From contig NZ_CP101717.1 of the NCBI RefSeq assembly GCF_030643825.1, positions 2,439,673 to 2,503,672 of the forward strand: a DNA stretch of 64,000 nt. The letters are read 5' to 3'. Source of the DNA: Salinispirillum sp. LH 10-3-1. GTDB taxonomy: Bacteria > Pseudomonadota > Gammaproteobacteria > Pseudomonadales > Natronospirillaceae. The position numbers and the translations under genes are program-made. Position 1 is the stretch's first letter; each line of letters opens with the position of its first letter. Below are positions 1-64,000 of the stretch, piece after piece. The notes beneath the pieces were generated by a model. It ran no database searches, was not told the DNA's origin, and saw only the letters and a list, made by a program, of their open reading frames with translations.

Positions 1-1277
1 TGCGTTCTGAGTTTGGCCCTCTGCCTGACCAGTCCATGCATGAAAAGACTTCTGTACCGGCCTTGATCGAAGAGCTGTACACCTTCTTGCGCCAAGCCGA
101 TGCTTGGGAACTGAACCACCTGTTCCGTGAACTGGAAGCCGCTAACGAAGCAGGCGACCAAGTGAAAGCGCGCAGCATTGAGCAGAAAATCGACAACCAC
201 GAAACGCACATCGTACCTATTATTGCCGACATCGACGCCGGTTTTGGTAACGCTGAAGCGACTTACCTGCTGTCGAAGAAAATGATCGAAGCCGGTGCGT
301 GCTGCATCCAGATCGAAAACCAAGTATCTGACGAGAAGCAGTGCGGCCACCAAGACGGCAAAGTGACTGTTCCACACGCTGACTTTTTGGCGAAGATCAA
401 CGCAGTACGTCTGGCCTTCTTGGAATTGGGTGTGGACGACGGCGTCATCGTAGCCCGTACCGACTCCTTGGGTGCTGGCCTGACCAAGCAAATCGCCGTA
501 ACCAATGAGCCAGGCGACTTGGGCGACCAGTACAACAGCTTCATCGATGGCGAAGAGATCTCTAGCGCTGCCGACATCAACAACGGCGACGTGGTGATCA
601 AGCAAAACGGCAAGCTGATCAAGCCGAAGCGTTTGGCTTCTGGTTTGTTCCAGTTCAAAGCCGGTTCCGGTGAAGACCGCGTAGTCATGGACTGCATCGC
701 CAGCCTGCAAAACGGTGCCGACCTGCTGTGGATCGAAACTGAAAAGCCACACGTTGGTCAGATCGCTGGCATGGTTAATCGCATTAAAGAAGTCGTGCCT
801 GATGCCAAGCTGGTGTACAACAACAGTCCATCGTTCAACTGGACGCTGAACTTCCGTCAGCAAGTGTTCGACGCCATGCAAGCCGAAGGCAAAGACGTTT
901 CTGCCTACGACCGTGCCGACCTGATGAACGTGAAGTACGACGACACCGAGCTGGGTAAAACCGCCGACGAGTGGACTGCCAACTTCCAGCGCGATTCTGC
1001 CCGTGAAGCCGGTATCTTCCACCACCTGATCACTCTGCCGACGTACCACACGGCTGCTTTGTCTACCGACAACCTGGCCAAAGGCTACTTTGGCGAAGAA
1101 GGTATGCTGGCTTACGTGAAAGGTGTGCAGCGTGAAGAACTGCGCCAAGGTATCGCGACCGTTAAGCACCAAGACATGGCCGGTTCAAACATCGGTGACG
1201 ACCACAAAGAGTTCTTCGCTGGTGAAGCGGCGTTGAAGGCAGGTGGTAAAGACAACACGATGAACCAGTTCGGCTAG
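1..1277 (+). CDS. aceA: Isocitrate lyase (3' part; 5' end outside window)
   Basis: The reading frame is already open at base 3 and runs to a TAG at 1275-1277, so the start lies left of the window; the ATG at 36 is internal. The family splits isocitrate into glyoxylate and succinate in the glyoxylate shunt. Visible are the substrate/metal segment ADIDAGFGN (near 228) and the active-site motif KQCGH (336-350) with its catalytic cysteine. At least 424 residues are present, which fits the roughly 530-residue Pseudomonas-type lyase rather than the shorter E. coli type. A strong intrinsic terminator follows at 1348. Product call is secure; the N-terminal part cannot be judged. Confidence 0.95.
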   Translation, partial: RSEFGPLPDQSMHEKTSVPALIEELYTFLRQADAWELNHLFRELEAANEAGDQVKARSIEQKIDNHETHIVPIIADIDAGFGNAEATYLLSKKMIEAGACCIQIENQVSDEKQCGHQDGKVTVPHADFLAKINAVRLAFLELGVDDGVIVARTDSLGAGLTKQIAVTNEPGDLGDQYNSFIDGEEISSAADINNGDVVIKQNGKLIKPKRLASGLFQFKAGSGEDRVVMDCIASLQNGADLLWIETEKPHVGQIAGMVNRIKEVVPDAKLVYNNSPSFNWTLNFRQQVFDAMQAEGKDVSAYDRADLMNVKYDDTELGKTADEWTANFQRDSAREAGIFHHLITLPTYHTAALSTDNLAKGYFGEEGMLAYVKGVQREELRQGIATVKHQDMAGSNIGDDHKEFFAGEAALKAGGKDNTMNQFG

Positions 1278-1347
1278 AAAACCTGCGAGATTGGAGCAGG
1301 CCTGACCTGCTCTCCTATCAACTACACGCTATCAACTATGCCCCTTG

Positions 1348-1378
1348 CGGCGTCCGAGTGATCGGGCGCCGTTTTTTT
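1348..1378 (+). terminator. Intrinsic terminator after aceA
   Basis: A 10-bp stem (1348-1357 with 1362-1371, one G-T pair) around a GTGA loop is followed by seven T residues at 1372-1378. It lies 70 bp past the aceA stop and before the ychJ-like gene on the same strand. Confidence 0.85.
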
Positions 1379-1431
1379 ATGTGCCTTGGCTTGGGTTATA
1401 CTGCGCGACAACGACTAACCGATTCAAAGCC

Positions 1432-1806
1432 ATGACCAGCATACAACTGTGCCCCTGCGGTAGCGGACAAACCTATCGACGCTGCTGTCGCCCCTTCCAC
1501 AAGGGTACCGCTGCACCCACCCCGGAAATACTCATGCGCTCGCGTTACAGTGCGTTCGTACTTGGCCTGACCTCATACCTCAAAGACAGCTGGCACAACA
1601 GCACGCGTCCATCAGACCTAACGCTGACTGACAACCCACAATGGCTAAAGCTGGAAGTTTTGGCCGCCGCGATGACCGACCACACGGGCACCGTGCATTT
1701 CAAAGCACACTATCAGGAAGGTGGGGCTATGGGTTGCTTGGAAGAACGGTCGAATTTTGTGCGTGAACATGGCCGCTGGTATTACGTGGACGGCGAGATA
1801 CTCTGA
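1432..1806 (+). CDS. ychJ: YchJ/UPF0225 family protein with SEC-C zinc motif
   Basis: A 124-residue protein beginning MTSIQLCPCGSGQTYRRCC. The cysteine pattern CPCGSG...RCC...H at the N-terminus is the SEC-C zinc-binding motif, and the rest matches the NTF2-like fold of YchJ-type proteins (RSRYSAFV, then YLKDSWH). The frame is open further upstream to an ATG at 1345, but that would run through the aceA terminator, and family members begin next to the SEC-C motif, so the ATG at 1432 is preferred. The biochemical role of the family is unknown. It stands alone between aceA and an acyltransferase. Confidence 0.8.
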   Translation: MTSIQLCPCGSGQTYRRCCRPFHKGTAAPTPEILMRSRYSAFVLGLTSYLKDSWHNSTRPSDLTLTDNPQWLKLEVLAAAMTDHTGTVHFKAHYQEGGAMGCLEERSNFVREHGRWYYVDGEIL

Positions 1807-1881
1807 GCCGAGAAAACCACATACTTTCCTGCCGGTTAAAAGACACTGTCGCCTAGGCACCTATAAGTGAGCTGGAACTAA

Positions 1882-1911
1882 CTCCTATAATGCGACAGTG
1901 CATTATAGGAG
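1882..1911 (+). promoter_or_regulatory. Perfect 11-bp inverted repeat covering the RBS of the acyltransferase
   Basis: Bases 1882-1892 are the exact reverse complement of 1901-1911, with an 8-base loop (CGACAGTG). The right arm contains the Shine-Dalgarno AGGAGG (1907-1912) for the ATG at 1920, and the left arm contains a TATAAT (1886-1891). Either the mRNA folds and hides the ribosome site, or the repeat is an operator overlapping a -10 element. No good -35 was found at the right distance, so the choice is open. Confidence 0.6.
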
Positions 1912-1919
1912 GCATCGCC

Positions 1920-2543
1920 ATGAACAATAATAACCAGGCGCGCTACAGTCACCCCGCAACATCTGTAACTCAGTCCGCTTGTCGCCTGCTTTTGCGAGTA
2001 TTGGGCTGGCACATTGCCCCCTTCCCCGACGTTAATAAAGCGGTGGTGGTCGGTGGGCCGCACACGTCAAATTGGGATGGCTTACTGGGCTTGGTCGGCG
2101 GAGCAGCGTTGGGATTACAGGTCAACATCATGATCAAAGCCAACCTGTTCTTTTGGCCATTGGGGCCACTGATGCGGCGCTTTGGCGCCATTCCAATCAA
2201 CCGGCAACAGAACTCGGGAGTGGTCGAGCAAGCGGTCGCGCAAATTAAACAACGTGACCGAATGATCATGGTGGTGACACCGGAAGGCACCCGCAGCAAC
2301 GCACCGAAGTGGAAAACCGGCTTTTACCACATTGCGTTACAAGCCGAAGTGCCTATCGTTGTGGCAACCGCTGACTATGGAAAGAAAGAAATCACCTACC
2401 CGGCGGTGGTCATGCCGAGCGGTGACATTGATGCGGATTTTGAGTCATTCTATTCGCTGTTTGCCAACGTCACACCCAAACACCCAAGCAAGCTGTCAGC
2501 GCCGGTTAAGGAAAAATACCTAACCCGTCGGAACAGTGTATGA
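1920..2543 (+). CDS. PlsC-like 1-acyl-glycerol-3-phosphate acyltransferase family protein
   Basis: A 207-residue protein of the LPLAT superfamily. It carries the acyltransferase block I HTSNWD (histidine and aspartate of the HX4D type), the block with FGAIPINRQ and the block III-like VTPEGTRS. Such enzymes transfer an acyl chain to a lysophospholipid or related glycerol phosphate at the inner membrane; substrate cannot be read from sequence. An upstream in-frame ATG at 1890 lies within the left arm and loop of an inverted repeat, whereas the ATG at 1920 has AGGAGG 7 bases before it, so 1920 is chosen. The hairpin covering that ribosome site suggests translational or operator control. Confidence 0.8.
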   Translation: MNNNNQARYSHPATSVTQSACRLLLRVLGWHIAPFPDVNKAVVVGGPHTSNWDGLLGLVGGAALGLQVNIMIKANLFFWPLGPLMRRFGAIPINRQQNSGVVEQAVAQIKQRDRMIMVVTPEGTRSNAPKWKTGFYHIALQAEVPIVVATADYGKKEITYPAVVMPSGDIDADFESFYSLFANVTPKHPSKLSAPVKEKYLTRRNSV

Positions 2544-2561
2544 CGAGGTAGTGGTTATGAA

Positions 2562-5159
2562 TCAACGCGGAGGTTGCTCTGCTAAACGTGCAGCCTCTGC
2601 CCATGGCACTGGTTTAGACCAGAAAAAACCTTGAAAGAGATCACAACCTTGCCTCACCAGCTCTGAGGACTGTGCCGAGTCTTCCACGCCCTCGGCCACC
2701 ACTTTCATGTCGAGCGCCTTAGCCAATGCAATGATGGCTTTTACAATGGCGCGATCGGACGCACGATCCACTACGTGAGCCACAAAGGACTGATCTATCT
2801 TCAATACGCTCAATGGTAAATGCTGCAAATACGATAACGATGAATAACCGGTACCAAAGTCATCCATAGCGATTAAAAACCCGGCACGATGCAACGATTC
2901 CAAACGCTCTTGGACAATCGACAGATTACCCTGCAGCGCCGACTCGGTAATCTCCAACTCTATCCACCGGGGATCAACGGACGTCGACGCCAGTTGCTCA
3001 ATCAGCCAATCGGCATAGTCAGGCTCCAAAAACTCGCGAGGACTCACATTGATTGCAATGGGCACCATGCGCATACCAGTCGTTAAATTGTGCAATTGCA
3101 TGGACACTACCTGCTGCACTACCCAGCGCCCAAGCGCGACGATCTGGCCTGTAGATTCCGACAGTTCAATAAAATCGCCAGGCTGCAATAAACCTTGCTC
3201 GGGGTGATTCCAGCGTATCAAGGCCTCATACCCCTGCACCACTCCAAGAGTATCAACCTTGGGCTGGAAAAAAAGTTCTAGCTCGTTCTCCTTAGTCAGC
3301 GCCACCGAGAGGTCGAACTCCAACGCTGTGCGCTTGGTCAAGTGCTCCTGCATTTCCGGTTCAAAGAAATGCAAGCGATTGCGTCCTTGCTCCTTAGACT
3401 GGTACATAGCCAAATCAGCCGAGGATAATAAGTCATCGACTGTATGATGTTCTTTACCAAATATCATTGCGCCAACACTGACTGTAATACCATAGGTTTG
3501 CTGACCGAGCTGGAAGGGTTGGCGCACTGTCTCGAGAATCTTTTCACCCAGCTGCTCTATATGCAGCGCTGCCGTTGCTTTGTCCGTACCTAGGTTTCGA
3601 ACCAACAAAATGAACTCATCACCACCCTGGCGTGCGAGTGTGTCTGTCGACCTCAAATGACTTTTCAGTCGCCCGGCAAATTGCTGCAGCAATGAATCCC
3701 CTTTTGAATGCCCCAGCGTGTCATTCAGCTTTTTAAAGAAATCTAGATCCATGAACAACAGTGCAGAATAATTACCCAAACGCTCCGCATCGGCTTGCGC
3801 CGTCAAAATATGCTCAATCATCAGGCGCCTGTTCGCCAACCCGGTCAGTGGGTCGTAAAATGCTAAACGATGCACCTGCTCCTGAGCCTGCACCCGATCC
3901 GTCACATCGCTAAAGCTGGCAATATAGTGGGTAATCTCACCCACCGGATCATAAACCGCATTAATAACTGCGTGCTCGGCAAAAACTTCTCCATTTTTCC
4001 GTTTATTCCAAATCTCTCCCGACCAAGTACCAAAGGTTTGTATGCAACGCCACAGCTCTCGGTAAAACGTCTCATCATGCTTGCCTGAACTCAGAATCTT
4101 AGGATTACACCCCAAGACCTCTTTTTCCGTGTAGCCCGTAATGTCAGTAAATGCAGCATTCACGCGCACGATTTGATGACCGGCATCAGTAATCATAATG
4201 GCCTCGCGCGTATGAAACGCAATGGCCGAAAGATGCTGGTCTGCGAGTGAATCCTTCAATTGTCGCTGTGAGCGCATCAGCTGCCTGTAGGGTTCGGTGA
4301 CCGCTTCGTAAAAGAAGCTGCGGAATAAAAAAGCGTATCCCGTAATCTTCAGTACGTGGCCCATTAAGTTGTAGAGATCATAAGGATTACCGTACAGAGT
4401 GAAAAAGAATTCACTAAACGCCAGCTGCACCAAAGCGCCGAATAATAATGCAGGCTGGAACCCCCGCAGCGAGTGATAGCGCACTGTTACTAAGCAGGCT
4501 GCACATAGATGCAATACGATCACTAAGTACTCGACAGAGACCTTAAACGGCGTCAGCCCCTGTTCTTGTATAAAGGTACGGGGGACGGTGCTGGGAAACA
4601 CCAGAAACCAAACATGCATACTGACGATGTACAAAAACGATAGCCCTAGTACAGTAAAGAAGGCCCCTTGACGCACCACGCGGTCACTGAAGGGCAAAAC
4701 AATCAGTAACAACGCCACGGCCAGTACCATTCGAGCAGCTAACCAAAAATTGATCGCCTTCTCTGCCGAATTGGGCGTGAAATAATCAGGCATACCGGCA
4801 TACGACATTGTATGAGAGAAATCGAGCAGCGCGACGGCAAAAAAAGCAGTGGCAACGACTACCAAACGCAATGTTGGTGCGACACTTGTTTGTGACCAAC
4901 CAACTGTAAAAATGATGACTGCGATGGCAATGGCGGAAAATTCCAACGCGGTATGAAGTGGCAAGTAGGTAGAAACAGGCAGTGCGGGCGTTGTTAAGCC
5001 CAACCAGGCAGGTACAAAAGTCACCAAACCTAACACCGCGAGAAAGATTAATACGCGTCGCAACGCCTTAGACTGCCGTACCTCGTCGAAGAAACTTCGG
5101 TACTGCGCTTCATCCTGCAGCGACAGAGAACGCATGTTAGGGGTTCGGGAATTAGCCAT
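2562..5159 (-). CDS. MASE3-PAS-GGDEF-EAL c-di-GMP signalling protein
   Basis: An 865-residue inner-membrane protein. Residues about 30-285 hold a multi-helix membrane sensor resembling MASE3, followed by a PAS domain (about 310-415), a GGDEF domain with intact GGDEF (512-516) preceded at the correct distance by an RxxD inhibitory site (RSTD), and an EAL domain (EAL at 645) that keeps the EALIRW, ITES, DDFGTGYSS, LKID and AEGVE motifs. Both cyclase and phosphodiesterase halves therefore look catalytically intact. The start is the ATG at 5159, which has GAGGTG seven bases upstream; an ATG four codons earlier has no ribosome site. It may set local c-di-GMP levels alongside the sia operon at 8.3 kb. 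Confidence 0.9.
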   Translation of the reverse strand: MANSRTPNMRSLSLQDEAQYRSFFDEVRQSKALRRVLIFLAVLGLVTFVPAWLGLTTPALPVSTYLPLHTALEFSAIAIAVIIFTVGWSQTSVAPTLRLVVVATAFFAVALLDFSHTMSYAGMPDYFTPNSAEKAINFWLAARMVLAVALLLIVLPFSDRVVRQGAFFTVLGLSFLYIVSMHVWFLVFPSTVPRTFIQEQGLTPFKVSVEYLVIVLHLCAACLVTVRYHSLRGFQPALLFGALVQLAFSEFFFTLYGNPYDLYNLMGHVLKITGYAFLFRSFFYEAVTEPYRQLMRSQRQLKDSLADQHLSAIAFHTREAIMITDAGHQIVRVNAAFTDITGYTEKEVLGCNPKILSSGKHDETFYRELWRCIQTFGTWSGEIWNKRKNGEVFAEHAVINAVYDPVGEITHYIASFSDVTDRVQAQEQVHRLAFYDPLTGLANRRLMIEHILTAQADAERLGNYSALLFMDLDFFKKLNDTLGHSKGDSLLQQFAGRLKSHLRSTDTLARQGGDEFILLVRNLGTDKATAALHIEQLGEKILETVRQPFQLGQQTYGITVSVGAMIFGKEHHTVDDLLSSADLAMYQSKEQGRNRLHFFEPEMQEHLTKRTALEFDLSVALTKENELELFFQPKVDTLGVVQGYEALIRWNHPEQGLLQPGDFIELSESTGQIVALGRWVVQQVVSMQLHNLTTGMRMVPIAINVSPREFLEPDYADWLIEQLASTSVDPRWIELEITESALQGNLSIVQERLESLHRAGFLIAMDDFGTGYSSLSYLQHLPLSVLKIDQSFVAHVVDRASDRAIVKAIIALAKALDMKVVAEGVEDSAQSSELVRQGCDLFQGFFWSKPVPWAEAARLAEQPPR

Positions 5160-5282
5160 GCGACACCTCATGGTTTAATGCAATCCTGACCTATCCCTTA
5201 CATTCTGCCTTCATATTAGACAAATAGAAACTAAGATGACGTGGCTTTAGTGACCTGCATCAAAGGCGCCTCTAGTATTCGC

Positions 5283-6215
5283 TTAGGCTCCGCCAAATAA
5301 CATTTGATTCAAAAACAGTATGACGGGCAACACAAGCATCGCCAACAGCGTTTGTGCGGTGATGATCGCTGCCATTAAAGGCGCGTCGCCACCTAACTGA
5401 CGCGCCAAGATGTAGGCTGATGTTGCCGTCGGCATAGCCGCAAACAGCAACAGCACGCTTTGCTCCTGCACGCTTAAACCCAGCAATACACTGAACCCGA
5501 TAGCCACCAAAGGCATTGCCACAAACTTCAGCAGACTGGCGTACACCAACGGCATCTTTCCCGCACGCAAGGCATCAAGGTTCAACGCCACACCCACCGC
5601 CAACAATCCCAGCGGCAATGCAGAACGTGCCAGAATCTCTACCGTTAACCGGCTCCAACCCGGCAAACCAATGCCCGTCACATTCAACACAATGCCCGCC
5701 ACACAGCCCAGAATCAGCGGGTTTTTACCAATAGCGGCTACGGTTGATAAAACACTCGCCCGTTCATCTCCGGCATAAAATGCAAACACCGACACACACA
5801 GCACATTCAGCAGCGGAATCATCAACGCCATGATCACCGCCGCCAGCGCCAAACCGGAACTGCCAAACAGCTCCGAGGCCACCGCCAGCACAATGAACGA
5901 GTTGAAGCGCATACCGCCTTGAAACACCGATGTGAACTGCGTCCCGCTTTTACTGACCACCGGCTTGAGCACGATGGTGACCACAGTCATAACCGCCAGC
6001 ATACCCAGCACCGCCAGCAATACCCGCGAAACCGCAAGGCCGCTGAAGTCTGCGGTTGCCAGTTCACTGACCAGCATGGCGGGAAACAGCACAAAATAAA
6101 CCAGACGCTCTAACTGAGGCCAAAAATCAAAGGTAGGGAACGCCAAGCGCCGCAGTGCGACCCCCAAGAGTATGACCAAGAAAACCGGTCCTAGTGCATT
6201 AATCAGTGGCCACAT
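5283..6215 (-). CDS. AEC (auxin efflux carrier) family permease
   Basis: A 310-residue, very hydrophobic protein with about ten membrane segments in two halves, typical of the AEC/YfdV-type permeases (MWPLINALGPVFLVILLGV at the N-terminus, PTATSAYILARQLGGD near the end). Substrates in the family range from malonate and malate to amino acids, so none is assigned. The frame is open to 6389, but that extension is not hydrophobic, runs into the divergent tRNA promoter and lacks family similarity; the ATG at 6215 is used. It is on the same strand as the c-di-GMP gene, 123 bp ahead of it, and diverges from the tRNA-Glu/Gly unit. Confidence 0.85.
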   Translation of the reverse strand: MWPLINALGPVFLVILLGVALRRLAFPTFDFWPQLERLVYFVLFPAMLVSELATADFSGLAVSRVLLAVLGMLAVMTVVTIVLKPVVSKSGTQFTSVFQGGMRFNSFIVLAVASELFGSSGLALAAVIMALMIPLLNVLCVSVFAFYAGDERASVLSTVAAIGKNPLILGCVAGIVLNVTGIGLPGWSRLTVEILARSALPLGLLAVGVALNLDALRAGKMPLVYASLLKFVAMPLVAIGFSVLLGLSVQEQSVLLLFAAMPTATSAYILARQLGGDAPLMAAIITAQTLLAMLVLPVILFLNQMLFGGA

Positions 6216-6333
6216 GAGCGCTTGTTTTCCAGCGAGAGTTGATCCAGTGATCTTACCGCAGCCCCTCAACAACGCAAAGCATCTCGCCTCCACAAGAAAA
6301 CTGCCTAATTCGTTGATTTTTAATAAAAAGGTG

Positions 6334-6362
6334 TTGCATTCAAAAAAAGGATTGGTAATATA
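6334..6362 (+). promoter_or_regulatory. Sigma-70-type promoter for tRNA-Glu/tRNA-Gly
   Basis: TTGCAT (6334-6339) and TAATAT (6356-6361) are separated by 16 bp, with a GC-rich stretch after the -10 as in stringently controlled tRNA promoters. The tRNA begins at 6400. Confidence 0.55.
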
Positions 6363-6399
6363 CGCGCCACTCCAAACGGAGTTACACACGAAGGTTTGC

Positions 6400-6475
6400 G
6401 TCCCCTTCGTCTAGTGGCCTAGGACACCGCCCTTTCACGGCGGTAACAGGGGTTCGAGTCCCCTAGGGGACGCCA
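6400..6475 (+). tRNA. tRNA-Glu (TTC)
   Basis: A 76-base cloverleaf: acceptor GTCCCCT pairs with AGGGGAC, the anticodon loop is CTTTCAC (anticodon TTC), the T loop GGTTCGAGTCC is present and the 3' CCA is encoded. It is followed two bases later by tRNA-Gly, so the two are probably cotranscribed. Confidence 0.95.
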
Positions 6476-6477
6476 TT

Positions 6478-6553
<76 letters not shown>

Positions 6554-6560
6554 GATTCAC

Positions 6561-6590
6561 AAAAAAAGCAGCCTTATGGCTGCTTTTTTT
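6561..6590 (+). terminator. Intrinsic terminator of the tRNA-Glu/Gly unit
   Basis: A run of A residues plus GCAGCC (to 6573), a TTAT loop, then GGCTGC and seven T residues (6578-6590). The A/T flanks make it potentially bidirectional. Confidence 0.85.
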
Positions 6591-6741
6591 GTTTGCGGTC
6601 AACGAGACTCAATACAGCATATCGAACAGCTCTCGAACATCAAACCCTGATCTATGTCACTCCCCGTCTATCTCATAGGTTTACTATGGATGCATTGGCA
6701 TTCGTTTGATTGCTAAATTACTCCAATAGAAGGAAGACACC

Positions 6742-6996
6742 ATGGCTGTTGAACACCACACCCTAGTAAATGACCTGCCTGAATTCAAAGATGAAATACA
6801 CGTTTTGAAAATGAGCAATGCCCATTTCCGCAAGCTGTTTGACGAATACCATGAGCTGACGCGTCAGATTGAGAACATGGAGAACGAGGTCACTCCGGTG
6901 AAAACCACAGAAGAAGAGGACGCCAAGCAGCGTCGCGTTCATTTAAAAGACGAGCTGTACCACATGCTGCAAAAAGCGGCTTCCGAAGCACTTTAG
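6742..6996 (+). CDS. YdcH family (DUF465) small coiled-coil protein
   Basis: An 84-residue charged helical protein with the DUF465 pattern: HTLVNDLPEFKDEIHVLKMSNAHFRKLFDEYHEL then a QIENMENE segment and a basic C-terminal helix (RRVHLKDELYHML). Members form short coiled coils; no function is established. A ribosome site GAAGGAAG lies just before the ATG. It stands alone after the tRNA unit and ends in front of a very long hairpin shared with the convergent CMD-family gene. Confidence 0.8.
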   Translation: MAVEHHTLVNDLPEFKDEIHVLKMSNAHFRKLFDEYHELTRQIENMENEVTPVKTTEEEDAKQRRVHLKDELYHMLQKAASEAL

Positions 6997-7020
6997 ATAC
7001 AAATAGGCTGAGGTTAGTTA

Positions 7021-7068
7021 CCGCCTAAACAAGAGAGCAGCCTTTTGGCTGCTTTCTTGTTTAGGCGG
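7021..7068. terminator. 22-bp hairpin between convergent genes
   Basis: Bases 7021-7042 pair with 7047-7068 (only one G-T pair) around a TTTT loop. The inner GCAGCC/GGCTGC core equals that of the tRNA terminator at 6561. There is no T-run outside the stem; T-rich bases lie within the descending arm on either strand, so it may work in both directions. Confidence 0.65.
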
Positions 7069-7089
7069 ATGACGCCGTGCTCTTCCGCT

Positions 7090-7428
7090 CTATGACGCGG
7101 TCAACTCTTCGTAGACGGCAAGCGCTTCACCGGCTTTCATCAGTCCGGGCCCGCCACCCATTTGAATCACTACCTCCAACATATCCATAAAAGCGCCCCG
7201 TGTGACACCAAGCTTAACCAGTGACTTTACATGATACCCAATACAAGGCTCGCAATTGACGCTGATGGCAATGGCTGTAGCGATCAGTTCTTTAGTCAAG
7301 TGGTCAATCTCGCCATCCTTATAGGCGGCTTTACCGACTGACTGGAACGCATCGTACGTTTCGGTACGCTCTTTGCGCAGCGTAATGAGGTGGGGTGTAA
7401 GGTCTTGGACTTTCTTCAGTATGGACAT
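7090..7428 (-). CDS. Carboxymuconolactone decarboxylase/AhpD family protein
   Basis: A 112-residue all-helical protein carrying the CxxCxxxH motif (CEPCIGYH) of the CMD/AhpD family. In AhpD-like members the two cysteines perform thiol-disulfide peroxidase chemistry; in true decarboxylases the residues differ, so a redox role is more likely here. A ribosome site AGAGGG lies before the ATG. It is a short gene with no pathway neighbours, upstream of which (same strand) sits the yigZ-like gene 83 bp away. Confidence 0.8.
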   Translation of the reverse strand: MSILKKVQDLTPHLITLRKERTETYDAFQSVGKAAYKDGEIDHLTKELIATAIAISVNCEPCIGYHVKSLVKLGVTRGAFMDMLEVVIQMGGGPGLMKAGEALAVYEELTAS

Positions 7429-7510
7429 GAGCTACCCTCTTTTAAAGACAACCCTAATATACCCTGCCGCGATCATTCCCCCTTGATTCAGGTCATTAGA
7501 TGGACAGTTC

Positions 7511-8092
7511 TTAAAGGAAAACACCCATCTGTTGCAGCACATCCGTCAATTCACTCACCTTCTGCTCTGGTACGCGCAGGGTGACCGCCACGTTGCCGGC
7601 AAACTGCTGGTCAACCACCTCCACCTGGTTGCTCTCAACCCAATTCATGACTCGGGCCGCTTGCGCGTAACTCAGTGTCAGAGGTATCTCTAGTATCGGT
7701 ACAACTTCTGCAACGGGTGCGGCGTCCAATACGGCTTTAACGGTATCCGCATAGGCTCTGGCCAGCCCACCCTTACCGAGCTTTATGCCGCCGAAATACC
7801 GCACAACGACAATACCCACTTCGCCAACGTCGGCATGCATCAATACGTTGAGCATTGGCTGACCCGCTGTACCGTGCGGTTCACCATCATCGCTGTGCCC
7901 GACCAACCGACTGCTACCGGCTTCACCCGCATTGAATGCGAAGCAATAGTGGCGCGCGTTGGGGTAATCCACACGGCAGTCATCGACCAGTGCTATTAGT
8001 TCTTCTCGGTCACGTACCCGATCTAAAACACCGATGAATCGGCTTTTTTGGACGATGAGTTCCTGAACGTGCCGAGCAGCAGGGAGTTTCAT
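7511..8092 (-). CDS. yigZ: YigZ/IMPACT family protein
   Basis: A 193-residue protein with the UPF0029 (IMPACT N-terminal) domain: KSRFIG near the N-terminus, the signature DDGEPHGTAGQPML around residue 70-83 and VVVRYFGGIKLGKGGLARAY around 98-118, followed by a small C-terminal ferredoxin-like domain (DUF1949). Its ancient relatives in eukaryotes affect GCN2 signalling, but the bacterial role is unknown. Length and domains are complete. Same strand as the CMD-family gene. Confidence 0.85.
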   Translation of the reverse strand: MKLPAARHVQELIVQKSRFIGVLDRVRDREELIALVDDCRVDYPNARHYCFAFNAGEAGSSRLVGHSDDGEPHGTAGQPMLNVLMHADVGEVGIVVVRYFGGIKLGKGGLARAYADTVKAVLDAAPVAEVVPILEIPLTLSYAQAARVMNWVESNQVEVVDQQFAGNVAVTLRVPEQKVSELTDVLQQMGVFL

Positions 8093-8294
8093 ACCTCAAT
8101 ACTCTGCTAAATAAAGTGGTCGATTCTGTACAGTCGTTGGATAGATAACAAGTGCGATGGCGTTGTCATGAAGAAAAACCCACCCACTGTTCAGTGAATT
8201 CCTTTTTCTAATCAATGTACGCTGCTAATATAATTCACAGCGTTTAAGTAAAGCTGCGATGAAATTCGGACATTTCACAAACTGAGGCTGCTCT

Positions 8295-8837
8295 ATGCTC
8301 TTGCAACAGCTGCTGTCGATCCGACAGGAATTCAATGAAAAACAGATTCTGTTGTGTTTTAACGGGCCCATATCGCGCAGTTTGATTGAAGAAATCGGTA
8401 CCGCGCTGCGTAATTATTTGACGGAAGACCAAGTGGGACCTTCCGTTTCCACCGATGTATTTAGTATCTACATCGAGTTAACGCAGAACATCCGCCATTA
8501 CTCCATGGCTAAGAGCTACGCGGATTTGCAAGGTTCCGCTACGGTGGTAGTCGCTCGCCATGGCGACGCACAATACAGTGTTTTAGCAGGCAATGTGATT
8601 GAACGAGCCGATGGCGCGGCGCTTTTGGAGCATGTTCAGGCGCTTGCTGCGATGGATAAGGCGGAGCTGAAAGCGGCTTATAAAAAGCAGTTAAGGGCGC
8701 CGCGTGACCATCAAGACTCATCCGGTGCTGGCTTGGGGTTGCTGGACGTGGCGCGCAAAAGTACAGAACCCTTACGGTGTCATCTAGTGGAGACGCCCGA
8801 TGGAAAAGCATTTTTTAGTTTGTTGGCGGTGGTGTAG
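8295..8837 (+). CDS. siaB: SiaB-type protein kinase
   Basis: A 180-residue protein of the SiaB (DUF6272) family, an atypical HATPase-like kinase. An N-box-like ELTQNIRHYS (61-70) and a glycine-rich GAGLGLLD (144-151) are visible. In Pseudomonas aeruginosa SiaB phosphorylates SiaC and so stops it from activating the diguanylate cyclase SiaD. Here it is the first gene of a siaB-siaC-siaD-siaA operon; siaC starts 2 bases after its stop. The start at 8295 has GAGG seven bases upstream. The 200 bp before it (8093-8294) carries no recognised regulatory motif. Confidence 0.85.
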   Translation: MLLQQLLSIRQEFNEKQILLCFNGPISRSLIEEIGTALRNYLTEDQVGPSVSTDVFSIYIELTQNIRHYSMAKSYADLQGSATVVVARHGDAQYSVLAGNVIERADGAALLEHVQALAAMDKAELKAAYKKQLRAPRDHQDSSGAGLGLLDVARKSTEPLRCHLVETPDGKAFFSLLAVV

Positions 8838-8839
8838 TA

Positions 8840-9238
8840 ATGACGATCAACGAGATTTTATCAACTGGGCTAAATATCGCAGCAACTCAAGCGACGCCTG
8901 AGATTCAAACCGATTTTGCGCAGGGCATCATGACCATGCGTGGGGACTCTTACCCGGAGAATTCCTTTGAATTTTTTGGCCCGGTGCTCGATTGGGTGGA
9001 GCAATTTTTAGCGCATGACGGTCGCCCTTTACGCTTAGAACTGCACATTGTTTATATGAACACCAGCAGCGTCAAAGCCATGATGGACTTGTTTGACTTG
9101 CTAGAAGCAGCCCATCAGGAAGGCAAGCAGGTTGCAGTTAACTGGTCTTATGATCCACGCAACGAGCGTGTGGTGGAAATGGTGGAAGAGTTTAAGGAAG
9201 ATTGTACATTTACTTTTAATATTAACCCTGAGGCCTAG
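8840..9238 (+). CDS. siaC: SiaC-type phospho-switch protein (DUF1987)
   Basis: A 132-residue protein of the SiaC family with the conserved core YMNTSSVKAMMDLFDLLE. The threonine of NTSS (T75 here) corresponds by motif to the P. aeruginosa SiaC residue phosphorylated by SiaB and dephosphorylated by SiaA. Unphosphorylated SiaC binds and activates the cyclase SiaD. The gene sits directly between siaB and siaD with gaps of 2 bases and 1 base, so tight translational coupling is likely. Assignment rests on the motif and on operon context. Confidence 0.88.
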   Translation: MTINEILSTGLNIAATQATPEIQTDFAQGIMTMRGDSYPENSFEFFGPVLDWVEQFLAHDGRPLRLELHIVYMNTSSVKAMMDLFDLLEAAHQEGKQVAVNWSYDPRNERVVEMVEEFKEDCTFTFNINPEA

Positions 9239-9239
9239 C

Positions 9240-10055
9240 ATGTCCCTGCCATCAGAGCTTGACGAAGCCACCCTCATCGAAGAGATTCAGGCTCTGCTGA
9301 CTAAAAACCCGCCGGGCACCGACTGGAAGGCCATCACGGCGCAATTGCTGTATGTACATAAGCGCCAGCAGAGCCGTCTCGACAAATTGCTGCGCATATC
9401 TGATGGGTTTGGTGATCTAACTCACTCCGAGAACCTGTCACTGCATGAACAATACCGCAAGCAGCTGCGTCGGCTAGAGAAGATTGCACACATTTCCGAT
9501 CTCTACCAACGCACCATGGTCGAGCTCAACGACAGCCTCAAACAAGCCGCCCTGCACGACCCGCTAACAGGATTACCTAATCGACGCTATATGATTGAGC
9601 GCCTCCGCGAGCAGGTCGCTCGCGAAGAGCGGGAGGAGGAAGGTTTCACGCTCCTCATGTTAGATATCGATCACTTCAAAACCATCAATGACCAATACGG
9701 CCATGATGCAGGGGATCGCGTTTTAATCGCGGTAGCGGCAGCCATTCAACAATGCCTGCGTGACTACGATGCCTGCGCTCGATGGGGCGGTGAAGAATTT
9801 TTGGTTTTTTTACAGCACATGTCGTTGGACGAAGCGCAGTCGGTGGCAATACGGGTACTCGACGCCGTGCGCAATATTGACGTCGGCCAAACCATTGGCG
9901 GCACCACAAAGGCTTTAAGCTCCCTGACCCTCAGTGCCGGCGTGGCCGAGCATCAAGCTCAGGAGCACTATGAAGACACCATTAAACGTGCTGACCAAGC
10001 GCTGTACGATGCCAAAGGGCAAGGCAGAGATCGCAGTGCCGCCAGCATCAGATAA
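9240..10055 (+). CDS. siaD: SiaD-type diguanylate cyclase
   Basis: A 271-residue soluble protein: a helical N-terminal part (1-100) that in the family receives SiaC, and a GGDEF domain (about 105-265) with GGEEF at 183-187 and an RxxD inhibitory site (RDYD, 174-177) exactly five residues before it, so c-di-GMP product inhibition is expected. The frame is open to 9132 but the ATG at 9240 follows the siaC stop by one base and has GAGG seven bases upstream, so that start is used. Makes c-di-GMP when activated by SiaC. Confidence 0.9.
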   Translation: MSLPSELDEATLIEEIQALLTKNPPGTDWKAITAQLLYVHKRQQSRLDKLLRISDGFGDLTHSENLSLHEQYRKQLRRLEKIAHISDLYQRTMVELNDSLKQAALHDPLTGLPNRRYMIERLREQVAREEREEEGFTLLMLDIDHFKTINDQYGHDAGDRVLIAVAAAIQQCLRDYDACARWGGEEFLVFLQHMSLDEAQSVAIRVLDAVRNIDVGQTIGGTTKALSSLTLSAGVAEHQAQEHYEDTIKRADQALYDAKGQGRDRSAASIR

Positions 10056-10076
10056 AGCACTATTGCAGGGGATATT

Positions 10077-12080
10077 ATGAATCGCTGGGCAATAGGATTA
10101 CGCAGCAAGGCCATGCTGGCCTTACTACTGGCCAGCTTGATCGCTCTGGTACCGGCCACCATCATTGGCTCGCACGTGGTTTCTTCAGTGCAGGAATACT
10201 TTGGCCAAGCCTACGCACGCAACCTGACCGACCTCAGCCGGCAACGCATTCAAGCCCCTATTTTAATGGACCTGGTCCTGTCGGAGCGTCTGGCCTCCAC
10301 TCAGTTGCTCTTATCTTGGCTGCAAGACGAAGAGGATGCCGACAAACGCGCTGCTTTCTTTCGCGAAGCAGAAGGCTATGCGTCGGTCTTTCGTGGCCAG
10401 ACGTACTTTGCCATCAGCGCACAGTCGGGCAATTATTATTTCAACGACCCGGAGGCCGAGTACAGTGAGCAACCACGCTATCAACTGAACCCCGAAGACT
10501 CAAACGACGCATGGTTTTTTAACCTGTTGCGAGACATTGGCGATTACAACATCAACGTTAACCCGGATGTTCAGCTTGGCACCACTCGGGTGTGGCTGAA
10601 TCTACCTGTTCTGCACAATGGCGAGTTACTTGGCTTGGCCGGTACCGGGCTGGAAGTGACCGAATTCCTGCGCGAGTTCATTGCGACCAATGAGCCTGGG
10701 GTGACGCCCATGATCATTGACCAACAAGGTTTCGTGCAAGCGCACCCCAACCCAGAATACATTGCCTTTGGCAGCTCGGTGGGCTTGGATACCGGCAATA
10801 ACACTCTGCAAGCCATGTTATCAACCGATGCCGCACGGTCGACACTGGAAAGCGCGCTCAGTGTCAGTCGTCAACACGACAGTGTAGAGCTCATTCCTGT
10901 TGAGTTAAGTGGCCGCCCACAGTTATTAGCCATTGCCTATATGCCCGAGCTGAGCTGGTATTTGGTCACCGCCGTTGACCTCAGTGTCGCACAAACCATT
11001 GGTGGCTCATGGTGGTTGAGCATCGTAATTGGCTTTGGGATCATGTTGGCGCTGTTGCTGGTTGTTATTGCCGTGGCTGTGGAGCGCTTGTTGATTCGCC
11101 CCCTAAGCCACCTGCAAGCGTCAGCTACCCAAATCACCCAAGGCAACTACCAAGTGGCCTTACCTAAAACCAGAAACGATGAAATTGGCGATCTCAGCCG
11201 AGCGTTTGGCGCCATGGTGAAGCGGGTACAGGACCACACCACCGAACTGGAAGAGCGCGTGCAGCAACGCACGCAAGCGCTGGAAAACAGCAACCGTGAG
11301 ATTGCCCAGTTCAATAAAATGGTCAATGACTCCATTGATTACGCCAGTTTGATTCAGCAAGCCATTTTACCCTTTGCCAAATTGAATGCTGCATTGGGCG
11401 AGCAACAGTTCGTGGTTTGGCAGCCCCGGGATGTGGTCGGTGGTGACTTCTATTTCTTCCACGGCGATGCGGATGCCTGCCTTGTGGGCTTGGTCGACTG
11501 CGCCGGACACGGCGTACCGGGCGCCTTAATGACCATGTTGGCCCGCGCGGCCTTTGACCAAGCCGTGCGTGATGACGGCCTGCACGACCCGGCCGCCATC
11601 CTTCATGATACCGATAAAATTTTACGCAACATGTTGCAGGATCTGGATCTGCCGCGCGCTTTAGCCACCAATATGGATGCAGGGTTGCTCTATCTGAACG
11701 CGCAGCAGAATGTGGCGCGTTACGCCGGGGCCAAAATTCATCTGTACATGAAAAGCGCACAAGGCGTGGAGGAAATAAAAGGCGCACGCCGGGCCTTAGT
11801 GGCGCGCAAGCCGGGCGACTATGCCAACACCGAAATTCCGATCTCTGGCCAAACAACCTTCTATTTAACGTCCGATGGTTACCTTGACCAAGCCGGCGGT
11901 GAACTGGGCTATGGCATGGGCTCCAGCGGTTTCACCGACATCATTGTGCAGCACGCTCACTTGCCGCTCAATGAGCAGGGCTCCGCGATTCTCGACTCCT
12001 TGTCTGCTTACCAAGGTGACTACCCGCAGCGCGATGATATCTGCGTGCTGGGCGTTCGACTGCTCACCACCCCACCCTAA
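10077..12080 (+). CDS. siaA: SiaA-type membrane sensor PP2C phosphatase
   Basis: A 667-residue protein: an N-terminal membrane segment (about 13-33), a periplasmic dCache-like sensor (about 40-295), a second membrane segment (about 305-330), a HAMP domain (about 330-385), a coiled linker and a SpoIIE/PP2C domain with DVVGGDFY, DCAGHGVPGALM and TSDGYLDQAGG carrying the metal-binding aspartates. In P. aeruginosa SiaA dephosphorylates SiaC and thereby turns on SiaD. AGGGGA precedes the ATG. Here it is the last gene of the operon instead of the first. Ligand of the sensor is unknown. Confidence 0.9.
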   Translation: MNRWAIGLRSKAMLALLLASLIALVPATIIGSHVVSSVQEYFGQAYARNLTDLSRQRIQAPILMDLVLSERLASTQLLLSWLQDEEDADKRAAFFREAEGYASVFRGQTYFAISAQSGNYYFNDPEAEYSEQPRYQLNPEDSNDAWFFNLLRDIGDYNINVNPDVQLGTTRVWLNLPVLHNGELLGLAGTGLEVTEFLREFIATNEPGVTPMIIDQQGFVQAHPNPEYIAFGSSVGLDTGNNTLQAMLSTDAARSTLESALSVSRQHDSVELIPVELSGRPQLLAIAYMPELSWYLVTAVDLSVAQTIGGSWWLSIVIGFGIMLALLLVVIAVAVERLLIRPLSHLQASATQITQGNYQVALPKTRNDEIGDLSRAFGAMVKRVQDHTTELEERVQQRTQALENSNREIAQFNKMVNDSIDYASLIQQAILPFAKLNAALGEQQFVVWQPRDVVGGDFYFFHGDADACLVGLVDCAGHGVPGALMTMLARAAFDQAVRDDGLHDPAAILHDTDKILRNMLQDLDLPRALATNMDAGLLYLNAQQNVARYAGAKIHLYMKSAQGVEEIKGARRALVARKPGDYANTEIPISGQTTFYLTSDGYLDQAGGELGYGMGSSGFTDIIVQHAHLPLNEQGSAILDSLSAYQGDYPQRDDICVLGVRLLTTPP

Positions 12081-12123
12081 ACAACCCATGCTGACGAAAT
12101 TTTGAACTGTGCTTGCAGTTAGC

Positions 12124-12173
12124 CCTCACTTGAGTATTATAGTTGCGTACGCAACTATAATACTCAAGTGAGG
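12124..12173. promoter_or_regulatory. 50-bp perfect palindrome upstream of NmrA-MarR-NmrA genes
   Basis: Bases 12124-12148 are the exact reverse complement of 12149-12173 with no spacer; the centre is GTTGCGTACGCAAC. A TATAAT occurs on each strand (12156-12161 on +, 12136-12141 on -). It ends 7 bases before the ATG of the first NmrA-like gene, which has no other clear ribosome site than the palindrome arm GTGAGG. A dyad this size is a plausible operator for the MarR protein encoded next door, possibly two overlapping sites, and could also form an RNA hairpin. Confidence 0.65.
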
Positions 12174-12180
12174 TAGTTCT

Positions 12181-12822
12181 ATGAAAATTGCAGTCTTTGG
12201 CGGCTCTGGCCAAACGGGCAACCACGTTGTTCGCGCCGCATTGGAAAAAGGTTATGAGGTTAAAGCCTTGGTACGCGACCCGGCCAAGGGGGATACAGCG
12301 TTAACGAAAGCCTATCCCGAGCGTTTGCAGTGGGTGAAGGGCGACTTATTGGACGCTACAGCCGTTGCGCAAACCCTAGCCGACTGCGAAGGCTTTATCT
12401 TCGCTGCAGGCCCGGTTAAAGGTGGACACCCTGATCTGCCCTTTCTTGCCGCAGAGAACGTCACCGCCGCCGCCAAGCAGCTTGGGGTGAAGCGCTTCGT
12501 TTGGTTGCTGGGCGCCGCGGTAATGGACGAGCGCGACGCACCCGACTTCGGCCGCAAGATCATTCGCCTGATTATGAAACTGACGGCGCGCCATGTGCTG
12601 GAATCCAGTGAACGGGCCTATCATCACTTGGTCAACTCAGGGCTCGACTACACCGTAGTACGCCCGCCCATTTTGGCCAATGGGCCTGCGCAGGGCAATC
12701 TGACGGCGTCGTATCAACCCCCTAAACCGCGTGGCATCAGCCGGGAGGACTTAGGCCGCTTCATGGTCGACACCCTGACCGACGATGCATGGCGTAACGG
12801 GTCGCCAATGGTAAGCTATTGA
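12181..12822 (+). CDS. NAD(P)-binding NmrA/SDR-type oxidoreductase
   Basis: A 213-residue atypical short-chain reductase with the N-terminal dinucleotide motif GGSGQTG, an acidic/NADP segment (ALVRDPAKG) and the NmrA-like pattern WVKGDLLD, FVWLLGA, YTVVRPP. Such proteins bind NAD(P)H and often act as quinone or flavin reductases or redox sensors; no substrate can be named. It is the first gene after the 50-bp palindrome and 32 bp before a MarR gene, an arrangement typical of an inducible reductase controlled by its neighbour. Confidence 0.8.
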   Translation: MKIAVFGGSGQTGNHVVRAALEKGYEVKALVRDPAKGDTALTKAYPERLQWVKGDLLDATAVAQTLADCEGFIFAAGPVKGGHPDLPFLAAENVTAAAKQLGVKRFVWLLGAAVMDERDAPDFGRKIIRLIMKLTARHVLESSERAYHHLVNSGLDYTVVRPPILANGPAQGNLTASYQPPKPRGISREDLGRFMVDTLTDDAWRNGSPMVSY

Positions 12823-12854
12823 TAATTTAAGTTTATCTAGCCGGAGGAAGACAG

Positions 12855-13307
12855 ATGCAAAACGACAGAAGGGACAGTGCGTTCGGGTATCACCTCTGGC
12901 TGCTCAATCGCTTAGCTCAAGGCCACTTCAGTAAGGTGTTGGCGCCTTTGTCTATTGGCCCCGGCCAGCAAGTGTATTTATTGGCACTGCAGGAGTCGGA
13001 GTGCATACACCAAGATGCCTTGGCGCAGCGCTTGTCAGTCGATAAATCCAATGTAACACGCGCGCTGACCGCCTTGAGCAACGAAGGCTATTTGGAACGC
13101 AATAAAAGCCCCGCCGACGGCCGACAATGGCTGGTTTGCTTAACGCCCAAAGGCATCAGTGCGCGACGCGAAGTGATTGCACACGCACAAGCCTGGATGG
13201 AGGAGTTAAAGGCGCCGCTGTCCGATGCGGAGTGGCAGCAGCTAACCGGGCTACTGGCCAAGGTGTGCCAACCCTTCGCTGGTTTCAAGCCGACGGATTC
13301 ATCATAA
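12855..13307 (+). CDS. MarR family transcriptional regulator
   Basis: A 150-residue winged-helix protein. The recognition segment LSVDKSNVTRALTALSNEGYLER and the wing (PADGRQWLVCLTPKG) are typical of MarR, with dimerisation helices at both ends. CGGAGGAAG precedes the ATG. It lies between two NmrA-like genes on the same strand, and the 50-bp palindrome 680 bp upstream is the obvious candidate operator for the whole unit. MarR proteins of this kind usually repress and are released by phenolic or oxidising ligands. Confidence 0.88.
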   Translation: MQNDRRDSAFGYHLWLLNRLAQGHFSKVLAPLSIGPGQQVYLLALQESECIHQDALAQRLSVDKSNVTRALTALSNEGYLERNKSPADGRQWLVCLTPKGISARREVIAHAQAWMEELKAPLSDAEWQQLTGLLAKVCQPFAGFKPTDSS

Positions 13308-13356
13308 GGAAGCATCATAAGCCACGCCGACCGTACCGTCGGCCATAGGATACAAC

Positions 13357-14223
13357 ATGAAAGTATTGATTACCGGCGCGACAGGCAATGTCGGCCTAGC
13401 GTTACTTAAGGCACTGGCCGATCAGTCGTCGATTGAAGTGGTGGCCGGTGTGCGTGACATGGCGCACGATAAAGCCCATTTTCCAGTGCTCGAGGGCTTG
13501 GAATGTCGCCTTTTCGACTTTGAAAAAGCCGAAACCTTCGATACGGCGTTGCAAGGTATTGATCTGGTGTTCTTGCTTCGGCCACCGCATATTGCCGACA
13601 TCCCGCGCTACTTTGCGCCCTTGATCCAAAAAATCAAAGACATGGGTATCGCCAAGGTGGTGCTTCTATCGGTGCAAGGTGCCGAACGCTCCAACATCAT
13701 TCCGCACCGCAAAATAGAGAAGCTGATTTTAGAACACGGGCTGGAATATATTTTTCTACGACCCAGCTACTTTATGGAAAACCTGACCACCACCCTGCTG
13801 GCGGAAATTAAGGCTCATAGAACCATTACCCTACCTTCCCGTCAGGCACAATTTAATTGGGTTAGCGTGCAAGACATCGGAGCCATGGCGGCGTATCTCA
13901 TTGCTCATTTCGACTCGCATAAAAACCAACCGTTGGTCATTTCCGGGCGTGAGAACTTGTCGTTCGGTGATGTGGTACAACGGATCAACCACCTGACCCA
14001 TGCCGAGATACGCTACAAGAGCGTGAACCCATTGACGTACTACTTTCTAAAAAGGCGCGAAGGGCAACCCCGTGACAAGGTGATGGTGATGCTGGTTCTG
14101 CACTTTTTGCCGGTTCTGCAAGGCCCACCGCAGATCAGTGACCGCTTCGAGGCCATCATGCAGCGGGCACCGACCAGTATTGATCAGTTCATCGCGGATA
14201 ACCGCTCTTTCTTTTTGTCTTAG
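13357..14223 (+). CDS. NmrA family NAD(P)-binding protein
   Basis: A 288-residue protein with the N-terminal motif TGATGNVG and the NmrA pattern (VVLLSVQGAE, then FLRPSYFMENL and WVSVQDIGAMAAYL). It resembles NAD(P)H:quinone reductase-type or redox-sensing NmrA proteins rather than classical dehydrogenases because no YxxxK motif is evident. It is third in the NmrA-MarR-NmrA set, 49 bp after the regulator, and is convergent with gdhA. It is a second, diverged member of the same superfamily as the gene at 12181. Confidence 0.8.
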   Translation: MKVLITGATGNVGLALLKALADQSSIEVVAGVRDMAHDKAHFPVLEGLECRLFDFEKAETFDTALQGIDLVFLLRPPHIADIPRYFAPLIQKIKDMGIAKVVLLSVQGAERSNIIPHRKIEKLILEHGLEYIFLRPSYFMENLTTTLLAEIKAHRTITLPSRQAQFNWVSVQDIGAMAAYLIAHFDSHKNQPLVISGRENLSFGDVVQRINHLTHAEIRYKSVNPLTYYFLKRREGQPRDKVMVMLVLHFLPVLQGPPQISDRFEAIMQRAPTSIDQFIADNRSFFLS

Positions 14224-14277
14224 GCTTCAAGCGCGCGGGTCAGTCCGCAACCCTGCCATCCTTGGCTTTCGCGTGTG

Positions 14278-15636
<1,359 letters not shown>

Positions 15637-15800
15637 TTAGAAATGGTTGCCACATTGTGGCTGAATCTTTACAGAAGCAGTAGGCGATTGCGCTCTTTAT
15701 ACTTTGCGAGTACGAAAGAGATGTGGCCATTCCATGCTATATTTGCTCAATCTTGGTGCACTTTATGTGCGTATTGTTTCTTCTTTAAGGATGGCTTTCA

Positions 15801-16697
15801 TTGTCCACACACCGCTGGTTTGATTGGGCGCTGCTGCTGAGCTTGTCGCTCGCTTGGGGGTTTACCTTTGTCCTCATATCGGTAGCCTTGCAGAGCTTTC
15901 CGCCCATGACGCTGGTAGCGATTCGCTTGGTGACCGGTGCCCTGACGCTCTATGTGATCATGCGCTGGCAAGGCTTGCGGTTACCCAACGACCTCGCATG
16001 GTGGCGGCGTTTTGCCACTTTGGCGGCGATCGGTAACATAGTGCCGTTTACGCTGATTTCTTGGGGCGAGCTGTATATTTCCAGCAGTTTAGCCGGGATA
16101 TTGATGGCTTTGATGCCCATCAGTGTGATGATTCTAGCGCACTTCTTTGTCGCTAACGAGCGTATCACCCTGCGCAAAGCCGCGGGCTTTGTTCTGGGCT
16201 TGGTGGGCGTGTTGGTGCTGGTTGGCGCTGAAGCACTGACGGGCTTGGGCGGCATGGCAGTGTTAGCGCAACTGGCCATTGTGGCCGCTACCCTCTGTTA
16301 CGCCGTGAACAGCATCATTACCAAGCGTATTCCGGCCATTCACGTCTTGGTAGCTGCGACCGGCACCCTGGTTGCGGGCAGCGTGATCCTGACCCCTATC
16401 GCACTGTGGATTGACCAGCCTTGGCAAAACCCGGTGTATGCCGGGCCGCTGGCCTCTGTGTTGGTATTGGGCGTACTGTCTACCGGGCTGGCGACTTGGG
16501 TGTATTTTTTGATCGTCGCACGCCGCGGACCCAGTTTCTTGTCGATGATTAATTACATCATCCCGGTGGTAGCGTTCACCGCCGGTGTCTGGCTGCTGGG
16601 TGAGCCCGCCGCGCTGCAAAAATTCATCGCTTTGGGCGCCATCTTCGCCGGTATCGCTATTGCTCAGACGCGACGCCGCCGTGCGGTTACACCCTGA
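15801..16697 (+). CDS. EamA/DMT superfamily exporter
   Basis: A 298-residue protein with ten predicted membrane helices in two EamA repeats (first: LSLAWGFTFVLISVAL; second: QLAIVAATLCYAVNSIITK). DMT exporters of this type carry amino acids, metabolites or drugs outward; substrate unknown. The start is a TTG at 15801: AAGGATGG lies six to seven bases before it and no in-frame ATG is available at this end. It converges with a lipoprotein gene 13 bp past its stop. Confidence 0.85.
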   Translation: MSTHRWFDWALLLSLSLAWGFTFVLISVALQSFPPMTLVAIRLVTGALTLYVIMRWQGLRLPNDLAWWRRFATLAAIGNIVPFTLISWGELYISSSLAGILMALMPISVMILAHFFVANERITLRKAAGFVLGLVGVLVLVGAEALTGLGGMAVLAQLAIVAATLCYAVNSIITKRIPAIHVLVAATGTLVAGSVILTPIALWIDQPWQNPVYAGPLASVLVLGVLSTGLATWVYFLIVARRGPSFLSMINYIIPVVAFTAGVWLLGEPAALQKFIALGAIFAGIAIAQTRRRRAVTP

Positions 16698-16710
16698 CCG
16701 GCCTGTATCA

Positions 16711-17439
16711 TTAACGCAGTGCGTTGAAATTAACCGCATTGGCCAGCGGCGTGAAGCGTTCCAATGCGCGCTCGGTGGTCATGTCAGGTTCGTTGGAATC
16801 AAGCAGCGATATAGAAACCGTTACGTCGGGCGTTGCCCAGAACGTCATAGCCCAGAAGTTATTGCCATTATCCAACCATCCCGGAACACTGCCGTGCCAA
16901 AGCAGTTCACGCGGCATTCTAGCCAACTGATGTTCGGTGTAGATATCAGGCTCGGCGGCCCAGCGCAGCATTTCGCGAAGATTCTCCTCCCAATACCCCA
17001 ACCCCTGGCGTTGCATGTTCAAATGTTCCTGTAGGACTTCTACCGACACTCCTGGCCAGTCGGTATATTGGGTCGTATAGGAATGCACTTGAAAAATAAT
17101 GAGCGGGGCTGCGTCGCCTTCATAATCACTGCGTTCGTTGCCATACACTTTAATCGCCAAATTGACCCCGCAGTTTTGTCGCGACAACAGCTGCCCCTCG
17201 AACTGACTCACTGCTGGTAGCATCAGGAACAAAGGCTCCAGTGCAGGAGGGCATTGGACATCGGGATTCCAGTCGACATCCACCCACTCTTCATCATCTG
17301 CACTGCCGTATTCCAGGGCAGAAAAGGTATCGTAGTCCGAATGATCGACGGTGGTTGATTGTGCTGTAGTCGACGTATCATCACCACATGCGGTGAGAGC
17401 CAACACCACTATTAAAAGAGCCAACATTTCCTTGCGCAT
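16711..17439 (-). CDS. Predicted lipoprotein of unknown function
   Basis: A 242-residue protein with a lipoprotein signal (MRKEMLALLIVVLALTAC, lipobox LTAC), so probably acylated and anchored in the envelope. The mature part is acidic, starts with a low-complexity DDTSTTAQSTT linker and has no motif I recognise. The ATG at 17439 is chosen because GGAG lies six bases upstream; an in-frame TTG four codons earlier would overlap that site. An 18-bp palindrome sits 38 bp upstream (17477-17494). Confidence 0.65.
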   Translation of the reverse strand: MRKEMLALLIVVLALTACGDDTSTTAQSTTVDHSDYDTFSALEYGSADDEEWVDVDWNPDVQCPPALEPLFLMLPAVSQFEGQLLSRQNCGVNLAIKVYGNERSDYEGDAAPLIIFQVHSYTTQYTDWPGVSVEVLQEHLNMQRQGLGYWEENLREMLRWAAEPDIYTEHQLARMPRELLWHGSVPGWLDNGNNFWAMTFWATPDVTVSISLLDSNEPDMTTERALERFTPLANAVNFNALR

Positions 17440-17476
17440 GATGTTCTCCAACGAATGAATGGCGTGATCTTAACGC

Positions 17477-17494
17477 TCTTTTTGTACAAAAAGA
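17477..17494. promoter_or_regulatory. 18-bp perfect palindrome upstream of the lipoprotein gene
   Basis: TCTTTTTGTACAAAAAGA is fully self-complementary. It lies between the stop of the DUF6482-like gene (17502) and the lipoprotein start (17439). It could be an operator, or a weak hairpin ending the upstream transcript; there is not enough to decide. Confidence 0.35.
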
Positions 17495-17501
17495 ATACAG
17501 T

Positions 17502-17726
17502 TCAACGCACATTCAATGGTGGCGATACGCCGTCAGGGCCGTTGATCATCTCCGTGTAAGCGGTGTGATGAATTAACCGGGCTTTGGCGCGAAAGCGCTT
17601 GGGGATTTGGTCGCGCGCGCGACTTAGGCTGGGGTAGGGTTCGGCACCCAGTGGATAGCGCTGGTCGCCGTCAAGCAGCCAAACGCGGTACCCGGCCGCG
17701 CTGGCTTCGATGATGTAGTCTCGCAT
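17502..17726 (-). CDS. Small protein, possibly DUF6482-like
   Basis: A 74-residue protein beginning MRDYIIEASAAGYRVW. The pattern of a short beta-rich N-terminus, YPSLSRARDQIP in the middle and LIHHTAYTEMI near the end recalls small Pseudomonas proteins of the DUF6482 type, but this is an impression only. The frame extends to 17783, but AAGGGGAG six bases before the ATG at 17726 decides the start. It lies just downstream of galU on the same strand, so it may be cotranscribed. Confidence 0.55.
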   Translation of the reverse strand: MRDYIIEASAAGYRVWLLDGDQRYPLGAEPYPSLSRARDQIPKRFRAKARLIHHTAYTEMINGPDGVSPPLNVR

Positions 17727-17801
17727 AGTGCTCCCCTTAAACAGCGAAGCACCGTTATGTCGAAAAACGCCATGAGCTACCAAGAGCGCAGTAGTTTTCC
17801 T

Positions 17802-18641
17802 CTATGCTTCGCCTTCTTTATAGAAATTCTTGTACACATAATTCGTCGCTTCTACAAAACCATCTACGCTGCCGCAGTCAAATCGGGTTCCTCTGAATTT
17901 GTACGCCATGACGCAGCCATCTTTCGCCTGCTGCAAAAGTGCATCCGTTAACTGGATCTCATCGTTCTTACCCGGTTTGGTGTTGCGGATGATGTCGAAA
18001 ATATCCGGCGTCAAAATGTAGCGCCCGATGATGGCCAGATTCGACGGCGCGGTGCCTTTAGCGGGCTTCTCCACCATGTTGTCGACGCGATACAGGCCGT
18101 CTTTCATGGCTTCCCCGGCTATCACACCGTACTTGTGGATTTCATCGTCGGGGACTTCCATCACCGCCACGATGCTGCAACGAAATTGTTTATAGATTTT
18201 TACCATCTGCGCCATCACGTTGTCTTCGCCAGGCAGTGGCAAGCACAGGTCATCCGCCAGTACGACCCCGAAGGCTTCGTTACCAATCAGGGTTTCACCG
18301 GTCAGGATGGCGTGACCCAGGCCTTTCATCTCCGCTTGGCGTGTGAAAGAAAACTGCGCGTTCGCCATAACGTGACGGATGGACTTCAAGTAGCTTTCTT
18401 TACTCGAGCCGGAGATTTGATGCTCCAGTTCGTAGGAAATATCAAAGTGGTCAGCAATGGCACGCTTACCGCGCCCGGTTACAAAACCGATTCGCTTCAG
18501 GTCAGCCTCAATGGCTTCCTCTACCCCATATTGCACTAGGGGTTTGTTCACCACCGGCATCATTTCTTTGGCCAAGGCTTTGGTGGCAGGCAAGAAGCGC
18601 GTACCGTAACCCGCAACGGGAAATAGGCATTTATTGATCAT
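17802..18641 (-). CDS. galU: UTP-glucose-1-phosphate uridylyltransferase
   Basis: A 279-residue nucleotidyltransferase making UDP-glucose from UTP and glucose-1-phosphate. The N-terminal GYGTRFLPATKALAKEMMP motif, the ADDLCLP segment and the FDCGSVDGFVEA block identify GalU. Length is normal (no C-terminal extension). It is divergent from the GH13 phosphorylase gene. In this locus the UDP-glucose could feed glucosyl-3-phosphoglycerate synthesis, besides cell-wall glycans, and phosphorolysis by the neighbouring GH13 enzyme would return glucose-1-phosphate to GalU. Confidence 0.95.
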   Translation of the reverse strand: MINKCLFPVAGYGTRFLPATKALAKEMMPVVNKPLVQYGVEEAIEADLKRIGFVTGRGKRAIADHFDISYELEHQISGSSKESYLKSIRHVMANAQFSFTRQAEMKGLGHAILTGETLIGNEAFGVVLADDLCLPLPGEDNVMAQMVKIYKQFRCSIVAVMEVPDDEIHKYGVIAGEAMKDGLYRVDNMVEKPAKGTAPSNLAIIGRYILTPDIFDIIRNTKPGKNDEIQLTDALLQQAKDGCVMAYKFRGTRFDCGSVDGFVEATNYVYKNFYKEGEA

Positions 18642-18737
18642 CTTAATTCCTTCTCAATTTCTGGTATCTCTGTTACCCGAGCAATTGCCATGCCGGGGCA
18701 TAAAAACTGCATAGTGTATGCCGAGGAGGCTTTACCT

Positions 18738-20486
18738 ATGGATACAGCATTATTAGCGTCACGCCTGACCGCTCTCTGCCAAAGCATCTACCCTGACAAG
18801 GTGGTGCAGCGAATTGTCCCACAGATCATCAGCATGGTCGATGATGGTGCTTCGCACCACAATGGTGCAATCGTACCTGCATTGTCGGAGCGCAGTGTCT
18901 TGTTGATTACCTACGGCAACAGTGTGTTGCACGACGGCGAGAAGCCACTAGCGACGTTACAGCGCTTTGTCGAACGCCACGTACCCGAGATGACGCACGT
19001 TCACATACTACCCTTCTTTCCTTACAGTTCTGATGACGGTTTTTCGGTGATCGACTATTTGATGGTCGACCCCGGGCTCGGCGATTGGTCCGACATCGCT
19101 GCTTTGGGTGAACAACGGGAGCTGATGTTCGATTTTGTGTTGAACCATATTTCACGCGAGAGCGTCTGGTTCGCCGACTATGTATCCAACCACCCGCCGG
19201 GCAACCAATACTTCATCGAGATGCCGCCCGAAACCGACGTGCGTCAGGTTGTGCGGCCCCGCAGCCAAGCCTTGCTGACACCTATTTATACCCGGCGCGG
19301 TGTGAGCCACGTTTGGGCCACGTTCTCGCCGGATCAAATCGACCTGAACTACGAAAACCCCGACGTATTGCTGGACATGATTGGCATCTTCATCACCTAC
19401 CTCAACAAGGGCGCAAGCTTGACGCGTCTGGATGCCGTGGCCTTCTTATGGAAAACACTAGGGACTCGCTGCGTCCACCTGCCGCAAACGCATGCGGTGG
19501 TGAAACTGTTGCGCGTCATTAACGACGCCGTGCGTCCCGGCAGCTTGTTGATTACCGAGACCAACGTGCCACACGAGGAAAACCTGTCGTATTTCGGCTC
19601 GGTGATCGACGATCCAGAGGCTCCCGAGCAAAAAGTCGGAGATGAGGCGCATTTGGTCTACCAGTTCGCCCTGCCCCCGCTCATCCTGTACACCATGAAC
19701 CGCGGCAACGCCGACCTGTTGACCAACTGGGCGCAGTCGCTCGCCCCGCCACCGCCGGGATGTACTTTCTTGAATTTTACCGCCTCGCACGACGGCATCG
19801 GTTTGCGGGCCTTGGAAGGCATTCTGCCGGAGCATGAAATCAGCAGCCTGATCGATTCCATGCAGCAGTTCGGTGGCTACGTCAGCATGAAAGCCAACGC
19901 CGACGGCACCGACTCACCCTATGAAATCAACATCAGCTATTTCGATGCCATGATGGGCACACGCCGTGGCCCGGACAGCCTGCAAATTAATCGTTTTCTC
20001 TGCGCGCAAAGCATCATGATGGTGTTACAAGGCCTACCGGCGTTTTACATCCACTCATTATTGGGCACACCGAATGACCAACGCGGCGTGGAAGTCACCG
20101 GTCGCCTACGTTCTATTAACCGGAAGAAATGGCAGCTTACTGAGCTGGAAACCGAGTTGGAGAAACCGCAATCGGCGCAGCACTTGGTGCATCATGAATT
20201 GCGGCGGCGTATTCAGGTACGACAATCGCACCCCGCCTTTAGCCCAGAGGCCACGCAGAAGGTGTACGATTTGGATTCGCATTTGTTTATTGTCCAGCGC
20301 GGGGCAGGGTTAGATTCCGTCTGCTGCCTGTTCAACACTTCAACCCAAGACGTGGATTTGCCCTTGGTGAAAGTGATGCACCAAACGGACGGACAAGTGC
20401 TTGATGTGCTGACCGGGCAACGACATCCGCTGGAAAAAACGGTGACGTTATTGCCCTATCAAGCCATGTGGTTGCGTGTGGTGTGA
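18738..20486 (+). CDS. GH13_18 sugar phosphorylase (glucosylglycerate or sucrose phosphorylase type)
   Basis: A 582-residue alpha-amylase-superfamily enzyme of the sucrose phosphorylase branch. Visible are DFVLNHIS, the IDLNYENP segment, the nucleophile aspartate in TRLDAVAF (D232), the acid/base glutamate in ITETNVPH (E274) and NFTASHDGIG with the transition-state aspartate. The subfamily includes sucrose, sucrose-6-phosphate, glucosylglycerol and glucosylglycerate phosphorylases. The neighbouring gpgS-like and phosphatase genes favour glucosylglycerate phosphorylase (inference). Start ATG 18738 has GAGGAGG eight bases upstream; the frame is open to 18690 without one. Cytoplasmic, no signal peptide. 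Confidence 0.8.
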   Translation: MDTALLASRLTALCQSIYPDKVVQRIVPQIISMVDDGASHHNGAIVPALSERSVLLITYGNSVLHDGEKPLATLQRFVERHVPEMTHVHILPFFPYSSDDGFSVIDYLMVDPGLGDWSDIAALGEQRELMFDFVLNHISRESVWFADYVSNHPPGNQYFIEMPPETDVRQVVRPRSQALLTPIYTRRGVSHVWATFSPDQIDLNYENPDVLLDMIGIFITYLNKGASLTRLDAVAFLWKTLGTRCVHLPQTHAVVKLLRVINDAVRPGSLLITETNVPHEENLSYFGSVIDDPEAPEQKVGDEAHLVYQFALPPLILYTMNRGNADLLTNWAQSLAPPPPGCTFLNFTASHDGIGLRALEGILPEHEISSLIDSMQQFGGYVSMKANADGTDSPYEINISYFDAMMGTRRGPDSLQINRFLCAQSIMMVLQGLPAFYIHSLLGTPNDQRGVEVTGRLRSINRKKWQLTELETELEKPQSAQHLVHHELRRRIQVRQSHPAFSPEATQKVYDLDSHLFIVQRGAGLDSVCCLFNTSTQDVDLPLVKVMHQTDGQVLDVLTGQRHPLEKTVTLLPYQAMWLRVV

Positions 20487-20489
20487 GCC

Positions 20490-20737
20490 TAATGTAGTGA
20501 CCGGCATGACTGAACCTCGTCTGGGTGGCGGGTATGAATACCCGCCCTTGTATCTCTCCAGGTGAGGTGATTAGCTATCACTATAACCGTGAAGTGAGTG
20601 AGGACGTACCTGCCCTGAGTGCAGTGACGACTGAAACGTAGATTGTCCCCTCACTTCGTTTATCTCTTAAACTGAATGGTATCCAAGCGCCTTTCCAGTG
20701 GAAAGTGATGCTGTATGTACAAGGGGAGTGGAGCGAG
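20490..20737 (+). ncRNA. Structured left end of the IS110 element, candidate bridge RNA
   Basis: This 250-bp stretch between the phosphorylase stop and the transposase start has no gene. It contains a hairpin with an 8-bp GC-rich stem (20527-20534 with 20539-20546, TGAA loop), a long-range pairing of GAAGTGAG (20591-20598) with CTCACTTC (20650-20657), and a 6-bp hairpin right before the transposase (20691-20705). IS110-group elements encode their guiding bridge RNA in the left noncoding end, so this is the place to expect it. The exact element boundary was not found. Confidence 0.4.
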
Positions 20738-21717
20738 ATGGTTGCTTACGTTGGTATTGATGTCAGCAAAAGCAAAATTGACCTGTGCTGGTTGCGCGAC
20801 GCAACGGGCAAAAAAGTAAAAACGAAAGTGTTTAAGAACAGTGACTTTCACCTGATCAGTCAGTGGCTAGCGAAGTCGATTGATATGAGCCCAGAGTCCG
20901 TTCATATCACACTGGAAGCCACCGGTGTTTATCACGAAGGCCTCGTGTATCACCTGCATGAACAAGGCTATCGGGTGTTTGTAGCCAACCCCGGAAAGGC
21001 AAATCTGTTTGCCAAGTCTCATGGTATGACGCACAAGACCGATAAGTCTGATGCAAAACTGCTGGCAAAGTACGGTGCCAGTGAGCCTGCCAACTTACAT
21101 CGCTGGGAGCCGGATCCGCCAGAAGTGCGAGAGCTGAAAGCTATTTCACGGCGGTTACATGCACTAGAAAAAGACCGTCAGCGTGAGACTAATCGACTGG
21201 AAAGCAGTCAGATATCCGGCGCATCACTGCGAGTGACTGACTCCATTCACGCGATGATCGGCAAATTGGATGACGAGATTGAGCGTCTGAAACAAGACAT
21301 TGATGATCGGATTAAAAAGACCCTGTGCTGGCAACGAATCACGAGCTACTGGGGAGCATCAAAGGTATTGGCGGCGTCATGCAGCGCGAACTGGTCTGCC
21401 TTTTTGCGCGCAAGCGCTTCTGTACGGCGAAACAAGTAGCGGCTTATCTCGGGCTGATCCCTCGACTGTGGGAGTCTGGAGTGCTCAAAGGCAAAACGAC
21501 ACTCAGTAAAACAGGCCCTTCCTACTTGCGTGCCAAGCTGTACATGGCGGCGGTGGCGGCAAGCCAGCACAACCCGGACATTAAGAAACAGAAAAATCGC
21601 CTGCTCGCACAAGGAAAGAGCAGGATGGCCGCCTTAGGAGCGGCCATGCGTAAGCTGGTTCAGATCTGCTTTGGCGTGATAAAGAACCAGCAACCCTATC
21701 AACCTCAGGCGGTTTAG
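20738..21717 (+). pseudogene. IS110-family transposase, split by a -1 frameshift
   Basis: Two frames together make one IS110-type recombinase of about 325 residues. The first part (from ATG 20738) has the DEDD RuvC-like domain: D in YVGIDVSKSKID, E in ITLEATGVY, two D in HKTDKSDAK. The second part, readable from about 21319, has the C-terminal domain with SIKGIGGV and the serine-containing LWESGVLKG. The parts join at the A5 run at 21314-21318: one extra A would give an uninterrupted reading (IKKDPVLATNHELL). So it is probably inactivated, or read by slippage, or a sequencing error. Confidence 0.85.
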
Positions 21718-21787
21718 TAACCGCTTGAGGTCGGTGCGGAGAGATGGTATCTACGCTCTTCCGCCCTACGGCTAACGGCAAAAGTAT

Positions 21788-21890
21788 GGCATTGGGCGAG
21801 TGGGCGCAGGGTGTATGCCTGATGGCGCGCCTTTCGGCCTGCCGTGAAGCGCCGGAGGCATACCCCGAGAACCCACTCAGAGAAAATGCC
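21788..21890. other. Long compound hairpin beside the IS110 element
   Basis: Nested pairings fold the whole segment: GGCATT (21788) with AATGCC (21885), GAGTGGG (21798) with CCCACTC (21872), GTATGCCT (21813) with AGGCATAC (21856) plus three flanking G-C pairs around one bulge, and GGCGC (21824) with GCGCC (21849). About 28 base pairs are formed. It ends 6 bp from the stop codon of the convergent gpgS-like gene. It may be a terminator, an IS target, or an RNA domain; no T-run follows on either side. Confidence 0.6.
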
Positions 21891-21895
21891 CGCAA

Positions 21896-23107
21896 TCAGC
21901 GGTTATCCAACTCCACCGCGTCGTAAATCTGCTCCAACACATCCGGCACCGCCGCCTGAATGCGATTCCAACTAGGAATAAACGGTGTCGCCATCGGGTT
22001 ATCCAAAAACTCCTTGCCCGCATCCATCACATTACTGGCAAACAACTCCACCGCCTCCTCTTCCGCATGGCGATCCACCTTCAACCCGTTGAACAGCGCC
22101 GTATCGTAGTACAGGCCGACAAAATCTAACGCAATACGATAGTAAGTCGCCTTAATGGTACGAATGTGCTCCTCCGTAAACACCTGCCCGTTAGTCGCCA
22201 ACTTACGAAACACCGCTTTACTGATGTCGCGACTCATCTTCGACAAACCCGCTTCCGCATCTTCTTTCGACAACGGCTGATGCTTGTGATCGTAAACGTC
22301 CGCTATGTCGACCTGGCAAATACTGCGATTCGAGTAGTTGCGGAACAACTCACTCAGCACCCCGATCTCCAAACCCCAATCACTCGGAATGCGCATATTG
22401 GGTATCACATCTGTACGCAACGAAAACTCCCCCGACAACGCATAGCGAAAACTGTCGAGATAGTCCAAAAACGGATCAGGCCCACACACCTTGCGTAATG
22501 CACGAATCAACGGCGACACCAACAAGCGGCATACCCGACCGTTCAATTTGTTATCGGCAACGCGCGCGTAATATCCCTTACAGAACTGATAGCGATACGC
22601 TGGGTTGGCTACCGGATAGATCAAGCGAGCCAGCATGCTGCGCGAATAGGTTTTGATGTCGCAATCGTGCATCGCCACCGCTTTCGACTTCCCCGAAGCC
22701 AAAATATAACCGTAGCAATACCACACATTACGGCCCTTACCCATCTCACGCGGAGCCAACTCCAGATCAGCGAGCTGCTTATCAATGGCGCGCAAGCGTG
22801 GGCCGTCTTGCCAAAGAATTTTGACCGGCTGATTCAAGCGCCCAAAGTACTCTTTCGCGTGTTCAAACTCTGCCCGATCAGCGCGGTCGAGCCCAACGAC
22901 GATTTCATTGAGGTAGTTCACCTCTTTGAGTTCCTGCACAATGTTTTCTAAGGCGGGCTGTTGCAGTTCGGAATACAAGGATGGCAACACCAACGCCATG
23001 GGGCTGGTGCGAGAGAAGCTGCGCAGCTCCGCTTCAAGCTGTTCAACCGGGCGATCAACAATGTTGTGCAGGTTGGCAATAACGCCGTTCTGAAAGAAAT
23101 CTGCCAT
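21896..23107 (-). CDS. gpgS: Glucosyl-3-phosphoglycerate synthase (GT81-type)
   Basis: A 403-residue glycosyltransferase. The N-terminal GT-A-like fold with VLPSLYSEL and the DxD-type metal site in AMHDCDIKTYS (DCD at 148-150) match GpgS-family enzymes, which join glucose from an NDP-glucose to 3-phosphoglycerate. RYALSGEFSLRTDV and DWGLEIGVLSE are further family-like segments. It starts 5 bases after the stop of the upstream phosphatase, whose last codons supply GAGGAG as ribosome site, so the two form an operon. Product after dephosphorylation would be glucosylglycerate, a compatible solute. A mannosyl donor is possible but less likely with galU nearby. Confidence 0.85.
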   Translation of the reverse strand: MADFFQNGVIANLHNIVDRPVEQLEAELRSFSRTSPMALVLPSLYSELQQPALENIVQELKEVNYLNEIVVGLDRADRAEFEHAKEYFGRLNQPVKILWQDGPRLRAIDKQLADLELAPREMGKGRNVWYCYGYILASGKSKAVAMHDCDIKTYSRSMLARLIYPVANPAYRYQFCKGYYARVADNKLNGRVCRLLVSPLIRALRKVCGPDPFLDYLDSFRYALSGEFSLRTDVIPNMRIPSDWGLEIGVLSELFRNYSNRSICQVDIADVYDHKHQPLSKEDAEAGLSKMSRDISKAVFRKLATNGQVFTEEHIRTIKATYYRIALDFVGLYYDTALFNGLKVDRHAEEEAVELFASNVMDAGKEFLDNPMATPFIPSWNRIQAAVPDVLEQIYDAVELDNR

Positions 23108-23112
23108 GGAAC

Positions 23113-23922
23113 TTACTCCTCAAGATTCAACCAATACACCAGGCCTTCAGCCCAGCCAGCCGGACCGGCTTGTTTGGTGAAATAGGTTTGGGGTTGCTGA
23201 ATCGCAACATGAGTGCCCTGCGCATTGCGCACGGCCACGGCAAAGTCTGCCGCTTCGAGCATTGGGACGTCGTTACCGCCATCGCCCAATGCGATGGTGA
23301 CACCCTTACCCGGTAAAATGGCCTCTAGCCACGCCATGCCGGTGGCTTTATTGGTGTTGTCACTGAGGTGCAGAAAGCGCCCACCCTGTTGCAGCTGCAG
23401 CCCCTCCGCTTGTGCTGCTCGCATCAGTCGTTTCAGGGCGTCTGCATCGCCTTCCCACAAAATTGGTTCACTGCATTGCCGTTGTTTGGCTTGATGCGCT
23501 TCTTCTGGTGACAGGCCGGTCCACGCGACCACGGTGTCGACGTCAACGTCGTGAAACCCTTGGCAATAAAACCCTTCCGCGAGACGCACAGCATCCAACC
23601 AAGCACAGATGTCCATATATGGCCGACCGAGCAGCTTTCCTGCTACCTCACCTTCTGACCAATCGGCGCGGTGGGTGCGCCACCATTCATGGTTTTTAGG
23701 CAACAGTACCATGCCACCGTTCTCTACCACGGCGAACGTTGGCAGCCCTAAGCGCGGAAACCACTGCAACAGCTCGGCCGCTGTTTTGCTGGTGTTGGGA
23801 ATCACCGGGATGCGCTCCACCTCACACCGTTGCAACACGGGTTTGGCTGCATCCCAGTGGTAATCGTGGTGGTCCAGCAAGGTACCATCCATATCGGTGT
23901 ATATACGCCACGAGTGCGTCAT
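23113..23922 (-). CDS. Glucosyl/mannosyl-3-phosphoglycerate phosphatase (HAD-IIB)
   Basis: A 269-residue HAD phosphatase of the MPGP subfamily: motif I TDMDGTLLDHHDY with the nucleophile aspartate, motif II region PNTSKTAAEL, and motif IV GDGGNDVPMLEAAD. The family removes the phosphate from mannosyl- or glucosyl-3-phosphoglycerate. Its gene is first in the operon with gpgS, so it should yield glucosylglycerate. Twenty-five bases or so upstream of its start lies the predicted transcription start of a sigma-54-type promoter. Confidence 0.88.
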   Translation of the reverse strand: MTHSWRIYTDMDGTLLDHHDYHWDAAKPVLQRCEVERIPVIPNTSKTAAELLQWFPRLGLPTFAVVENGGMVLLPKNHEWWRTHRADWSEGEVAGKLLGRPYMDICAWLDAVRLAEGFYCQGFHDVDVDTVVAWTGLSPEEAHQAKQRQCSEPILWEGDADALKRLMRAAQAEGLQLQQGGRFLHLSDNTNKATGMAWLEAILPGKGVTIALGDGGNDVPMLEAADFAVAVRNAQGTHVAIQQPQTYFTKQAGPAGWAEGLVYWLNLEE

Positions 23923-23957
23923 GCCATTCGCCTACCGTTCGTTCGTGTTATTGTCTA

Positions 23958-23974
23958 TTCAAGATGGGTGCCAA
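23958..23974 (-). promoter_or_regulatory. Sigma-54 (RpoN) promoter of the phosphatase-gpgS operon
   Basis: On the minus strand the sequence is TTGGCACCCATCTTGAA. The -24 element TTGGCAC is a full match and the -12 element TTGA has GG-N10-GA spacing against the consensus GG-N10-GC, so there is a single deviation at a key position. The expected start point is near 23947, about 25 bases before the ATG at 23922. Confidence 0.6.
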
Positions 23975-24004
23975 CGCCTATCCATGCAGCTTTGCGCGCT
24001 ACTC

Positions 24005-24019
24005 GCACCACTTCAGTGC
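24005..24019 (-). promoter_or_regulatory. NtrC-like box 1
   Basis: GCACCACTTCAGTGC has the GCAC-N7-GTGC form of NtrC enhancer sites. It is centred about 65 bp upstream of the predicted sigma-54 start point of the phosphatase-gpgS operon. Confidence 0.55.
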
Positions 24020-24047
24020 CTTCAATTGAGCACGCGGCGGGCAAAAT

Positions 24048-24062
24048 GCACCATATCAGTGC
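24048..24062 (-). promoter_or_regulatory. NtrC-like box 2
   Basis: GCACCATATCAGTGC again has the GCAC-N7-GTGC form and is 43 bp (about four helical turns) from box 1, centred near -108. Pairs of sites like this are typical of NtrC enhancers. It is also upstream of the divergent gene at 24207, which may share it. Confidence 0.55.
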
Positions 24063-24206
24063 TTTTTTGATGGCATTTCCACCAGCACGGTGAAAAGCCA
24101 TTTAAATGCGAACCAATCATCAATAAAATCAACGAATGGCCGATGACACTAGGACTCAACCTAATATTTATTTAAACTGGGTTTAAAAAAGGCGTATACA
24201 GTCTCT

Positions 24207-24983
24207 ATGAGCAGCATCATTCCCGTCCTCTTGGTGGTCGTAGCCGTTGTCGTAATTGGCGTCATGGGTTACATGCACTTCAAATTCGGCAGCAGCAAGT
24301 CGAAGCGTGAACAGCTCTTGCAGATCAGCAACGATACTAAGAAGCTGCAAAATTTACTGCGCACCATGCCGGGCAACTACCTGTCGAAAGATCTGCGCGA
24401 CTTCATGTACCGCACCATGATCAACAACTACCGCACCCTGATTAAAGAAGACAAGAAAAGCCGCTTCCTGCAATCTGACTTGAACGAAGTCACGGCCCAG
24501 CGCCAAGCCTTTTTGGAAGGCAAGCTCAAGCCGCCGTCAGAACCGGTAATTGAAGTAGAACACGCCAACAACGCCCGAGCCGGTTTAAAGTCACTGTACG
24601 GGCATATCAAAGCCGCCTATCAGCAACGTCAACTTAAAGGCCAAGAGGCCCAGGCCCTAATTGGAGAGGTGGAGCACCGTTTAGTCATTACCGCCGCCGA
24701 CTTCTTCCGGTCACGTGCCCGCCATGCACACAAGAAAAAGCGCTACCGTGAGGCCATGGCCTTATGGCGCAAATCCATCGAAAATATCGCGTCATCCAAG
24801 TTTGTTGGCCAATACAAACAACGTATTCTCGAAGGGAAAACCAAGATCAAAGAAATAGAGAAAGAGTGGAAAGAGCAGAATAAAGCTGCGGCTGAAGCTC
24901 GCTCCGAAGTGCTGGCAGAAAAGTTGGATGAATGGACCAGTGCCGAGGATGAATGGAAGAAAAAGCAAGTCTACGACGACTGA
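24207..24983 (+). CDS. Membrane-anchored coiled-coil protein of unknown function
   Basis: A 258-residue protein with one N-terminal membrane helix (IPVLLVVVAVVVIGVMGYMHF, residues 5-25) and a long, basic, helical cytoplasmic part rich in K, R, E and Q, ending in an acidic-basic C-terminus. A middle segment (FFRSRARHAHKKKRYREAMALWRKSIE) looks like a TPR-type helix pair. I do not recognise the family. It is divergent from the phosphatase-gpgS operon and shares the 284-bp intergenic space with the NtrC-like boxes; a TTTAAAC/GTTTAAA inverted repeat lies at 24171-24187 just before it. Confidence 0.7.
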   Translation: MSSIIPVLLVVVAVVVIGVMGYMHFKFGSSKSKREQLLQISNDTKKLQNLLRTMPGNYLSKDLRDFMYRTMINNYRTLIKEDKKSRFLQSDLNEVTAQRQAFLEGKLKPPSEPVIEVEHANNARAGLKSLYGHIKAAYQQRQLKGQEAQALIGEVEHRLVITAADFFRSRARHAHKKKRYREAMALWRKSIENIASSKFVGQYKQRILEGKTKIKEIEKEWKEQNKAAAEARSEVLAEKLDEWTSAEDEWKKKQVYDD

Positions 24984-25044
24984 CCGTCAAGGTCGGTCTC
25001 TCGCGTCAACCTAATCTTATTTACCTTCGTTCGGACCATTTTCG

Positions 25045-26256
25045 ATGGAATTCAAGAAGTCGCTCAAGCTCGCCAATGTATTCTATGACATTCGCGGCCC
25101 CGTTCTGCAAGAAGCCAAGCGCTTAGAGGAAGAAGGGCACCGTATCCTGAAACTCAACATCGGCAACCCAACGCCCTTTGGCTTTAACGCGCCCGATGAA
25201 ATCATCACCGACGTGATTCGCAACCTGCCCAGCGCCGAAGGCTACAGCGATTCGAAAGGCATCTATTCCGCTCGCAAAGCAGTGATGCAGTATTATCAGC
25301 AAAAACGCGTCACCAATGTGGATGTAGAAGACGTCATTTTAGGTAATGGCGTCAGCGAGCTGATCGTCATGACCACACAAGCCATTCTGAACGACGGCGA
25401 CCAAGTGTTGGTGCCAGCACCCGACTACCCACTGTGGACCGGTGCCGTGACCTTGGCGGGTGGTAAGGCCGTACACTATATGTGTGACGAAGCGCAGGAC
25501 TGGTATCCTGACCTCGACGACATGCGTGCCAAGATCACCGATCGCACCAAAGCCATTGTGGTGATCAACCCCAACAACCCCACTGGCTCGGTGTATCCGA
25601 AAGAGATACTGGAAGGTATTTTGCAGATCGCCCGTGAGCACCAGCTCATCGTGCTGGCGGATGAAATCTACGACAAGATCACCTACGACGACGCCGTACA
25701 TTATTCCATGGCCGCCTTAGCCGATGACGTGCTGACCATCACGTATAACGGCCTCTCTAAAGTCTACCGTTTGGCAGGCTTTCGCTCTGGCTGGATTATG
25801 GTCAGCGGCCCCAAGCATCATGCTCGCGACTTACTGGAAGGTTTGAACATGCTGGCCAGTATGCGCCTGTGTGCGAACGTGCCAGCACAACACGCCATCC
25901 AAACGTCGCTCGGTGGCTATCAATCGATTTATGACCTCACCAAGCCGGGTGGCCGCATGCTGGAGCAACGCAATTTGGCGTGGGAATTATTGAATTCGAT
26001 TCCCGGCATCAGTTGTGTGAAGCCTAAAGGTGCACTGTACCTGTTTCCGCGCATTGATATTCGCAAGTTCAATATCAGCAACGATGAGCGCTTTGTGCTC
26101 GATTTTCTACGCGACCAGAAAATTTTGTTGGTGCATGGCCGAGCGTTCAACTGGCCGGAAGTCGACCACTTCCGCGTTGTCTTCCTACCCAACAATGAAA
26201 CGCTCACCGAAGCCCTGAACAAGCTCGGGACATTCCTGGACGGTTATTCGCAGTGA
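25045..26256 (+). CDS. alaA: Glutamate-pyruvate aminotransferase AlaA
   Basis: A 403-residue class I/II PLP aminotransferase very similar to E. coli AlaA: YDIRGPVLQEAKRLEEEGH at the start, NIGNPTPFGF, VINPNNPTGSVY, ADEIYDKITYDD and the lysine segment NGLSKVYRLAGFRSGW that binds PLP. It makes alanine from pyruvate and glutamate in the cytoplasm. Length is standard. The next gene starts with GTG overlapping its TGA stop, so they are translationally coupled. Confidence 0.93.
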   Translation: MEFKKSLKLANVFYDIRGPVLQEAKRLEEEGHRILKLNIGNPTPFGFNAPDEIITDVIRNLPSAEGYSDSKGIYSARKAVMQYYQQKRVTNVDVEDVILGNGVSELIVMTTQAILNDGDQVLVPAPDYPLWTGAVTLAGGKAVHYMCDEAQDWYPDLDDMRAKITDRTKAIVVINPNNPTGSVYPKEILEGILQIAREHQLIVLADEIYDKITYDDAVHYSMAALADDVLTITYNGLSKVYRLAGFRSGWIMVSGPKHHARDLLEGLNMLASMRLCANVPAQHAIQTSLGGYQSIYDLTKPGGRMLEQRNLAWELLNSIPGISCVKPKGALYLFPRIDIRKFNISNDERFVLDFLRDQKILLVHGRAFNWPEVDHFRVVFLPNNETLTEALNKLGTFLDGYSQ

Positions 26257-26672
26257 ACGGCAACCTGCACATCACGGACTTCTACAACGACGCCGGGCGG
26301 GTTTTGATTTTGCTGTATCGGTCGTTTCCGCGTCTGGATACGCTGTGGATCGACGACGTTTGCGGGCCTGATGAGCTGGACGACTTTGGCCAGCATTCGG
26401 TGCGGTTTCGCGCCTGTTCGGCCACCGTAGTTTGGCTGCGCAATGAAGGCTATTTACGCTATTCGGATCAAGACGGTGAAAAAGGCTTTAACCACTGCGT
26501 GTTGACTGAAAAAGGGTTGGCCGTGTTGTCCGGCTGGCACTTGGAAGGGCGCGAAATGGTTATTGATCAGCTGGAACGAGCGCTCGATGAGCGCTCATCA
26601 AGCGCCATGGAGCAAGCGGTCAGTGGCATTTTAAAAGCCTCAGCGCGCCAGTACTATGGGCTACACACCTAG
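26253..26672 (+). CDS. Winged-helix-like protein of unknown function
   Basis: A 139-residue protein starting with a GTG that overlaps the alaA stop (GTGA). The segment ATVVWLRNEGYLRYSDQ followed by FNHCVLTEKGLAVLSG looks like the end of a winged-helix DNA-binding fold (helix, then wing, then TEKG turn), but no named family is recognised. It is clearly coupled to alaA. Its last bases overlap by 4 the stop of the convergent pdxB gene. Confidence 0.65.
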   Translation: MNGNLHITDFYNDAGRVLILLYRSFPRLDTLWIDDVCGPDELDDFGQHSVRFRACSATVVWLRNEGYLRYSDQDGEKGFNHCVLTEKGLAVLSGWHLEGREMVIDQLERALDERSSSAMEQAVSGILKASARQYYGLHT

Positions 26673-27802
26673 TCCACAATAAACCCGGCCGCCGCTAGCA
26701 GAGCGCGTGCCGGCGAATCCCCTACCAGGGCCCGACAGCTGCCGATCTCTCGACGCACTGGATAAGCTTTCCGGTAAGCATCAAATGCCTCTGCGTGGTT
26801 CGGTTGCGCCATAGCACCCCGGAACCGACGATCGTCCCCCCTGATGTCGTACACCGCCTCCACCGTGTCATACAGCGCCTGCCAAGGATCAGACTCCAAC
26901 ACAACAACGCTTGGAGCGACGGGCAACAGCTCGCTGAGTTCCGGCAATGGGTCGCCCTGGCGGGCTAATTGCCGATCTAAGGCGGCGCGTAACATGCGGG
27001 TACCACGCCATTTGCCTTCCAACGAGTAACCAGCAACATGCCCTGTGGCTATTTCTACTAAGGGCAGCAGTGAGCGCTCAATGGCCGGTTCAGTTCCCCA
27101 CACATCCAATACCACACGCACATCGGGTCGCTGAGCTAGAAAGCGCAGCAAGGCCTCTTCCTCGATGACGGCACCGCGTCCAGCGTTCAGCAGAATGCTG
27201 TTGTCGGGTAACAACGCCAGGGCTGCAGCATCGAGCAACTGATGCGTGGGGTGATTGCCAATGGTGGTCAGCGGCGTGTGCACGCAAACGATATCCGCCT
27301 GCAGTGCGTCATACAACGACACAAAGGTTTCACCGTCGGGTTCGCGTTCGGCGCGTGGCGGGTCACACACCTTCACACTCAATCCCAGAGCACGAAAACG
27401 CTGCACTACGCGGCGCCCCACGTTACCCGCACCAATGACACTGAGGGTCTTATGTTGTAATTCAGCCGGTGTCTGCGCGTGCAACGCCAAGAGCGCCGCC
27501 AACACATAGTCGCATACGGCGTCGGCGTTGCAGCCGGGGGCGTGTGCAAAGGGGATCTGGCGAGAGGCAAGAAAGGGTATATCAATGTGGTCTGTGCCAA
27601 TGGTGGCACTGCCGATAAAACGCGGCGAGTGGTCAGCCAATAAGTCGGCATTCACCGGGGTAACACTGCGCACCAGCAGCACATCGGCGTGCGCCACCTG
27701 CGCCGCCGAGAGCGTGCGGCCAGCGGTGTAGACGATGTCTGTTGCCACAGAGGCGAACAAACGGTCTACACCGGGCATGTTCTCATCAGCCAGTATGCGC
27801 AT
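26669..27802 (-). CDS. pdxB: Erythronate-4-phosphate dehydrogenase
   Basis: A 377-residue D-2-hydroxyacid dehydrogenase in pyridoxal 5'-phosphate synthesis. The start MRILADENMP is characteristic of PdxB. The NAD motif GAGNVGRRVVQR, the arginine-bearing LLNAGRGAVI and the catalytic histidine in GHVAGYS are present, followed by the PdxB-specific C-terminal dimerisation domain. Its 5' end overlaps the end of the upstream rhlB gene by 17 bases, so the two are probably cotranscribed. Confidence 0.93.
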   Translation of the reverse strand: MRILADENMPGVDRLFASVATDIVYTAGRTLSAAQVAHADVLLVRSVTPVNADLLADHSPRFIGSATIGTDHIDIPFLASRQIPFAHAPGCNADAVCDYVLAALLALHAQTPAELQHKTLSVIGAGNVGRRVVQRFRALGLSVKVCDPPRAEREPDGETFVSLYDALQADIVCVHTPLTTIGNHPTHQLLDAAALALLPDNSILLNAGRGAVIEEEALLRFLAQRPDVRVVLDVWGTEPAIERSLLPLVEIATGHVAGYSLEGKWRGTRMLRAALDRQLARQGDPLPELSELLPVAPSVVVLESDPWQALYDTVEAVYDIRGDDRRFRGAMAQPNHAEAFDAYRKAYPVRREIGSCRALVGDSPARALLAAAGFIVD

Positions 27803-28973
27803 CAGGCAGCAGATCAGCCGGTGGGTGCTCTACTATGAGCTTTTCACCGATAAAGGATTGCAGGTCATCGACTAAGAACGCATCGTCTTCGCAGACAAAG
27901 CTGTAAGACTTCCCTTCCGCACCAGCACGACCGGTACGGCCAATGCGGTGTACGTAGTCTTCTGGATCTTCTGGCAAGGTGAAGTTGATGACGTGGCTCA
28001 CATCGTCCACGTGCAAACCGCGACCGGCGACGTCGGTAGCCACCAACACATTGATCACGCCACTCTTAAACTGGTCGAGCGTTTTTACCCGTTTGTCCTG
28101 GCTGATCTCGCCAGACAACAAAGCCACCTTGTGCTTGGTTTTCGACAACTGCTCATGCAATTTGCGCACGAGGTCACGGCGATTTGCAAACACGATGGCC
28201 TTGGTCACTGCTTCTTGTTCCAGTATCGCTTTCAGCAGGTCGTACTTTTCATCCGTCGTCGTTAAATACAGATGCTGCTGTACACGATCCGTGGTGGATA
28301 CATCGGGCGCAATGTCGACGAAATAAGGATTTTCTGTCCAACGTTCGGTGAGTGCCAAAATGTCCTTCGAGAAGGTGGCACTGAACAGCAACGTTTGGCG
28401 GTCACGCTTGGTGGGCATGGCGCGTTCGATGTATTTGATATCAGGAATAAAGCCCATATCCAGCATACGGTCGGCTTCGTCGATGACGAAGTATTCCGTC
28501 TGATCAAGAAAGACGGCCTTCTGACGCATAAAGTCCATCAAGCGTCCTGGTGTGGCAATCAATACGTCAACCAAGCGGCTTTCCAAGCCCACGCGCTGTT
28601 TCTGCATGTCCATACCGCCCACCAAGCAATGGATCTGCAAGTTGGTGTGCTTCGCTAACAACTCGGCATCGGCAGCGATCTGCAAGGCCAATTCACGCGT
28701 TGGGGCTAGAATCACCGCACGTGGCTCGCCCTGGAACTGCTCTTTGAGCGGGCAATAAATCAGATCGGACATGATGGACAACAGGAACGCGGCTGTTTTG
28801 CCGGTGCCAGTCTGCGCCTTGCCGATGCAATCACGACCACGCATGGCGTAGGGCAATACTGCGGCTTGAATCGGTGTGCTGTGGGTGTAACCTAAATCGG
28901 CCAGCGCTTGTTGCAGCGCTTCCGGTAGTGGCAATTCGGAGAATGCCAAAATATTTTCTGCTGTTGCTGCCAT
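27786..28973 (-). CDS. rhlB: DEAD-box RNA helicase RhlB
   Basis: A 395-residue DEAD-box helicase with all core motifs: Q motif (FSELPLPEALQQALADLGYTHSTPIQ), AQTGTGKT, PTRELA, DEAD (VIDEADRMLD), SAT, and HRIGRTGRAG. Family context (short core, next to a metabolic gene) and sequence favour RhlB, the degradosome helicase. It ends soon after the helicase core, lacking the basic C-terminal tail present in longer DEAD-box proteins. Overlaps pdxB by 17 bases. Confidence 0.85.
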   Translation of the reverse strand: MAATAENILAFSELPLPEALQQALADLGYTHSTPIQAAVLPYAMRGRDCIGKAQTGTGKTAAFLLSIMSDLIYCPLKEQFQGEPRAVILAPTRELALQIAADAELLAKHTNLQIHCLVGGMDMQKQRVGLESRLVDVLIATPGRLMDFMRQKAVFLDQTEYFVIDEADRMLDMGFIPDIKYIERAMPTKRDRQTLLFSATFSKDILALTERWTENPYFVDIAPDVSTTDRVQQHLYLTTTDEKYDLLKAILEQEAVTKAIVFANRRDLVRKLHEQLSKTKHKVALLSGEISQDKRVKTLDQFKSGVINVLVATDVAGRGLHVDDVSHVINFTLPEDPEDYVHRIGRTGRAGAEGKSYSFVCEDDAFLVDDLQSFIGEKLIVEHPPADLLPDAHTG

Positions 28974-29032
28974 AGAGCGTTTCTAACCTCGTGTGTAACA
29001 ATCAGAGCATTCGGCGCGCATCTCGTCTTTTC

Positions 29033-29281
29033 TCAACGTGCCGTGATCTCAATCCAATATATGTAGTGGTCATCGCTGGCTTCATGCGCCAACAACTGGT
29101 GTCCTAGGAAGTGACAAAACTTGGGAATGTCGCGCTCAGTGGAGGGATCTGTAGCGACCACCTTTACGACCGCGCCAGGGGACAACGTTCTCACTTTGGC
29201 GTGCAGCATCATAACAGGCTCAGGACACTTTAAGCCGGAGGTATCTAATTCAGCATGCTGTTGGGGTGGGACAAAATCCAT
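29033..29281 (-). CDS. tusA: TusA sulfurtransferase
   Basis: An 82-residue TusA-type sulfur carrier with the active cysteine in [20 protein letters not shown] (C19). TusA accepts persulfide sulfur from IscS and passes it to the TusBCD relay for 2-thiolation of tRNA wobble uridine, among other uses. [14 protein letters not shown] is the conserved C-terminal half. It lies between yheT and rhlB on the same strand. A second TusA-like gene is at 40105. Confidence 0.9.
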
Positions 29282-29341
29282 CTGTTGTTTTCGACTTCTT
29301 ACGGACGCGCCATCATAGCATAAAAATCATGCAGGATTACG

Positions 29342-30310
29342 CTAATTAACGGTGTCAAAAAATGCCAAAAAGCGATAGTCCAAATGCCAGCGCCCCGGAC
29401 ACCCTCGAAAGCCCACATGCCCGCCACTGCGCGGTGCCTCAAAGTGCACCTGAGGGTGAGTTTCTGCTTGCGCCAACGGGAAACAGCTCGGACTCAAGAA
29501 GGGATCATTCAGGGCATTGAGCACCAAGGTTGGCACCTGAATATCCCACATAAAGCGCTGCGCACTGCAGGCATCATAGTAGTCTTGAGCACCACGAAAA
29601 CCTTGCAACGGGCCGGTGTACGCCTCATCAAAGTCGCGCACTGAGCGCACCGTATGTAGCTTAGACAGATCGAAGTGCTCTGGATACTGGCGCGCCTTGT
29701 TGCGCAGTCGTGCACTGAGGTCTTTCACAAAACGGCGACGGTAGATCACATTACTCGGTCGCTCTAACGCGTCCGCACAACCCTCTAAGTCCACAGGCGC
29801 AGAGGCCACCGCCGCGGCAGCCACCCCACGGTGCCGTGCATCCGCGCCCTGCTCCCCCAGCCACTTCAAAGTCACATTGGCACCCATGGAGTAGCCAGAT
29901 AGGTACAGTCGGGTATGTCCGCGAGCGGCTCCCCAATGAATCACTGCATCGAGGTCTTCACTGCACCCGGCGTAGTAGACTTTATGTGTCAGGTTGTCAG
30001 CACGCCCACAACCACGAAAGTTCCACGCCAGCACCGCATAGCCAGCCGCCAGAGCTGCCGCCGCCAAACCCAGCACATAGGCTTGCTGCGAGCTGCCCTC
30101 TAGGCCATGTGCGATCACCACCAGAGGAGTGTCAACCGGGGCATTGTGTGTTGGGTAGTAGTCAGCCACTAGGCGATCATCGTCAGGTAACGGAATCTCA
30201 ACAGGCTGACTGACCAATGACAGGCGACGAAAGACACTGGGGATGATGGTTTGCGTGTGGCCGCCGGGCAGCCACCAGCTGGAGCGAAAATCCGATGCCA
30301 AAACCGGCAT
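29342..30310 (-). CDS. YheT family alpha/beta hydrolase
   Basis: A 322-residue hydrolase. PGGHTQTIIPS near the N-terminus, the oxyanion segment VIAHGLEGSSQQAY, the nucleophile elbow GYSMGANV with its serine, and NALNDPFLSP and GGHVGF near the C-terminus carrying the acid and histidine are all as in the UPF0017/YheT family. Substrate is unknown; relatives act on esters. It starts 10 bases after the 35-residue micro-ORF, which suggests an operon with that ORF and the coiled-coil membrane protein upstream. Confidence 0.85.
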   Translation of the reverse strand: MPVLASDFRSSWWLPGGHTQTIIPSVFRRLSLVSQPVEIPLPDDDRLVADYYPTHNAPVDTPLVVIAHGLEGSSQQAYVLGLAAAALAAGYAVLAWNFRGCGRADNLTHKVYYAGCSEDLDAVIHWGAARGHTRLYLSGYSMGANVTLKWLGEQGADARHRGVAAAAVASAPVDLEGCADALERPSNVIYRRRFVKDLSARLRNKARQYPEHFDLSKLHTVRSVRDFDEAYTGPLQGFRGAQDYYDACSAQRFMWDIQVPTLVLNALNDPFLSPSCFPLAQAETHPQVHFEAPRSGGHVGFRGCPGRWHLDYRFLAFFDTVN

Positions 30311-30320
30311 AAAGACGTCC

Positions 30321-30428
30321 TTAGCGGGAAATTAAATACAGCAGGAATACGACCATCACCATAGCTACGGTGGTCCACCGTAGCTTTTGGCAGTAAGGGC
30401 AAGGAGGTTGTTTATCGTGGTCGCTCAT
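30321..30428 (-). CDS. 35-residue small membrane protein with CPYC motif
   Basis: The ORF reads M-SDHDKQPPCPYCQKLRWTT and then a hydrophobic helix (VAMVMVVFLLYLI) ending in SR. The PCPYC pair suggests a metal-binding or redox knuckle on the cytoplasmic side of a single membrane helix. Its ATG is 5 bases after the stop of the upstream gene and its stop is 10 bases before yheT, so it sits neatly within an operon. It is too small to prove by sequence alone. A strong inverted repeat lies inside it. Confidence 0.5.
   Translation of the reverse strand: MSDHDKQPPCPYCQKLRWTTVAMVMVVFLLYLISR
30363..30385. repeat. 23-base inverted repeat inside the micro-ORF
   Basis: AGCTACGGTGG and CCACCGTAGCT (exact reverse complements) flank a single base. 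As RNA it would give a 10-bp stem with a 3-base loop in the middle of the 35-codon frame, just before the membrane-helix codons. On the + strand it is followed by TTTT, but no + strand gene ends here. Confidence 0.6.
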
Positions 30429-30433
30429 AGGGT

Positions 30434-30964
30434 CTAAACCAGCTTAAAACGCTGACTGAGCGCGTCGTAAAAGGTTTCACGCAAGTCGGCAATTTCTTTG
30501 CGCAGATGATCCAACCCCTGAATCTCTTCGCCACTGAACGACGGCTTGTCCGCATAGATTTGACGGCGCAAGTGTACGATCTTAGACCCGTAGATGCGTA
30601 ACGCCCGCTCGAGCTTCTTTTCGCCCAATAACAGCAAAGTGGCTTCCGCCTCCGTCAAATGGCGGAACACATTCACCAGATCGTCAGTAATTCGACGCAA
30701 TTCTTCTTTGCGCTGTGGCGGCCACGACTTCCCATGCCGAGAGAATTCCAGTGCCAAGGCTAAGAACTGCTGGTAGACGTGATGCACTTCACTGACGTTC
30801 TGCGCCACCGACTCCAACAAAGCTCGTCGCGTTTGGATGGCAGCCGACTCCGAACCACCTTCTTTGCGCCGCGCGACCTTAAAGGCGATGAGTGCAATCA
30901 AACCGCATGTCAGAATTCCGGCACCAAAAGTGCCCGCCAATACATAGAGTTGCTGTAGTTCCAT
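30434..30964 (-). CDS. Membrane-anchored helical protein of unknown function
   Basis: A 176-residue protein with one N-terminal membrane helix (VLAGTFGAGILTCGLIALIAFKV) followed by a basic stretch and about 130 residues of amphipathic helix rich in R, E and L, likely coiled coil. No family is recognised. An ATG two codons earlier (30970) is also possible; the later one has GGGA five bases upstream. First gene of an apparent operon with the micro-ORF and yheT. Confidence 0.65.
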   Translation of the reverse strand: MELQQLYVLAGTFGAGILTCGLIALIAFKVARRKEGGSESAAIQTRRALLESVAQNVSEVHHVYQQFLALALEFSRHGKSWPPQRKEELRRITDDLVNVFRHLTEAEATLLLLGEKKLERALRIYGSKIVHLRRQIYADKPSFSGEEIQGLDHLRKEIADLRETFYDALSQRFKLV

Positions 30965-31104
30965 AGACATCCCGTTAATCCCCGCCAGTTAATTGACGAA
31001 TAGTTCAACCTAACGGTTATTAGTCAAAAATCATGCCTAAAGCACCACAACACCATCTTTCTTGGGAAATCTCAAAAAAACTTATAAAAAACAAAACTTT
31101 AGGG

Positions 31105-31132
31105 TTGACACCAAAAGTTCGATCTCTATAAT
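31105..31132 (+). promoter_or_regulatory. Sigma-70 promoter of tRNA-Asn
   Basis: A consensus TTGACA (31105-31110) and consensus TATAAT (31127-31132) are 16 bp apart, followed by a C-rich discriminator typical of stable RNA promoters. The tRNA begins 20 bases on. Confidence 0.85.
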
Positions 31133-31151
31133 CCTCCCCTGTTCGAGTTAC

Positions 31152-31227
31152 TCCAGCGTAGCTCAGTTGGTAGAGCAGAGGACTGTTAATCCTTTGGTCG
31201 CAGGTTCGAGTCCTGCCGCTGGAGCCA
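31152..31227 (+). tRNA. tRNA-Asn (GTT)
   Basis: A 76-base cloverleaf: TCCAGCG pairs with CGCTGGA, anticodon stem-loop AGGACTGTTAATCCTT gives anticodon GTT, T arm GCAGGTTCGAGTCCTGC, encoded GCCA. Single-gene unit with its own promoter and terminator. Confidence 0.95.
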
Positions 31228-31236
31228 GAATTCAAG

Positions 31237-31269
31237 AAACCCGACCATGGCAACATGGCCGGGTTTTTT
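31237..31269 (+). terminator. Intrinsic terminator of tRNA-Asn
   Basis: CCCG/CGGG and CCATG/CATGG pair with one mismatch around a GCAA loop, followed by six T residues. Confidence 0.8.
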
Positions 31270-31290
31270 ATTGCGTGCCATTTTCAGACC

Positions 31291-31320
31291 AAAAAAAATC
31301 GAGCTTACGCATAAGCTCGA
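31291..31320 (-). terminator. Intrinsic terminator of the FKBP gene
   Basis: On the minus strand a perfect 9-bp stem (TCGAGCTTA / TAAGCTCGA, 31299-31320) with a 4-base loop is followed by eight T residues (31298-31291). Confidence 0.85.
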
Positions 31321-31352
31321 CTGATAGCGGCAATTAAGCGGCCAGAAAGCTT

Positions 31353-32033
31353 TTACATAATTTCTAAAAGCTCTACTTCGAACACCAGCACAGAAAACGG
31401 TGGTATGCTGCCTACAGCCTGATCACGATAGCCCAGATCGGATGGAATGAAGAAGCGATACTTATCGCCTTCGTTCATCAACTGCACACCTTCGGTCCAA
31501 CCTGGAATAACACCATTCAAAGGAAACTCTACAGGCTCTCCGCGGTCGACGGAACTATCGAAAACAGTGCCATCAATCAAGGTACCGTGATAATGCACGC
31601 GCACCACATCAGAACTGGATGGTGATGCACCGCCCTCTCCAGCAGTGATTACTTCATACTGCAAACCACTCGGAGTAACGGTCACGCCGTCCTTTTCCGC
31701 ATTCTCACTCAAGAAAGCTTCACCCTCAGCGCGCATCGCCATGGTCATACCTTCTTGTTCAGACTGTAACTCTTGTTGCAAAGCCATGACAGCAGAGCGA
31801 ATTTCTTCCAGCGACAGACGTGGATCATTCTGTGCCAAGCCATCACGCAAGCCCAGAATTACCGCGTCGATGTCGATGCGATCTGTACCAATCTGTTGTG
31901 CCAGACTACCGCCCAGATCCAACCCAAAATAGTAACTGGTCCGTTCAGTCACGGTTTCCAAATCCTGCGCGGTGGCGATACCACCGGCACTGGCCAGTAC
32001 ACCCGCCAAAGCGAGATTGGCTAACTTATTCAT
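31353..32033 (-). CDS. FKBP-type peptidyl-prolyl isomerase (Mip/FklB-like)
   Basis: A 226-residue exported foldase. Signal peptide MNKLANLALAGVLASAGGIATA, an N-terminal helical dimerisation domain (about 25-115) and a C-terminal FKBP domain with VRVHYHGTLIDGTVFDSS, GEPVEFPLNGVIPGW and the LGYRDQAVGSIPPFSVLVFEVELL end. It probably speeds proline isomerisation in the periplasm. The frame is open to 32093 but the signal peptide begins at the ATG at 32033, so this start is used. Confidence 0.88.
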   Translation of the reverse strand: MNKLANLALAGVLASAGGIATAQDLETVTERTSYYFGLDLGGSLAQQIGTDRIDIDAVILGLRDGLAQNDPRLSLEEIRSAVMALQQELQSEQEGMTMAMRAEGEAFLSENAEKDGVTVTPSGLQYEVITAGEGGASPSSSDVVRVHYHGTLIDGTVFDSSVDRGEPVEFPLNGVIPGWTEGVQLMNEGDKYRFFIPSDLGYRDQAVGSIPPFSVLVFEVELLEIM

Positions 32034-32108
32034 AGAGATGCCTTTTTTATATTTGCACAATAATACGACAATTGTCATCGCGCACGTTAACAAGTGAACC
32101 CGCTCAGC

Positions 32109-33518
32109 TCAAGAGCTAGCAGCCTTTGGCTTCTTTGAAACCGGTTTATTTGTAGTTTGTTTACGCATAGCACTGATATTCATAAGCCGCGTCAAGGGAG
32201 AGCACAACACTTCGTAAGCACCGATCCAAATGCGCTCTATTACCCGGGTCACCAAGTGCAGCAGCCGTACCGACCAAGTAAGCAAGGTAGCCAACCAAAC
32301 CAATGACGTGCCTAACATGACGCGAATACCATTAAGCAATGGCTCCAGTGGCAGGACCAGCAACGTCAGCACCCATGGCGTCATCGCAGCTATTATGACT
32401 CGGACGAGCATGGCCCCGGTGTTGCTTTCCACACCAGCCGCCGCCACGCTACCCGCCACTGGCTCACTGCTCATAGCAACCATAGCGAGCAGGCCGTTAA
32501 CCACCGACCAAGCACATAACCCGATAAAGGCCACTAGCCGTATTTTAAACGAGGTGGCTGTGTCAACGACCCAGAAGGCGCGAAACAACCGGGTGATCTG
32601 CATGTTCTCCAGCAACACCATGCCCGTAATAGCTTGCCCGCCTAACAGTGCGGCGACGGCGACAATACCCCACGTATAGGTCGACACGGGAATCAGCACA
32701 TCGACCGCTGGCGCGATGACCCAATAACCCACCAATCCTAAGGCCAAAATGCCAGCCGCCAACACCAAGGCCACCATAAAATGGACCAACACCGAGCCAA
32801 CGGCAAAGCGTAAGGAACGCTCTTCGCCGCCGGCGAGACGCTCAAACTGCTCCAAAAGCCCTTCTAGTCGCTCCGTGCGCTGCTCGATACGGCGCACGCC
32901 TTGTCCTATGTCGCCTTGCATCTGCAGCAAGCGCCGCCAGAAGGGTAAGAACTGGCTCAATATGGTATGCCGATCGGCAATGGCTTGCCGGTATTCCTGG
33001 CGCACTTGGCGCGCCTCATGTTGAATACGATCCAGCAATTGCTGCAACAGATGTTGCAAAGTGCGATTGCCTGACTGTGCGGCCTGCGAGGCGGCCATGG
33101 CCTCCGAAGCCCGTAACCACTCGGGCAATTCCGGAGTTTGCTCCTGAGTGGACGCGTAATCATCCTGCATTTTTTCCACGAGTTTTTGCACTTCAACACC
33201 CATAGGCGCGATTTGTGCAAGGTCGTGATCTACAGCGTGTTTTAACTGCACGGTGTGGCGTCGGATTTCGCGTTCGAGGTAGCTCCGCCCCAGCACCATA
33301 AGGACTTGATGGTTGCGCTTTGCCAGTACCGCGACAACGCCGTCCAAGCGGTGCGCGATGCGTGCCAGCGTGTGCCGAATACCGCGAAACAACTGGCGAG
33401 TGACCGTCAACACGGCGGGACGGATCAAGGTAGCCACTGCGACGGCAAGAAACACCCAAGTCAACAGTGAAAGCCAAGGATACTCTGGCCAGATAGACCA
33501 AGTGAGAGAGTCAGCCAA
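32109..33518 (-). CDS. Large membrane protein with central coiled coil, unknown function
   Basis: A 469-residue protein: one N-terminal membrane helix (WLSLLTWVFLAVAVATLI), about 190 residues rich in Q, R, E and L that look like coiled coil (for example LLQQLLDRIQHEARQVRQEYRQ), then about six further membrane helices and a basic tail (KPVSKKPKAASS). The TTG at 33518 is chosen as start: AGGAGG lies seven bases before it. The longest open frame would reach 33611 and run over the start of the divergent lipoprotein gene. The family is not recognised. Confidence 0.65.
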   Translation of the reverse strand: MADSLTWSIWPEYPWLSLLTWVFLAVAVATLIRPAVLTVTRQLFRGIRHTLARIAHRLDGVVAVLAKRNHQVLMVLGRSYLEREIRRHTVQLKHAVDHDLAQIAPMGVEVQKLVEKMQDDYASTQEQTPELPEWLRASEAMAASQAAQSGNRTLQHLLQQLLDRIQHEARQVRQEYRQAIADRHTILSQFLPFWRRLLQMQGDIGQGVRRIEQRTERLEGLLEQFERLAGGEERSLRFAVGSVLVHFMVALVLAAGILALGLVGYWVIAPAVDVLIPVSTYTWGIVAVAALLGGQAITGMVLLENMQITRLFRAFWVVDTATSFKIRLVAFIGLCAWSVVNGLLAMVAMSSEPVAGSVAAAGVESNTGAMLVRVIIAAMTPWVLTLLVLPLEPLLNGIRVMLGTSLVWLATLLTWSVRLLHLVTRVIERIWIGAYEVLCSPLTRLMNISAMRKQTTNKPVSKKPKAASS

Positions 33519-33599
33519 TGGCAGGCCTCCTATGAATTCGAGAACGGAATTAACGAGCGATACTACTACCACTGGATCATTTTTTACACTGATGAAGCC

Positions 33600-35072
33600 A
33601 TGAAACGACAACTGACACTCATATTAGTTCTTTTTCTGAGCCTGCTAACGGCCTGTGGCGACGACGATGCTACCAATGGCGGAGTTAACGATGAGGTTGA
33701 TCCGCGCCTACTAAGGCCGCTAGGCGATCAATCCGTACTTGGGCGCGCCATGTACGAAAGTGCATTGCCGTGGGCGCCAATCTATGTGCAGGACGTCATT
33801 GACGGAGATCTCGACCTGCTACTCAGTACCGTCACGGACGATACTGGCGGCTTTCGTCTGTTAGGTGTGTTCAATAGAGCAGGCATGGTATCAACCTTCC
33901 CCACCCCTAACGCTGAATCCCCCATGTACTCGCTGTACAGCGCGTTGCCCAATGACCCCGCAACACGGGTAAACATTACGCCGGTCACCGACACTCTGAC
34001 TCGGGCTTATTTATGGAATCAATTCAGCGGATTAACAGCTGATACCTGCTATTACGACTTAGCCTGCGCTCAGGTGCTGAATGCCAACTATCAGCACAGC
34101 CAGATAAGCCTCTACCTAACCAACTTGCGCACCTTTCTAGATGATTGGTGGACTGCCGACAACAACGCAACCAATGGCACAATACAGCCCTTTACGACGC
34201 CCTTGGTTACGGGGGACCCGATGGCGCAAATGCTCGCCGCATTGCGTTTTCGAGTATTTGAAGACGAGCTGCCCGTTGACCCGACGGACCCGGACTCGCC
34301 ACTGGAAGACGTGATGCTTTTGAGCGTATGTGACCGCAACGCAAACCAGGAGCTCACCATCGATGTGTCTTACCTCGGCCTGCCTGGTTACGAGCGCGAC
34401 CCCGACTTAACGGCCACCTCACCTTGCACACCAGAACCGGACGATGCGCCGGTATTTGCTATGATTGTTGATGCGAACCCGGTCAATGGCCCTTCCCCAT
34501 TGAATACCACCATTCAAGTGGTATTTCCGCAAGGCGAACCTGAAGGACTGGTGTTGCAAAGTATGCTGGTCAACCCGCTGGGGCAGCCCATTGCCTTCTG
34601 GACAACACCTACCTACCAGACCACCTTAACAGGCGCGGGGCGCTACCGCGTGCAGACGCTAGCCAGTTCTATTGATGGCACAGTACAGGCGGGCGAGACG
34701 ATTACCGTGGACGGCCCTGTAGACGATCCGCGCTTTGCCACCTGGGGGCAAACCGGTAGTTGGCGACGCACCTTAGAATTCAATTCATCACCCATCAATA
34801 ATTGCGCAGAACTCTTGGACGGCTCCCCCGTCCATCAGCCCTACGCCATGAACTTTAACGATGTGGTGTACTACCCTGAGGGACTGTGCAGCAGAACCGC
34901 ACAATTTGACTACCCGTTGATTGGCTGGTGCAGCTACTTTGTTCAGGAAACTCGACTGTACTATTATCGCCATCCGCAGTCGGAGTTAAACGAAAGCCTA
35001 GCAGTACAGAGAGCTAGAAATGAGGAGGTGTGCCAAAACGGCGGGGGTATTTGGAGCAACTCGGCACCTTGA
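33600..35072 (+). CDS. Large predicted lipoprotein of unknown function
   Basis: A 490-residue protein with lipoprotein signal MKRQLTLILVLFLSLLTAC (lipobox LLTAC, then GDDD). The mature region has several cysteines in pairs (CYYDLAC, CDRNANQE, CTPEPDD, CSRTAQF, CSYF) suggesting disulfides, and an Ig-like stretch near 300-370 (MIVDANPVNGPSPLNTTIQV, then GRYRVQTLASS). No family is recognised. It is divergent from the membrane protein at 32109 with only 81 bp between and ends in a bidirectional terminator. Confidence 0.65.
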   Translation: MKRQLTLILVLFLSLLTACGDDDATNGGVNDEVDPRLLRPLGDQSVLGRAMYESALPWAPIYVQDVIDGDLDLLLSTVTDDTGGFRLLGVFNRAGMVSTFPTPNAESPMYSLYSALPNDPATRVNITPVTDTLTRAYLWNQFSGLTADTCYYDLACAQVLNANYQHSQISLYLTNLRTFLDDWWTADNNATNGTIQPFTTPLVTGDPMAQMLAALRFRVFEDELPVDPTDPDSPLEDVMLLSVCDRNANQELTIDVSYLGLPGYERDPDLTATSPCTPEPDDAPVFAMIVDANPVNGPSPLNTTIQVVFPQGEPEGLVLQSMLVNPLGQPIAFWTTPTYQTTLTGAGRYRVQTLASSIDGTVQAGETITVDGPVDDPRFATWGQTGSWRRTLEFNSSPINNCAELLDGSPVHQPYAMNFNDVVYYPEGLCSRTAQFDYPLIGWCSYFVQETRLYYYRHPQSELNESLAVQRARNEEVCQNGGGIWSNSAP

Positions 35073-35095
35073 TCAGAGAGCTACAACGGAATAAC

Positions 35096-35123
35096 AAAAA
35101 GGCCGCAATTGCGGCCTTTTTTT
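35096..35123. terminator. Bidirectional intrinsic terminator
   Basis: AAAAAGGCCGC and GCGGCCTTTTT pair around AATT, with A and T runs on both sides. It serves the lipoprotein gene on + and the outer-membrane protein gene on -. Confidence 0.9.
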
Positions 35124-35146
35124 ATTGCTCTAAAGAACTGCACAAC

Positions 35147-35950
35147 CTAGAAGGTAACTACAGCGCCCAAGAAGAAGCCTGACGCATCAAACTGCAGCTG
35201 CGCTTCTTCCGGCAATGGAATCAGTTCAGCTTTAGTGCCGTCGATGTCAATGGTCCACTTACGGTAGCCTGCCTCGACACCGACCTTCGCCAGCATGTTG
35301 ATCGGCAGTGGTGCGTAGTAACGTGCCTTGAGGTTCCAATCGGTCATATTCAAACCAGTGACGGGGAAAGTACTGAGCGCACCTGACAACTGCACATCGG
35401 CCACGGGAATGGTGGTTGCAGCCGCAAAATGCAGCATCGGCACTACAAACGGAATACCTTCAAATTCGAAGGCTTGTTCTACACGCTCATTACCGCCTGA
35501 GTCCTCAGCTTCGAAACCACCCAACAACCATCGCAAATTGACCCCAACATCAAGATAGTCGACAAAGGGTATAAATTTAGGCCCAAATACCAACGCGGTA
35601 TCCAGGTGCGTCATGTCTAAAATCGCCTCACCTTCGACGTTGAAGGTTGTGCCAAAGAAATCAAAGTTACCATTGGCGTCACCACTTTCCATCCGCAGGG
35701 TCTCATACCGCACTTTGAGATCGGGTAGCACCGGCATACCCACTCGACCCTGTAAGTAGAAACCCATTTTGGCTTGCAGATCTAATTCTATTTTGTCCGG
35801 ATTGGTAGTCAGCGTTACATCATCACCAATACTGCCGTCATTCAGTGTATTGAACGCACCGCCTGCACCAAAGTCGAAATCGAAAAAAGGTAATGCCTGT
35901 GCCGATGGTACAGAGGCCGCCACTGCAGCAGCCAAAAGTAATTTTTTCAT
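35147..35950 (-). CDS. TIGR04219-like outer-membrane beta-barrel protein
   Basis: A 267-residue protein with signal peptide MKKLLLAAAVAASVPSAQA and a mature part of alternating hydrophobic beta strands ending in F (FFLGAVVTF), as in outer-membrane barrels. LPFFDFDFGAG at the mature start and the lack of globular motifs fit the TIGR04219 family; function unknown. The frame is open to 35986, but the signal peptide begins at the ATG at 35950, which has GAGGA upstream. It starts 32 bases after the purC stop. Confidence 0.75.
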   Translation of the reverse strand: MKKLLLAAAVAASVPSAQALPFFDFDFGAGGAFNTLNDGSIGDDVTLTTNPDKIELDLQAKMGFYLQGRVGMPVLPDLKVRYETLRMESGDANGNFDFFGTTFNVEGEAILDMTHLDTALVFGPKFIPFVDYLDVGVNLRWLLGGFEAEDSGGNERVEQAFEFEGIPFVVPMLHFAAATTIPVADVQLSGALSTFPVTGLNMTDWNLKARYYAPLPINMLAKVGVEAGYRKWTIDIDGTKAELIPLPEEAQLQFDASGFFLGAVVTF

Positions 35951-35982
35951 GATGTTCGTCCTCACCCGTCTGGGCTGCCTAA

Positions 35983-36696
35983 TCAATTAAAGGTTACACC
36001 GATACGACGACCCACTTCTTCGTAAGCCTCGATCACGTTTCCGAGGTCCTGCCGGAAGCGATCTTTATCCAGCTTTTCCAATGTTTTCTTATCCCACAGC
36101 CGACAACCGTCTGGCGAGAACTCGTCACCCAGTACCAGTTGCCCGTCAATGACGCCAAATTCGAGCTTATAGTCCACCAAAATCATTTCGCCATCATCAA
36201 ACAGCTTAGTCAATACATCATTAACTGCCAACGTCAGCGCTTTCATTCCGGCGATTTGCTCTTCCGTCGCCCAACCAAAGCTGATGATGTGGGCGTCGTT
36301 AATCATCGGGTCGCTCAAGGCATCGTTTTTTAAGAAGAACTCGAACACAGGCGGGTTTAGCGCCAGCCCTTCCTCTACGCCTAAGCGACGCACCAAACTA
36401 CCTGCCGCACGATTACGCACAACACACTCAACCGGTAGCATTTTCAGGTTCTTTACCAGTGCTTCATGCGGTGACAACAGCTTTACAAAGTGCGTCGGTA
36501 TCCCTGCATCAGCCAATTTTTCCATAATAAAGGCGTTAAACTGATTGTTCACCCGCCCCTTACGCGCCAGCGCTTCTTTTTTCTTACCATCAAACGCAGA
36601 GGTGTCGTCACGAAACTCCAATACCAGCAGGGCATCATCATCTGTGGTATACACCGACTTGGCTTTTCCGGCATACAGCAGTGTGTTCTTGTTCAT
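35983..36696 (-). CDS. purC: SAICAR synthase
   Basis: A 237-residue phosphoribosylaminoimidazole-succinocarboxamide synthase of purine synthesis. The start [11 protein letters not shown], then [28 protein letters not shown] and [11 protein letters not shown] are the family signatures; the length is normal for the short bacterial form. The longer frame (to 36777) would overlap the upstream hydrolase gene; the ATG at 36696 is the family start and has GAGGGG upstream. Fourth in the run dapA-bamC-MBL-purC. Confidence 0.93.
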
Positions 36697-36709
36697 CGTA
36701 GCTAGCCCC

Positions 36710-37480
36710 TCAGAGCGGTTGAATCTGGCACCAGTCGAAACCGGTGTCCTGTAGGTTAATCTGTAATTTGGCTTCATGCCCCGGTATGGCCGCCGCCAAC
36801 ACGGACTCCGCCAAGCTCAAGTCATTATTCTGTTCACTGATATGGGAGATCACAACTCGCTGAAGCCTCTGGAGATCGATTTGACTCAACAACTCGGCGC
36901 TCTGCCCATTACTCAAATGCCCTAGAGGCCCGCCTACGCGACGCTTTAGTGAGGGCGGATACGGGCCTACGGCCAGCATTTCAGGATCATGATTAGCTTC
37001 CAGAATCAGCGCATCGACGGCTTGATAAGCACTGACTACGTGCGGTGTTACATGCCCTAAGTCCGTCAATATGCCTAAACGTTGCTCACCGAAACTGAGC
37101 ACAAACTGGCAAGCTTCCCGGGCATCGTGCGGCACGGCCACCGGATGCACATGCACATCACCCAAAGCAAAAGACTGGTGTAAATCGATGACGCGCACTT
37201 GGACATCCGCTATACAGTCGAGCGCGATGGCGGTGCCCGCTGACATATAAACAGGCACTTTCAGGCGACGACTCAGGGCCATAACACCCTTGGCGTGATC
37301 ACCGTGTTCATGCGTTACTAAAATAGCGGTCAAGCGTTCGGGGGCGAAATCCAAACGCGCCATACGCAACAGGGTTTCTTTCACACTGAACCCGCAATCC
37401 ACCAACACTGCTGTGTCCGCTGCGGTAATCAGCGTCGCATTACCTTTACTACCGCTGCCCAGCGACGCGAATCGCATCAT
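36710..37480 (-). CDS. MBL-fold metallo-hydrolase (YycJ/WalJ-like)
   Basis: A 256-residue metallo-beta-lactamase-fold protein: [15 protein letters not shown] at the start, the zinc motif [10 protein letters not shown], a histidine in [10 protein letters not shown], an aspartate in GILTDLGHV and a final histidine in [10 protein letters not shown]. These features match the YycJ/WalJ nuclease-like branch. Its ATG overlaps the bamC stop by 4 bases. This gene order (bamC, MBL, purC) is also known in pseudomonads. Confidence 0.8.
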
Positions 37481-38064
37481 TGCAGCTGCGCAAACAGCTC
37501 TTGCAACAGCTCGCGTTGCGTTGCTACAGGAAATGGCATGTCGCCTTCACGCTCCATGTGTACCTGGGTACCGTTGGAGAAAGAGTAGAAATAGATATTG
37601 ATCTGCGGCCGCGCCGGAAACAACTGATCGGTACGCCGCTGCAACCACGGGGAGCCGTCGATGGAAATGCGACTTTCGTCCAACTCAACTTGACGCACGC
37701 GCCAGCCCAGAGCGTCGATGGCGACACGCAACTGATCCGACGCAGCTACTGGCTCTATGGGCATTTCGATTAAGGGCAAGCCATTGGCGTCAGTGAAAAA
37801 GCGCAACGTATCAATGGTGCGCGTGTTGGCTGCATCCAACACCACGAGTTGACGACGCGGTGCGGACGTTTCCACTACACTGCCACTGGGTAAAGGATCA
37901 GCGATGAAATAACGCCCGGAATCTGCCGGGAGTTCAGGAAAGCTTGTCGTTCGTTCCAGTTGGCCTTCCTGCGCAGTCACCAGAGGCTGACTGCTGCAGG
38001 CTGCCAATAAAACTATGCTTAACAAACCGCTGATACGAACGATCGAACGCGTGTGGTTACTCAC
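37477..38064 (-). CDS. bamC: BamC-like lipoprotein, short form
   Basis: A 195-residue lipoprotein (signal ending LLAACSSQ) in the usual bamC place just downstream of dapA. The N-terminal part (FPELPADSGRYFIADPLPSGS) resembles the unstructured BamC segment that binds BamD, followed by one helix-grip-like domain (IDALGWRV, then INIYFYSFSNGTQVHME). BamC of E. coli is about 344 residues with two such domains, so this one lacks the second. It would join the outer-membrane protein assembly complex. Assignment relies partly on position. Confidence 0.7.
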   Translation of the reverse strand: MSNHTRSIVRISGLLSIVLLAACSSQPLVTAQEGQLERTTSFPELPADSGRYFIADPLPSGSVVETSAPRRQLVVLDAANTRTIDTLRFFTDANGLPLIEMPIEPVAASDQLRVAIDALGWRVRQVELDESRISIDGSPWLQRRTDQLFPARPQINIYFYSFSNGTQVHMEREGDMPFPVATQRELLQELFAQLQ

Positions 38065-38936
38065 AGTATGCCGGACTCCATCATCGCTTGCTTCAAGGTG
38101 TCGTGGTACTGCTTATCGAACGGCACCAGAGGCAAACGAATGCCTGGTGGAATCAACCCCATGATGTTCAGCGCCCATTTAACAGGCACTGGATTGCTTT
38201 CTAAGAACAAATTCTTGTGCAACGGCTGCAACAGGTTATCCAAGCGTTCTGCAAGCTCCAGATTGCCGCCCATGGCCGCTTCACACATATTTTGCATCGC
38301 CAAGGGCGATACATTGGCGGTCACGGAGATCAAACCGTCGCCACCCTCCAACAAGAAATCCTTGCTGGTAGCGTCGTCACCCGAGTACAGCGCAAAGTCT
38401 TGCCCGGCGAGCTTCTTGATGGCTTTCACACGCGATACGTCACCGGTGGCTTCTTTGACGCCGATGATGTTGGGGATTCGAGACAGACGTGCAATGGTTT
38501 CATTGCTCATGTCAGTAACCGTACGACTGGGTACATTGTACAAAATCACAGGAATGTCGACCGCCTCGGCGATGGCTTTGAAGTGGCGATATAAGCCTTC
38601 CTGGCTGGGCTTGTTGTAGTACGGCACGACCGACAAGCACATATCCGCACCCACCTCCGCAGCAGCACGCGTCAGTTCGATGGCCTCTACCGTGTTGTTT
38701 GCACCGGTACCGGCCACCACCGGAATACGACCGGCACAGTACTCAACGGTAAACTTAACCACAGATTTGTGTTCGGCCATACTGAGAGTAGTCGATTCAC
38801 CGGTTGTGCCCATCGACACAATCCCCTGCGTTTTATTCTCGATGTGAAAATCGAGCAATTGCTCAAGACTCTCCCAGTGAATGCTGCCATCTTCACTCAT
38901 TGGGGTCACTAGAGCGACCATACTCCCAGTAATCAT
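38061..38936 (-). CDS. dapA: 4-hydroxy-tetrahydrodipicolinate synthase
   Basis: A 291-residue aldolase-type enzyme of lysine/diaminopimelate synthesis, condensing pyruvate with aspartate semialdehyde. The GTTGES segment, the tyrosine in LYNVPSRT and the Schiff-base lysine in GVKEATGD are present. Standard length and start (MITGSMVALVTPM). Overlaps bamC by 4 bases, giving a tight operon. Confidence 0.95.
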   Translation of the reverse strand: MITGSMVALVTPMSEDGSIHWESLEQLLDFHIENKTQGIVSMGTTGESTTLSMAEHKSVVKFTVEYCAGRIPVVAGTGANNTVEAIELTRAAAEVGADMCLSVVPYYNKPSQEGLYRHFKAIAEAVDIPVILYNVPSRTVTDMSNETIARLSRIPNIIGVKEATGDVSRVKAIKKLAGQDFALYSGDDATSKDFLLEGGDGLISVTANVSPLAMQNMCEAAMGGNLELAERLDNLLQPLHKNLFLESNPVPVKWALNIMGLIPPGIRLPLVPFDKQYHDTLKQAMMESGIL

Positions 38937-39038
38937 TCAAAACTCCCGCCATTTGGCGTGCAATACTCGTGTGTAGGGCGCAATGGTAATGTTCTGAGCC
39001 CGCTATCTCAACCGTCAGACCATCACAATGCCATATTT

Positions 39039-40112
39039 TTATACCGCGTCGGGGTGCTTGGGCCACGCGTTGTAAACCGCCTTGACCAATGTGGCCAACG
39101 GAATGGCAAAGAATACGCCCCAGAAGCCCCACACACCACCAAAGAACAGCACCGCAATGATGATAAAAATGGGGTGCAAGTTGACGGCTTCAGAAAACAA
39201 CAATGGCACCAGCACATTACCATCCAGCATTTGAATGACCAGATAGACCACCACGACGGTATAGAAGTGCGGCCCTACACCAAACTGAAACAACGCAATC
39301 AGCGCTACCGGCACGGTAGCCACGGTCGCACCGATGTAAGGTATCAACACCGACAAGCCAACCATCAAGGCTAACAGAGCCGAATAGTTCAAGCCGAGCA
39401 ATTCAAAAGCGACAAAGCTGACGGAGCCCACAATGAGAATCTCAATCACCTTGCCACGAATGTAGTTGGCAATCTGCTGGTTCATTTCTGCGCCGATGTC
39501 CGTCAACAAGCGACGTCGTGTCGGCAGCAAGGTCAACCATGACTCCCACAGAGTTTTGCGGTCCTTCAGCATGAAGAAGACCATCAGCGGCACAATGATT
39601 AGATAGACCAGCAAGGTAATCAGGTTCGGTATGGTTGATAACGAAAGCCCCACCAGCCGAGGCAAGTAGTTTGCTGCCTGATTGCCTAAGGCCCCCAAAT
39701 TAAGCTGACGCACCCATTGCAGTGTTTCTTCGTCATCGAATATTTCCGGAAAGCGCGCTGGTAACTCGGCCAGTACCAACTGCATTTGGTTGAGCATCTT
39801 CGGCAACTCTCCGGTCAGGGTCATCACCTGACCCCATAAGAAAGGCACCAAAATCAGTACCACCAGAAGCAAGACACCCAAAAACAGCAGCGACAGTATT
39901 GAGGCAGCGACCACATAAGGCACCTTTAGACGCACCAGGCGGTCCATGATCGGCGCCAGCACATAAGCAACGATTAAGGCCGCAAACACGGGCGCCAAAA
40001 CACTACCAAAGAGCCATACAACCAACGTCGATGCGATCAAAACTAACGCCAAAATGACCGCTTCTTCGTCGTGAAAATAGCGGTTGTACATGCGTTCGAA
40101 CACTTTAAGCAT
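39039..40112 (-). CDS. AI-2E family transporter/PerM-type permease
   Basis: A 357-residue membrane protein of the AI-2E exporter (UPF0118) family: about eight helices, with ALIVAYVLAPIMDRLVR, the central YLIIVPLMVFFMLKDR and the terminal VLFFGGVWGFWGVFFAIPLATLVKA typical of PerM. Substrate not assignable. It overlaps by 8 bases the upstream tusA-like gene. The 102 bp between it and dapA hold nothing recognisable. Confidence 0.85.
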   Translation of the reverse strand: MLKVFERMYNRYFHDEEAVILALVLIASTLVVWLFGSVLAPVFAALIVAYVLAPIMDRLVRLKVPYVVAASILSLLFLGVLLLVVLILVPFLWGQVMTLTGELPKMLNQMQLVLAELPARFPEIFDDEETLQWVRQLNLGALGNQAANYLPRLVGLSLSTIPNLITLLVYLIIVPLMVFFMLKDRKTLWESWLTLLPTRRRLLTDIGAEMNQQIANYIRGKVIEILIVGSVSFVAFELLGLNYSALLALMVGLSVLIPYIGATVATVPVALIALFQFGVGPHFYTVVVVYLVIQMLDGNVLVPLLFSEAVNLHPIFIIIAVLFFGGVWGFWGVFFAIPLATLVKAVYNAWPKHPDAV

Positions 40113-40353
40113 TGGATGCTCCGGCTTGGATTATAAAGATGCACACAGAAGGAGCCTCCTCCTGTGCAATCAAGGTATGCGACGTAGAGGCCAAAAACCG
40201 CGGAATGTCCCGCTTCGAGCCTGGGTCAGTGGTGATGATGCGTAACCGCCCACCTACTGCTGCTTTGGCCAGCCATTGCTTCACCTTAAGCAATGGTAAA
40301 GGACATGCCAACTGACTAGCATCTATGGTGGTCTCGGTTATATTTGTGGTCAT
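40105..40353 (-). CDS. Second TusA-like sulfur carrier
   Basis: An 82-residue TusA-fold protein with the cysteine in IDASQLACPLPLLKVKQWL and the conserved DPGSKRDIPRFLAST. The CPLP form differs from CPEP in the TusA at 29033, so it may serve another sulfur path. The start at 40353 (MTTNITET) overlaps head to head with the divergent bepA start at 40352; an ATG four codons upstream is an alternative. Followed by the PerM-type gene with an 8-base overlap. Confidence 0.85.
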   Translation of the reverse strand: MTTNITETTIDASQLACPLPLLKVKQWLAKAAVGGRLRIITTDPGSKRDIPRFLASTSHTLIAQEEAPSVCIFIIQAGASNA

Positions 40354-41785
40354 GAAGTTACTCACCTTGCTGTCGCGCCCTGAATTACCCTTGGTGAGCC
40401 GTTCTCATCGCAAGGTCCTGATCGCTTGCCTAACCACAGTACTCTTGGCGGGAACTTTACGCGCAGACACCTTTGTCAGCGACCTTCCCTCGTTAGGGCA
40501 GAAAGATATACGCACCCAGACCGAGGAAGCAATATCCGGCTTGCGATACTTACGTTTTCTTAACAGAGAAAGCATCGCCACCCAGGACCCGGCCCTCACC
40601 TACTACTTGCAACAATCTACCGCCCCATTGTTACCTTTTTTTGCCACCGAACAACGTCCGTCGGAGCTGATGATTTTTGGGGTCAACAATCGAAACTTCA
40701 ACGCCTTTGCCTTGCCCGGAGGATTGATTGGGGTTCATACCGGCATGATGGACCAGATGACGGAAACGGCTGAATTGCAGGCGATTATAGCACACGAACT
40801 GGGCCACTTGGCATTGGGACATCATGCCAGACTGGCGGGGGCACGGCGCGATGCCATGGGTATGGTCATCGCCAGTTTTCTATTGATACCACTAGCTGCA
40901 CAGGTCGACGCCAGCCTCGCCGCAGGAGTGTTTTATGGCGCTCAAGGCTTAGCCATGCAACAACAATTGGCATTTTCCCGCAGCATGGAAGAAGAGGCTG
41001 ACCGTGCAGCGGTGAATGCGATGCGTTCCAGCGGCCTTCCGTTGCAAGGCATTATTGACGCCTACGAGTCGATGGCACGCTACCAGCGCTCGCAGGTCGG
41101 CACAGTCAACTCAACCTACCCAGGCACCCATCCGGACGTGGTCAGTCGCTTGGCCGACTTGCGTAATCGTATCGCCGAGATCAATGCGCCCGCACCGCAA
41201 GCCGACCTAAGCATCCCGCTGTGCTGGGTACAGACCGATTTTAGCCTTACGGTTCGTTCCACCACCAACGCTTGCACTCAATATAAAACACGTACGGAGC
41301 TAGAGCGCCAAGACCAACAAAGGTTCTGGCTCGACATGCTCGCCAACCACCCCGCCAACCCCTACTTAATCTATCGAGCCAATGAGTGGCTACGTCGCCA
41401 TGCAGCAGCCGATGTTGATCAATTACTGCGTCAGCGACTGATGGAGCAAAGTCGATTACTCACAGACAGCTGGCTGGTTGCGCTGAGTGTATTGTCGTCT
41501 GAACTGTACGACCATCCAGCTGATCGGGAACGCTGGATACGCAGCCTATACCACTCGGCGCCACCTAACGACTTGGCGGCTTGGGCTGTATTGAGCCAAG
41601 AATTTAATTTAGCCGATCGTCGTGCTCTAGCCTTTCGAGCAGAGGCACAAAGCAGTTGGATAAAAGGCGAGGTGGCAATGGCCGTGCGGCAGTTGCAGCG
41701 CGCGATTGAACTAACAGAGATCGCTTCGGAGCGCAGCGCATGGCAGCCGATACTGCGACGCTGGGAGGCGTTATTGCCGGGTTAA
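40352..41785 (+). CDS. bepA: M48 metalloprotease, BepA-like
   Basis: A 477-residue exported M48-family protease with zinc motif HELGHLALGHH and the downstream glutamate in SRSMEEEADRAAVNAM, followed by a C-terminal TPR-like helical half. This architecture matches BepA, the periplasmic quality-control protease of outer-membrane assembly. The N-terminus has a signal-like hydrophobic segment (VLIACLTTVLLAGTLRA) after an unusually long basic leader, so the true start may be further in. The start codon overlaps that of the divergent tusA-like gene. Convergent with nadA. Confidence 0.85.
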   Translation: MKLLTLLSRPELPLVSRSHRKVLIACLTTVLLAGTLRADTFVSDLPSLGQKDIRTQTEEAISGLRYLRFLNRESIATQDPALTYYLQQSTAPLLPFFATEQRPSELMIFGVNNRNFNAFALPGGLIGVHTGMMDQMTETAELQAIIAHELGHLALGHHARLAGARRDAMGMVIASFLLIPLAAQVDASLAAGVFYGAQGLAMQQQLAFSRSMEEEADRAAVNAMRSSGLPLQGIIDAYESMARYQRSQVGTVNSTYPGTHPDVVSRLADLRNRIAEINAPAPQADLSIPLCWVQTDFSLTVRSTTNACTQYKTRTELERQDQQRFWLDMLANHPANPYLIYRANEWLRRHAAADVDQLLRQRLMEQSRLLTDSWLVALSVLSSELYDHPADRERWIRSLYHSAPPNDLAAWAVLSQEFNLADRRALAFRAEAQSSWIKGEVAMAVRQLQRAIELTEIASERSAWQPILRRWEALLPG

Positions 41786-41816
41786 GGGAGGCCTATTCGA
41801 CCGGAGAACTGACGGC

Positions 41817-42875
41817 CTACAGCTTCAATCCGGCAGAAAAATCCAGCATACGCTGCAAAGGCACTAAAGCCTTCATCCGCATACCTTCATCGACATGTAC
41901 TTCTTGATCGTCTGCTAGCAGACTGGAGCGCAAGTTGTCTAGTTGATTCATTGCCATCCAGGGGCAATGTGCGCAACTGCGGCAGGTCGCGCCGGAACCG
42001 CCTGTCGGTGCCTCGATGAAGCTTTTCTGCGGACTGGCTTGCTGCATTTTGTAGAAAATGCCGCGATCGGTCGCCACAATAAACTGCTGATTGGGCAGAT
42101 TTTGCGTGGCCTTCAACAGTTGAGTTGTCGACCCTATGACATCAGCCAAGGCCAACACAGCTTCTGGACTTTCGGGGTGTACTAGCACCGCCGCTTCGGG
42201 ATACACCGCTTTCAGTTTTTGCAGCCCTTGTGCCTTGAATTCTTCATGCACCACACAGGAGCCATTCCAAAGCAACATATCAGCACCGGTTTTGGTTGCT
42301 ACATAGCGGCCCAGGTGCTGGTCTGGCGCCCATAAGATTTTTTCGCCACGCGTGGCAAGATGATTGATCACATCCACTGCGATGCTTGACGTCACCACCC
42401 AGTCCGCCTGCGCTTTAACTGCAGCAGAGGTGTTCGCATACACCACCACCGTACGCTCAGGGTGCTGCGCGCGAAACACCGCGAATTCTTCTGGCGGGCA
42501 ACCCAAGTCCAGCGAACATTCTGCCGCCAAGGTGGGCATGATAACGCGCTTTTCAGGACTGAGAATTTTGGCGGTTTCACCCATAAAGCGAACACCAGCA
42601 ACCACAATGGTCTGGGCGTCCGTGTTGGCACCAAAGCGCGCCATTTCCAGCGAGTCGCCAATAAAACCACCACTGACTTCTGCCAGCTCCTGCATCAACG
42701 GGTCTGTATAGTAGTGCGCCACCAATACGGCGTTGCGCGCCTTGAGCATTTCCGTCAACTCAGTCATCCGCTCGGTTTTTTCACCATGCGACATAACGGA
42801 TTGCGTAACGTGCTCAGGCACGCAAACGACAGGAATAGACGAAATCTTGGGGCCAACCGTGAAGGATGCACTCAT
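41817..42875 (-). CDS. nadA: Quinolinate synthase A
   Basis: A 352-residue enzyme that condenses iminoaspartate with dihydroxyacetone phosphate to quinolinate for NAD synthesis, using a [4Fe-4S] cluster. Visible are [14 protein letters not shown], the cysteine in [25 protein letters not shown] and the C-terminal [10 protein letters not shown]. Cluster-binding cysteines are in place. Length is normal. Divergent from nothing near; a 120-bp gap precedes the tRNA-Lys gene. Confidence 0.95.
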
Positions 42876-42995
42876 AAAGTGGTTCTTAACTTGGGACTAG
42901 GACAGACATCGATTGTAGCACAACTCATATGGCTATAACTTCACCGATAAGACTGTGATTTTTGTGGATAGCCAATATGAATTGACTCAGGGAAA

Positions 42996-43071
42996 TGGTG
43001 GGTCGTGCAGGATTCGAACCTGCGACCAATTGGTTAAAAGCCAACTGCTCTACCAACTGAGCTAACGACCC
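42996..43071 (-). tRNA. tRNA-Lys (TTT), copy 1
   Basis: On the minus strand: GGGTCGT acceptor pairing with ACGACCC, anticodon loop CTTTTAA (anticodon TTT), T arm GCAGGTTCGAATCCTGC, encoded CCA. Identical to the copy at 43191. Confidence 0.95.
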
Positions 43072-43084
43072 TTACGCGGTGCGC

Positions 43085-43113
43085 ATTGTGCTGTTTGGCA
43101 GCAAAAAAGTCAA
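43085..43113 (-). promoter_or_regulatory. Promoter of tRNA-Lys copy 1
   Basis: On the minus strand TTGACT (43113-43108) and CACAAT (43090-43085) are 17 bp apart, ending 14 bp before the tRNA. So the downstream copy can be transcribed independently. Confidence 0.6.
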
Positions 43114-43190
43114 GCTTATTAAGTACTTAGACTAACTCGACTTCTTTATTTACTTGAGAAACACCACTAACAGACGCTTTGCAGTTAAGG

Positions 43191-43266
43191 TGGTGGGTCG
43201 TGCAGGATTCGAACCTGCGACCAATTGGTTAAAAGCCAACTGCTCTACCAACTGAGCTAACGACCC
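43191..43266 (-). tRNA. tRNA-Lys (TTT), copy 2
   Basis: A 76-base tRNA-Lys with anticodon TTT and encoded CCA, identical in sequence to the copy at 42996, located 119 bp upstream of it and 57 bp downstream of queC. Confidence 0.95.
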
Positions 43267-43282
43267 TCAAGCAAGGCGGCAT

Positions 43283-43310
43283 ATGATAGGGATTTTTCAG
43301 TTGAGCGCAA
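43283..43310 (-). promoter_or_regulatory. Promoter of tRNA-Lys copy 2
   Basis: On the minus strand TTGCGC (43310-43305) and TATCAT (43288-43283) are 16 bp apart, about 17 bp before the tRNA. Confidence 0.5.
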
Positions 43311-43323
43311 GTCCCTAATTTAA

Positions 43324-43998
43324 TTAATTTTTTCTGTAGGGGGTTGGATCAGCCAGACCAGCCACTTCAAACCCTTGGCGACGCAAGCGACAGCTGTCAC
43401 ACACACCACACGCAACACCTTGATCATCCGCTTGGTAGCAAGACACGGTAAGGCCATAATCTACGCCTGCTCCGGTACCCGCCTGTATAATTTCGCTCTT
43501 TGTCATATGCAATAACGGCGCCTCTATCCGAATCGGATGCCCGGTAACCGTTGCCTTAGTAGCAACATTGACCAGATTCTGAAAAGCATCTACGAATTCA
43601 GGTCGGCAATCTGGATAGCCCGAATAATCCACCGCATTGATACCCAAATGAATGCTGTCTGCACCACACACCTCAGCGTAGGCTAAGGCATAGGATAAAA
43701 AAACCGTGTTACGGGCTGGAACATAGGTGTTCGGGATACCGTCTTGCTCGGTTTCGGGCACTGCCAGCGACGTATCCGTAAGCGACGAACCACCCAGTTG
43801 GCCCAGATCGATATCAACAACCCTGTGCTCAGCCAAATTTAAGGCTTTTGCCACGCGCTCTGCGGCACGCAACTCAGACGAATGACGCTGACCGTAACGA
43901 AAGCTCAAAGCGTGAACACGATCATAACGCTGCACCGCCAGTGCAGCCACAGTGGCGGAATCGAGACCGCCTGACAATAAAACGATAGCAAGGCTCAT
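43324..43998 (-). CDS. queC: 7-cyano-7-deazaguanine synthase
   Basis: A 224-residue ATP-dependent enzyme that turns CDG into preQ0 in queuosine synthesis. The PP-loop SGGLDSAT near the N-terminus and the C-terminal zinc site [20 protein letters not shown]... (four cysteines) are complete. It follows cpoB by 11 bases on the same strand, an order common in gammaproteobacteria (tol-pal-cpoB-queC). Confidence 0.93.
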
Positions 43999-44009
43999 GT
44001 TTTGATGAC

Positions 44010-44807
44010 TTATTCTTGTAAGGTAGTGAGTCGTTGACGTGCAAGGTTGGCAAGCTGTGTACCAGGTGCCATTTCAATCACTTTCTCGTAGTAATCTACT
44101 GCTTTGGACACATCTCCTACCCGCTCTTCTAGGAATCCGAGCTTGAACGTCGAATCAACACGGCGCTCTGACGCAGGAAAATCAGTCAACACTTTTTGAT
44201 AAACATTACGAGCGCTATCAAATTCGCGCAACAGAGTATAAACCTCACCGAGCCAGAAGTAGGCATTATCAACCAGTGAGCTCTCTGGATAGCGCTCCAC
44301 AAAAGCGCGCAATGACTCTATCGCTCGCTCGTACTCACGCGAACTGATTAAGTCCCGGGCAGCATTGTAGGCGTTTTGCTCAGCGTCAGTGGCACTCTGT
44401 GCCGGGCGGACCTCAGTGGCTCTGCCAGACAATGCTGCCGGCCCCGAAGCTTGAATATTGGTTAAACGTTGGTCAAGATCGATATAACGATCTCTGTTGT
44501 CTCGCTCTGCTATTTGCAGACGATAGGTTAACTCTTCAATCTGTCCGTTCATCAATTGCATCTCACGCTCCATGCGTGCAATGCGATCAAGCAACTGAGT
44601 CAAATTATCTTGCGTAGCAAACTGGCCCTGAAGGCCGGACAGGCGCTGCCGTAGCAACTCTTCAGTAATTAATTCGTCGGCCATGATGCTGCGGCCAGAC
44701 TGATTTATCAGGGTAGGACGCCCCTGTTCAATAGGGGGGGCTGCAAAAAGAAAGGAGCTGCCGACAACGGCAACTCCTCCTACAGCACTTATAAAATAGC
44801 GCTTCAT
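44010..44807 (-). CDS. cpoB: Cell division coordinator CpoB (YbgF)
   Basis: A 265-residue periplasmic protein: signal peptide ([22 protein letters not shown]), an N-terminal coiled coil (about 50-110, for example [19 protein letters not shown]) that trimerises in the family, and C-terminal TPR repeats ([35 protein letters not shown]). CpoB links PBP1B activity to the Tol-Pal system during constriction. It ends the tolQRAB-pal-cpoB set. Confidence 0.9.
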
Positions 44808-44820
44808 TAGAACCTTTTAC

Positions 44821-45357
44821 TTACTGGTATTGAATCTCTACACGGCGATTCAGTGCCCAAGCACTTTCATTAGAACCACGTGCAGCAGGCTTCATTTCAC
44901 CGAAAGAAGTAACGTACATTTGTGCGCCGTCAACACCGCGCAGACGCAGGTAGTCTTGTACCGCTTTGGCACGGTTTTCACCCAAGGCCAAGTTGTACTC
45001 GGCACTGCCGCGCTCATCGGTGTGGCCTTCTAATACAACAACCAAGTTTGGGTTGTTACGCAAGTAGTCAGCGTGAGCATCCAACACGCTACGGCTTGTA
45101 GCGTCTACAGTGAAACTATCGAAGGCGAAGAATACAACAGAAATATCTGGCGCACCCATTGCGGTCATTGTTTCAGTTTCAACGGGTGGCTCGATAACCA
45201 TAACCTCAGAACCAGCAGAAGGAGTGGTATCTGTGGTAGTGGTATCAGTCGTTGTTGTACTCGCACCGGCGGCATCGTCAACTTGCGCGGAGCTACAGCC
45301 CACTACGCCTAGAATCCCTGAAACCAACAGAACTTGCAGCAGTTTAATCTTAGACAT
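44821..45357 (-). CDS. pal: Peptidoglycan-associated lipoprotein
   Basis: A 178-residue outer-membrane lipoprotein (signal ending GVVGCSSAQ) with a Thr/Asp-rich linker (about 25-50) and an OmpA-type peptidoglycan-binding domain including DAHADYLRNNPNLVVVLEGH and TDERGSAEYNLALGENRAKA. It anchors the outer membrane to murein and interacts with TolB and TolA. In the operon between tolB and cpoB. Confidence 0.95.
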   Translation of the reverse strand: MSKIKLLQVLLVSGILGVVGCSSAQVDDAAGASTTTTDTTTTDTTPSAGSEVMVIEPPVETETMTAMGAPDISVVFFAFDSFTVDATSRSVLDAHADYLRNNPNLVVVLEGHTDERGSAEYNLALGENRAKAVQDYLRLRGVDGAQMYVTSFGEMKPAARGSNESAWALNRRVEIQYQ

Positions 45358-45433
45358 TGTTCAATCCCATATTGTTAAGGTTGTACTTATTTCGTTGCCG
45401 GCATAAGAGCACGGCTCAGAAAATTCATTACTA

Positions 45434-46723
45434 CTAGTAGGTATAGGGTGACCAAGCTGGTTCACGCACATCACCGAACCGACTTGGCATTGCACTCTCT
45501 ACCTTACCATCAATTGACACCCACGCAAGCTCTGAGTTATTCCCGCGTTTTGTGGCATATATTACCATACTTCCATTTGGGGCGAGACTTGGAGACTCGT
45601 CCGATCCATTTCCTGTCAGAACCTGTACCAATCGGGTATCCAGTTCCATCGTAGCGATATGATACCCGCCACCGTCGCTGTATACCATGGTGATACGCTC
45701 ACCATTTGATCCTACTCGCCCACGAGCATTATAGCGGCCTTCAAAAGTCAAACGCTCTACTGCCTGTGTGCGCAAATCTGTGCGATATATTTGTGGCCGA
45801 CCACTGCGGTCAGACGTGAATATCAACGTATTATCGTCCAACCAATCGGGCTCTGTATCGATGGCCCAATGCGTCGTTACCTGCTGCAGCCTATTCGACT
45901 GCAAGTCCAATACATAAATATTTGGACTTCCCGCACGACTCGACGTTAAAGCCAACCGCCGTCCGTCGGGTGAAAAAGCCGGCGCACTGTTAATGCTCCC
46001 ACGCCGCTCTGCTAATGTACGTATATTACGCGTCGTCAGGTCAAGCATTTTAACCGACGAACTGCCATCGGGTTGAAAATCCACAAACGCAATATGCTTT
46101 CCATCCGGCGACCAAGCAGGTGACATGATGGGCTGCGATGAACGGTACCAAATCTGTTCGTTCCAACCGTCTGCGTCAGCGATCTGCAATCGGTACTGCA
46201 TACCTGCATCCGACTCTTGGGCGACAACATAGGCTATTTTGGTAGAAAAAACGCCTCTCACACCGGTAATTTCTTCGTAAATCGCATCACTAACGCGATG
46301 TGCGAGCTGACGCCACTGCGCCAAAGTGCCTTGCAGAGTGCCTGCTGTAAGGCGCTGCTCGCGATACGGATCATAGAGCTCATAGGTCACCTCGACCCGA
46401 CCTTCAGCGACTGGGCGCAAGCGACCAATGACCAAGAAATCCTGATCGAGTAGTCTCCACTCTGCAAACGCAATACTCTCGCGGCGACTAGGCCAGCTGC
46501 GCATGGCAGCCTGATCCAGCGCCTCAAACTGCCCGGTGCGCTCCAAATTGGCGATCACGATATCCGTCATCTCCGACGGCGCGGCACCGTCACCATCCCA
46601 CAGAAACGGAACGACAGCGATATTGGTCTTGTCGTCATACCCCTTGGTAACGGTAATCGTTAACTGAGCCATAGCGGGCTGTACCAACGCCAAACTCAAC
46701 AGAACAAACAGTAACCTGCGCAT
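45434..46723 (-). CDS. tolB: Tol-Pal system beta-propeller protein TolB
   Basis: A 429-residue periplasmic protein with signal peptide MRRLLFVLLSLALVQPAMA, an N-terminal alpha/beta domain and a six-bladed WD40-like propeller (repeats such as PIMSPAWSPDGKHIAFVD, SAPAFSPDGRRLALTS, DESPSLAPNGSMVIYAT). TolB binds Pal and cycles during outer-membrane constriction. Starts 3 bases after tolA. Confidence 0.95.
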   Translation of the reverse strand: MRRLLFVLLSLALVQPAMAQLTITVTKGYDDKTNIAVVPFLWDGDGAAPSEMTDIVIANLERTGQFEALDQAAMRSWPSRRESIAFAEWRLLDQDFLVIGRLRPVAEGRVEVTYELYDPYREQRLTAGTLQGTLAQWRQLAHRVSDAIYEEITGVRGVFSTKIAYVVAQESDAGMQYRLQIADADGWNEQIWYRSSQPIMSPAWSPDGKHIAFVDFQPDGSSSVKMLDLTTRNIRTLAERRGSINSAPAFSPDGRRLALTSSRAGSPNIYVLDLQSNRLQQVTTHWAIDTEPDWLDDNTLIFTSDRSGRPQIYRTDLRTQAVERLTFEGRYNARGRVGSNGERITMVYSDGGGYHIATMELDTRLVQVLTGNGSDESPSLAPNGSMVIYATKRGNNSELAWVSIDGKVESAMPSRFGDVREPAWSPYTY

Positions 46724-46726
46724 AAT

Positions 46727-47557
46727 TTAGACCTCTGGTACAAATGTCATATTAAAACGACGAAATGAACGTTCAAATACTCGAATATCATCCGGCACAC
46801 GAAAACGCCCTGCCCGCTCAATCGCTTGGATAACGGAACGATCCAGCGATGCGTTGCCGCTGCTTCGCACAATGGTTGCTGCCACCAGCTCGCCGGTTGG
46901 CAGTAATTGAATTTGTACGGTCGGACGCATCGAGTTGTCGATATTGGGTGGTAAATTCCACAAACGGCGCACCGTATCACCAATCAATTGTTCATAGGTA
47001 GCAATGGCTTGCTGCTCTCTCTCTGCTTGCTGGGCGGCCGCCTCGGCACGCTGCTGGTCCGCTTCGAGCGTACTCAACATGGTGCTTTCAAACATGGCCA
47101 ACTCCTCATCCGTGAAGTCCCTTGGCGCCGGCGGTGTGGGCGGCGCAGGCGCGGGGGCCGGCTCCGGCGGCGGAGCGGGTCTTGGCGCTGGCTCCGGCGT
47201 TGGAGCGGGCGCTGGTGGCGGCGGAGGCGGCGCAGGAGCAGGTGGTGGTGGCTCCGGAGCAGGCGGGGGTGGTGGAGGTGGCGGCGCTGGCGCTGGCTCC
47301 GGGGCGGGCGGCGGCGGTGCCACGCGCGCTGTCTCTACTGGAGGGCGCGGTGCTGGCGCCGGAGGCGCTGGTGTGGGTGCAGTAGCAGGCTGACTGATGC
47401 TTAACGTAACCAGCTCTGCTTGTATAACCGTCGGCAAATTCACTTCCCTCGGCTGACTGAACGTCGGCATACCGATCGCCAAAACGGCGATGATAAACAC
47501 GTGCAGCAAAACCGCGTAGATAAAGGGAAAGAGTTGATCGGCATCACGCATGATCAA
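46727..47557 (-). CDS. tolA: TolA with a proline-rich linker
   Basis: A 276-residue inner-membrane protein: one N-terminal helix (FIYAVLLHVFIIAVLAIGM), then about 95 residues made almost only of P, A and E (roughly 60-150), a short charged helix (FTDEELAMFESTMLSTLEAD) and a C-terminal TolA domain (RRLWNLPPNIDNSMRPTVQI, then GELVAATIVRSSGNASLDR). The Pro-rich part replaces the long lysine/alanine helix of E. coli TolA domain II. It overlaps tolR by 4 bases. Connects TolQR energy to Pal-TolB. Confidence 0.9.
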   Translation of the reverse strand: MIMRDADQLFPFIYAVLLHVFIIAVLAIGMPTFSQPREVNLPTVIQAELVTLSISQPATAPTPAPPAPAPRPPVETARVAPPPPAPEPAPAPPPPPPPPAPEPPPPAPAPPPPPPAPAPTPEPAPRPAPPPEPAPAPAPPTPPAPRDFTDEELAMFESTMLSTLEADQQRAEAAAQQAEREQQAIATYEQLIGDTVRRLWNLPPNIDNSMRPTVQIQLLPTGELVAATIVRSSGNASLDRSVIQAIERAGRFRVPDDIRVFERSFRRFNMTFVPEV

Positions 47558-47973
47558 ATAGGTTCCGTGACCAATCCTACACTGCCCACTCCGGCAGATT
47601 GCAGCATCACCATGAGTTCAACCACTTTTCCATATGGTACCGCTTGATCACCACGCACTAATACAGCGGTGTTTGGGTTACGACGAATGACTTCCGCAAC
47701 AAAATTCCGCACTTCACCTAACTCAATAGCCTGGGGTGAGGCTTCACCCAACTCCAGAAAGTACTGCTGCTGGGCATTGACTGAAACAATGAGGTTCTCG
47801 CGGTTGTCATCCACCGGCAAAGGCTCGGTCGATGCGCGTGGCAGGTTAACATCCACACCCTGCGTCAACATGGGCGCTGTCACCATAAAAATGATCAACA
47901 GCACCAACATCACGTCGATATAGGGAACGACATTGATCTCAGCGACAGGCTTGCGCTTACCGCTCTTTTTCAT
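47554..47973 (-). CDS. tolR: Biopolymer transport protein TolR
   Basis: A 139-residue ExbD/TolR protein: one membrane helix (VPYIDVMLVLLIIFMVTAPM) carrying the essential aspartate of the proton channel, then a periplasmic domain (RGDQAVPYGKVVELMVMLQ). It forms the stator motor with TolQ that drives TolA. Overlaps tolQ by 4 bases and tolA by 4 bases. Confidence 0.95.
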   Translation of the reverse strand: MKKSGKRKPVAEINVVPYIDVMLVLLIIFMVTAPMLTQGVDVNLPRASTEPLPVDDNRENLIVSVNAQQQYFLELGEASPQAIELGEVRNFVAEVIRRNPNTAVLVRGDQAVPYGKVVELMVMLQSAGVGSVGLVTEPI

Positions 47974-48737
47974 GCTAACCCCGCATCACCCAGTGGTTTG
48001 GGTGCACTCTCAGTCGATGACTCTGTACGTGCTTTCGGCGATTGTGACGATGTTTTACGCGACAACGCATGCACCTGACGGTGCAGAATACTGGAAAATT
48101 CTTCGGAGAAGGTTTCATACAAACCAATCAGGTTTTCCGCGCGGTTCGAAAACTTATTGTAGGCAACCACTGCCGGTATGGCCGCGAACAAGCCCATGGC
48201 CGTTGCAATCAAAGCCTCAGCAATGCCCGGCGCGACCGTAGCCAAGGTCGCTTGCGCAGCGTTACCCAGCTCGCGAAAGGAATTCATGATGCCCCATACG
48301 GTACCAAACAAACCGATGTACGGTGATATAGAACCTACAGTGGCCAAAAAAGACAAATGATTATCGAGCTTGTCTTCTTCTTTATTGGTAGCCACCCGCA
48401 TAGCACGTTGAATGGCCGTCATGGTGGCTTCCGGATCCATATCAGACTGCTGCCGTGCGCGTGTAAACTCTTTAAAACCGGCACGAAAGATCGCTTCCGA
48501 GCCGCTGTCCGGATCAGGATTCGCGTTCACCTGTCGAAACAGCTGTGTCAGGTCCATACCTGACCAGAAACGCTCTTCGAAATTCTCGTTGCTGCGTGAA
48601 GCGCGCGACAGGAATTGCACACGCTCAAAAATAAAGAACCAGGAGAACACTGAGAGCAACAACAGCGTTAACATAACGAGCTGTACCAACAGACTCGCGC
48701 TCGCGATCAGTGACCAATACGACATATCATTGTGCAC
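47970..48737 (-). CDS. tolQ: Biopolymer transport protein TolQ
   Basis: A 255-residue MotA/TolQ/ExbB protein with three membrane helices: LLVQLVMLTLLLLSVFSWFF, LATVGSISPYIGLFGTVWGIM and GIAEALIATAMGLFAAIPAVVAY. It is longer than E. coli TolQ by a C-terminal tail (LSRKTSSQSPKARTESSTES...), which is low complexity. It is first in the tol operon here. The ybgC thioesterase gene that often precedes it is absent from this site; instead 246 bp of repeat DNA separates it from ruvB. Confidence 0.93.
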   Translation of the reverse strand: MHNDMSYWSLIASASLLVQLVMLTLLLLSVFSWFFIFERVQFLSRASRSNENFEERFWSGMDLTQLFRQVNANPDPDSGSEAIFRAGFKEFTRARQQSDMDPEATMTAIQRAMRVATNKEEDKLDNHLSFLATVGSISPYIGLFGTVWGIMNSFRELGNAAQATLATVAPGIAEALIATAMGLFAAIPAVVAYNKFSNRAENLIGLYETFSEEFSSILHRQVHALSRKTSSQSPKARTESSTESAPKPLGDAGLA

Positions 48738-48867
48738 GCTGCATTACTCCTTATTAAATCAAACAGGCAGACGGAGACCCGCTGCCGACAATGTACCGAA
48801 AAAGAAATAGGCTAACCAGCGGTTATAGAAGAATTTGAGAAGCCCATTCAAAACTTATACACAGGCC

Positions 48868-48898
48868 CGATCACTCGCGCAGAGGGCTGCGCTCCTAC
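48868..48898. repeat. REP-like element, copy 1
   Basis: Starts CGATCACTCGCGCAGAGGG and ends GCTCCTAC; the core GCGCAG-AGGG-CTGCGC is a hairpin. Copy 2 at 48911-48941 differs by one base (CGATCATTCG). Confidence 0.7.
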
Positions 48899-48910
48899 AA
48901 AGGTGAGCTT

Positions 48911-48941
48911 CGATCATTCGCGCAGAGGGCTGCGCTCCTAC
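48911..48941. repeat. REP-like element, copy 2
   Basis: A direct repeat of 48868-48898 with the same GCGCAG/CTGCGC hairpin, 12 bp further on. Confidence 0.7.
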
Positions 48942-48957
48942 GGGTTGTGTCGTGGCT

Positions 48958-48981
48958 GTAGGAGGCCAGCCCTCTGGCCGA
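48958..48981. repeat. REP-like element, copy 3 (inverted)
   Basis: GTAGGAG then GGCCAG-CCCT-CTGGCC-GA: the opposite orientation to copies 1 and 2, with the compensated stem GCC/GGC in place of CGC/GCG. Abuts the ruvB stop at 48984 and may help end ruvB transcription. Confidence 0.65.
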
Positions 48982-48983
48982 TT

Positions 48984-49997
48984 CTAAGTCGAACTATTAC
49001 GCAACAGACCAAAATGTTGGTAGGCCAAATCGGTCACGAGCCGCCCCCGTGCCGTACGCACGATGTAGCCTTTTTGAATAAGATAGGGCTCTACTACGTC
49101 TTCCAGCGTATCGCGCTCTTCACTCAGCGTTGCTGCCAGACTGTCGATCCCGACCGGCCCACCATCGAATCGCTCGATCATGGCCGTCAGCATCCGCCGA
49201 TCCAATAAATCGAACCCGGCCGGGTCAATATCCAGCATGGTCAAAGCAGCATGTGCTACGTCATAGGTCACCACGCCATCGGCTTTTACTTCCGCATAAT
49301 CCCGTACACGGCGCAGCAGACGATTAGCAATACGCGGCGTACCGCGCGATCGTGTAGCAATTTCCAACGCCCCTTCGTCAGTCATGTCCATCTGCATCAA
49401 CCGCGAAGACCGGTGCACGATGTGCGTCAGGTCAGCGATGCTGTAAAACTCCAAACGCTGCACAATGCCAAAACGGTCGCGCAATGGCGAAGTGAGCAAA
49501 CCGGCGCGCGTGGTTGCACCGACCAAAGTAAAAGGCGGCAGCTCAAGCTTAATTGAGCGCGCCGCCGGCCCTTCGCCAATCATGATATCGAGTTGATAAT
49601 CCTCCATGGCAGGATAAAGAATTTCTTCGATATGCGGGCTTAAGCGGTGTATTTCGTCAATAAAAAGCACATCGCCGGCTTCAAGATTGGTCAGCATAGC
49701 CGCCAGGTCACCGGCTTTTTCCAGCACAGGGCCAGAGGTGGTTTTGATCTGCGCGTTCATTTCATTGGCAACAATGTTCGCCAGCGTGGTTTTACCCAAG
49801 CCCGGCGGGCCAAATACCAGCATGTGATCCAGTGCTTCTTCGCGCTTCAATGCCGCCGCGATGAAAATCTCTAGCTGTTCACGCACCACCGGCTGCCCCA
49901 CGTAGTCGGTTAGACGCGTCGGGCGAATAGCACGATCGAGCTGCTCTTCTTTGGGTGTTTTAGGCTCGGGGGCGATAAAGCGGTCTGTTTCTATCAT
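48984..49997 (-). CDS. ruvB: Holliday junction branch migration helicase RuvB
   Basis: A 337-residue AAA+ ATPase: [21 protein letters not shown], Walker [13 protein letters not shown], Walker [12 protein letters not shown], and the C-terminal winged helix ([14 protein letters not shown]). It drives branch migration with RuvA. It starts 13 bases after ruvA. Followed by REP-like repeats. Confidence 0.96.
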
Positions 49998-50010
49998 GCG
50001 CGAAATAGTC

Positions 50011-50607
50011 TCACAGTGCCGACTTCAAGGCCAGACGGATCAGTTCGTCGCTGGCCAACCCAGGCGCCTGCACCTGTTTAATCATTTTGGCGGCCACGGC
50101 GGGCTTATAGCCCAATGAAACCAGCGCGCTTTCGGCGTCTTCAACAGGGTCAACCGCCGCGACAGCGGGCGATGCCGCACTGAATAATGGACCATCGGCG
50201 TTGCCACCATGCACTTTGCCTTTCAGTTCCAGTGCCAGTCGCTCAGCCATTTTCTTGCCAACACCGGGAATCTTCATCAACTGGTTGATGTCATCCATTT
50301 CAATAAAGCGGGCAAAGTCATCCGGCTCAATAGCGGACAATATGGCCAGGGCGAGTTTAGGGCCGATGCCGTTCACTTTGATCAGCGTGCGAAACAAGGT
50401 GCGTTCACTTTCCTGCGCAAAGCCAAACAGCACATGAGCGTCTTCGCGAATACTGAGGTGTGTCCACAATCGAACCTGTTCACCCAGTCCGGGCAGCACA
50501 TAATAAGTGGTCATCGGCACGAGGATTTCGTACCCGACGCCCTGCACATCCACCACCACTTCCGGCGGCTGCTTCACCACTAACTCACCACGTATATGTC
50601 CGATCAT
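50011..50607 (-). CDS. ruvA: Holliday junction binding protein RuvA
   Basis: A 198-residue protein: [10 protein letters not shown] start, OB fold, two HhH motifs ([17 protein letters not shown] and [20 protein letters not shown]), and a C-terminal domain that contacts RuvB ([19 protein letters not shown]). The frame is open to 50805 through a repeat element, but the family start is the ATG at 50607. It is separated from ruvC by 453 bp of repeat DNA instead of the usual tight spacing. Confidence 0.95.
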
Positions 50608-50672
50608 TCTTGCCCCTAATAAAAGCTGTAAATTCACTTCCGCACAGGATAGTACCGCACTGCGCCTATGAA

Positions 50673-50826
50673 AGAGGGTTGAGGGGCCCCTTTGGGGACG
50701 CCGTAAACCGATTATCAGGCGCATCCATGCGCCTGACCCTTCGGGCTCCCTCCGGTCATGCAAATTCGTTCCTGACGAATTTGTCCATGGGGGCTCGTTG
50801 CGCACGTCCTGTGCGCAAACGCCCAG
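50673..50826. repeat. Complex intergenic repeat element A (ruvC-ruvA)
   Basis: Starts near GAGGGTTGAGGGGCCCC and ends CGCAAACGCCC. It contains three perfect hairpins: CAGGCGCA-TCCA-TGCGCCTG (50716-50735), CAAATTCGT-TCCTG-ACGAATTTG (50761-50783) and TTGCGCAC-GTCCT-GTGCGCAA (50798-50818). Its flanks (GGGGACGCCGTAAACC and GGGGGCTCGTTGCG) recur in inverted orientation in element B. The rest of the intergenic DNA (50608-50672, 50827-50916) shows nothing recognisable. Confidence 0.65.
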
Positions 50827-50916
50827 AAATAGCAGATAGCTTCTAGCACCCCTTCACCATACGAACTAGGCAAAAAATTTCCAAGTCGACACAGTATCGA
50901 TCAATCGCGGGAACTA

Positions 50917-51041
50917 GGTTTGGTAGAGGGTCTTATAGGGGGTTCGTAGGGGCGTTTGCGGCCAAGGAAGGCCGCAACGAGCCCCCAGGGACCGGGTTCA
51001 CGGCGTCCCCAAGAACCCCCTATAAGACCCTCTACCAAACC
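50917..51041. mobile_element. MITE-like element B with 29-bp perfect terminal inverted repeats
   Basis: Bases 50917-50945 are the exact reverse complement of 51013-51041, bounding a 125-bp element with no ORF of its own. Inside is another perfect hairpin (TTGCGGCC-AAGGAA-GGCCGCAA) and segments shared with element A in inverted orientation (GGGGACGCCGT and GGGGGCTCGTTGCG on the minus strand). No target duplication was found. It lies 19 bp from the ruvC stop. Confidence 0.65.
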
Positions 51042-51060
51042 GGCGCACATGAATCTGTAG

Positions 51061-51582
51061 TTAGACGGTCCGCCCCCGCCGACTCCCCACGGCACCGGCA
51101 ATACGCCCCATGGAGGCACTGAAATGCGCATGGCAAAGCGCGATGGCTAAGGCATCGGCCGCATCTTCTTGTGGCATGCCGGGCAAATCCAACAGCACCT
51201 TAACCATGTGCTGTACCTGCTCCTTGGTCGCACTGCCCTTCCCCACGACGGACTGCTTCACCTGCCGAGCCGCATACTCATGCACCGGCAAGCCCGCCTG
51301 CATAGCCGCCACAATGGCCGCACCGCGCGCATGGCCTAGCTTTAAGGCCGAGTCTACATTGCGCCCCAAAAACACCTGTTCTATGGCAAATTCGGTTGGA
51401 CTGACTTGCGCGCAGATTTCCTGCACATGCGAAAAAATGGAATCCAAGCGCGAAGGGATGTCCACCAGTTTGGTCAAATTAATGCAGCCACTGGTGATGT
51501 ATCGGGGTTTGCGCCCCGAGGTATCGATTACGCCAAAACCCGTGCGACGAGAACCCGGGTCGATGCCTAGGATGATGCTCAT
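51061..51582 (-). CDS. ruvC: Holliday junction resolvase RuvC
   Basis: A 173-residue endonuclease with the RNase H-like fold. Active-site acids appear in [15 protein letters not shown] (D7), [11 protein letters not shown] and at the C-terminal [15 protein letters not shown]. It cuts Holliday junctions migrated by RuvAB. It is upstream of ruvA on the same strand but separated by two repeat elements. Begins 18 bases after the yebC stop. Confidence 0.95.
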
Positions 51583-51600
51583 CGCCCGGCGGCCTGCATG

Positions 51601-52341
51601 CTATTCTGCTTCCATGATAGCGGTGTCCGGAAATGAGGCGTTAGTGTGCACGCCTTGCACGTCATCCGACTCTTCCAGCATGTCGATCAAACGATACACT
51701 TTGTCGGCGAGTTCTGGATCGACATCAACGTACAGGTCAGGCACGTAAGACACCTCCCCTTCGGGCGTAAAACCGGCATTGACCAACGCCGTTTTCACAT
51801 CCAAAAAGGTGCCGATGGTGGTGCGTACTTCGAAAGAACCGTCGTCGCCGACGATGACATCGTCGGCACCGGCTTCTAAAGCCACTTCCAGCACCGCGTC
51901 TTCGTCACCCGACTCGACGAACAACTGACCGACTTGATTGAACAAGTAAGCCACTGAACCGTCGGTGCCGAGGTTGCCACCGCTTTTGGAAAACGCGTGG
52001 CGCACTTCACTGACGGTACGGTTGCGGTTGTCGGACAGACACTTCACCAACACAGCGATACCACCCGGCGCATAACCTTCGTAGGTCAGCTCTTCGTAGT
52101 TGTCGCCGTCTTGCGTACCGGCACCGCGCGCAATGGCCTTGTCTATGGTGTCGCGCTTCATGTTGTTGGTCAGGGCTTTATCCACCACTGACCGCAACGT
52201 TGGGTTGTCTTCCGGGTTTGGCCCGCCCGCTTTCGCAGCCACCACCAGCTCACGAATGATCTTGGTGAATATCTTGCCGCGCTTGGCATCCTGCGCCGCT
52301 TTGCGGTGCTTGATGTTAGCCCATTTGGAATGGCCTGCCAT
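51601..52341 (-). CDS. yebC: YebC/PmpR family protein
   Basis: A 246-residue protein beginning [20 protein letters not shown], the family signature, with three alpha/beta domains. Recent work on the family points to both transcriptional control and easing of ribosome stalling at proline tracts; which applies here cannot be read. It lies between aspS and ruvC, the usual place in gammaproteobacteria. Confidence 0.95.
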
Positions 52342-52356
52342 TTACCTCAGCTCCCG

Positions 52357-54126
52357 TTATTCTGTTACCGACTTACGTACGCGAATATTCAGCTCGCGCA
52401 ATTGCTCGTTGCTGACTTCACCCGGCGCTTGCGTCAGCACACAGGCGGCCGACTGCGTTTTCGGGAACGCAATGACGTCGCGAATGCTTTCAGCACCGGT
52501 CATCAGCATGATCAAACGGTCAAAGCCAAAAGCCAAGCCACCGTGCGGAGGCGCGCCGTATTGCAGGGCGTCTAACAAGAAGCCAAACTTTTCACGCTGC
52601 TCTTCTGGCGAGATATCCAGCAGATCAAAAACCGCGGCCTGCATCGACTGGTCGTGAATACGAATAGAACCGCCACCCAGCTCCGTGCCGTTGAGTACGA
52701 GATCATAGGCCCGACTCAGTGCCGTTTCAGGCGCTGCACGCAGCTCTTCCGGCGAGCACGAAGGCGCTGTGAACGGGTGGTGCAAGGCGTGTAAGCGACC
52801 GTCGTCATCCTGCTCAAACATTGGGAAGTCGACTACCCACAATGGTGCCCACTCGGCGGTATAGAGGTTTAGGTCTTCGCCCAGTTTAACGCGCAGCGCA
52901 CCCAAGGCATCATTTACGATACGGGCTTTGTCAGCACCGAAGAAAATCAGGTCGCCGTTTTCAGCGCCCAAACGCTCCAGCAATGCTTGACGTACGGGGA
53001 CAGGCAAGAATTTAACGATGGGTGACTGCAGACCTTCTTCCAGGTCAGACTTGTCATTGACCTTGATGTAGGCCAAGCCTTTAGCACCGAAAATACCAAC
53101 GTACTTGGTGTAGTCGTCAATCTGCTTACGCGTCAACTCGCCGCCGTTAGGCACGCGCAAGGCCGCTACGCGACCTTTAGGGTCGGTCGCTGGGCCAGAA
53201 AACACTTTAAACTCAACTTCGGCCATCAGATCACTGACGGTGACGATTTCCAATGGAATACGCAAGTCTGGCTTGTCGCTGCCGTAACGCTCCATGGCTT
53301 CAGAGAATGGCATGTGCGGAATGTCACCGAACTCGACACCCAGGCTGCTTTTGAAAATGTGGCGCACCATGCCTTCGGCCACACCCATAACGTCTTTTTC
53401 ATCAACAAAGGACGCTTCCATGTCGATCTGGGTGAACTCGGGCTGACGATCAGCGCGCAAGTCTTCATCGCGGAAGCACTTAGCGATTTGGTAATAACGA
53501 TCAAAGCCCGCCACCATCAACAACTGCTTAAACAGCTGGGGCGACTGTGGTAAGGCGAAGAATTTACCGTCGTGCGTGCGGCTCGGCACCAAATAGTCAC
53601 GCGCACCTTCTGGGGTTGCACGGGTCAAGATTGGCGTTTCAATTTCCAAAAAGCCTTGGTCATCCAAGTAGCGACGCAAGGCGGTAGAAATGCGGCTGCG
53701 CAAAATAAGCTTGCTTTGCATTTCCGGGCGACGCAAATCCATATAACGGTATTTCAGTCGGACGTCTTCACCCACACCGGAATGGCTGTCTAGCGGGAAT
53801 GGCGGCGTTTCGGCGGCGTTCAACACCTCAATCTGCTTGCCCAGCACTTCGATTTCACCGGTCGGCAGGTCTTTATTCACGGTACCGTCAGGGCGGGCAC
53901 GCACTCGCCCCGTTACCTTCACAACGTATTCGCTGCGCACTCTGTCTGCGGTATTGAAGTTCACTTCGTCATCGGGGTCAAACACCACCTGCACCAGACC
54001 TTCGCGATCACGCAAATCCAGAAAGATGACGCCACCGTGGTCACGCCGACGGTGTACCCAGCCGCATAGTGTGACGGTTTCTTCGTTATTGGAACTTCTG
54101 AGTTCCCCGCAGTAATGAGTTCGCAT
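52357..54126 (-). CDS. aspS: Aspartyl-tRNA synthetase
   Basis: A 589-residue class II synthetase of the bacterial long type: N-terminal OB anticodon domain ([23 protein letters not shown]), motif 2 ([17 protein letters not shown]), the GAD insertion domain in the middle and motif 3 ([13 protein letters not shown]). The ATG at 54126 (MRTHYCGEL) is the usual start; an in-frame TTG four codons earlier lacks a good ribosome site. Charges tRNA-Asp. Confidence 0.95.
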
Positions 54127-54284
54127 AGTATTATCCAAGAGTACTCGCTTGTATTATGAAGCAGGCCGCTAACATCCGTGGCGCAACCTGAGAGAAATTT
54201 AAAGAACGGCGATTATAACGAGTTTTGCCGCTATATTAAGCGGTAGACGCAAATCAGAATAAAAAATCTTACGGAATGCTACCA

Positions 54285-54884
54285 ATGTCTCGACAAATGG
54301 GTCTACGTTGGACTCACCTGAGCCAATGGCTCGTACTCTGCATGATCAGCTTCGTGGCCGCAAGTGCGTCTGCGAATCAAGATATAGACCAAAGCCTGGT
54401 GGCGTCGTTGAGCCATGCTGTCGCGGCGGAGTCTGGCTTTACCGATCGCTTTGACGCCCAAGTCTGGCTGGTTGATATGTCTGGCCGCTTAGAACGCCGT
54501 ATGCCCGACGAGGAGGAGCGTCTTGAATTTCTGCGCTTGGTTCATCGCGAATCTACCCGCGCCGGACTTAACCCTGAGTTGGTCTTGGCGCTGATTCAAG
54601 TCGAAAGTAATTTTGATCGCTTCGCTTTGTCTTGGGCCGGTGCCCGCGGCTATATGCAAGTGATGCCGTTCTGGACCAATGAAATCGGTCGACCGGACGA
54701 CAACCTGTTCGACATGGAAACTAATCTACGTTACGGCACCACCATTTTGGCCCATTACCTAGAGCGCGAGCGCGGCAACCTTACGCCCGCCTTGGCTCGT
54801 TATAACGGCAGCTACGGCCAAACCTGGTACCCGGAGCGTGTATTCAATGCGTGGCAAAGCCGCTGGCTGCTCGAGCGCCAGTAG
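54285..54884 (+). CDS. Lytic transglycosylase, SLT domain
   Basis: A 199-residue exported protein: signal peptide (WLVLCMISFVAASASA) and a C-terminal SLT fold with the catalytic glutamate in LALIQVESNFDRFALS, ARGYMQVMPFW and ALARYNGSYG. It cleaves peptidoglycan with formation of 1,6-anhydro ends. An ATG three codons upstream (54276) is possible. It is a single-domain short member. Divergent from aspS. Confidence 0.85.
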   Translation: MSRQMGLRWTHLSQWLVLCMISFVAASASANQDIDQSLVASLSHAVAAESGFTDRFDAQVWLVDMSGRLERRMPDEEERLEFLRLVHRESTRAGLNPELVLALIQVESNFDRFALSWAGARGYMQVMPFWTNEIGRPDDNLFDMETNLRYGTTILAHYLERERGNLTPALARYNGSYGQTWYPERVFNAWQSRWLLERQ

Positions 54885-54972
54885 TCAACGCTTTCTCTTT
54901 CGAGGGCAGTGCGTCAATTTGTCGCACCCGCCACGCACCTTCTTTGTTTTAGAATACGTTTTATAGCATTAC

Positions 54973-54986
54973 TTGATCCAAGTCAT
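54973..54986 (+). promoter_or_regulatory. FNR/Anr-type box upstream of ccoN
   Basis: TTGATCCAAGTCAT matches TTGAT-N4-ATCAA in eight of ten positions. A CATACT at 55010-55015 can act as -10; a start near 55022 would place the box centre at about -42, the class II activator position. Confidence 0.55.
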
Positions 54987-55138
54987 TTGCAACACCCCCT
55001 ACCACTTACCATACTTCCAGCACCTGAATGGCATACTCAGGAGCAAAGGTGAGGTAACAATGGACAGGACTGTGTGATTGGGTCGCTCAGTTGTGCCGCA
55101 CCGCCATAATAAACTCAGGAACGATTCTGGAACCTACG

Positions 55139-56590
55139 ATGAGCATTGCAACCCCCGCTCAGTTTGAGCACCCTACGTATAATTATCAGGTGGTTCGCCA
55201 ATTCTCCATTGCTACTGTCCTGTGGGGCATTGTTGGCATGGCTGTTGGCGTCATACTTGCGGCGCAGATGATGTGGCCTGATTTAAACCTTGGCATTTTC
55301 CATTTTGGGCGTTTGCGTCCCCTGCATACCAACGCGGTGATCTTCGCCTTCGGCGGTTCTGCCTTGTTTGCCACTTCTTACTATGTGGTACAGCGTGTCT
55401 GTCAGGTGCGACTCGCCTTTGAGCCTTTGGTCAAATTCACCTTCTGGGGTTGGCAAGCTATCATAGTTGCAGCGGTCATTACCCTGCCGCTGGGTATTAC
55501 CTCAGCCAAGGAATACGCCGAACTGGAATGGCCAATAGATATACTAATAGCGCTCGTCTGGGTATCCTATTTAGTGGTCTTTGTAGAAACCATTCGTCGT
55601 CGTAAGATGCCACACATTTACGTCGGCCTATGGTTCTACTTGGCCTTCATCATCACCGTTGCGGTGCTGCACGTTGTTAACAGCGCGGCCATGCCGGTAT
55701 CTATGTGGAAGTCTTACTCGGCCTACGCCGGCACGACTGACGCCATGATCCAGTGGTGGTACGGTCACAACGCCGTCGGTTTCTTCTTGACCGCGGGCTT
55801 CTTAGGCATGATGTACTACTTCGTACCCAAGCAAGCCGAACGCCCTATCTACTCTTACCGTCTTTCCATTGTGCATTTCTGGGCCTTGATCAGTGTGTAC
55901 ATGTGGGCCGGTGGCCACCACCTGCACTATTCTGCCTTGCCGGATTGGGCGCAGAACTTGGGCATGGCCATGTCCCTCATTCTGTTAGCGCCGTCTTGGG
56001 GCGGTATGATCAACGGCATGATGACGCTCAGTGGCGCGTGGCATAAGTTGCGTACCGACCCTATTTTGCGCTTCTTAGTGGTGTCCTTGTCGTTCTACGG
56101 TATGGCAACCTTCGAAGGCCCGATGATGTCCATCAAGACGGTCAATGCGCTGTCACACAACACCGACTGGACTATCGGCCACGTTCATTCCGGCGCCTTA
56201 GGCTGGGTCGCCATGATCTCCATCGGATCGCTCTATCACATGATTCCTCGCCTGTACGGCCGTACTGAAATGTACAGCGTCGCTTGGATCAATGTGCACT
56301 TCTGGCTGTCCACCATCGGCACCGTGCTTTATGTGGTCGCCATGTGGGTCAACGGCATCATGCAAGGCTTGATGTGGCGTGCGGTGCACCAAGACGGCAC
56401 GTTGATGTACAGCTTTGTACAATCCGTTGAGCGCAGCTACCCAGGCTACCTGATCCGCGTGATCGGAGGAGCTATCTTCCTCGCCGGTATGTTCCTGATG
56501 GCGTGGAACGTATACAAGACCATTCAAGCCGCGAAGAGCGACGCTCCGGCGCAGGATGACGTGAAACCTGCACTGTCTGCGGCTAACTGA
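55139..56590 (+). CDS. ccoN: cbb3-type cytochrome c oxidase subunit I
   Basis: A 483-residue heme-copper oxidase core protein with twelve membrane helices. Ligand histidines are visible in [41 protein letters not shown] and [11 protein letters not shown]. It reduces O2 at high affinity. The frame is open to 55091, but family proteins start near the ATG at 55139. First gene of ccoNOQP; an FNR-type box lies 150 bp upstream. Confidence 0.95.
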
Positions 56591-56609
56591 GAGCATCGGG
56601 AGTTAACAC

Positions 56610-57236
56610 ATGCAACACGAAAAGATTGAAAAGAATCTTGGCTTGATGGTCGTCCTGGTGGTTATCGCCATCAGCTTTGGCGGCTTGGTCGAAATCGTTC
56701 CCCTGATAGCCTCAGACCGCGATCGTCAGCCTGCGGAGGGCTTGGAGCCCTTTACTGCCTTGCAGCTCGAAGGGCGAGACATCTACATCCGTGAAGGCTG
56801 TCACGTGTGTCACACCCAGATGATTCGCCCGTTGCGTGCGGAAGTTGAACGTTACGGAAGTGGCCAGCACTTCTCCACTACTGAAGATTTTGTGTATGAC
56901 CACCCCTTCCTCTGGGGCTCTAAGCGCACCGGGCCAGACTTAGCGATGGTTGGCGGCCGCTACAGTGACGAATGGCACCGTGCGCACTTCTACAACCCGC
57001 GCGACGTGGTACCAGAATCTAACATGCCGTCCTATGAATGGCTGTTTGACCGCGAGCTGGATGGTCGTCATACGGCACAGAAAATGATCGCACTGCGACG
57101 CCTGGGTGTGCCCTACACCGATGAACAAATCGCTAATGCGGCTGACGAAGTGCGCGGCGTACGCGAAGTCGATGCGCTGATCGCCTACATCCAGAATCTG
57201 GGCACTTGGAAAACAAGCGCCGGTCAAAATAACTGA
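56610..57236 (+). CDS. ccoO: cbb3 oxidase mono-heme subunit II
   Basis: A 208-residue membrane-anchored cytochrome c. One N-terminal helix ([21 protein letters not shown]), the heme site CHVCHTQM and the axial methionine region [12 protein letters not shown]. It carries electrons to CcoN. Starts 19 bases after ccoN with a ribosome site GGGAG. Confidence 0.95.
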
Positions 57237-57251
57237 AAGTGAGGCGTGAAC

Positions 57252-57470
57252 ATGATCGACATTAACGATTTGCGCGGCCTTGCGACCGTCTTCGCGATGG
57301 CTGCTTTTATTGGCGTCGCCATTTGGGCATACAGCAGCAAGCAAAAAGCGCGCTTTGACGAGGCGGCCAACCTGCCCTTCGCCGACGAGGACGAAGATGT
57401 GCTGAACAACGATAAAAAAGAGCGCGCAGCCAGTGCCGAGCGCCCCAAGGAGAAATCTGACAATGAGTAG
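57252..57470 (+). CDS. ccoQ: cbb3 oxidase small subunit CcoQ
   Basis: A 72-residue protein with one membrane helix (LATVFAMAAFIGVAIWAYSS) and a charged tail (FADEDEDVLNNDKKER). The ATG at 57252 has GAGG seven bases upstream, so it is preferred to the GTG at 57246. Overlaps ccoP by 8 bases. It stabilises the oxidase. Confidence 0.85.
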   Translation: MIDINDLRGLATVFAMAAFIGVAIWAYSSKQKARFDEAANLPFADEDEDVLNNDKKERAASAERPKEKSDNE

Positions 57471-58353
57471 CTTCTGGTCTGCCTATATTATCATCATAAC
57501 CTTTGGCTTCATTGCAGGCCTCGCGGCGCTGATTTATTTCACCAGCACCATGAAGTTGCCGCAGAAGCCTGACGAAACCATGGGTCATGAGTTTGACGGT
57601 ATTGAGGAATACAACAAACCCATGCCCAAGTGGTGGTTGCAGTTGTTCGCCATCACCATCATCTTTGGTGTGGGTTACCTCATCTATTACCCCACTGGCT
57701 GGACAGGGCTCGGCGGCTGGACTTCCGAGCAGCAACTGCGCGATGAACAGATCGCTCACGCCCAGCGCTACGGTGCCGTGTTCTCCGAGTTCGCTCGCAC
57801 CCCGATCACCGACTTGCAAGACAATACTCAAGCCCTGCGCATGGGGCAGCGCATTTATGAAAACAATTGCTCGGTGTGCCACGGCGTTTCGGCGGCCGGT
57901 GCTTATGGCTTCCCGGATCTGACTAACGGTGACTGGCAATGGGGGGGCACTCCAGAGGCCATTACGACCACGCTGTTAGCCGGCCGTCAAGCCATGATGC
58001 CGAGCTTCCGTAACGTCTTGTCATCGAACGAAATAGACCAGGTTACACAGTATGTAATGGGCTTGTCCGGACAGCCGCACAATAGCTCAGCTGCCAATCG
58101 CGGCGCGGCAATTTATGCCAATAGCTGTGCTGCTTGTCACGGTGGTGACGGGTCAGGCAATCAAGCGCTGGGCGCACCGAACCTGACCAACAATATCTGG
58201 CTCTATGACAACCCCAATCTGTCATTGGAAGAGGACATCAAGCTGACCCTACGCAGTGGTCGCCAAGGTGTTATGCCGGGCTGGCAGGCTATCTTGGGTA
58301 ACGACCAAGTGCACTTGGTCGCCGCCTATATTTACAGTCTGGGTGGTGAGTAG
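57463..58353 (+). CDS. ccoP: cbb3 oxidase di-heme subunit III
   Basis: A 296-residue membrane-anchored di-heme cytochrome c: two N-terminal helices (SAYIIIITFGFIAGLAALIYF and LQLFAITIIFGVGYLIYYPTG), heme sites CSVCHGVS and CAACHGGDG, and matching methionines in MMPSFRNVL and VMPGWQAIL. Passes electrons to CcoO. Start ATG 57463 is inside ccoQ and has AAGGAG ten bases upstream. Confidence 0.95.
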   Translation: MSSFWSAYIIIITFGFIAGLAALIYFTSTMKLPQKPDETMGHEFDGIEEYNKPMPKWWLQLFAITIIFGVGYLIYYPTGWTGLGGWTSEQQLRDEQIAHAQRYGAVFSEFARTPITDLQDNTQALRMGQRIYENNCSVCHGVSAAGAYGFPDLTNGDWQWGGTPEAITTTLLAGRQAMMPSFRNVLSSNEIDQVTQYVMGLSGQPHNSSAANRGAAIYANSCAACHGGDGSGNQALGAPNLTNNIWLYDNPNLSLEEDIKLTLRSGRQGVMPGWQAILGNDQVHLVAAYIYSLGGE

Positions 58354-58363
58354 CTTTTGACGG

Positions 58364-58388
58364 GGGCGGGCGTGCTGCCCGCCCTTAT
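58364..58388 (+). terminator. Hairpin between ccoP and ccoG
   Basis: GGGCGGGC pairs exactly with GCCCGCCC around GTGCT (58364-58384), followed by only TTATT. Probably a partial terminator or a processing/stability element separating ccoNOQP from ccoGHIS. Confidence 0.5.
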
Positions 58389-58426
58389 TGCCCCAGCATT
58401 CCCCCGCGTTTCTATTGAGAGATGAC

Positions 58427-59848
58427 ATGCCCGAAAAGATTGATGTCCAAGACATTACCCCGACGACCAATGATGCCGTACAGCAATACAGCATGTATGT
58501 GGCCCCGGAGAAGATCTATATTCGAAGAATTAAAGGGCTATTCCGCAATCTACGTTTCGTCGGCGTGTTGTTTCTGTTTCTGCTTTACTTTGGCACCGTT
58601 TGGCTAGAGATCGACGGTCGACAGGCCGTATGGTTTGATCTCGGTTCGCGTCAATTTCACATTTTCACTGTGACTTTCTGGCCACAGGATTTCTTTTTAT
58701 TGAGTTTTGCCTTAATCATCTGTGCTTTCGGCCTGTTCTTTATCACCGTATTCGCCGGACGCGTTTGGTGCGGTTACACCTGCCCGCAGTCGGTCTGGAC
58801 ATGGATATTCGTATTCATAGAAGAGAAGACCGAAGGCAAACGTAACGCTCGCATCAAACTCGACGCCCAAAGCTGGAGTGCGCAAAAAATACTGCGCAAA
58901 ACAGCCAAGCACACTGGCTGGGTGTTGGTTGCCATTGCAACAGCGATCACCTTTGTCGGCTACTTTGTCCCTATTCGTGAGCTTATCAGCGGCTTGGTGA
59001 CTTTCAACGTGGGTGGCTGGGTACTCTTTTGGGTGGGTTTCTTTACATTGGCAACCTATGGCAATGCTGGTTGGATGCGTGAACAAGTGTGCATTTACAT
59101 GTGTCCCTATGCGCGCTTTCAGGCAGCCATGTTCGATCAAGACACCCTAATTGTGTCTTACGATACAGCCCGCGGCGAACCACGCGGTTCACGCAAGAAG
59201 AGTGTAGACCCGCGCGCCGAAGGCTTGGGCGACTGCATCGACTGCGACCTCTGTGTGCAGGTGTGCCCAGTGGGAATCGATATACGTGATGGACTGCAGT
59301 ACGAATGTATTTCCTGCGCCGCCTGTGTCGACGCCTGTGATTCGGTCATGGAGCAAATGAACTATCCGAAAGGCTTGGTGCGCTATACGACGGAACACAA
59401 CCTGTCAGGGCAGCAGACCAAAATACTGCGCCCACGCTTACTGGGCTATGGCCTGGTGCTCTTGGCCATGTTCGTGGTCATGGCAGTCTTCCTTGCCAGC
59501 CGAGTGCCCGCACAACTGGACGTGATTCGTGATCGTGGTGCGCTGCATCGAGTTACACCCTATGGTATGGTCGAAAACAGCTATACCTTGCGCCTCATGA
59601 ACATGGATCAACAAGCCCGCACCTTTCGCTTAGAGGTATCGGGGGTCGAAGGGCTGACGCTCATCAGCCCGGCGGAAATACGCGTTTCCGCTGGAGAGAG
59701 TGTGAACATTCCGGTTCGGGTTGAAACTGAACCGTCACGACTCGACCGTCCGTCTGCCGATATCTTTTTTTACGCGGTAGCCATCGATGACTCGGGTATC
59801 CGAGTTGAAAAAGAATCACGTTTTTTTGGACCGAGTAGTTTCCGATGA
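58427..59848 (+). CDS. ccoG: Cytochrome oxidase assembly protein CcoG (FixG/RdxA)
   Basis: A 473-residue membrane ferredoxin-like protein: five or so helices, a CGYTCPQSVWT segment, a pair of 4Fe-4S motifs (GDCIDCDLCVQVCPVGID and ECISCAACVDACDSVM) and a C-terminal Ig-like domain (FRLEVSGVEGLTLISPAEIR). It takes part in copper delivery/reduction for cbb3 maturation. The ATG at 58427 is used because the upstream extension to 58388 overlaps the hairpin region. Confidence 0.92.
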   Translation: MPEKIDVQDITPTTNDAVQQYSMYVAPEKIYIRRIKGLFRNLRFVGVLFLFLLYFGTVWLEIDGRQAVWFDLGSRQFHIFTVTFWPQDFFLLSFALIICAFGLFFITVFAGRVWCGYTCPQSVWTWIFVFIEEKTEGKRNARIKLDAQSWSAQKILRKTAKHTGWVLVAIATAITFVGYFVPIRELISGLVTFNVGGWVLFWVGFFTLATYGNAGWMREQVCIYMCPYARFQAAMFDQDTLIVSYDTARGEPRGSRKKSVDPRAEGLGDCIDCDLCVQVCPVGIDIRDGLQYECISCAACVDACDSVMEQMNYPKGLVRYTTEHNLSGQQTKILRPRLLGYGLVLLAMFVVMAVFLASRVPAQLDVIRDRGALHRVTPYGMVENSYTLRLMNMDQQARTFRLEVSGVEGLTLISPAEIRVSAGESVNIPVRVETEPSRLDRPSADIFFYAVAIDDSGIRVEKESRFFGPSSFR

Positions 59849-60366
59849 CCAACACCAAGCACGACGAGACCTTTGTTCCCTGGTACAAAGTAGGATTTTT
59901 CTGGTTCGCCATGGCGCCCTTAGCGGGCGTAATGATTGTTACTTTAGGCTTCCTGATACCGGCAGCACTCACAGACCGCGACGGCAGCGTCGCCGATGAT
60001 GTCTACCGCAGCTACCGTGGCTATGACGTGCGTCGCGACCATGACGAATTGGCCCGTGACATGGGGTTGAGTGCAATCATTCAACGTGATGGCGAAGCCT
60101 TAGTAATTGACGTAAAGGGCCTAGACAATTCTTGGCCGCCCCAGTTACGTCTGGAATTGATTTTTCCTACCCGCGAAGCTAATGACCGCGAATTTGTCTT
60201 AGTACATGTGAACAACGGTCGCTACCGCTCAGGCCCCATTCTGGAAATGACCGGGCGCCGTTACGCCTTCTTAAAACCTGTTACCCAAGACAGCCTATGG
60301 CGTTTACGTGGCGAGATCATGCTGCCTTTTGATGGTGAAGCCGAGCTGCTACCGCGCGTTTACTGA
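59845..60366 (+). CDS. ccoH: FixH family protein (CcoH)
   Basis: A 173-residue membrane protein with an N-terminal helix (WFAMAPLAGVMIVTLGFLI) and a periplasmic beta domain (VIDVKGLDNSWPPQLRLELIF, GRYRSGPILEM, WRLRGEIMLPF). FixH helps cbb3 assembly. Overlaps ccoG by 4 bases and ccoI by 1. Confidence 0.88.
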   Translation: MTNTKHDETFVPWYKVGFFWFAMAPLAGVMIVTLGFLIPAALTDRDGSVADDVYRSYRGYDVRRDHDELARDMGLSAIIQRDGEALVIDVKGLDNSWPPQLRLELIFPTREANDREFVLVHVNNGRYRSGPILEMTGRRYAFLKPVTQDSLWRLRGEIMLPFDGEAELLPRVY

Positions 60367-62741
60367 TGACGACGCCAACCGCTTGTTACCACTGTGCATT
60401 GCCCGTTTTGGATAACCGTTTCCAAACCACATTGGACGACGGCACTGAAGCACAATTCTGTTGTGGCGGCTGCCAGGCCGCAGCGCAAGCCATTTTGTAC
60501 TGCGGCCTAAGTGACTATTACCAATGGCGCTCGGCAGGCCAGCCCGTTGTGCCACTCACAGCACACGAAGCACGGCTGATCGAACAGTTGGACCACCCAG
60601 ACGTACAAGCCCGCTTTGTTACCAATGCCGCAGGCCACCAGTCAGCCACACTGCAAGTCGAAGGTATTCATTGTGCCGCCTGCATTTGGATGATTGAGCA
60701 GCACCTGCAGCAACAAGAGGGTGTTATTGCGGCGCACTTAAACCAAAGCAACCAGCGTCTGTGGCTGGAATGGCAGCCTGATGTTTCCCTGACGCAGCTG
60801 GCACAAGGCGTCGCACAACTGGGCTATCGCCTGCGACCGTATCGCCCTGATGCTGCCCAGCAAGCGCATGAGCGTACGCAGAAACAGTACATTTTGCGTT
60901 TGATCGCCGCCGGTGTCGGCTCCATGCAAGTCATGATGAACGCGGTCGCGTTGTACACCGGCAATATCGACGCCACCAGTGAGCACATTATCCGCTGGGC
61001 CAGTATGCTGTTGACCCTACCCGTCATTATCTATGCCGCCTGGCCGTTTTATCATAATGCCTGGCAGGATGTACGACATGGCCGCCTGGGGATGGACGTG
61101 CCGGTCGCCATTGCTATCATTCTGACATTTTTTGCCAGCGCGCTCGCGACCCTAACACGCAGCGGCGAGGTGTATTTCGAATCGCTCTGTATGTTCACCT
61201 TCTTTCTGTTGCTGGGGCGCTTTCTGGAGTTTCGTTCACGGCGGGCGCTGGTCGACAGCGGCAACGCACTGGATGACCTGATTCCAGCTTTTGTGCAACG
61301 TGAGTGTGCTGACCAGCGCACAGAGACCGTGGCCGTCAGTGCGGTGGCTGTGGGCGACGTATTGCATCTACTGCCCGGCGAACGCGTGCCACTCGACGGC
61401 GTGCTACACAGTGCCGTGGCGGAGTTGGACGAGTCCAGCACCACCGGTGAGTACCTGCCACGCCAAGTACAAGAAGGGGATGTTGTGCGCGCCGGCAGCA
61501 TCAATCTCGGGCAACCGATGTCGTTGCGGGTGACACGCCTCGCCGGTGACTCATCCCTATCGACATTGCAACGCCTGTTGGCCCGTGCGCAGCGTGAAAA
61601 ACCCAACCTGATTGCCGTCACCGATCGCCTAGCACAGCAGTTCGTGGCCGTTATATTGGTGTTGGCGGCGGTCAGCTACACCGCGTGGTTGTTCATCGAC
61701 GCTGACCGCGCCTTTTGGATCGCCATCAGTGTATTGGTGGTCACCTGCCCTTGCGCCCTATCGCTTGCCGCACCGACCGTACTGACGGTCGCCAATGATC
61801 GACTGCGCCGGGCCGGGTTCTTGGTAACTCGTGGCCATGTCTTAGACATTTTGGGCAAAGCCACTCAGGTGTGGCTCGATAAAACCGGCACACTAACAGA
61901 GGGTCAGTATCAGCGCGGACAACTGTATCGGCATGCGGGGGCGCCACCAGACGCAGAATGTTTGCGCCTCGCCGCAGCGTTGGAGCTCAACAGCGAGCAT
62001 CCCATTGCTGCAGCCTTTAGCGATCATACACCCACGTGGTATGACTGGGACCATTGGGAATGGTTGCCGGGCGTCGGAGTGGCGGGCCAAAAGAATGGTC
62101 GTACCTATCGCCTGACCACACGACCCGAGAGCGATCCAAACCCTACCGACAACACCCAGTGGGTACGCTTGTCGGTCGATGCCGAACCCTGGCTGGACAT
62201 CGAGCTTGTGGATGCATTGCGCGATGACGCCCCCCACGCACTTGAACAACTGCATACCCTGCATCTCCACACCGGTATCGTATCGGGAGATCCATCAACG
62301 CACGTGGACTGGATAGCAAAGAAGGTTCAGGTCGAAGACATCGTAAAAGCAGCCACCCCAGACACCAAGCTGGCCCTGTTACAATCGTTGCAGCAGTCGG
62401 GTGAATGCGTTGTCATGGTAGGTGATGGATTAAACGATGCGGCCGCGCTTAAGGGAGCAGACGTCAGCATCGCTATGGCTAACGGTACCGACTGGTCGAA
62501 GCATCAAGCAGACGCCTTGATTCTGAACGGACGGCTGACGACTCTGCCGCTGGCAGTCCGGGTGGCACGACGCTCCGCCCAGCTAACGCGCCAAAATGTA
62601 CAATGGGCCACGGTGTACAATGTGCTGGCAATACCACTGGCCGGTGTTGGCTTGGTCACACCGTGGATGGCCGCCATAGGCATGTCAGCCAGCTCATTGA
62701 TCGTGGTATTTAACGCCCTGCGGGTTAGGAATGTGTCATGA
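60366..62741 (+). CDS. ccoI: Copper-transporting P1B ATPase CcoI (FixI)
   Basis: A 791-residue pump. N-terminal cysteine-rich zinc-like motif (CYHCALPV, CCGGCQAA), an HMA domain with CAACIWM, eight membrane helices, the TGEYLPR actuator loop, the ion-binding CPCALSLAAPT (461-465), phosphorylation site DKTGTLTEG (D505) and hinge GDGLNDAAALKGADV. FixI exports Cu+ to the periplasm for the oxidase heme-copper site. Start overlaps ccoH stop. Confidence 0.94.
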   Translation: MTTPTACYHCALPVLDNRFQTTLDDGTEAQFCCGGCQAAAQAILYCGLSDYYQWRSAGQPVVPLTAHEARLIEQLDHPDVQARFVTNAAGHQSATLQVEGIHCAACIWMIEQHLQQQEGVIAAHLNQSNQRLWLEWQPDVSLTQLAQGVAQLGYRLRPYRPDAAQQAHERTQKQYILRLIAAGVGSMQVMMNAVALYTGNIDATSEHIIRWASMLLTLPVIIYAAWPFYHNAWQDVRHGRLGMDVPVAIAIILTFFASALATLTRSGEVYFESLCMFTFFLLLGRFLEFRSRRALVDSGNALDDLIPAFVQRECADQRTETVAVSAVAVGDVLHLLPGERVPLDGVLHSAVAELDESSTTGEYLPRQVQEGDVVRAGSINLGQPMSLRVTRLAGDSSLSTLQRLLARAQREKPNLIAVTDRLAQQFVAVILVLAAVSYTAWLFIDADRAFWIAISVLVVTCPCALSLAAPTVLTVANDRLRRAGFLVTRGHVLDILGKATQVWLDKTGTLTEGQYQRGQLYRHAGAPPDAECLRLAAALELNSEHPIAAAFSDHTPTWYDWDHWEWLPGVGVAGQKNGRTYRLTTRPESDPNPTDNTQWVRLSVDAEPWLDIELVDALRDDAPHALEQLHTLHLHTGIVSGDPSTHVDWIAKKVQVEDIVKAATPDTKLALLQSLQQSGECVVMVGDGLNDAAALKGADVSIAMANGTDWSKHQADALILNGRLTTLPLAVRVARRSAQLTRQNVQWATVYNVLAIPLAGVGLVTPWMAAIGMSASSLIVVFNALRVRNVS

Positions 62742-63022
62742 CCATACTGTTACTGCTCATCCCCATCAGTCTCCTGCTGTTATGCGTTGCAGTCTGGTTC
62801 TTAGTGTGGGGCGTGCGCTCAGGTCAATACGATGACCTCGATAGCCCAGGCCACCGGATTCTGTTCGAAGACGACGCCCACCTGATCCCCAAGGATGCGC
62901 GCACGCCTGAGCAAGAAAAAAAGTTACAAAATAAAGCCGAGCAAAAAGCCAAAGCGTTGGAGGCAAAAGATATGGCGCAGAAGGCACTGAAAACTCAGGA
63001 CGCTGACAAAAAAAATGAATGA
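62738..63022 (+). CDS. ccoS: cbb3 maturation protein CcoS (FixS)
   Basis: A 94-residue protein with one membrane helix (ILLLLIPISLLLLCVAVWFLVWGVRSG) and the conserved GQYDDLDSPGHRILFEDD signature. The lysine/glutamine-rich tail (EQKAKALEAKDMAQKAL) is longer than in small FixS proteins. Needed for cofactor insertion. Overlaps ccoI by 4 bases and the next gene by 8. Confidence 0.92.
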   Translation: MTILLLLIPISLLLLCVAVWFLVWGVRSGQYDDLDSPGHRILFEDDAHLIPKDARTPEQEKKLQNKAEQKAKALEAKDMAQKALKTQDADKKNE

Positions 63023-63677
63023 GCTCTATTACTTGCTGCTCCCTGCTTTATTGAGCGGGTTGCTGGGCAGTGGCCACTGCATCGCAATGTGCGGCGGCAT
63101 TGTTTCTGCGCTGGGTTTGAGTACCAAAAATCGCTGGTTGGGTGTGGGTTATAATCTTGGGCGAGTGGGCACTTACGTACTGATCGGCGCAATAACAGGT
63201 GCCGCAGCCAGCTTTTTGCCCACGCAGGCTTTGATGCCGTTGCGTATCATTGCAGCCTTGCTGGTGATCGCGGTCGGGCTTTACATTACAGGTTGGTGGC
63301 GCGTCCTCATTCGCCTGGAAGCCGTCGGCCAAGGCGTGTGGCGCCATCTGCAACCCTTGACCAAAAAAGTTATGCCGATCAACTCTCTGCCACGTGCGCT
63401 CGCTGCCGGGGCAGTATGGGGCTGGCTACCCTGCGGGCTGGTGTACAGCATGTTGGGACTGTCCATTGCCACACAATCCGCAAGCATGGGGGCATTGGTG
63501 ATGCTGTTTTTTGGCCTTGGCACGCTCCCCAGCATGCTCGGCGCCACGCTGTTTCTTACCTTGCTGCAACAAGTATTACGTAGCCGGTGGTTTCCTACCG
63601 TGGCGGGTGTCTCAGTTATCTTAATGGGCGTATGGATGTTGCTGAGCTTGCTGGGTGTTGCTCCACACGCTCATTAA
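63015..63677 (+). CDS. TauE/SafE-type (DsbD/UreH-like) membrane protein linked to cbb3
   Basis: A 220-residue protein with about six membrane helices. GSGHCIAMCGGIVSALGL at the N-terminus carries a CxxxC pair, and GAVWGWLPCGLVYSML a third cysteine; these are the marks of the UreH-like/TauE-SafE-type proteins often found after ccoS. A role in copper handling or thiol chemistry during oxidase maturation is plausible but unproved. Last gene of the ccoGHIS unit; a REP-like element follows. Confidence 0.85.
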   Translation: MNELYYLLLPALLSGLLGSGHCIAMCGGIVSALGLSTKNRWLGVGYNLGRVGTYVLIGAITGAAASFLPTQALMPLRIIAALLVIAVGLYITGWWRVLIRLEAVGQGVWRHLQPLTKKVMPINSLPRALAAGAVWGWLPCGLVYSMLGLSIATQSASMGALVMLFFGLGTLPSMLGATLFLTLLQQVLRSRWFPTVAGVSVILMGVWMLLSLLGVAPHAH

Positions 63678-63684
63678 TTAAGGG

Positions 63685-63709
63685 TTCGGCCAGAGGGCTG
63701 GCCTCATAC
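63685..63709. repeat. REP-like element, copy 4
   Basis: TTC-GGCCAG-AGGG-CTGGCC-TCATAC: a hairpin of the same family as 48958-48981, in the opposite orientation, just downstream of the ccoGHIS unit. Confidence 0.65.
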
Positions 63710-63757
63710 GATATGAGTGTGGCAGAATCAATGTTCACTGATAATCTGTGATGTTCT

Positions 63758-64000
63758 ATGAAACACTGGATCTTCGGCTATGGCAGCCTGATTTGTGCCG
63801 ACAGTCGCGCTCGTACTGGCGTAACAGGCGAGGCATTACCCGTAGTACTGCGGGGCTTTGAGCGCAGCTGGAGTGTACCCATCGCCAGTGCTGACCTGAG
63901 TGTCGTGGGCATTCAACGCCAAGCAGATCGCCGTACTGGCGGCGTAATTTTTCCCCTCAGCGACAGCGAGCTGCGCCACTTCGATGCCCGAGAAGTTGAA
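63758..64000 (+). CDS. Gamma-glutamylcyclotransferase-like protein (3' part cut off)
   Basis: The frame opens with ATG at 63758 and runs past the right edge (81 residues seen). The first residues MKHWIFGYGSLI match the GYGSL nucleotide-fold loop of the gamma-glutamylcyclotransferase/ChaC superfamily, and GVIFPLSDSELRHFDAREVE resembles the later conserved part (FDxRE). The catalytic glutamate cannot be checked because the gene is cut. A glutathione-derived substrate is only a guess. Confidence 0.75.
   Translation, partial: MKHWIFGYGSLICADSRARTGVTGEALPVVLRGFERSWSVPIASADLSVVGIQRQADRRTGGVIFPLSDSELRHFDAREVE

Follow-up and report, generated by a model that had tools for sequence, protein, structure and literature searches.

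Under nitrogen starvation, glucosylglycerate accumulates and can take the place of glutamate (PMC11009771; PMC11020310), in agreement with the first-pass annotation of the present DNA, which had stated that this solute builds up under nitrogen limitation in some bacteria. In marine Synechococcus, GpgS is up along with nitrogen-stress proteins, and glucosylglycerate replaces glutamate (PMC11020310, citing Klaehn et al. 2010). GlnR of Mycobacterium smegmatis binds at MSMEG_5084, for which the expression column reads 27.1 under nitrogen limitation (PMC3662644), and MSMEG_5084 is the gene for glucosyl-3-phosphoglycerate synthase (PMC2674218). The presence of GlnR at a mycobacterial gpgS thus gives nitrogen control of the pathway a precedent, by another regulator. 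Direct control by RpoN and NtrC had been described in the annotation as not well documented. This stands for the open-access literature searched, which gave no report of NtrC/RpoN control of glucosylglycerate synthesis, and a large survey of sigma-54 regulons does not mention such control (PMC12316311). It does not extend to GlnR, whose control of gpgS is documented.

We describe here a gpgP-gpgS operon from a 64,000-nucleotide stretch (the window) of the genome of Salinispirillum sp. LH 10-3-1, a bacterium of marine type. As in M. smegmatis, a master nitrogen regulator is predicted to act at a gpgS gene, but the mycobacterial system relies upon an OmpR-type GlnR rather than NtrC and sigma-54, and its gpgS is distantly related and has a product that also feeds methylglucose lipopolysaccharide. 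The cyanobacteria differ in having other nitrogen regulators, and their promoter is not of the gpgP type. In architecture, the gpgP region resembles the NtrC-activated promoters of glnA and glnK-amtB, with which it shares the GG-N10 geometry of the -24/-12 element, GCAC-N7-GTGC dyads 40 to 140 bp upstream of the -24 element, and ntrBC and rpoN in its own genome. Unlike these, it has GA at -12 and serves an osmolyte operon rather than nitrogen uptake or assimilation. The layout had been read in the annotation as that of an NtrC-activated promoter. Its arrangement, rarity, and conservation, together with the presence of ntrBC and rpoN, support this reading, and it is very probable on these sequence grounds that an NtrC-activated sigma-54 (RpoN) promoter drives gpgP-gpgS.

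The first gene of the operon, gpgP (23113..23922, minus strand), encodes a glucosyl-3-phosphoglycerate phosphatase-like HAD protein with 211 bits against TIGR01486 (MPGP; cut-off, 164.75). It is followed by gpgS (21896..23107, minus strand), encoding a glucosyl-3-phosphoglycerate synthase (NF040724 GpgS, E = 1.5e-104; PDB GpgS chains, E = 2.4e-4). The GpgS score of 350 bits is below the NF040724 equivalog cut-off of 700, and thus its substrate is assigned from family and context; gpgS and a gene for a phosphatase of the MPGP/GPGP family stand together, as in the glucosylglycerate biosynthesis operon. Two further genes of the locus are galU (17802..18641, minus strand), encoding UTP-glucose-1-phosphate uridylyltransferase (TIGR01099, 378 bits; cut-off, 326.8), and ggaP (18738..20486, plus strand), encoding a GH13 sucrose/glucosylglycerate phosphorylase-like protein (TIGR03852, E = 4e-56; matches to PDB sucrose/glucosylglycerol phosphorylases) with a predicted start at 18738 that follows GAGGAGG. 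GalU plausibly supplies the donor, UDP-glucose, to GpgS, and GgaP plausibly acts in turnover. Between ggaP and gpgS lies an IS110-type transposase in two overlapping frames (20705-21439 and 21325-21717), which looks like a frameshifted insertion sequence.

A putative sigma-54-type promoter, TTGGCACCCATCTTGA, precedes gpgP on the minus strand (23959..23974; GG-N10-GA) and is supported by its score and by conservation in orthologues. Read from 23974 to 23959, it has GG and the conserved G of the -12 element with ten bases between them, as had been reported from the first reading of the sequence. It scores 13.6 bits of a possible 20.7, and the best antisense score is 5.1, with a matrix that, like that for the NtrC boxes, was written by hand from general consensus knowledge and not trained on these data. 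If A23959 is taken as -12, the predicted transcription start is at about 23947, which places the gpgP ATG (23922) 25 nt downstream. The distance of about 25 bases given earlier for the element is thus that from the predicted start to the ATG; the end of the element itself is separated from the ATG by about 35 to 36 nt. At -12, the site has GA instead of the consensus GC. GA is also found in the best orthologue sites of Alteromonas arenosi, Neiella, and Vibrio, and GC is found in most other orthologues. A check of the sequence for a sigma-70 promoter facing gpgP gave no match.

Upstream of this element are two exact GCAC-N7-GTGC dyads: GCACTGAAGTGGTGC (24005..24019; 24019 to 24005 in minus-strand reading), centered at about -65, and GCACTGATATGGTGC (24048..24062; 24062 to 24048 in minus-strand reading), centered at about -108. 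Their positions and their center-to-center distance of 43 bp are confirmed as first reported. The box pair of the enteric glnA gene is about 32 bp apart, compared with 43 bp at gpgP. In orthologues, which come from related genomes and are not independent, the spacings of paired boxes group near 30, 40, and 51 bp. These correspond to approximately three, four, and five helical turns and match, as expected, predicted binding of dimers on one face of the helix.

The dyads lie within a 284-bp intergenic region shared with a divergent gene (24207-24983, plus strand). The product of this gene is probably anchored in the membrane and matches nothing in Pfam or NCBIfam, and the gene adjoins an aminotransferase gene in some relatives. 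The boxes could in principle serve this gene instead of gpgP, and, in addition to the shared region, the retention of the neighbor in a few relatives can be cited for this. However, the best sigma-54 score toward the gene at 24207 is 5.1 bits, and the boxes and sigma-54 sites follow the glucosylglycerate operon where the neighbor is not adjacent, so we regard this explanation as very improbable. As checked candidates, the divergent gene as target and a sigma-70 promoter are thus both unsupported.

Single motifs occur in the window at the level expected by chance (four GCAC-N7-GTGC dyads versus 2.3 expected, which is not significant, and 85 loose sigma-54 matches versus 98 expected) and therefore cannot carry the promoter claim. 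Such counts would suit a chance resemblance. Against this, two dyads never arose in 20,000 dinucleotide shuffles of the intergenic region, and an equal sigma-54 score was reached in 171 of the 20,000. Over the whole 3.47-Mb genome, the exact twin dyad is present at only two places, before gpgP-gpgS and directly before ntrBC, and a reversed control pattern is absent. The combination of a dyad with TGGCNY-N6-TGM within 10 to 40 bp occurs once genome-wide, before gpgP-gpgS. Given this rarity and the conservation described below, coincidence is the least probable of the explanations considered.

The pattern searches covered the whole genome, and a scan for composites (a sigma-54 score no lower than 11.5, accompanied 25 to 180 bp upstream by a box scoring 16.5 or more) covered 1.29 Mb (37% of the genome). 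This sample was mostly even-stepped and is not a random draw, since some stretches were shifted to take in box matches and since the window and the regions of ntrBC and amtB are all part of it. Eight composites were found. Those at promoter positions belong to glnA (657823), glnK-amtB (226468), an operon containing nirB (1632726), and, inside the window, galU and gpgP; another precedes an NMT1-type ABC transporter (1856554), and two are within genes and are probably noise (177479 and 2482025). Textbook NtrC targets are thus picked up by the scan, and with them the glucosylglycerate operon.

The genome encodes the regulators that such a promoter would need, namely, NtrC (TIGR01818, 737.7 bits; cut-off, 558.6), RpoN (491.6 bits; cut-off, 277.35), and NtrB (NF008293, 359.8 bits; cut-off, 240), and has NtrC-type boxes also at glnA, ntrBC, and glnK-amtB. 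The twin dyads of ntrBC (about 647650-647707) are 41 bp apart and directly ahead of ntrB, and this region has no strong sigma-54 site, which suggests that NtrC autoregulates ntrBC at a promoter of another type.

Conservation was assessed in 97 relatives, of which 56 have gpgS. In all 56, gpgP precedes gpgS, and a GH13 phosphorylase-like gene is usually next. Many of the orthologous operons (e.g., those of L034, L058, and L071) begin with a gene for a P-loop kinase approximately 300 aa long, which has motifs that fit glycerate kinase and weak kinase matches in curated libraries; it is likely a glycerate kinase, perhaps recycling glycerate. Promoters were anchored on the first gene of each operon, because anchoring on gpgP missed the sites of operons in which the kinase gene or galU comes first; in these, the sigma-54 site is ahead of that first gene. 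At thresholds of at least 11.5 bits for sigma-54 and at least 17 for the NtrC box, sigma-54 sites were found in the sense direction in 40 of the 56 orthologous operons of the order, compared with 3 of 56 in the antisense direction and 20 of 284 other genes (7%). NtrC boxes precede 25 of the 56 operons and 4 of the 284 other genes (1.4%). When one genome per genus was retained (35 genera), approximately 22 had a sigma-54 site (Fisher P of ~1e-13) and approximately 14 had an NtrC box (P of ~1e-11). The search of related genomes proposed with the annotation thus found both motifs conserved before the orthologues.

In a set of 78 named genomes, some of which are also among the 56 operons, 50 had a sigma-54 site in the sense direction and 2 in the antisense direction, and 30 had boxes. 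Sites were present in Saccharospirillum, Marinobacter, Thalassolituus, Bacterioplanes, Halomonas, Litchfieldella, Onishia, Aliagarivorans, Marinobacterium, and Alteromonas, and most of these ten genera also have boxes. In gammaproteobacteria outside the order, each motif declines to 5 of 38. In five genomes (L226, L231, L238, L240, and L261; Cellvibrio-, Bermanella-, and Neptuniibacter-type genomes and one of Thalassolituus type), NtrC boxes follow the operon's sigma-54 site at a distance of 67 to 124 bp instead of preceding it, and they could possibly be downstream enhancers.

The conservation is not uniform, and two rival explanations bear on this. The two closest gpgS-bearing relatives (L032 and L033) have boxes, and their best sigma-54 scores are 6.0 and 5.8 bits. 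NtrC might bind the dyads and repress or modulate transcription that begins at a different (sigma-70) promoter, as it does at the glnL (ntrB) promoter of enteric bacteria. The nonconsensus -12 element of gpgP and the ntrBC twin boxes described above, likewise without a strong sigma-54 site, are compatible with this explanation. It is nevertheless unlikely, given that no sigma-70 match faces gpgP, that sigma-54 sites over the orthologues are strongly enriched on the sense strand, and that box positions of -65 and -108 fit activation.

The second concerns the activator. Of the orthologous promoters that have a sigma-54 site, approximately half lack a recognizable NtrC box within 380 bp, so that another enhancer-binding protein or degenerate boxes are possible there. 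Strong sigma-54 sites without a box within this distance were seen in L062, L065, L068, L075, and L082, as well as in L043, L045, L073, and L077. The last four and L040, together with the approximately 14 proteins with an NtrC-type central domain in the Salinispirillum genome, would allow a real sigma-54 promoter at gpgP to be worked by a different enhancer-binding protein through similar or other sites. The gpgP dyads, however, closely resemble the ntrBC and glnA boxes of the same genome, which makes this even less likely than use of another promoter and leaves activation by NtrC as the preferred reading.

The divergent galU/ggaP pair is a second candidate region. A sigma-54-type site facing galU, CGGCATGGCAATTGCT (18680..18695, minus strand; 13.7 bits), is the galU member of the eight composites, and a weaker one, GGGCATAAAAACTGCA (18696..18711, plus strand; 10.5 bits), faces ggaP. 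A near-perfect NtrC-type dyad, TGCACCATTGTGGTGCG (18853..18869; score of 20.0 of 20.75), is situated within the start of the ggaP gene, at a distance of 166 bp upstream from the -24 element of galU. Six related galU/ggaP pairs, all from one genus (L338, L340, L346, L347, L349, and L351), follow the same plan. They have a site of 12.9 bits toward ggaP, a dyad with a score of 18.25 to 19.5, and mostly a weak site facing galU. In L339 and L350, in which galU is within the gpgS operon, galU has no sigma-54 site of its own. Among the galU genes of relatives, sigma-54 sites were found for 9 of 30 in the sense direction and 8 of 30 in the antisense direction, a weak enrichment that reflects the presence of sites facing both ways in galU/ggaP pairs. 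The support in relatives thus consists of the box count (8 of 30) and the pair layout conserved in the family. The motifs of the region suggest that it is probably under the same control as gpgP-gpgS in this genome. Together with the layout in relatives, they make it plausible, with less certainty than for the gpgP promoter, that UDP-glucose supply and turnover belong to the same regulon as gpgPS.

We infer NtrC binding, the transcription start, and induction by nitrogen limitation at gpgP, and exchange with glutamate by analogy with the literature on other bacteria. When nitrogen is short, NtrB would phosphorylate NtrC, and dimers of NtrC~P would bind, on one face of the helix, the dyads centered at -65 and -108 and then oligomerize. 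Through its AAA+ domain, NtrC would open the complex of RpoN and polymerase waiting at 23959-23974, after which GpgS and GpgP would synthesize glucosylglycerate. This osmolyte is anionic and free of nitrogen and could serve as a substitute for glutamate. A conserved sigma-54 and NtrC promoter before the gpg genes would mean that the solute is made when nitrogen runs short.

The build-up of glucosylglycerate under nitrogen limitation has long been known, and the open-access texts searched do not settle how it is controlled in proteobacteria. The promoter type itself is classical. We somewhat favor the broader view that the whole of glucosylglycerate metabolism (gpgPS, galU, ggaP, and often the kinase) forms a dedicated branch of the NtrC/RpoN regulon throughout marine gammaproteobacteria, exchanging nitrogen-bearing osmolytes for a nitrogen-free one when nitrogen is short. 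If true, this would represent convergence with the GlnR control seen in mycobacteria. The predictions concern cultured genera, including Marinobacter, Halomonas, Saccharospirillum, and Thalassolituus, and the gpgP promoter would tie nitrogen sensing directly, at the genetic level, to the osmolyte that heterotrophic marine bacteria choose.
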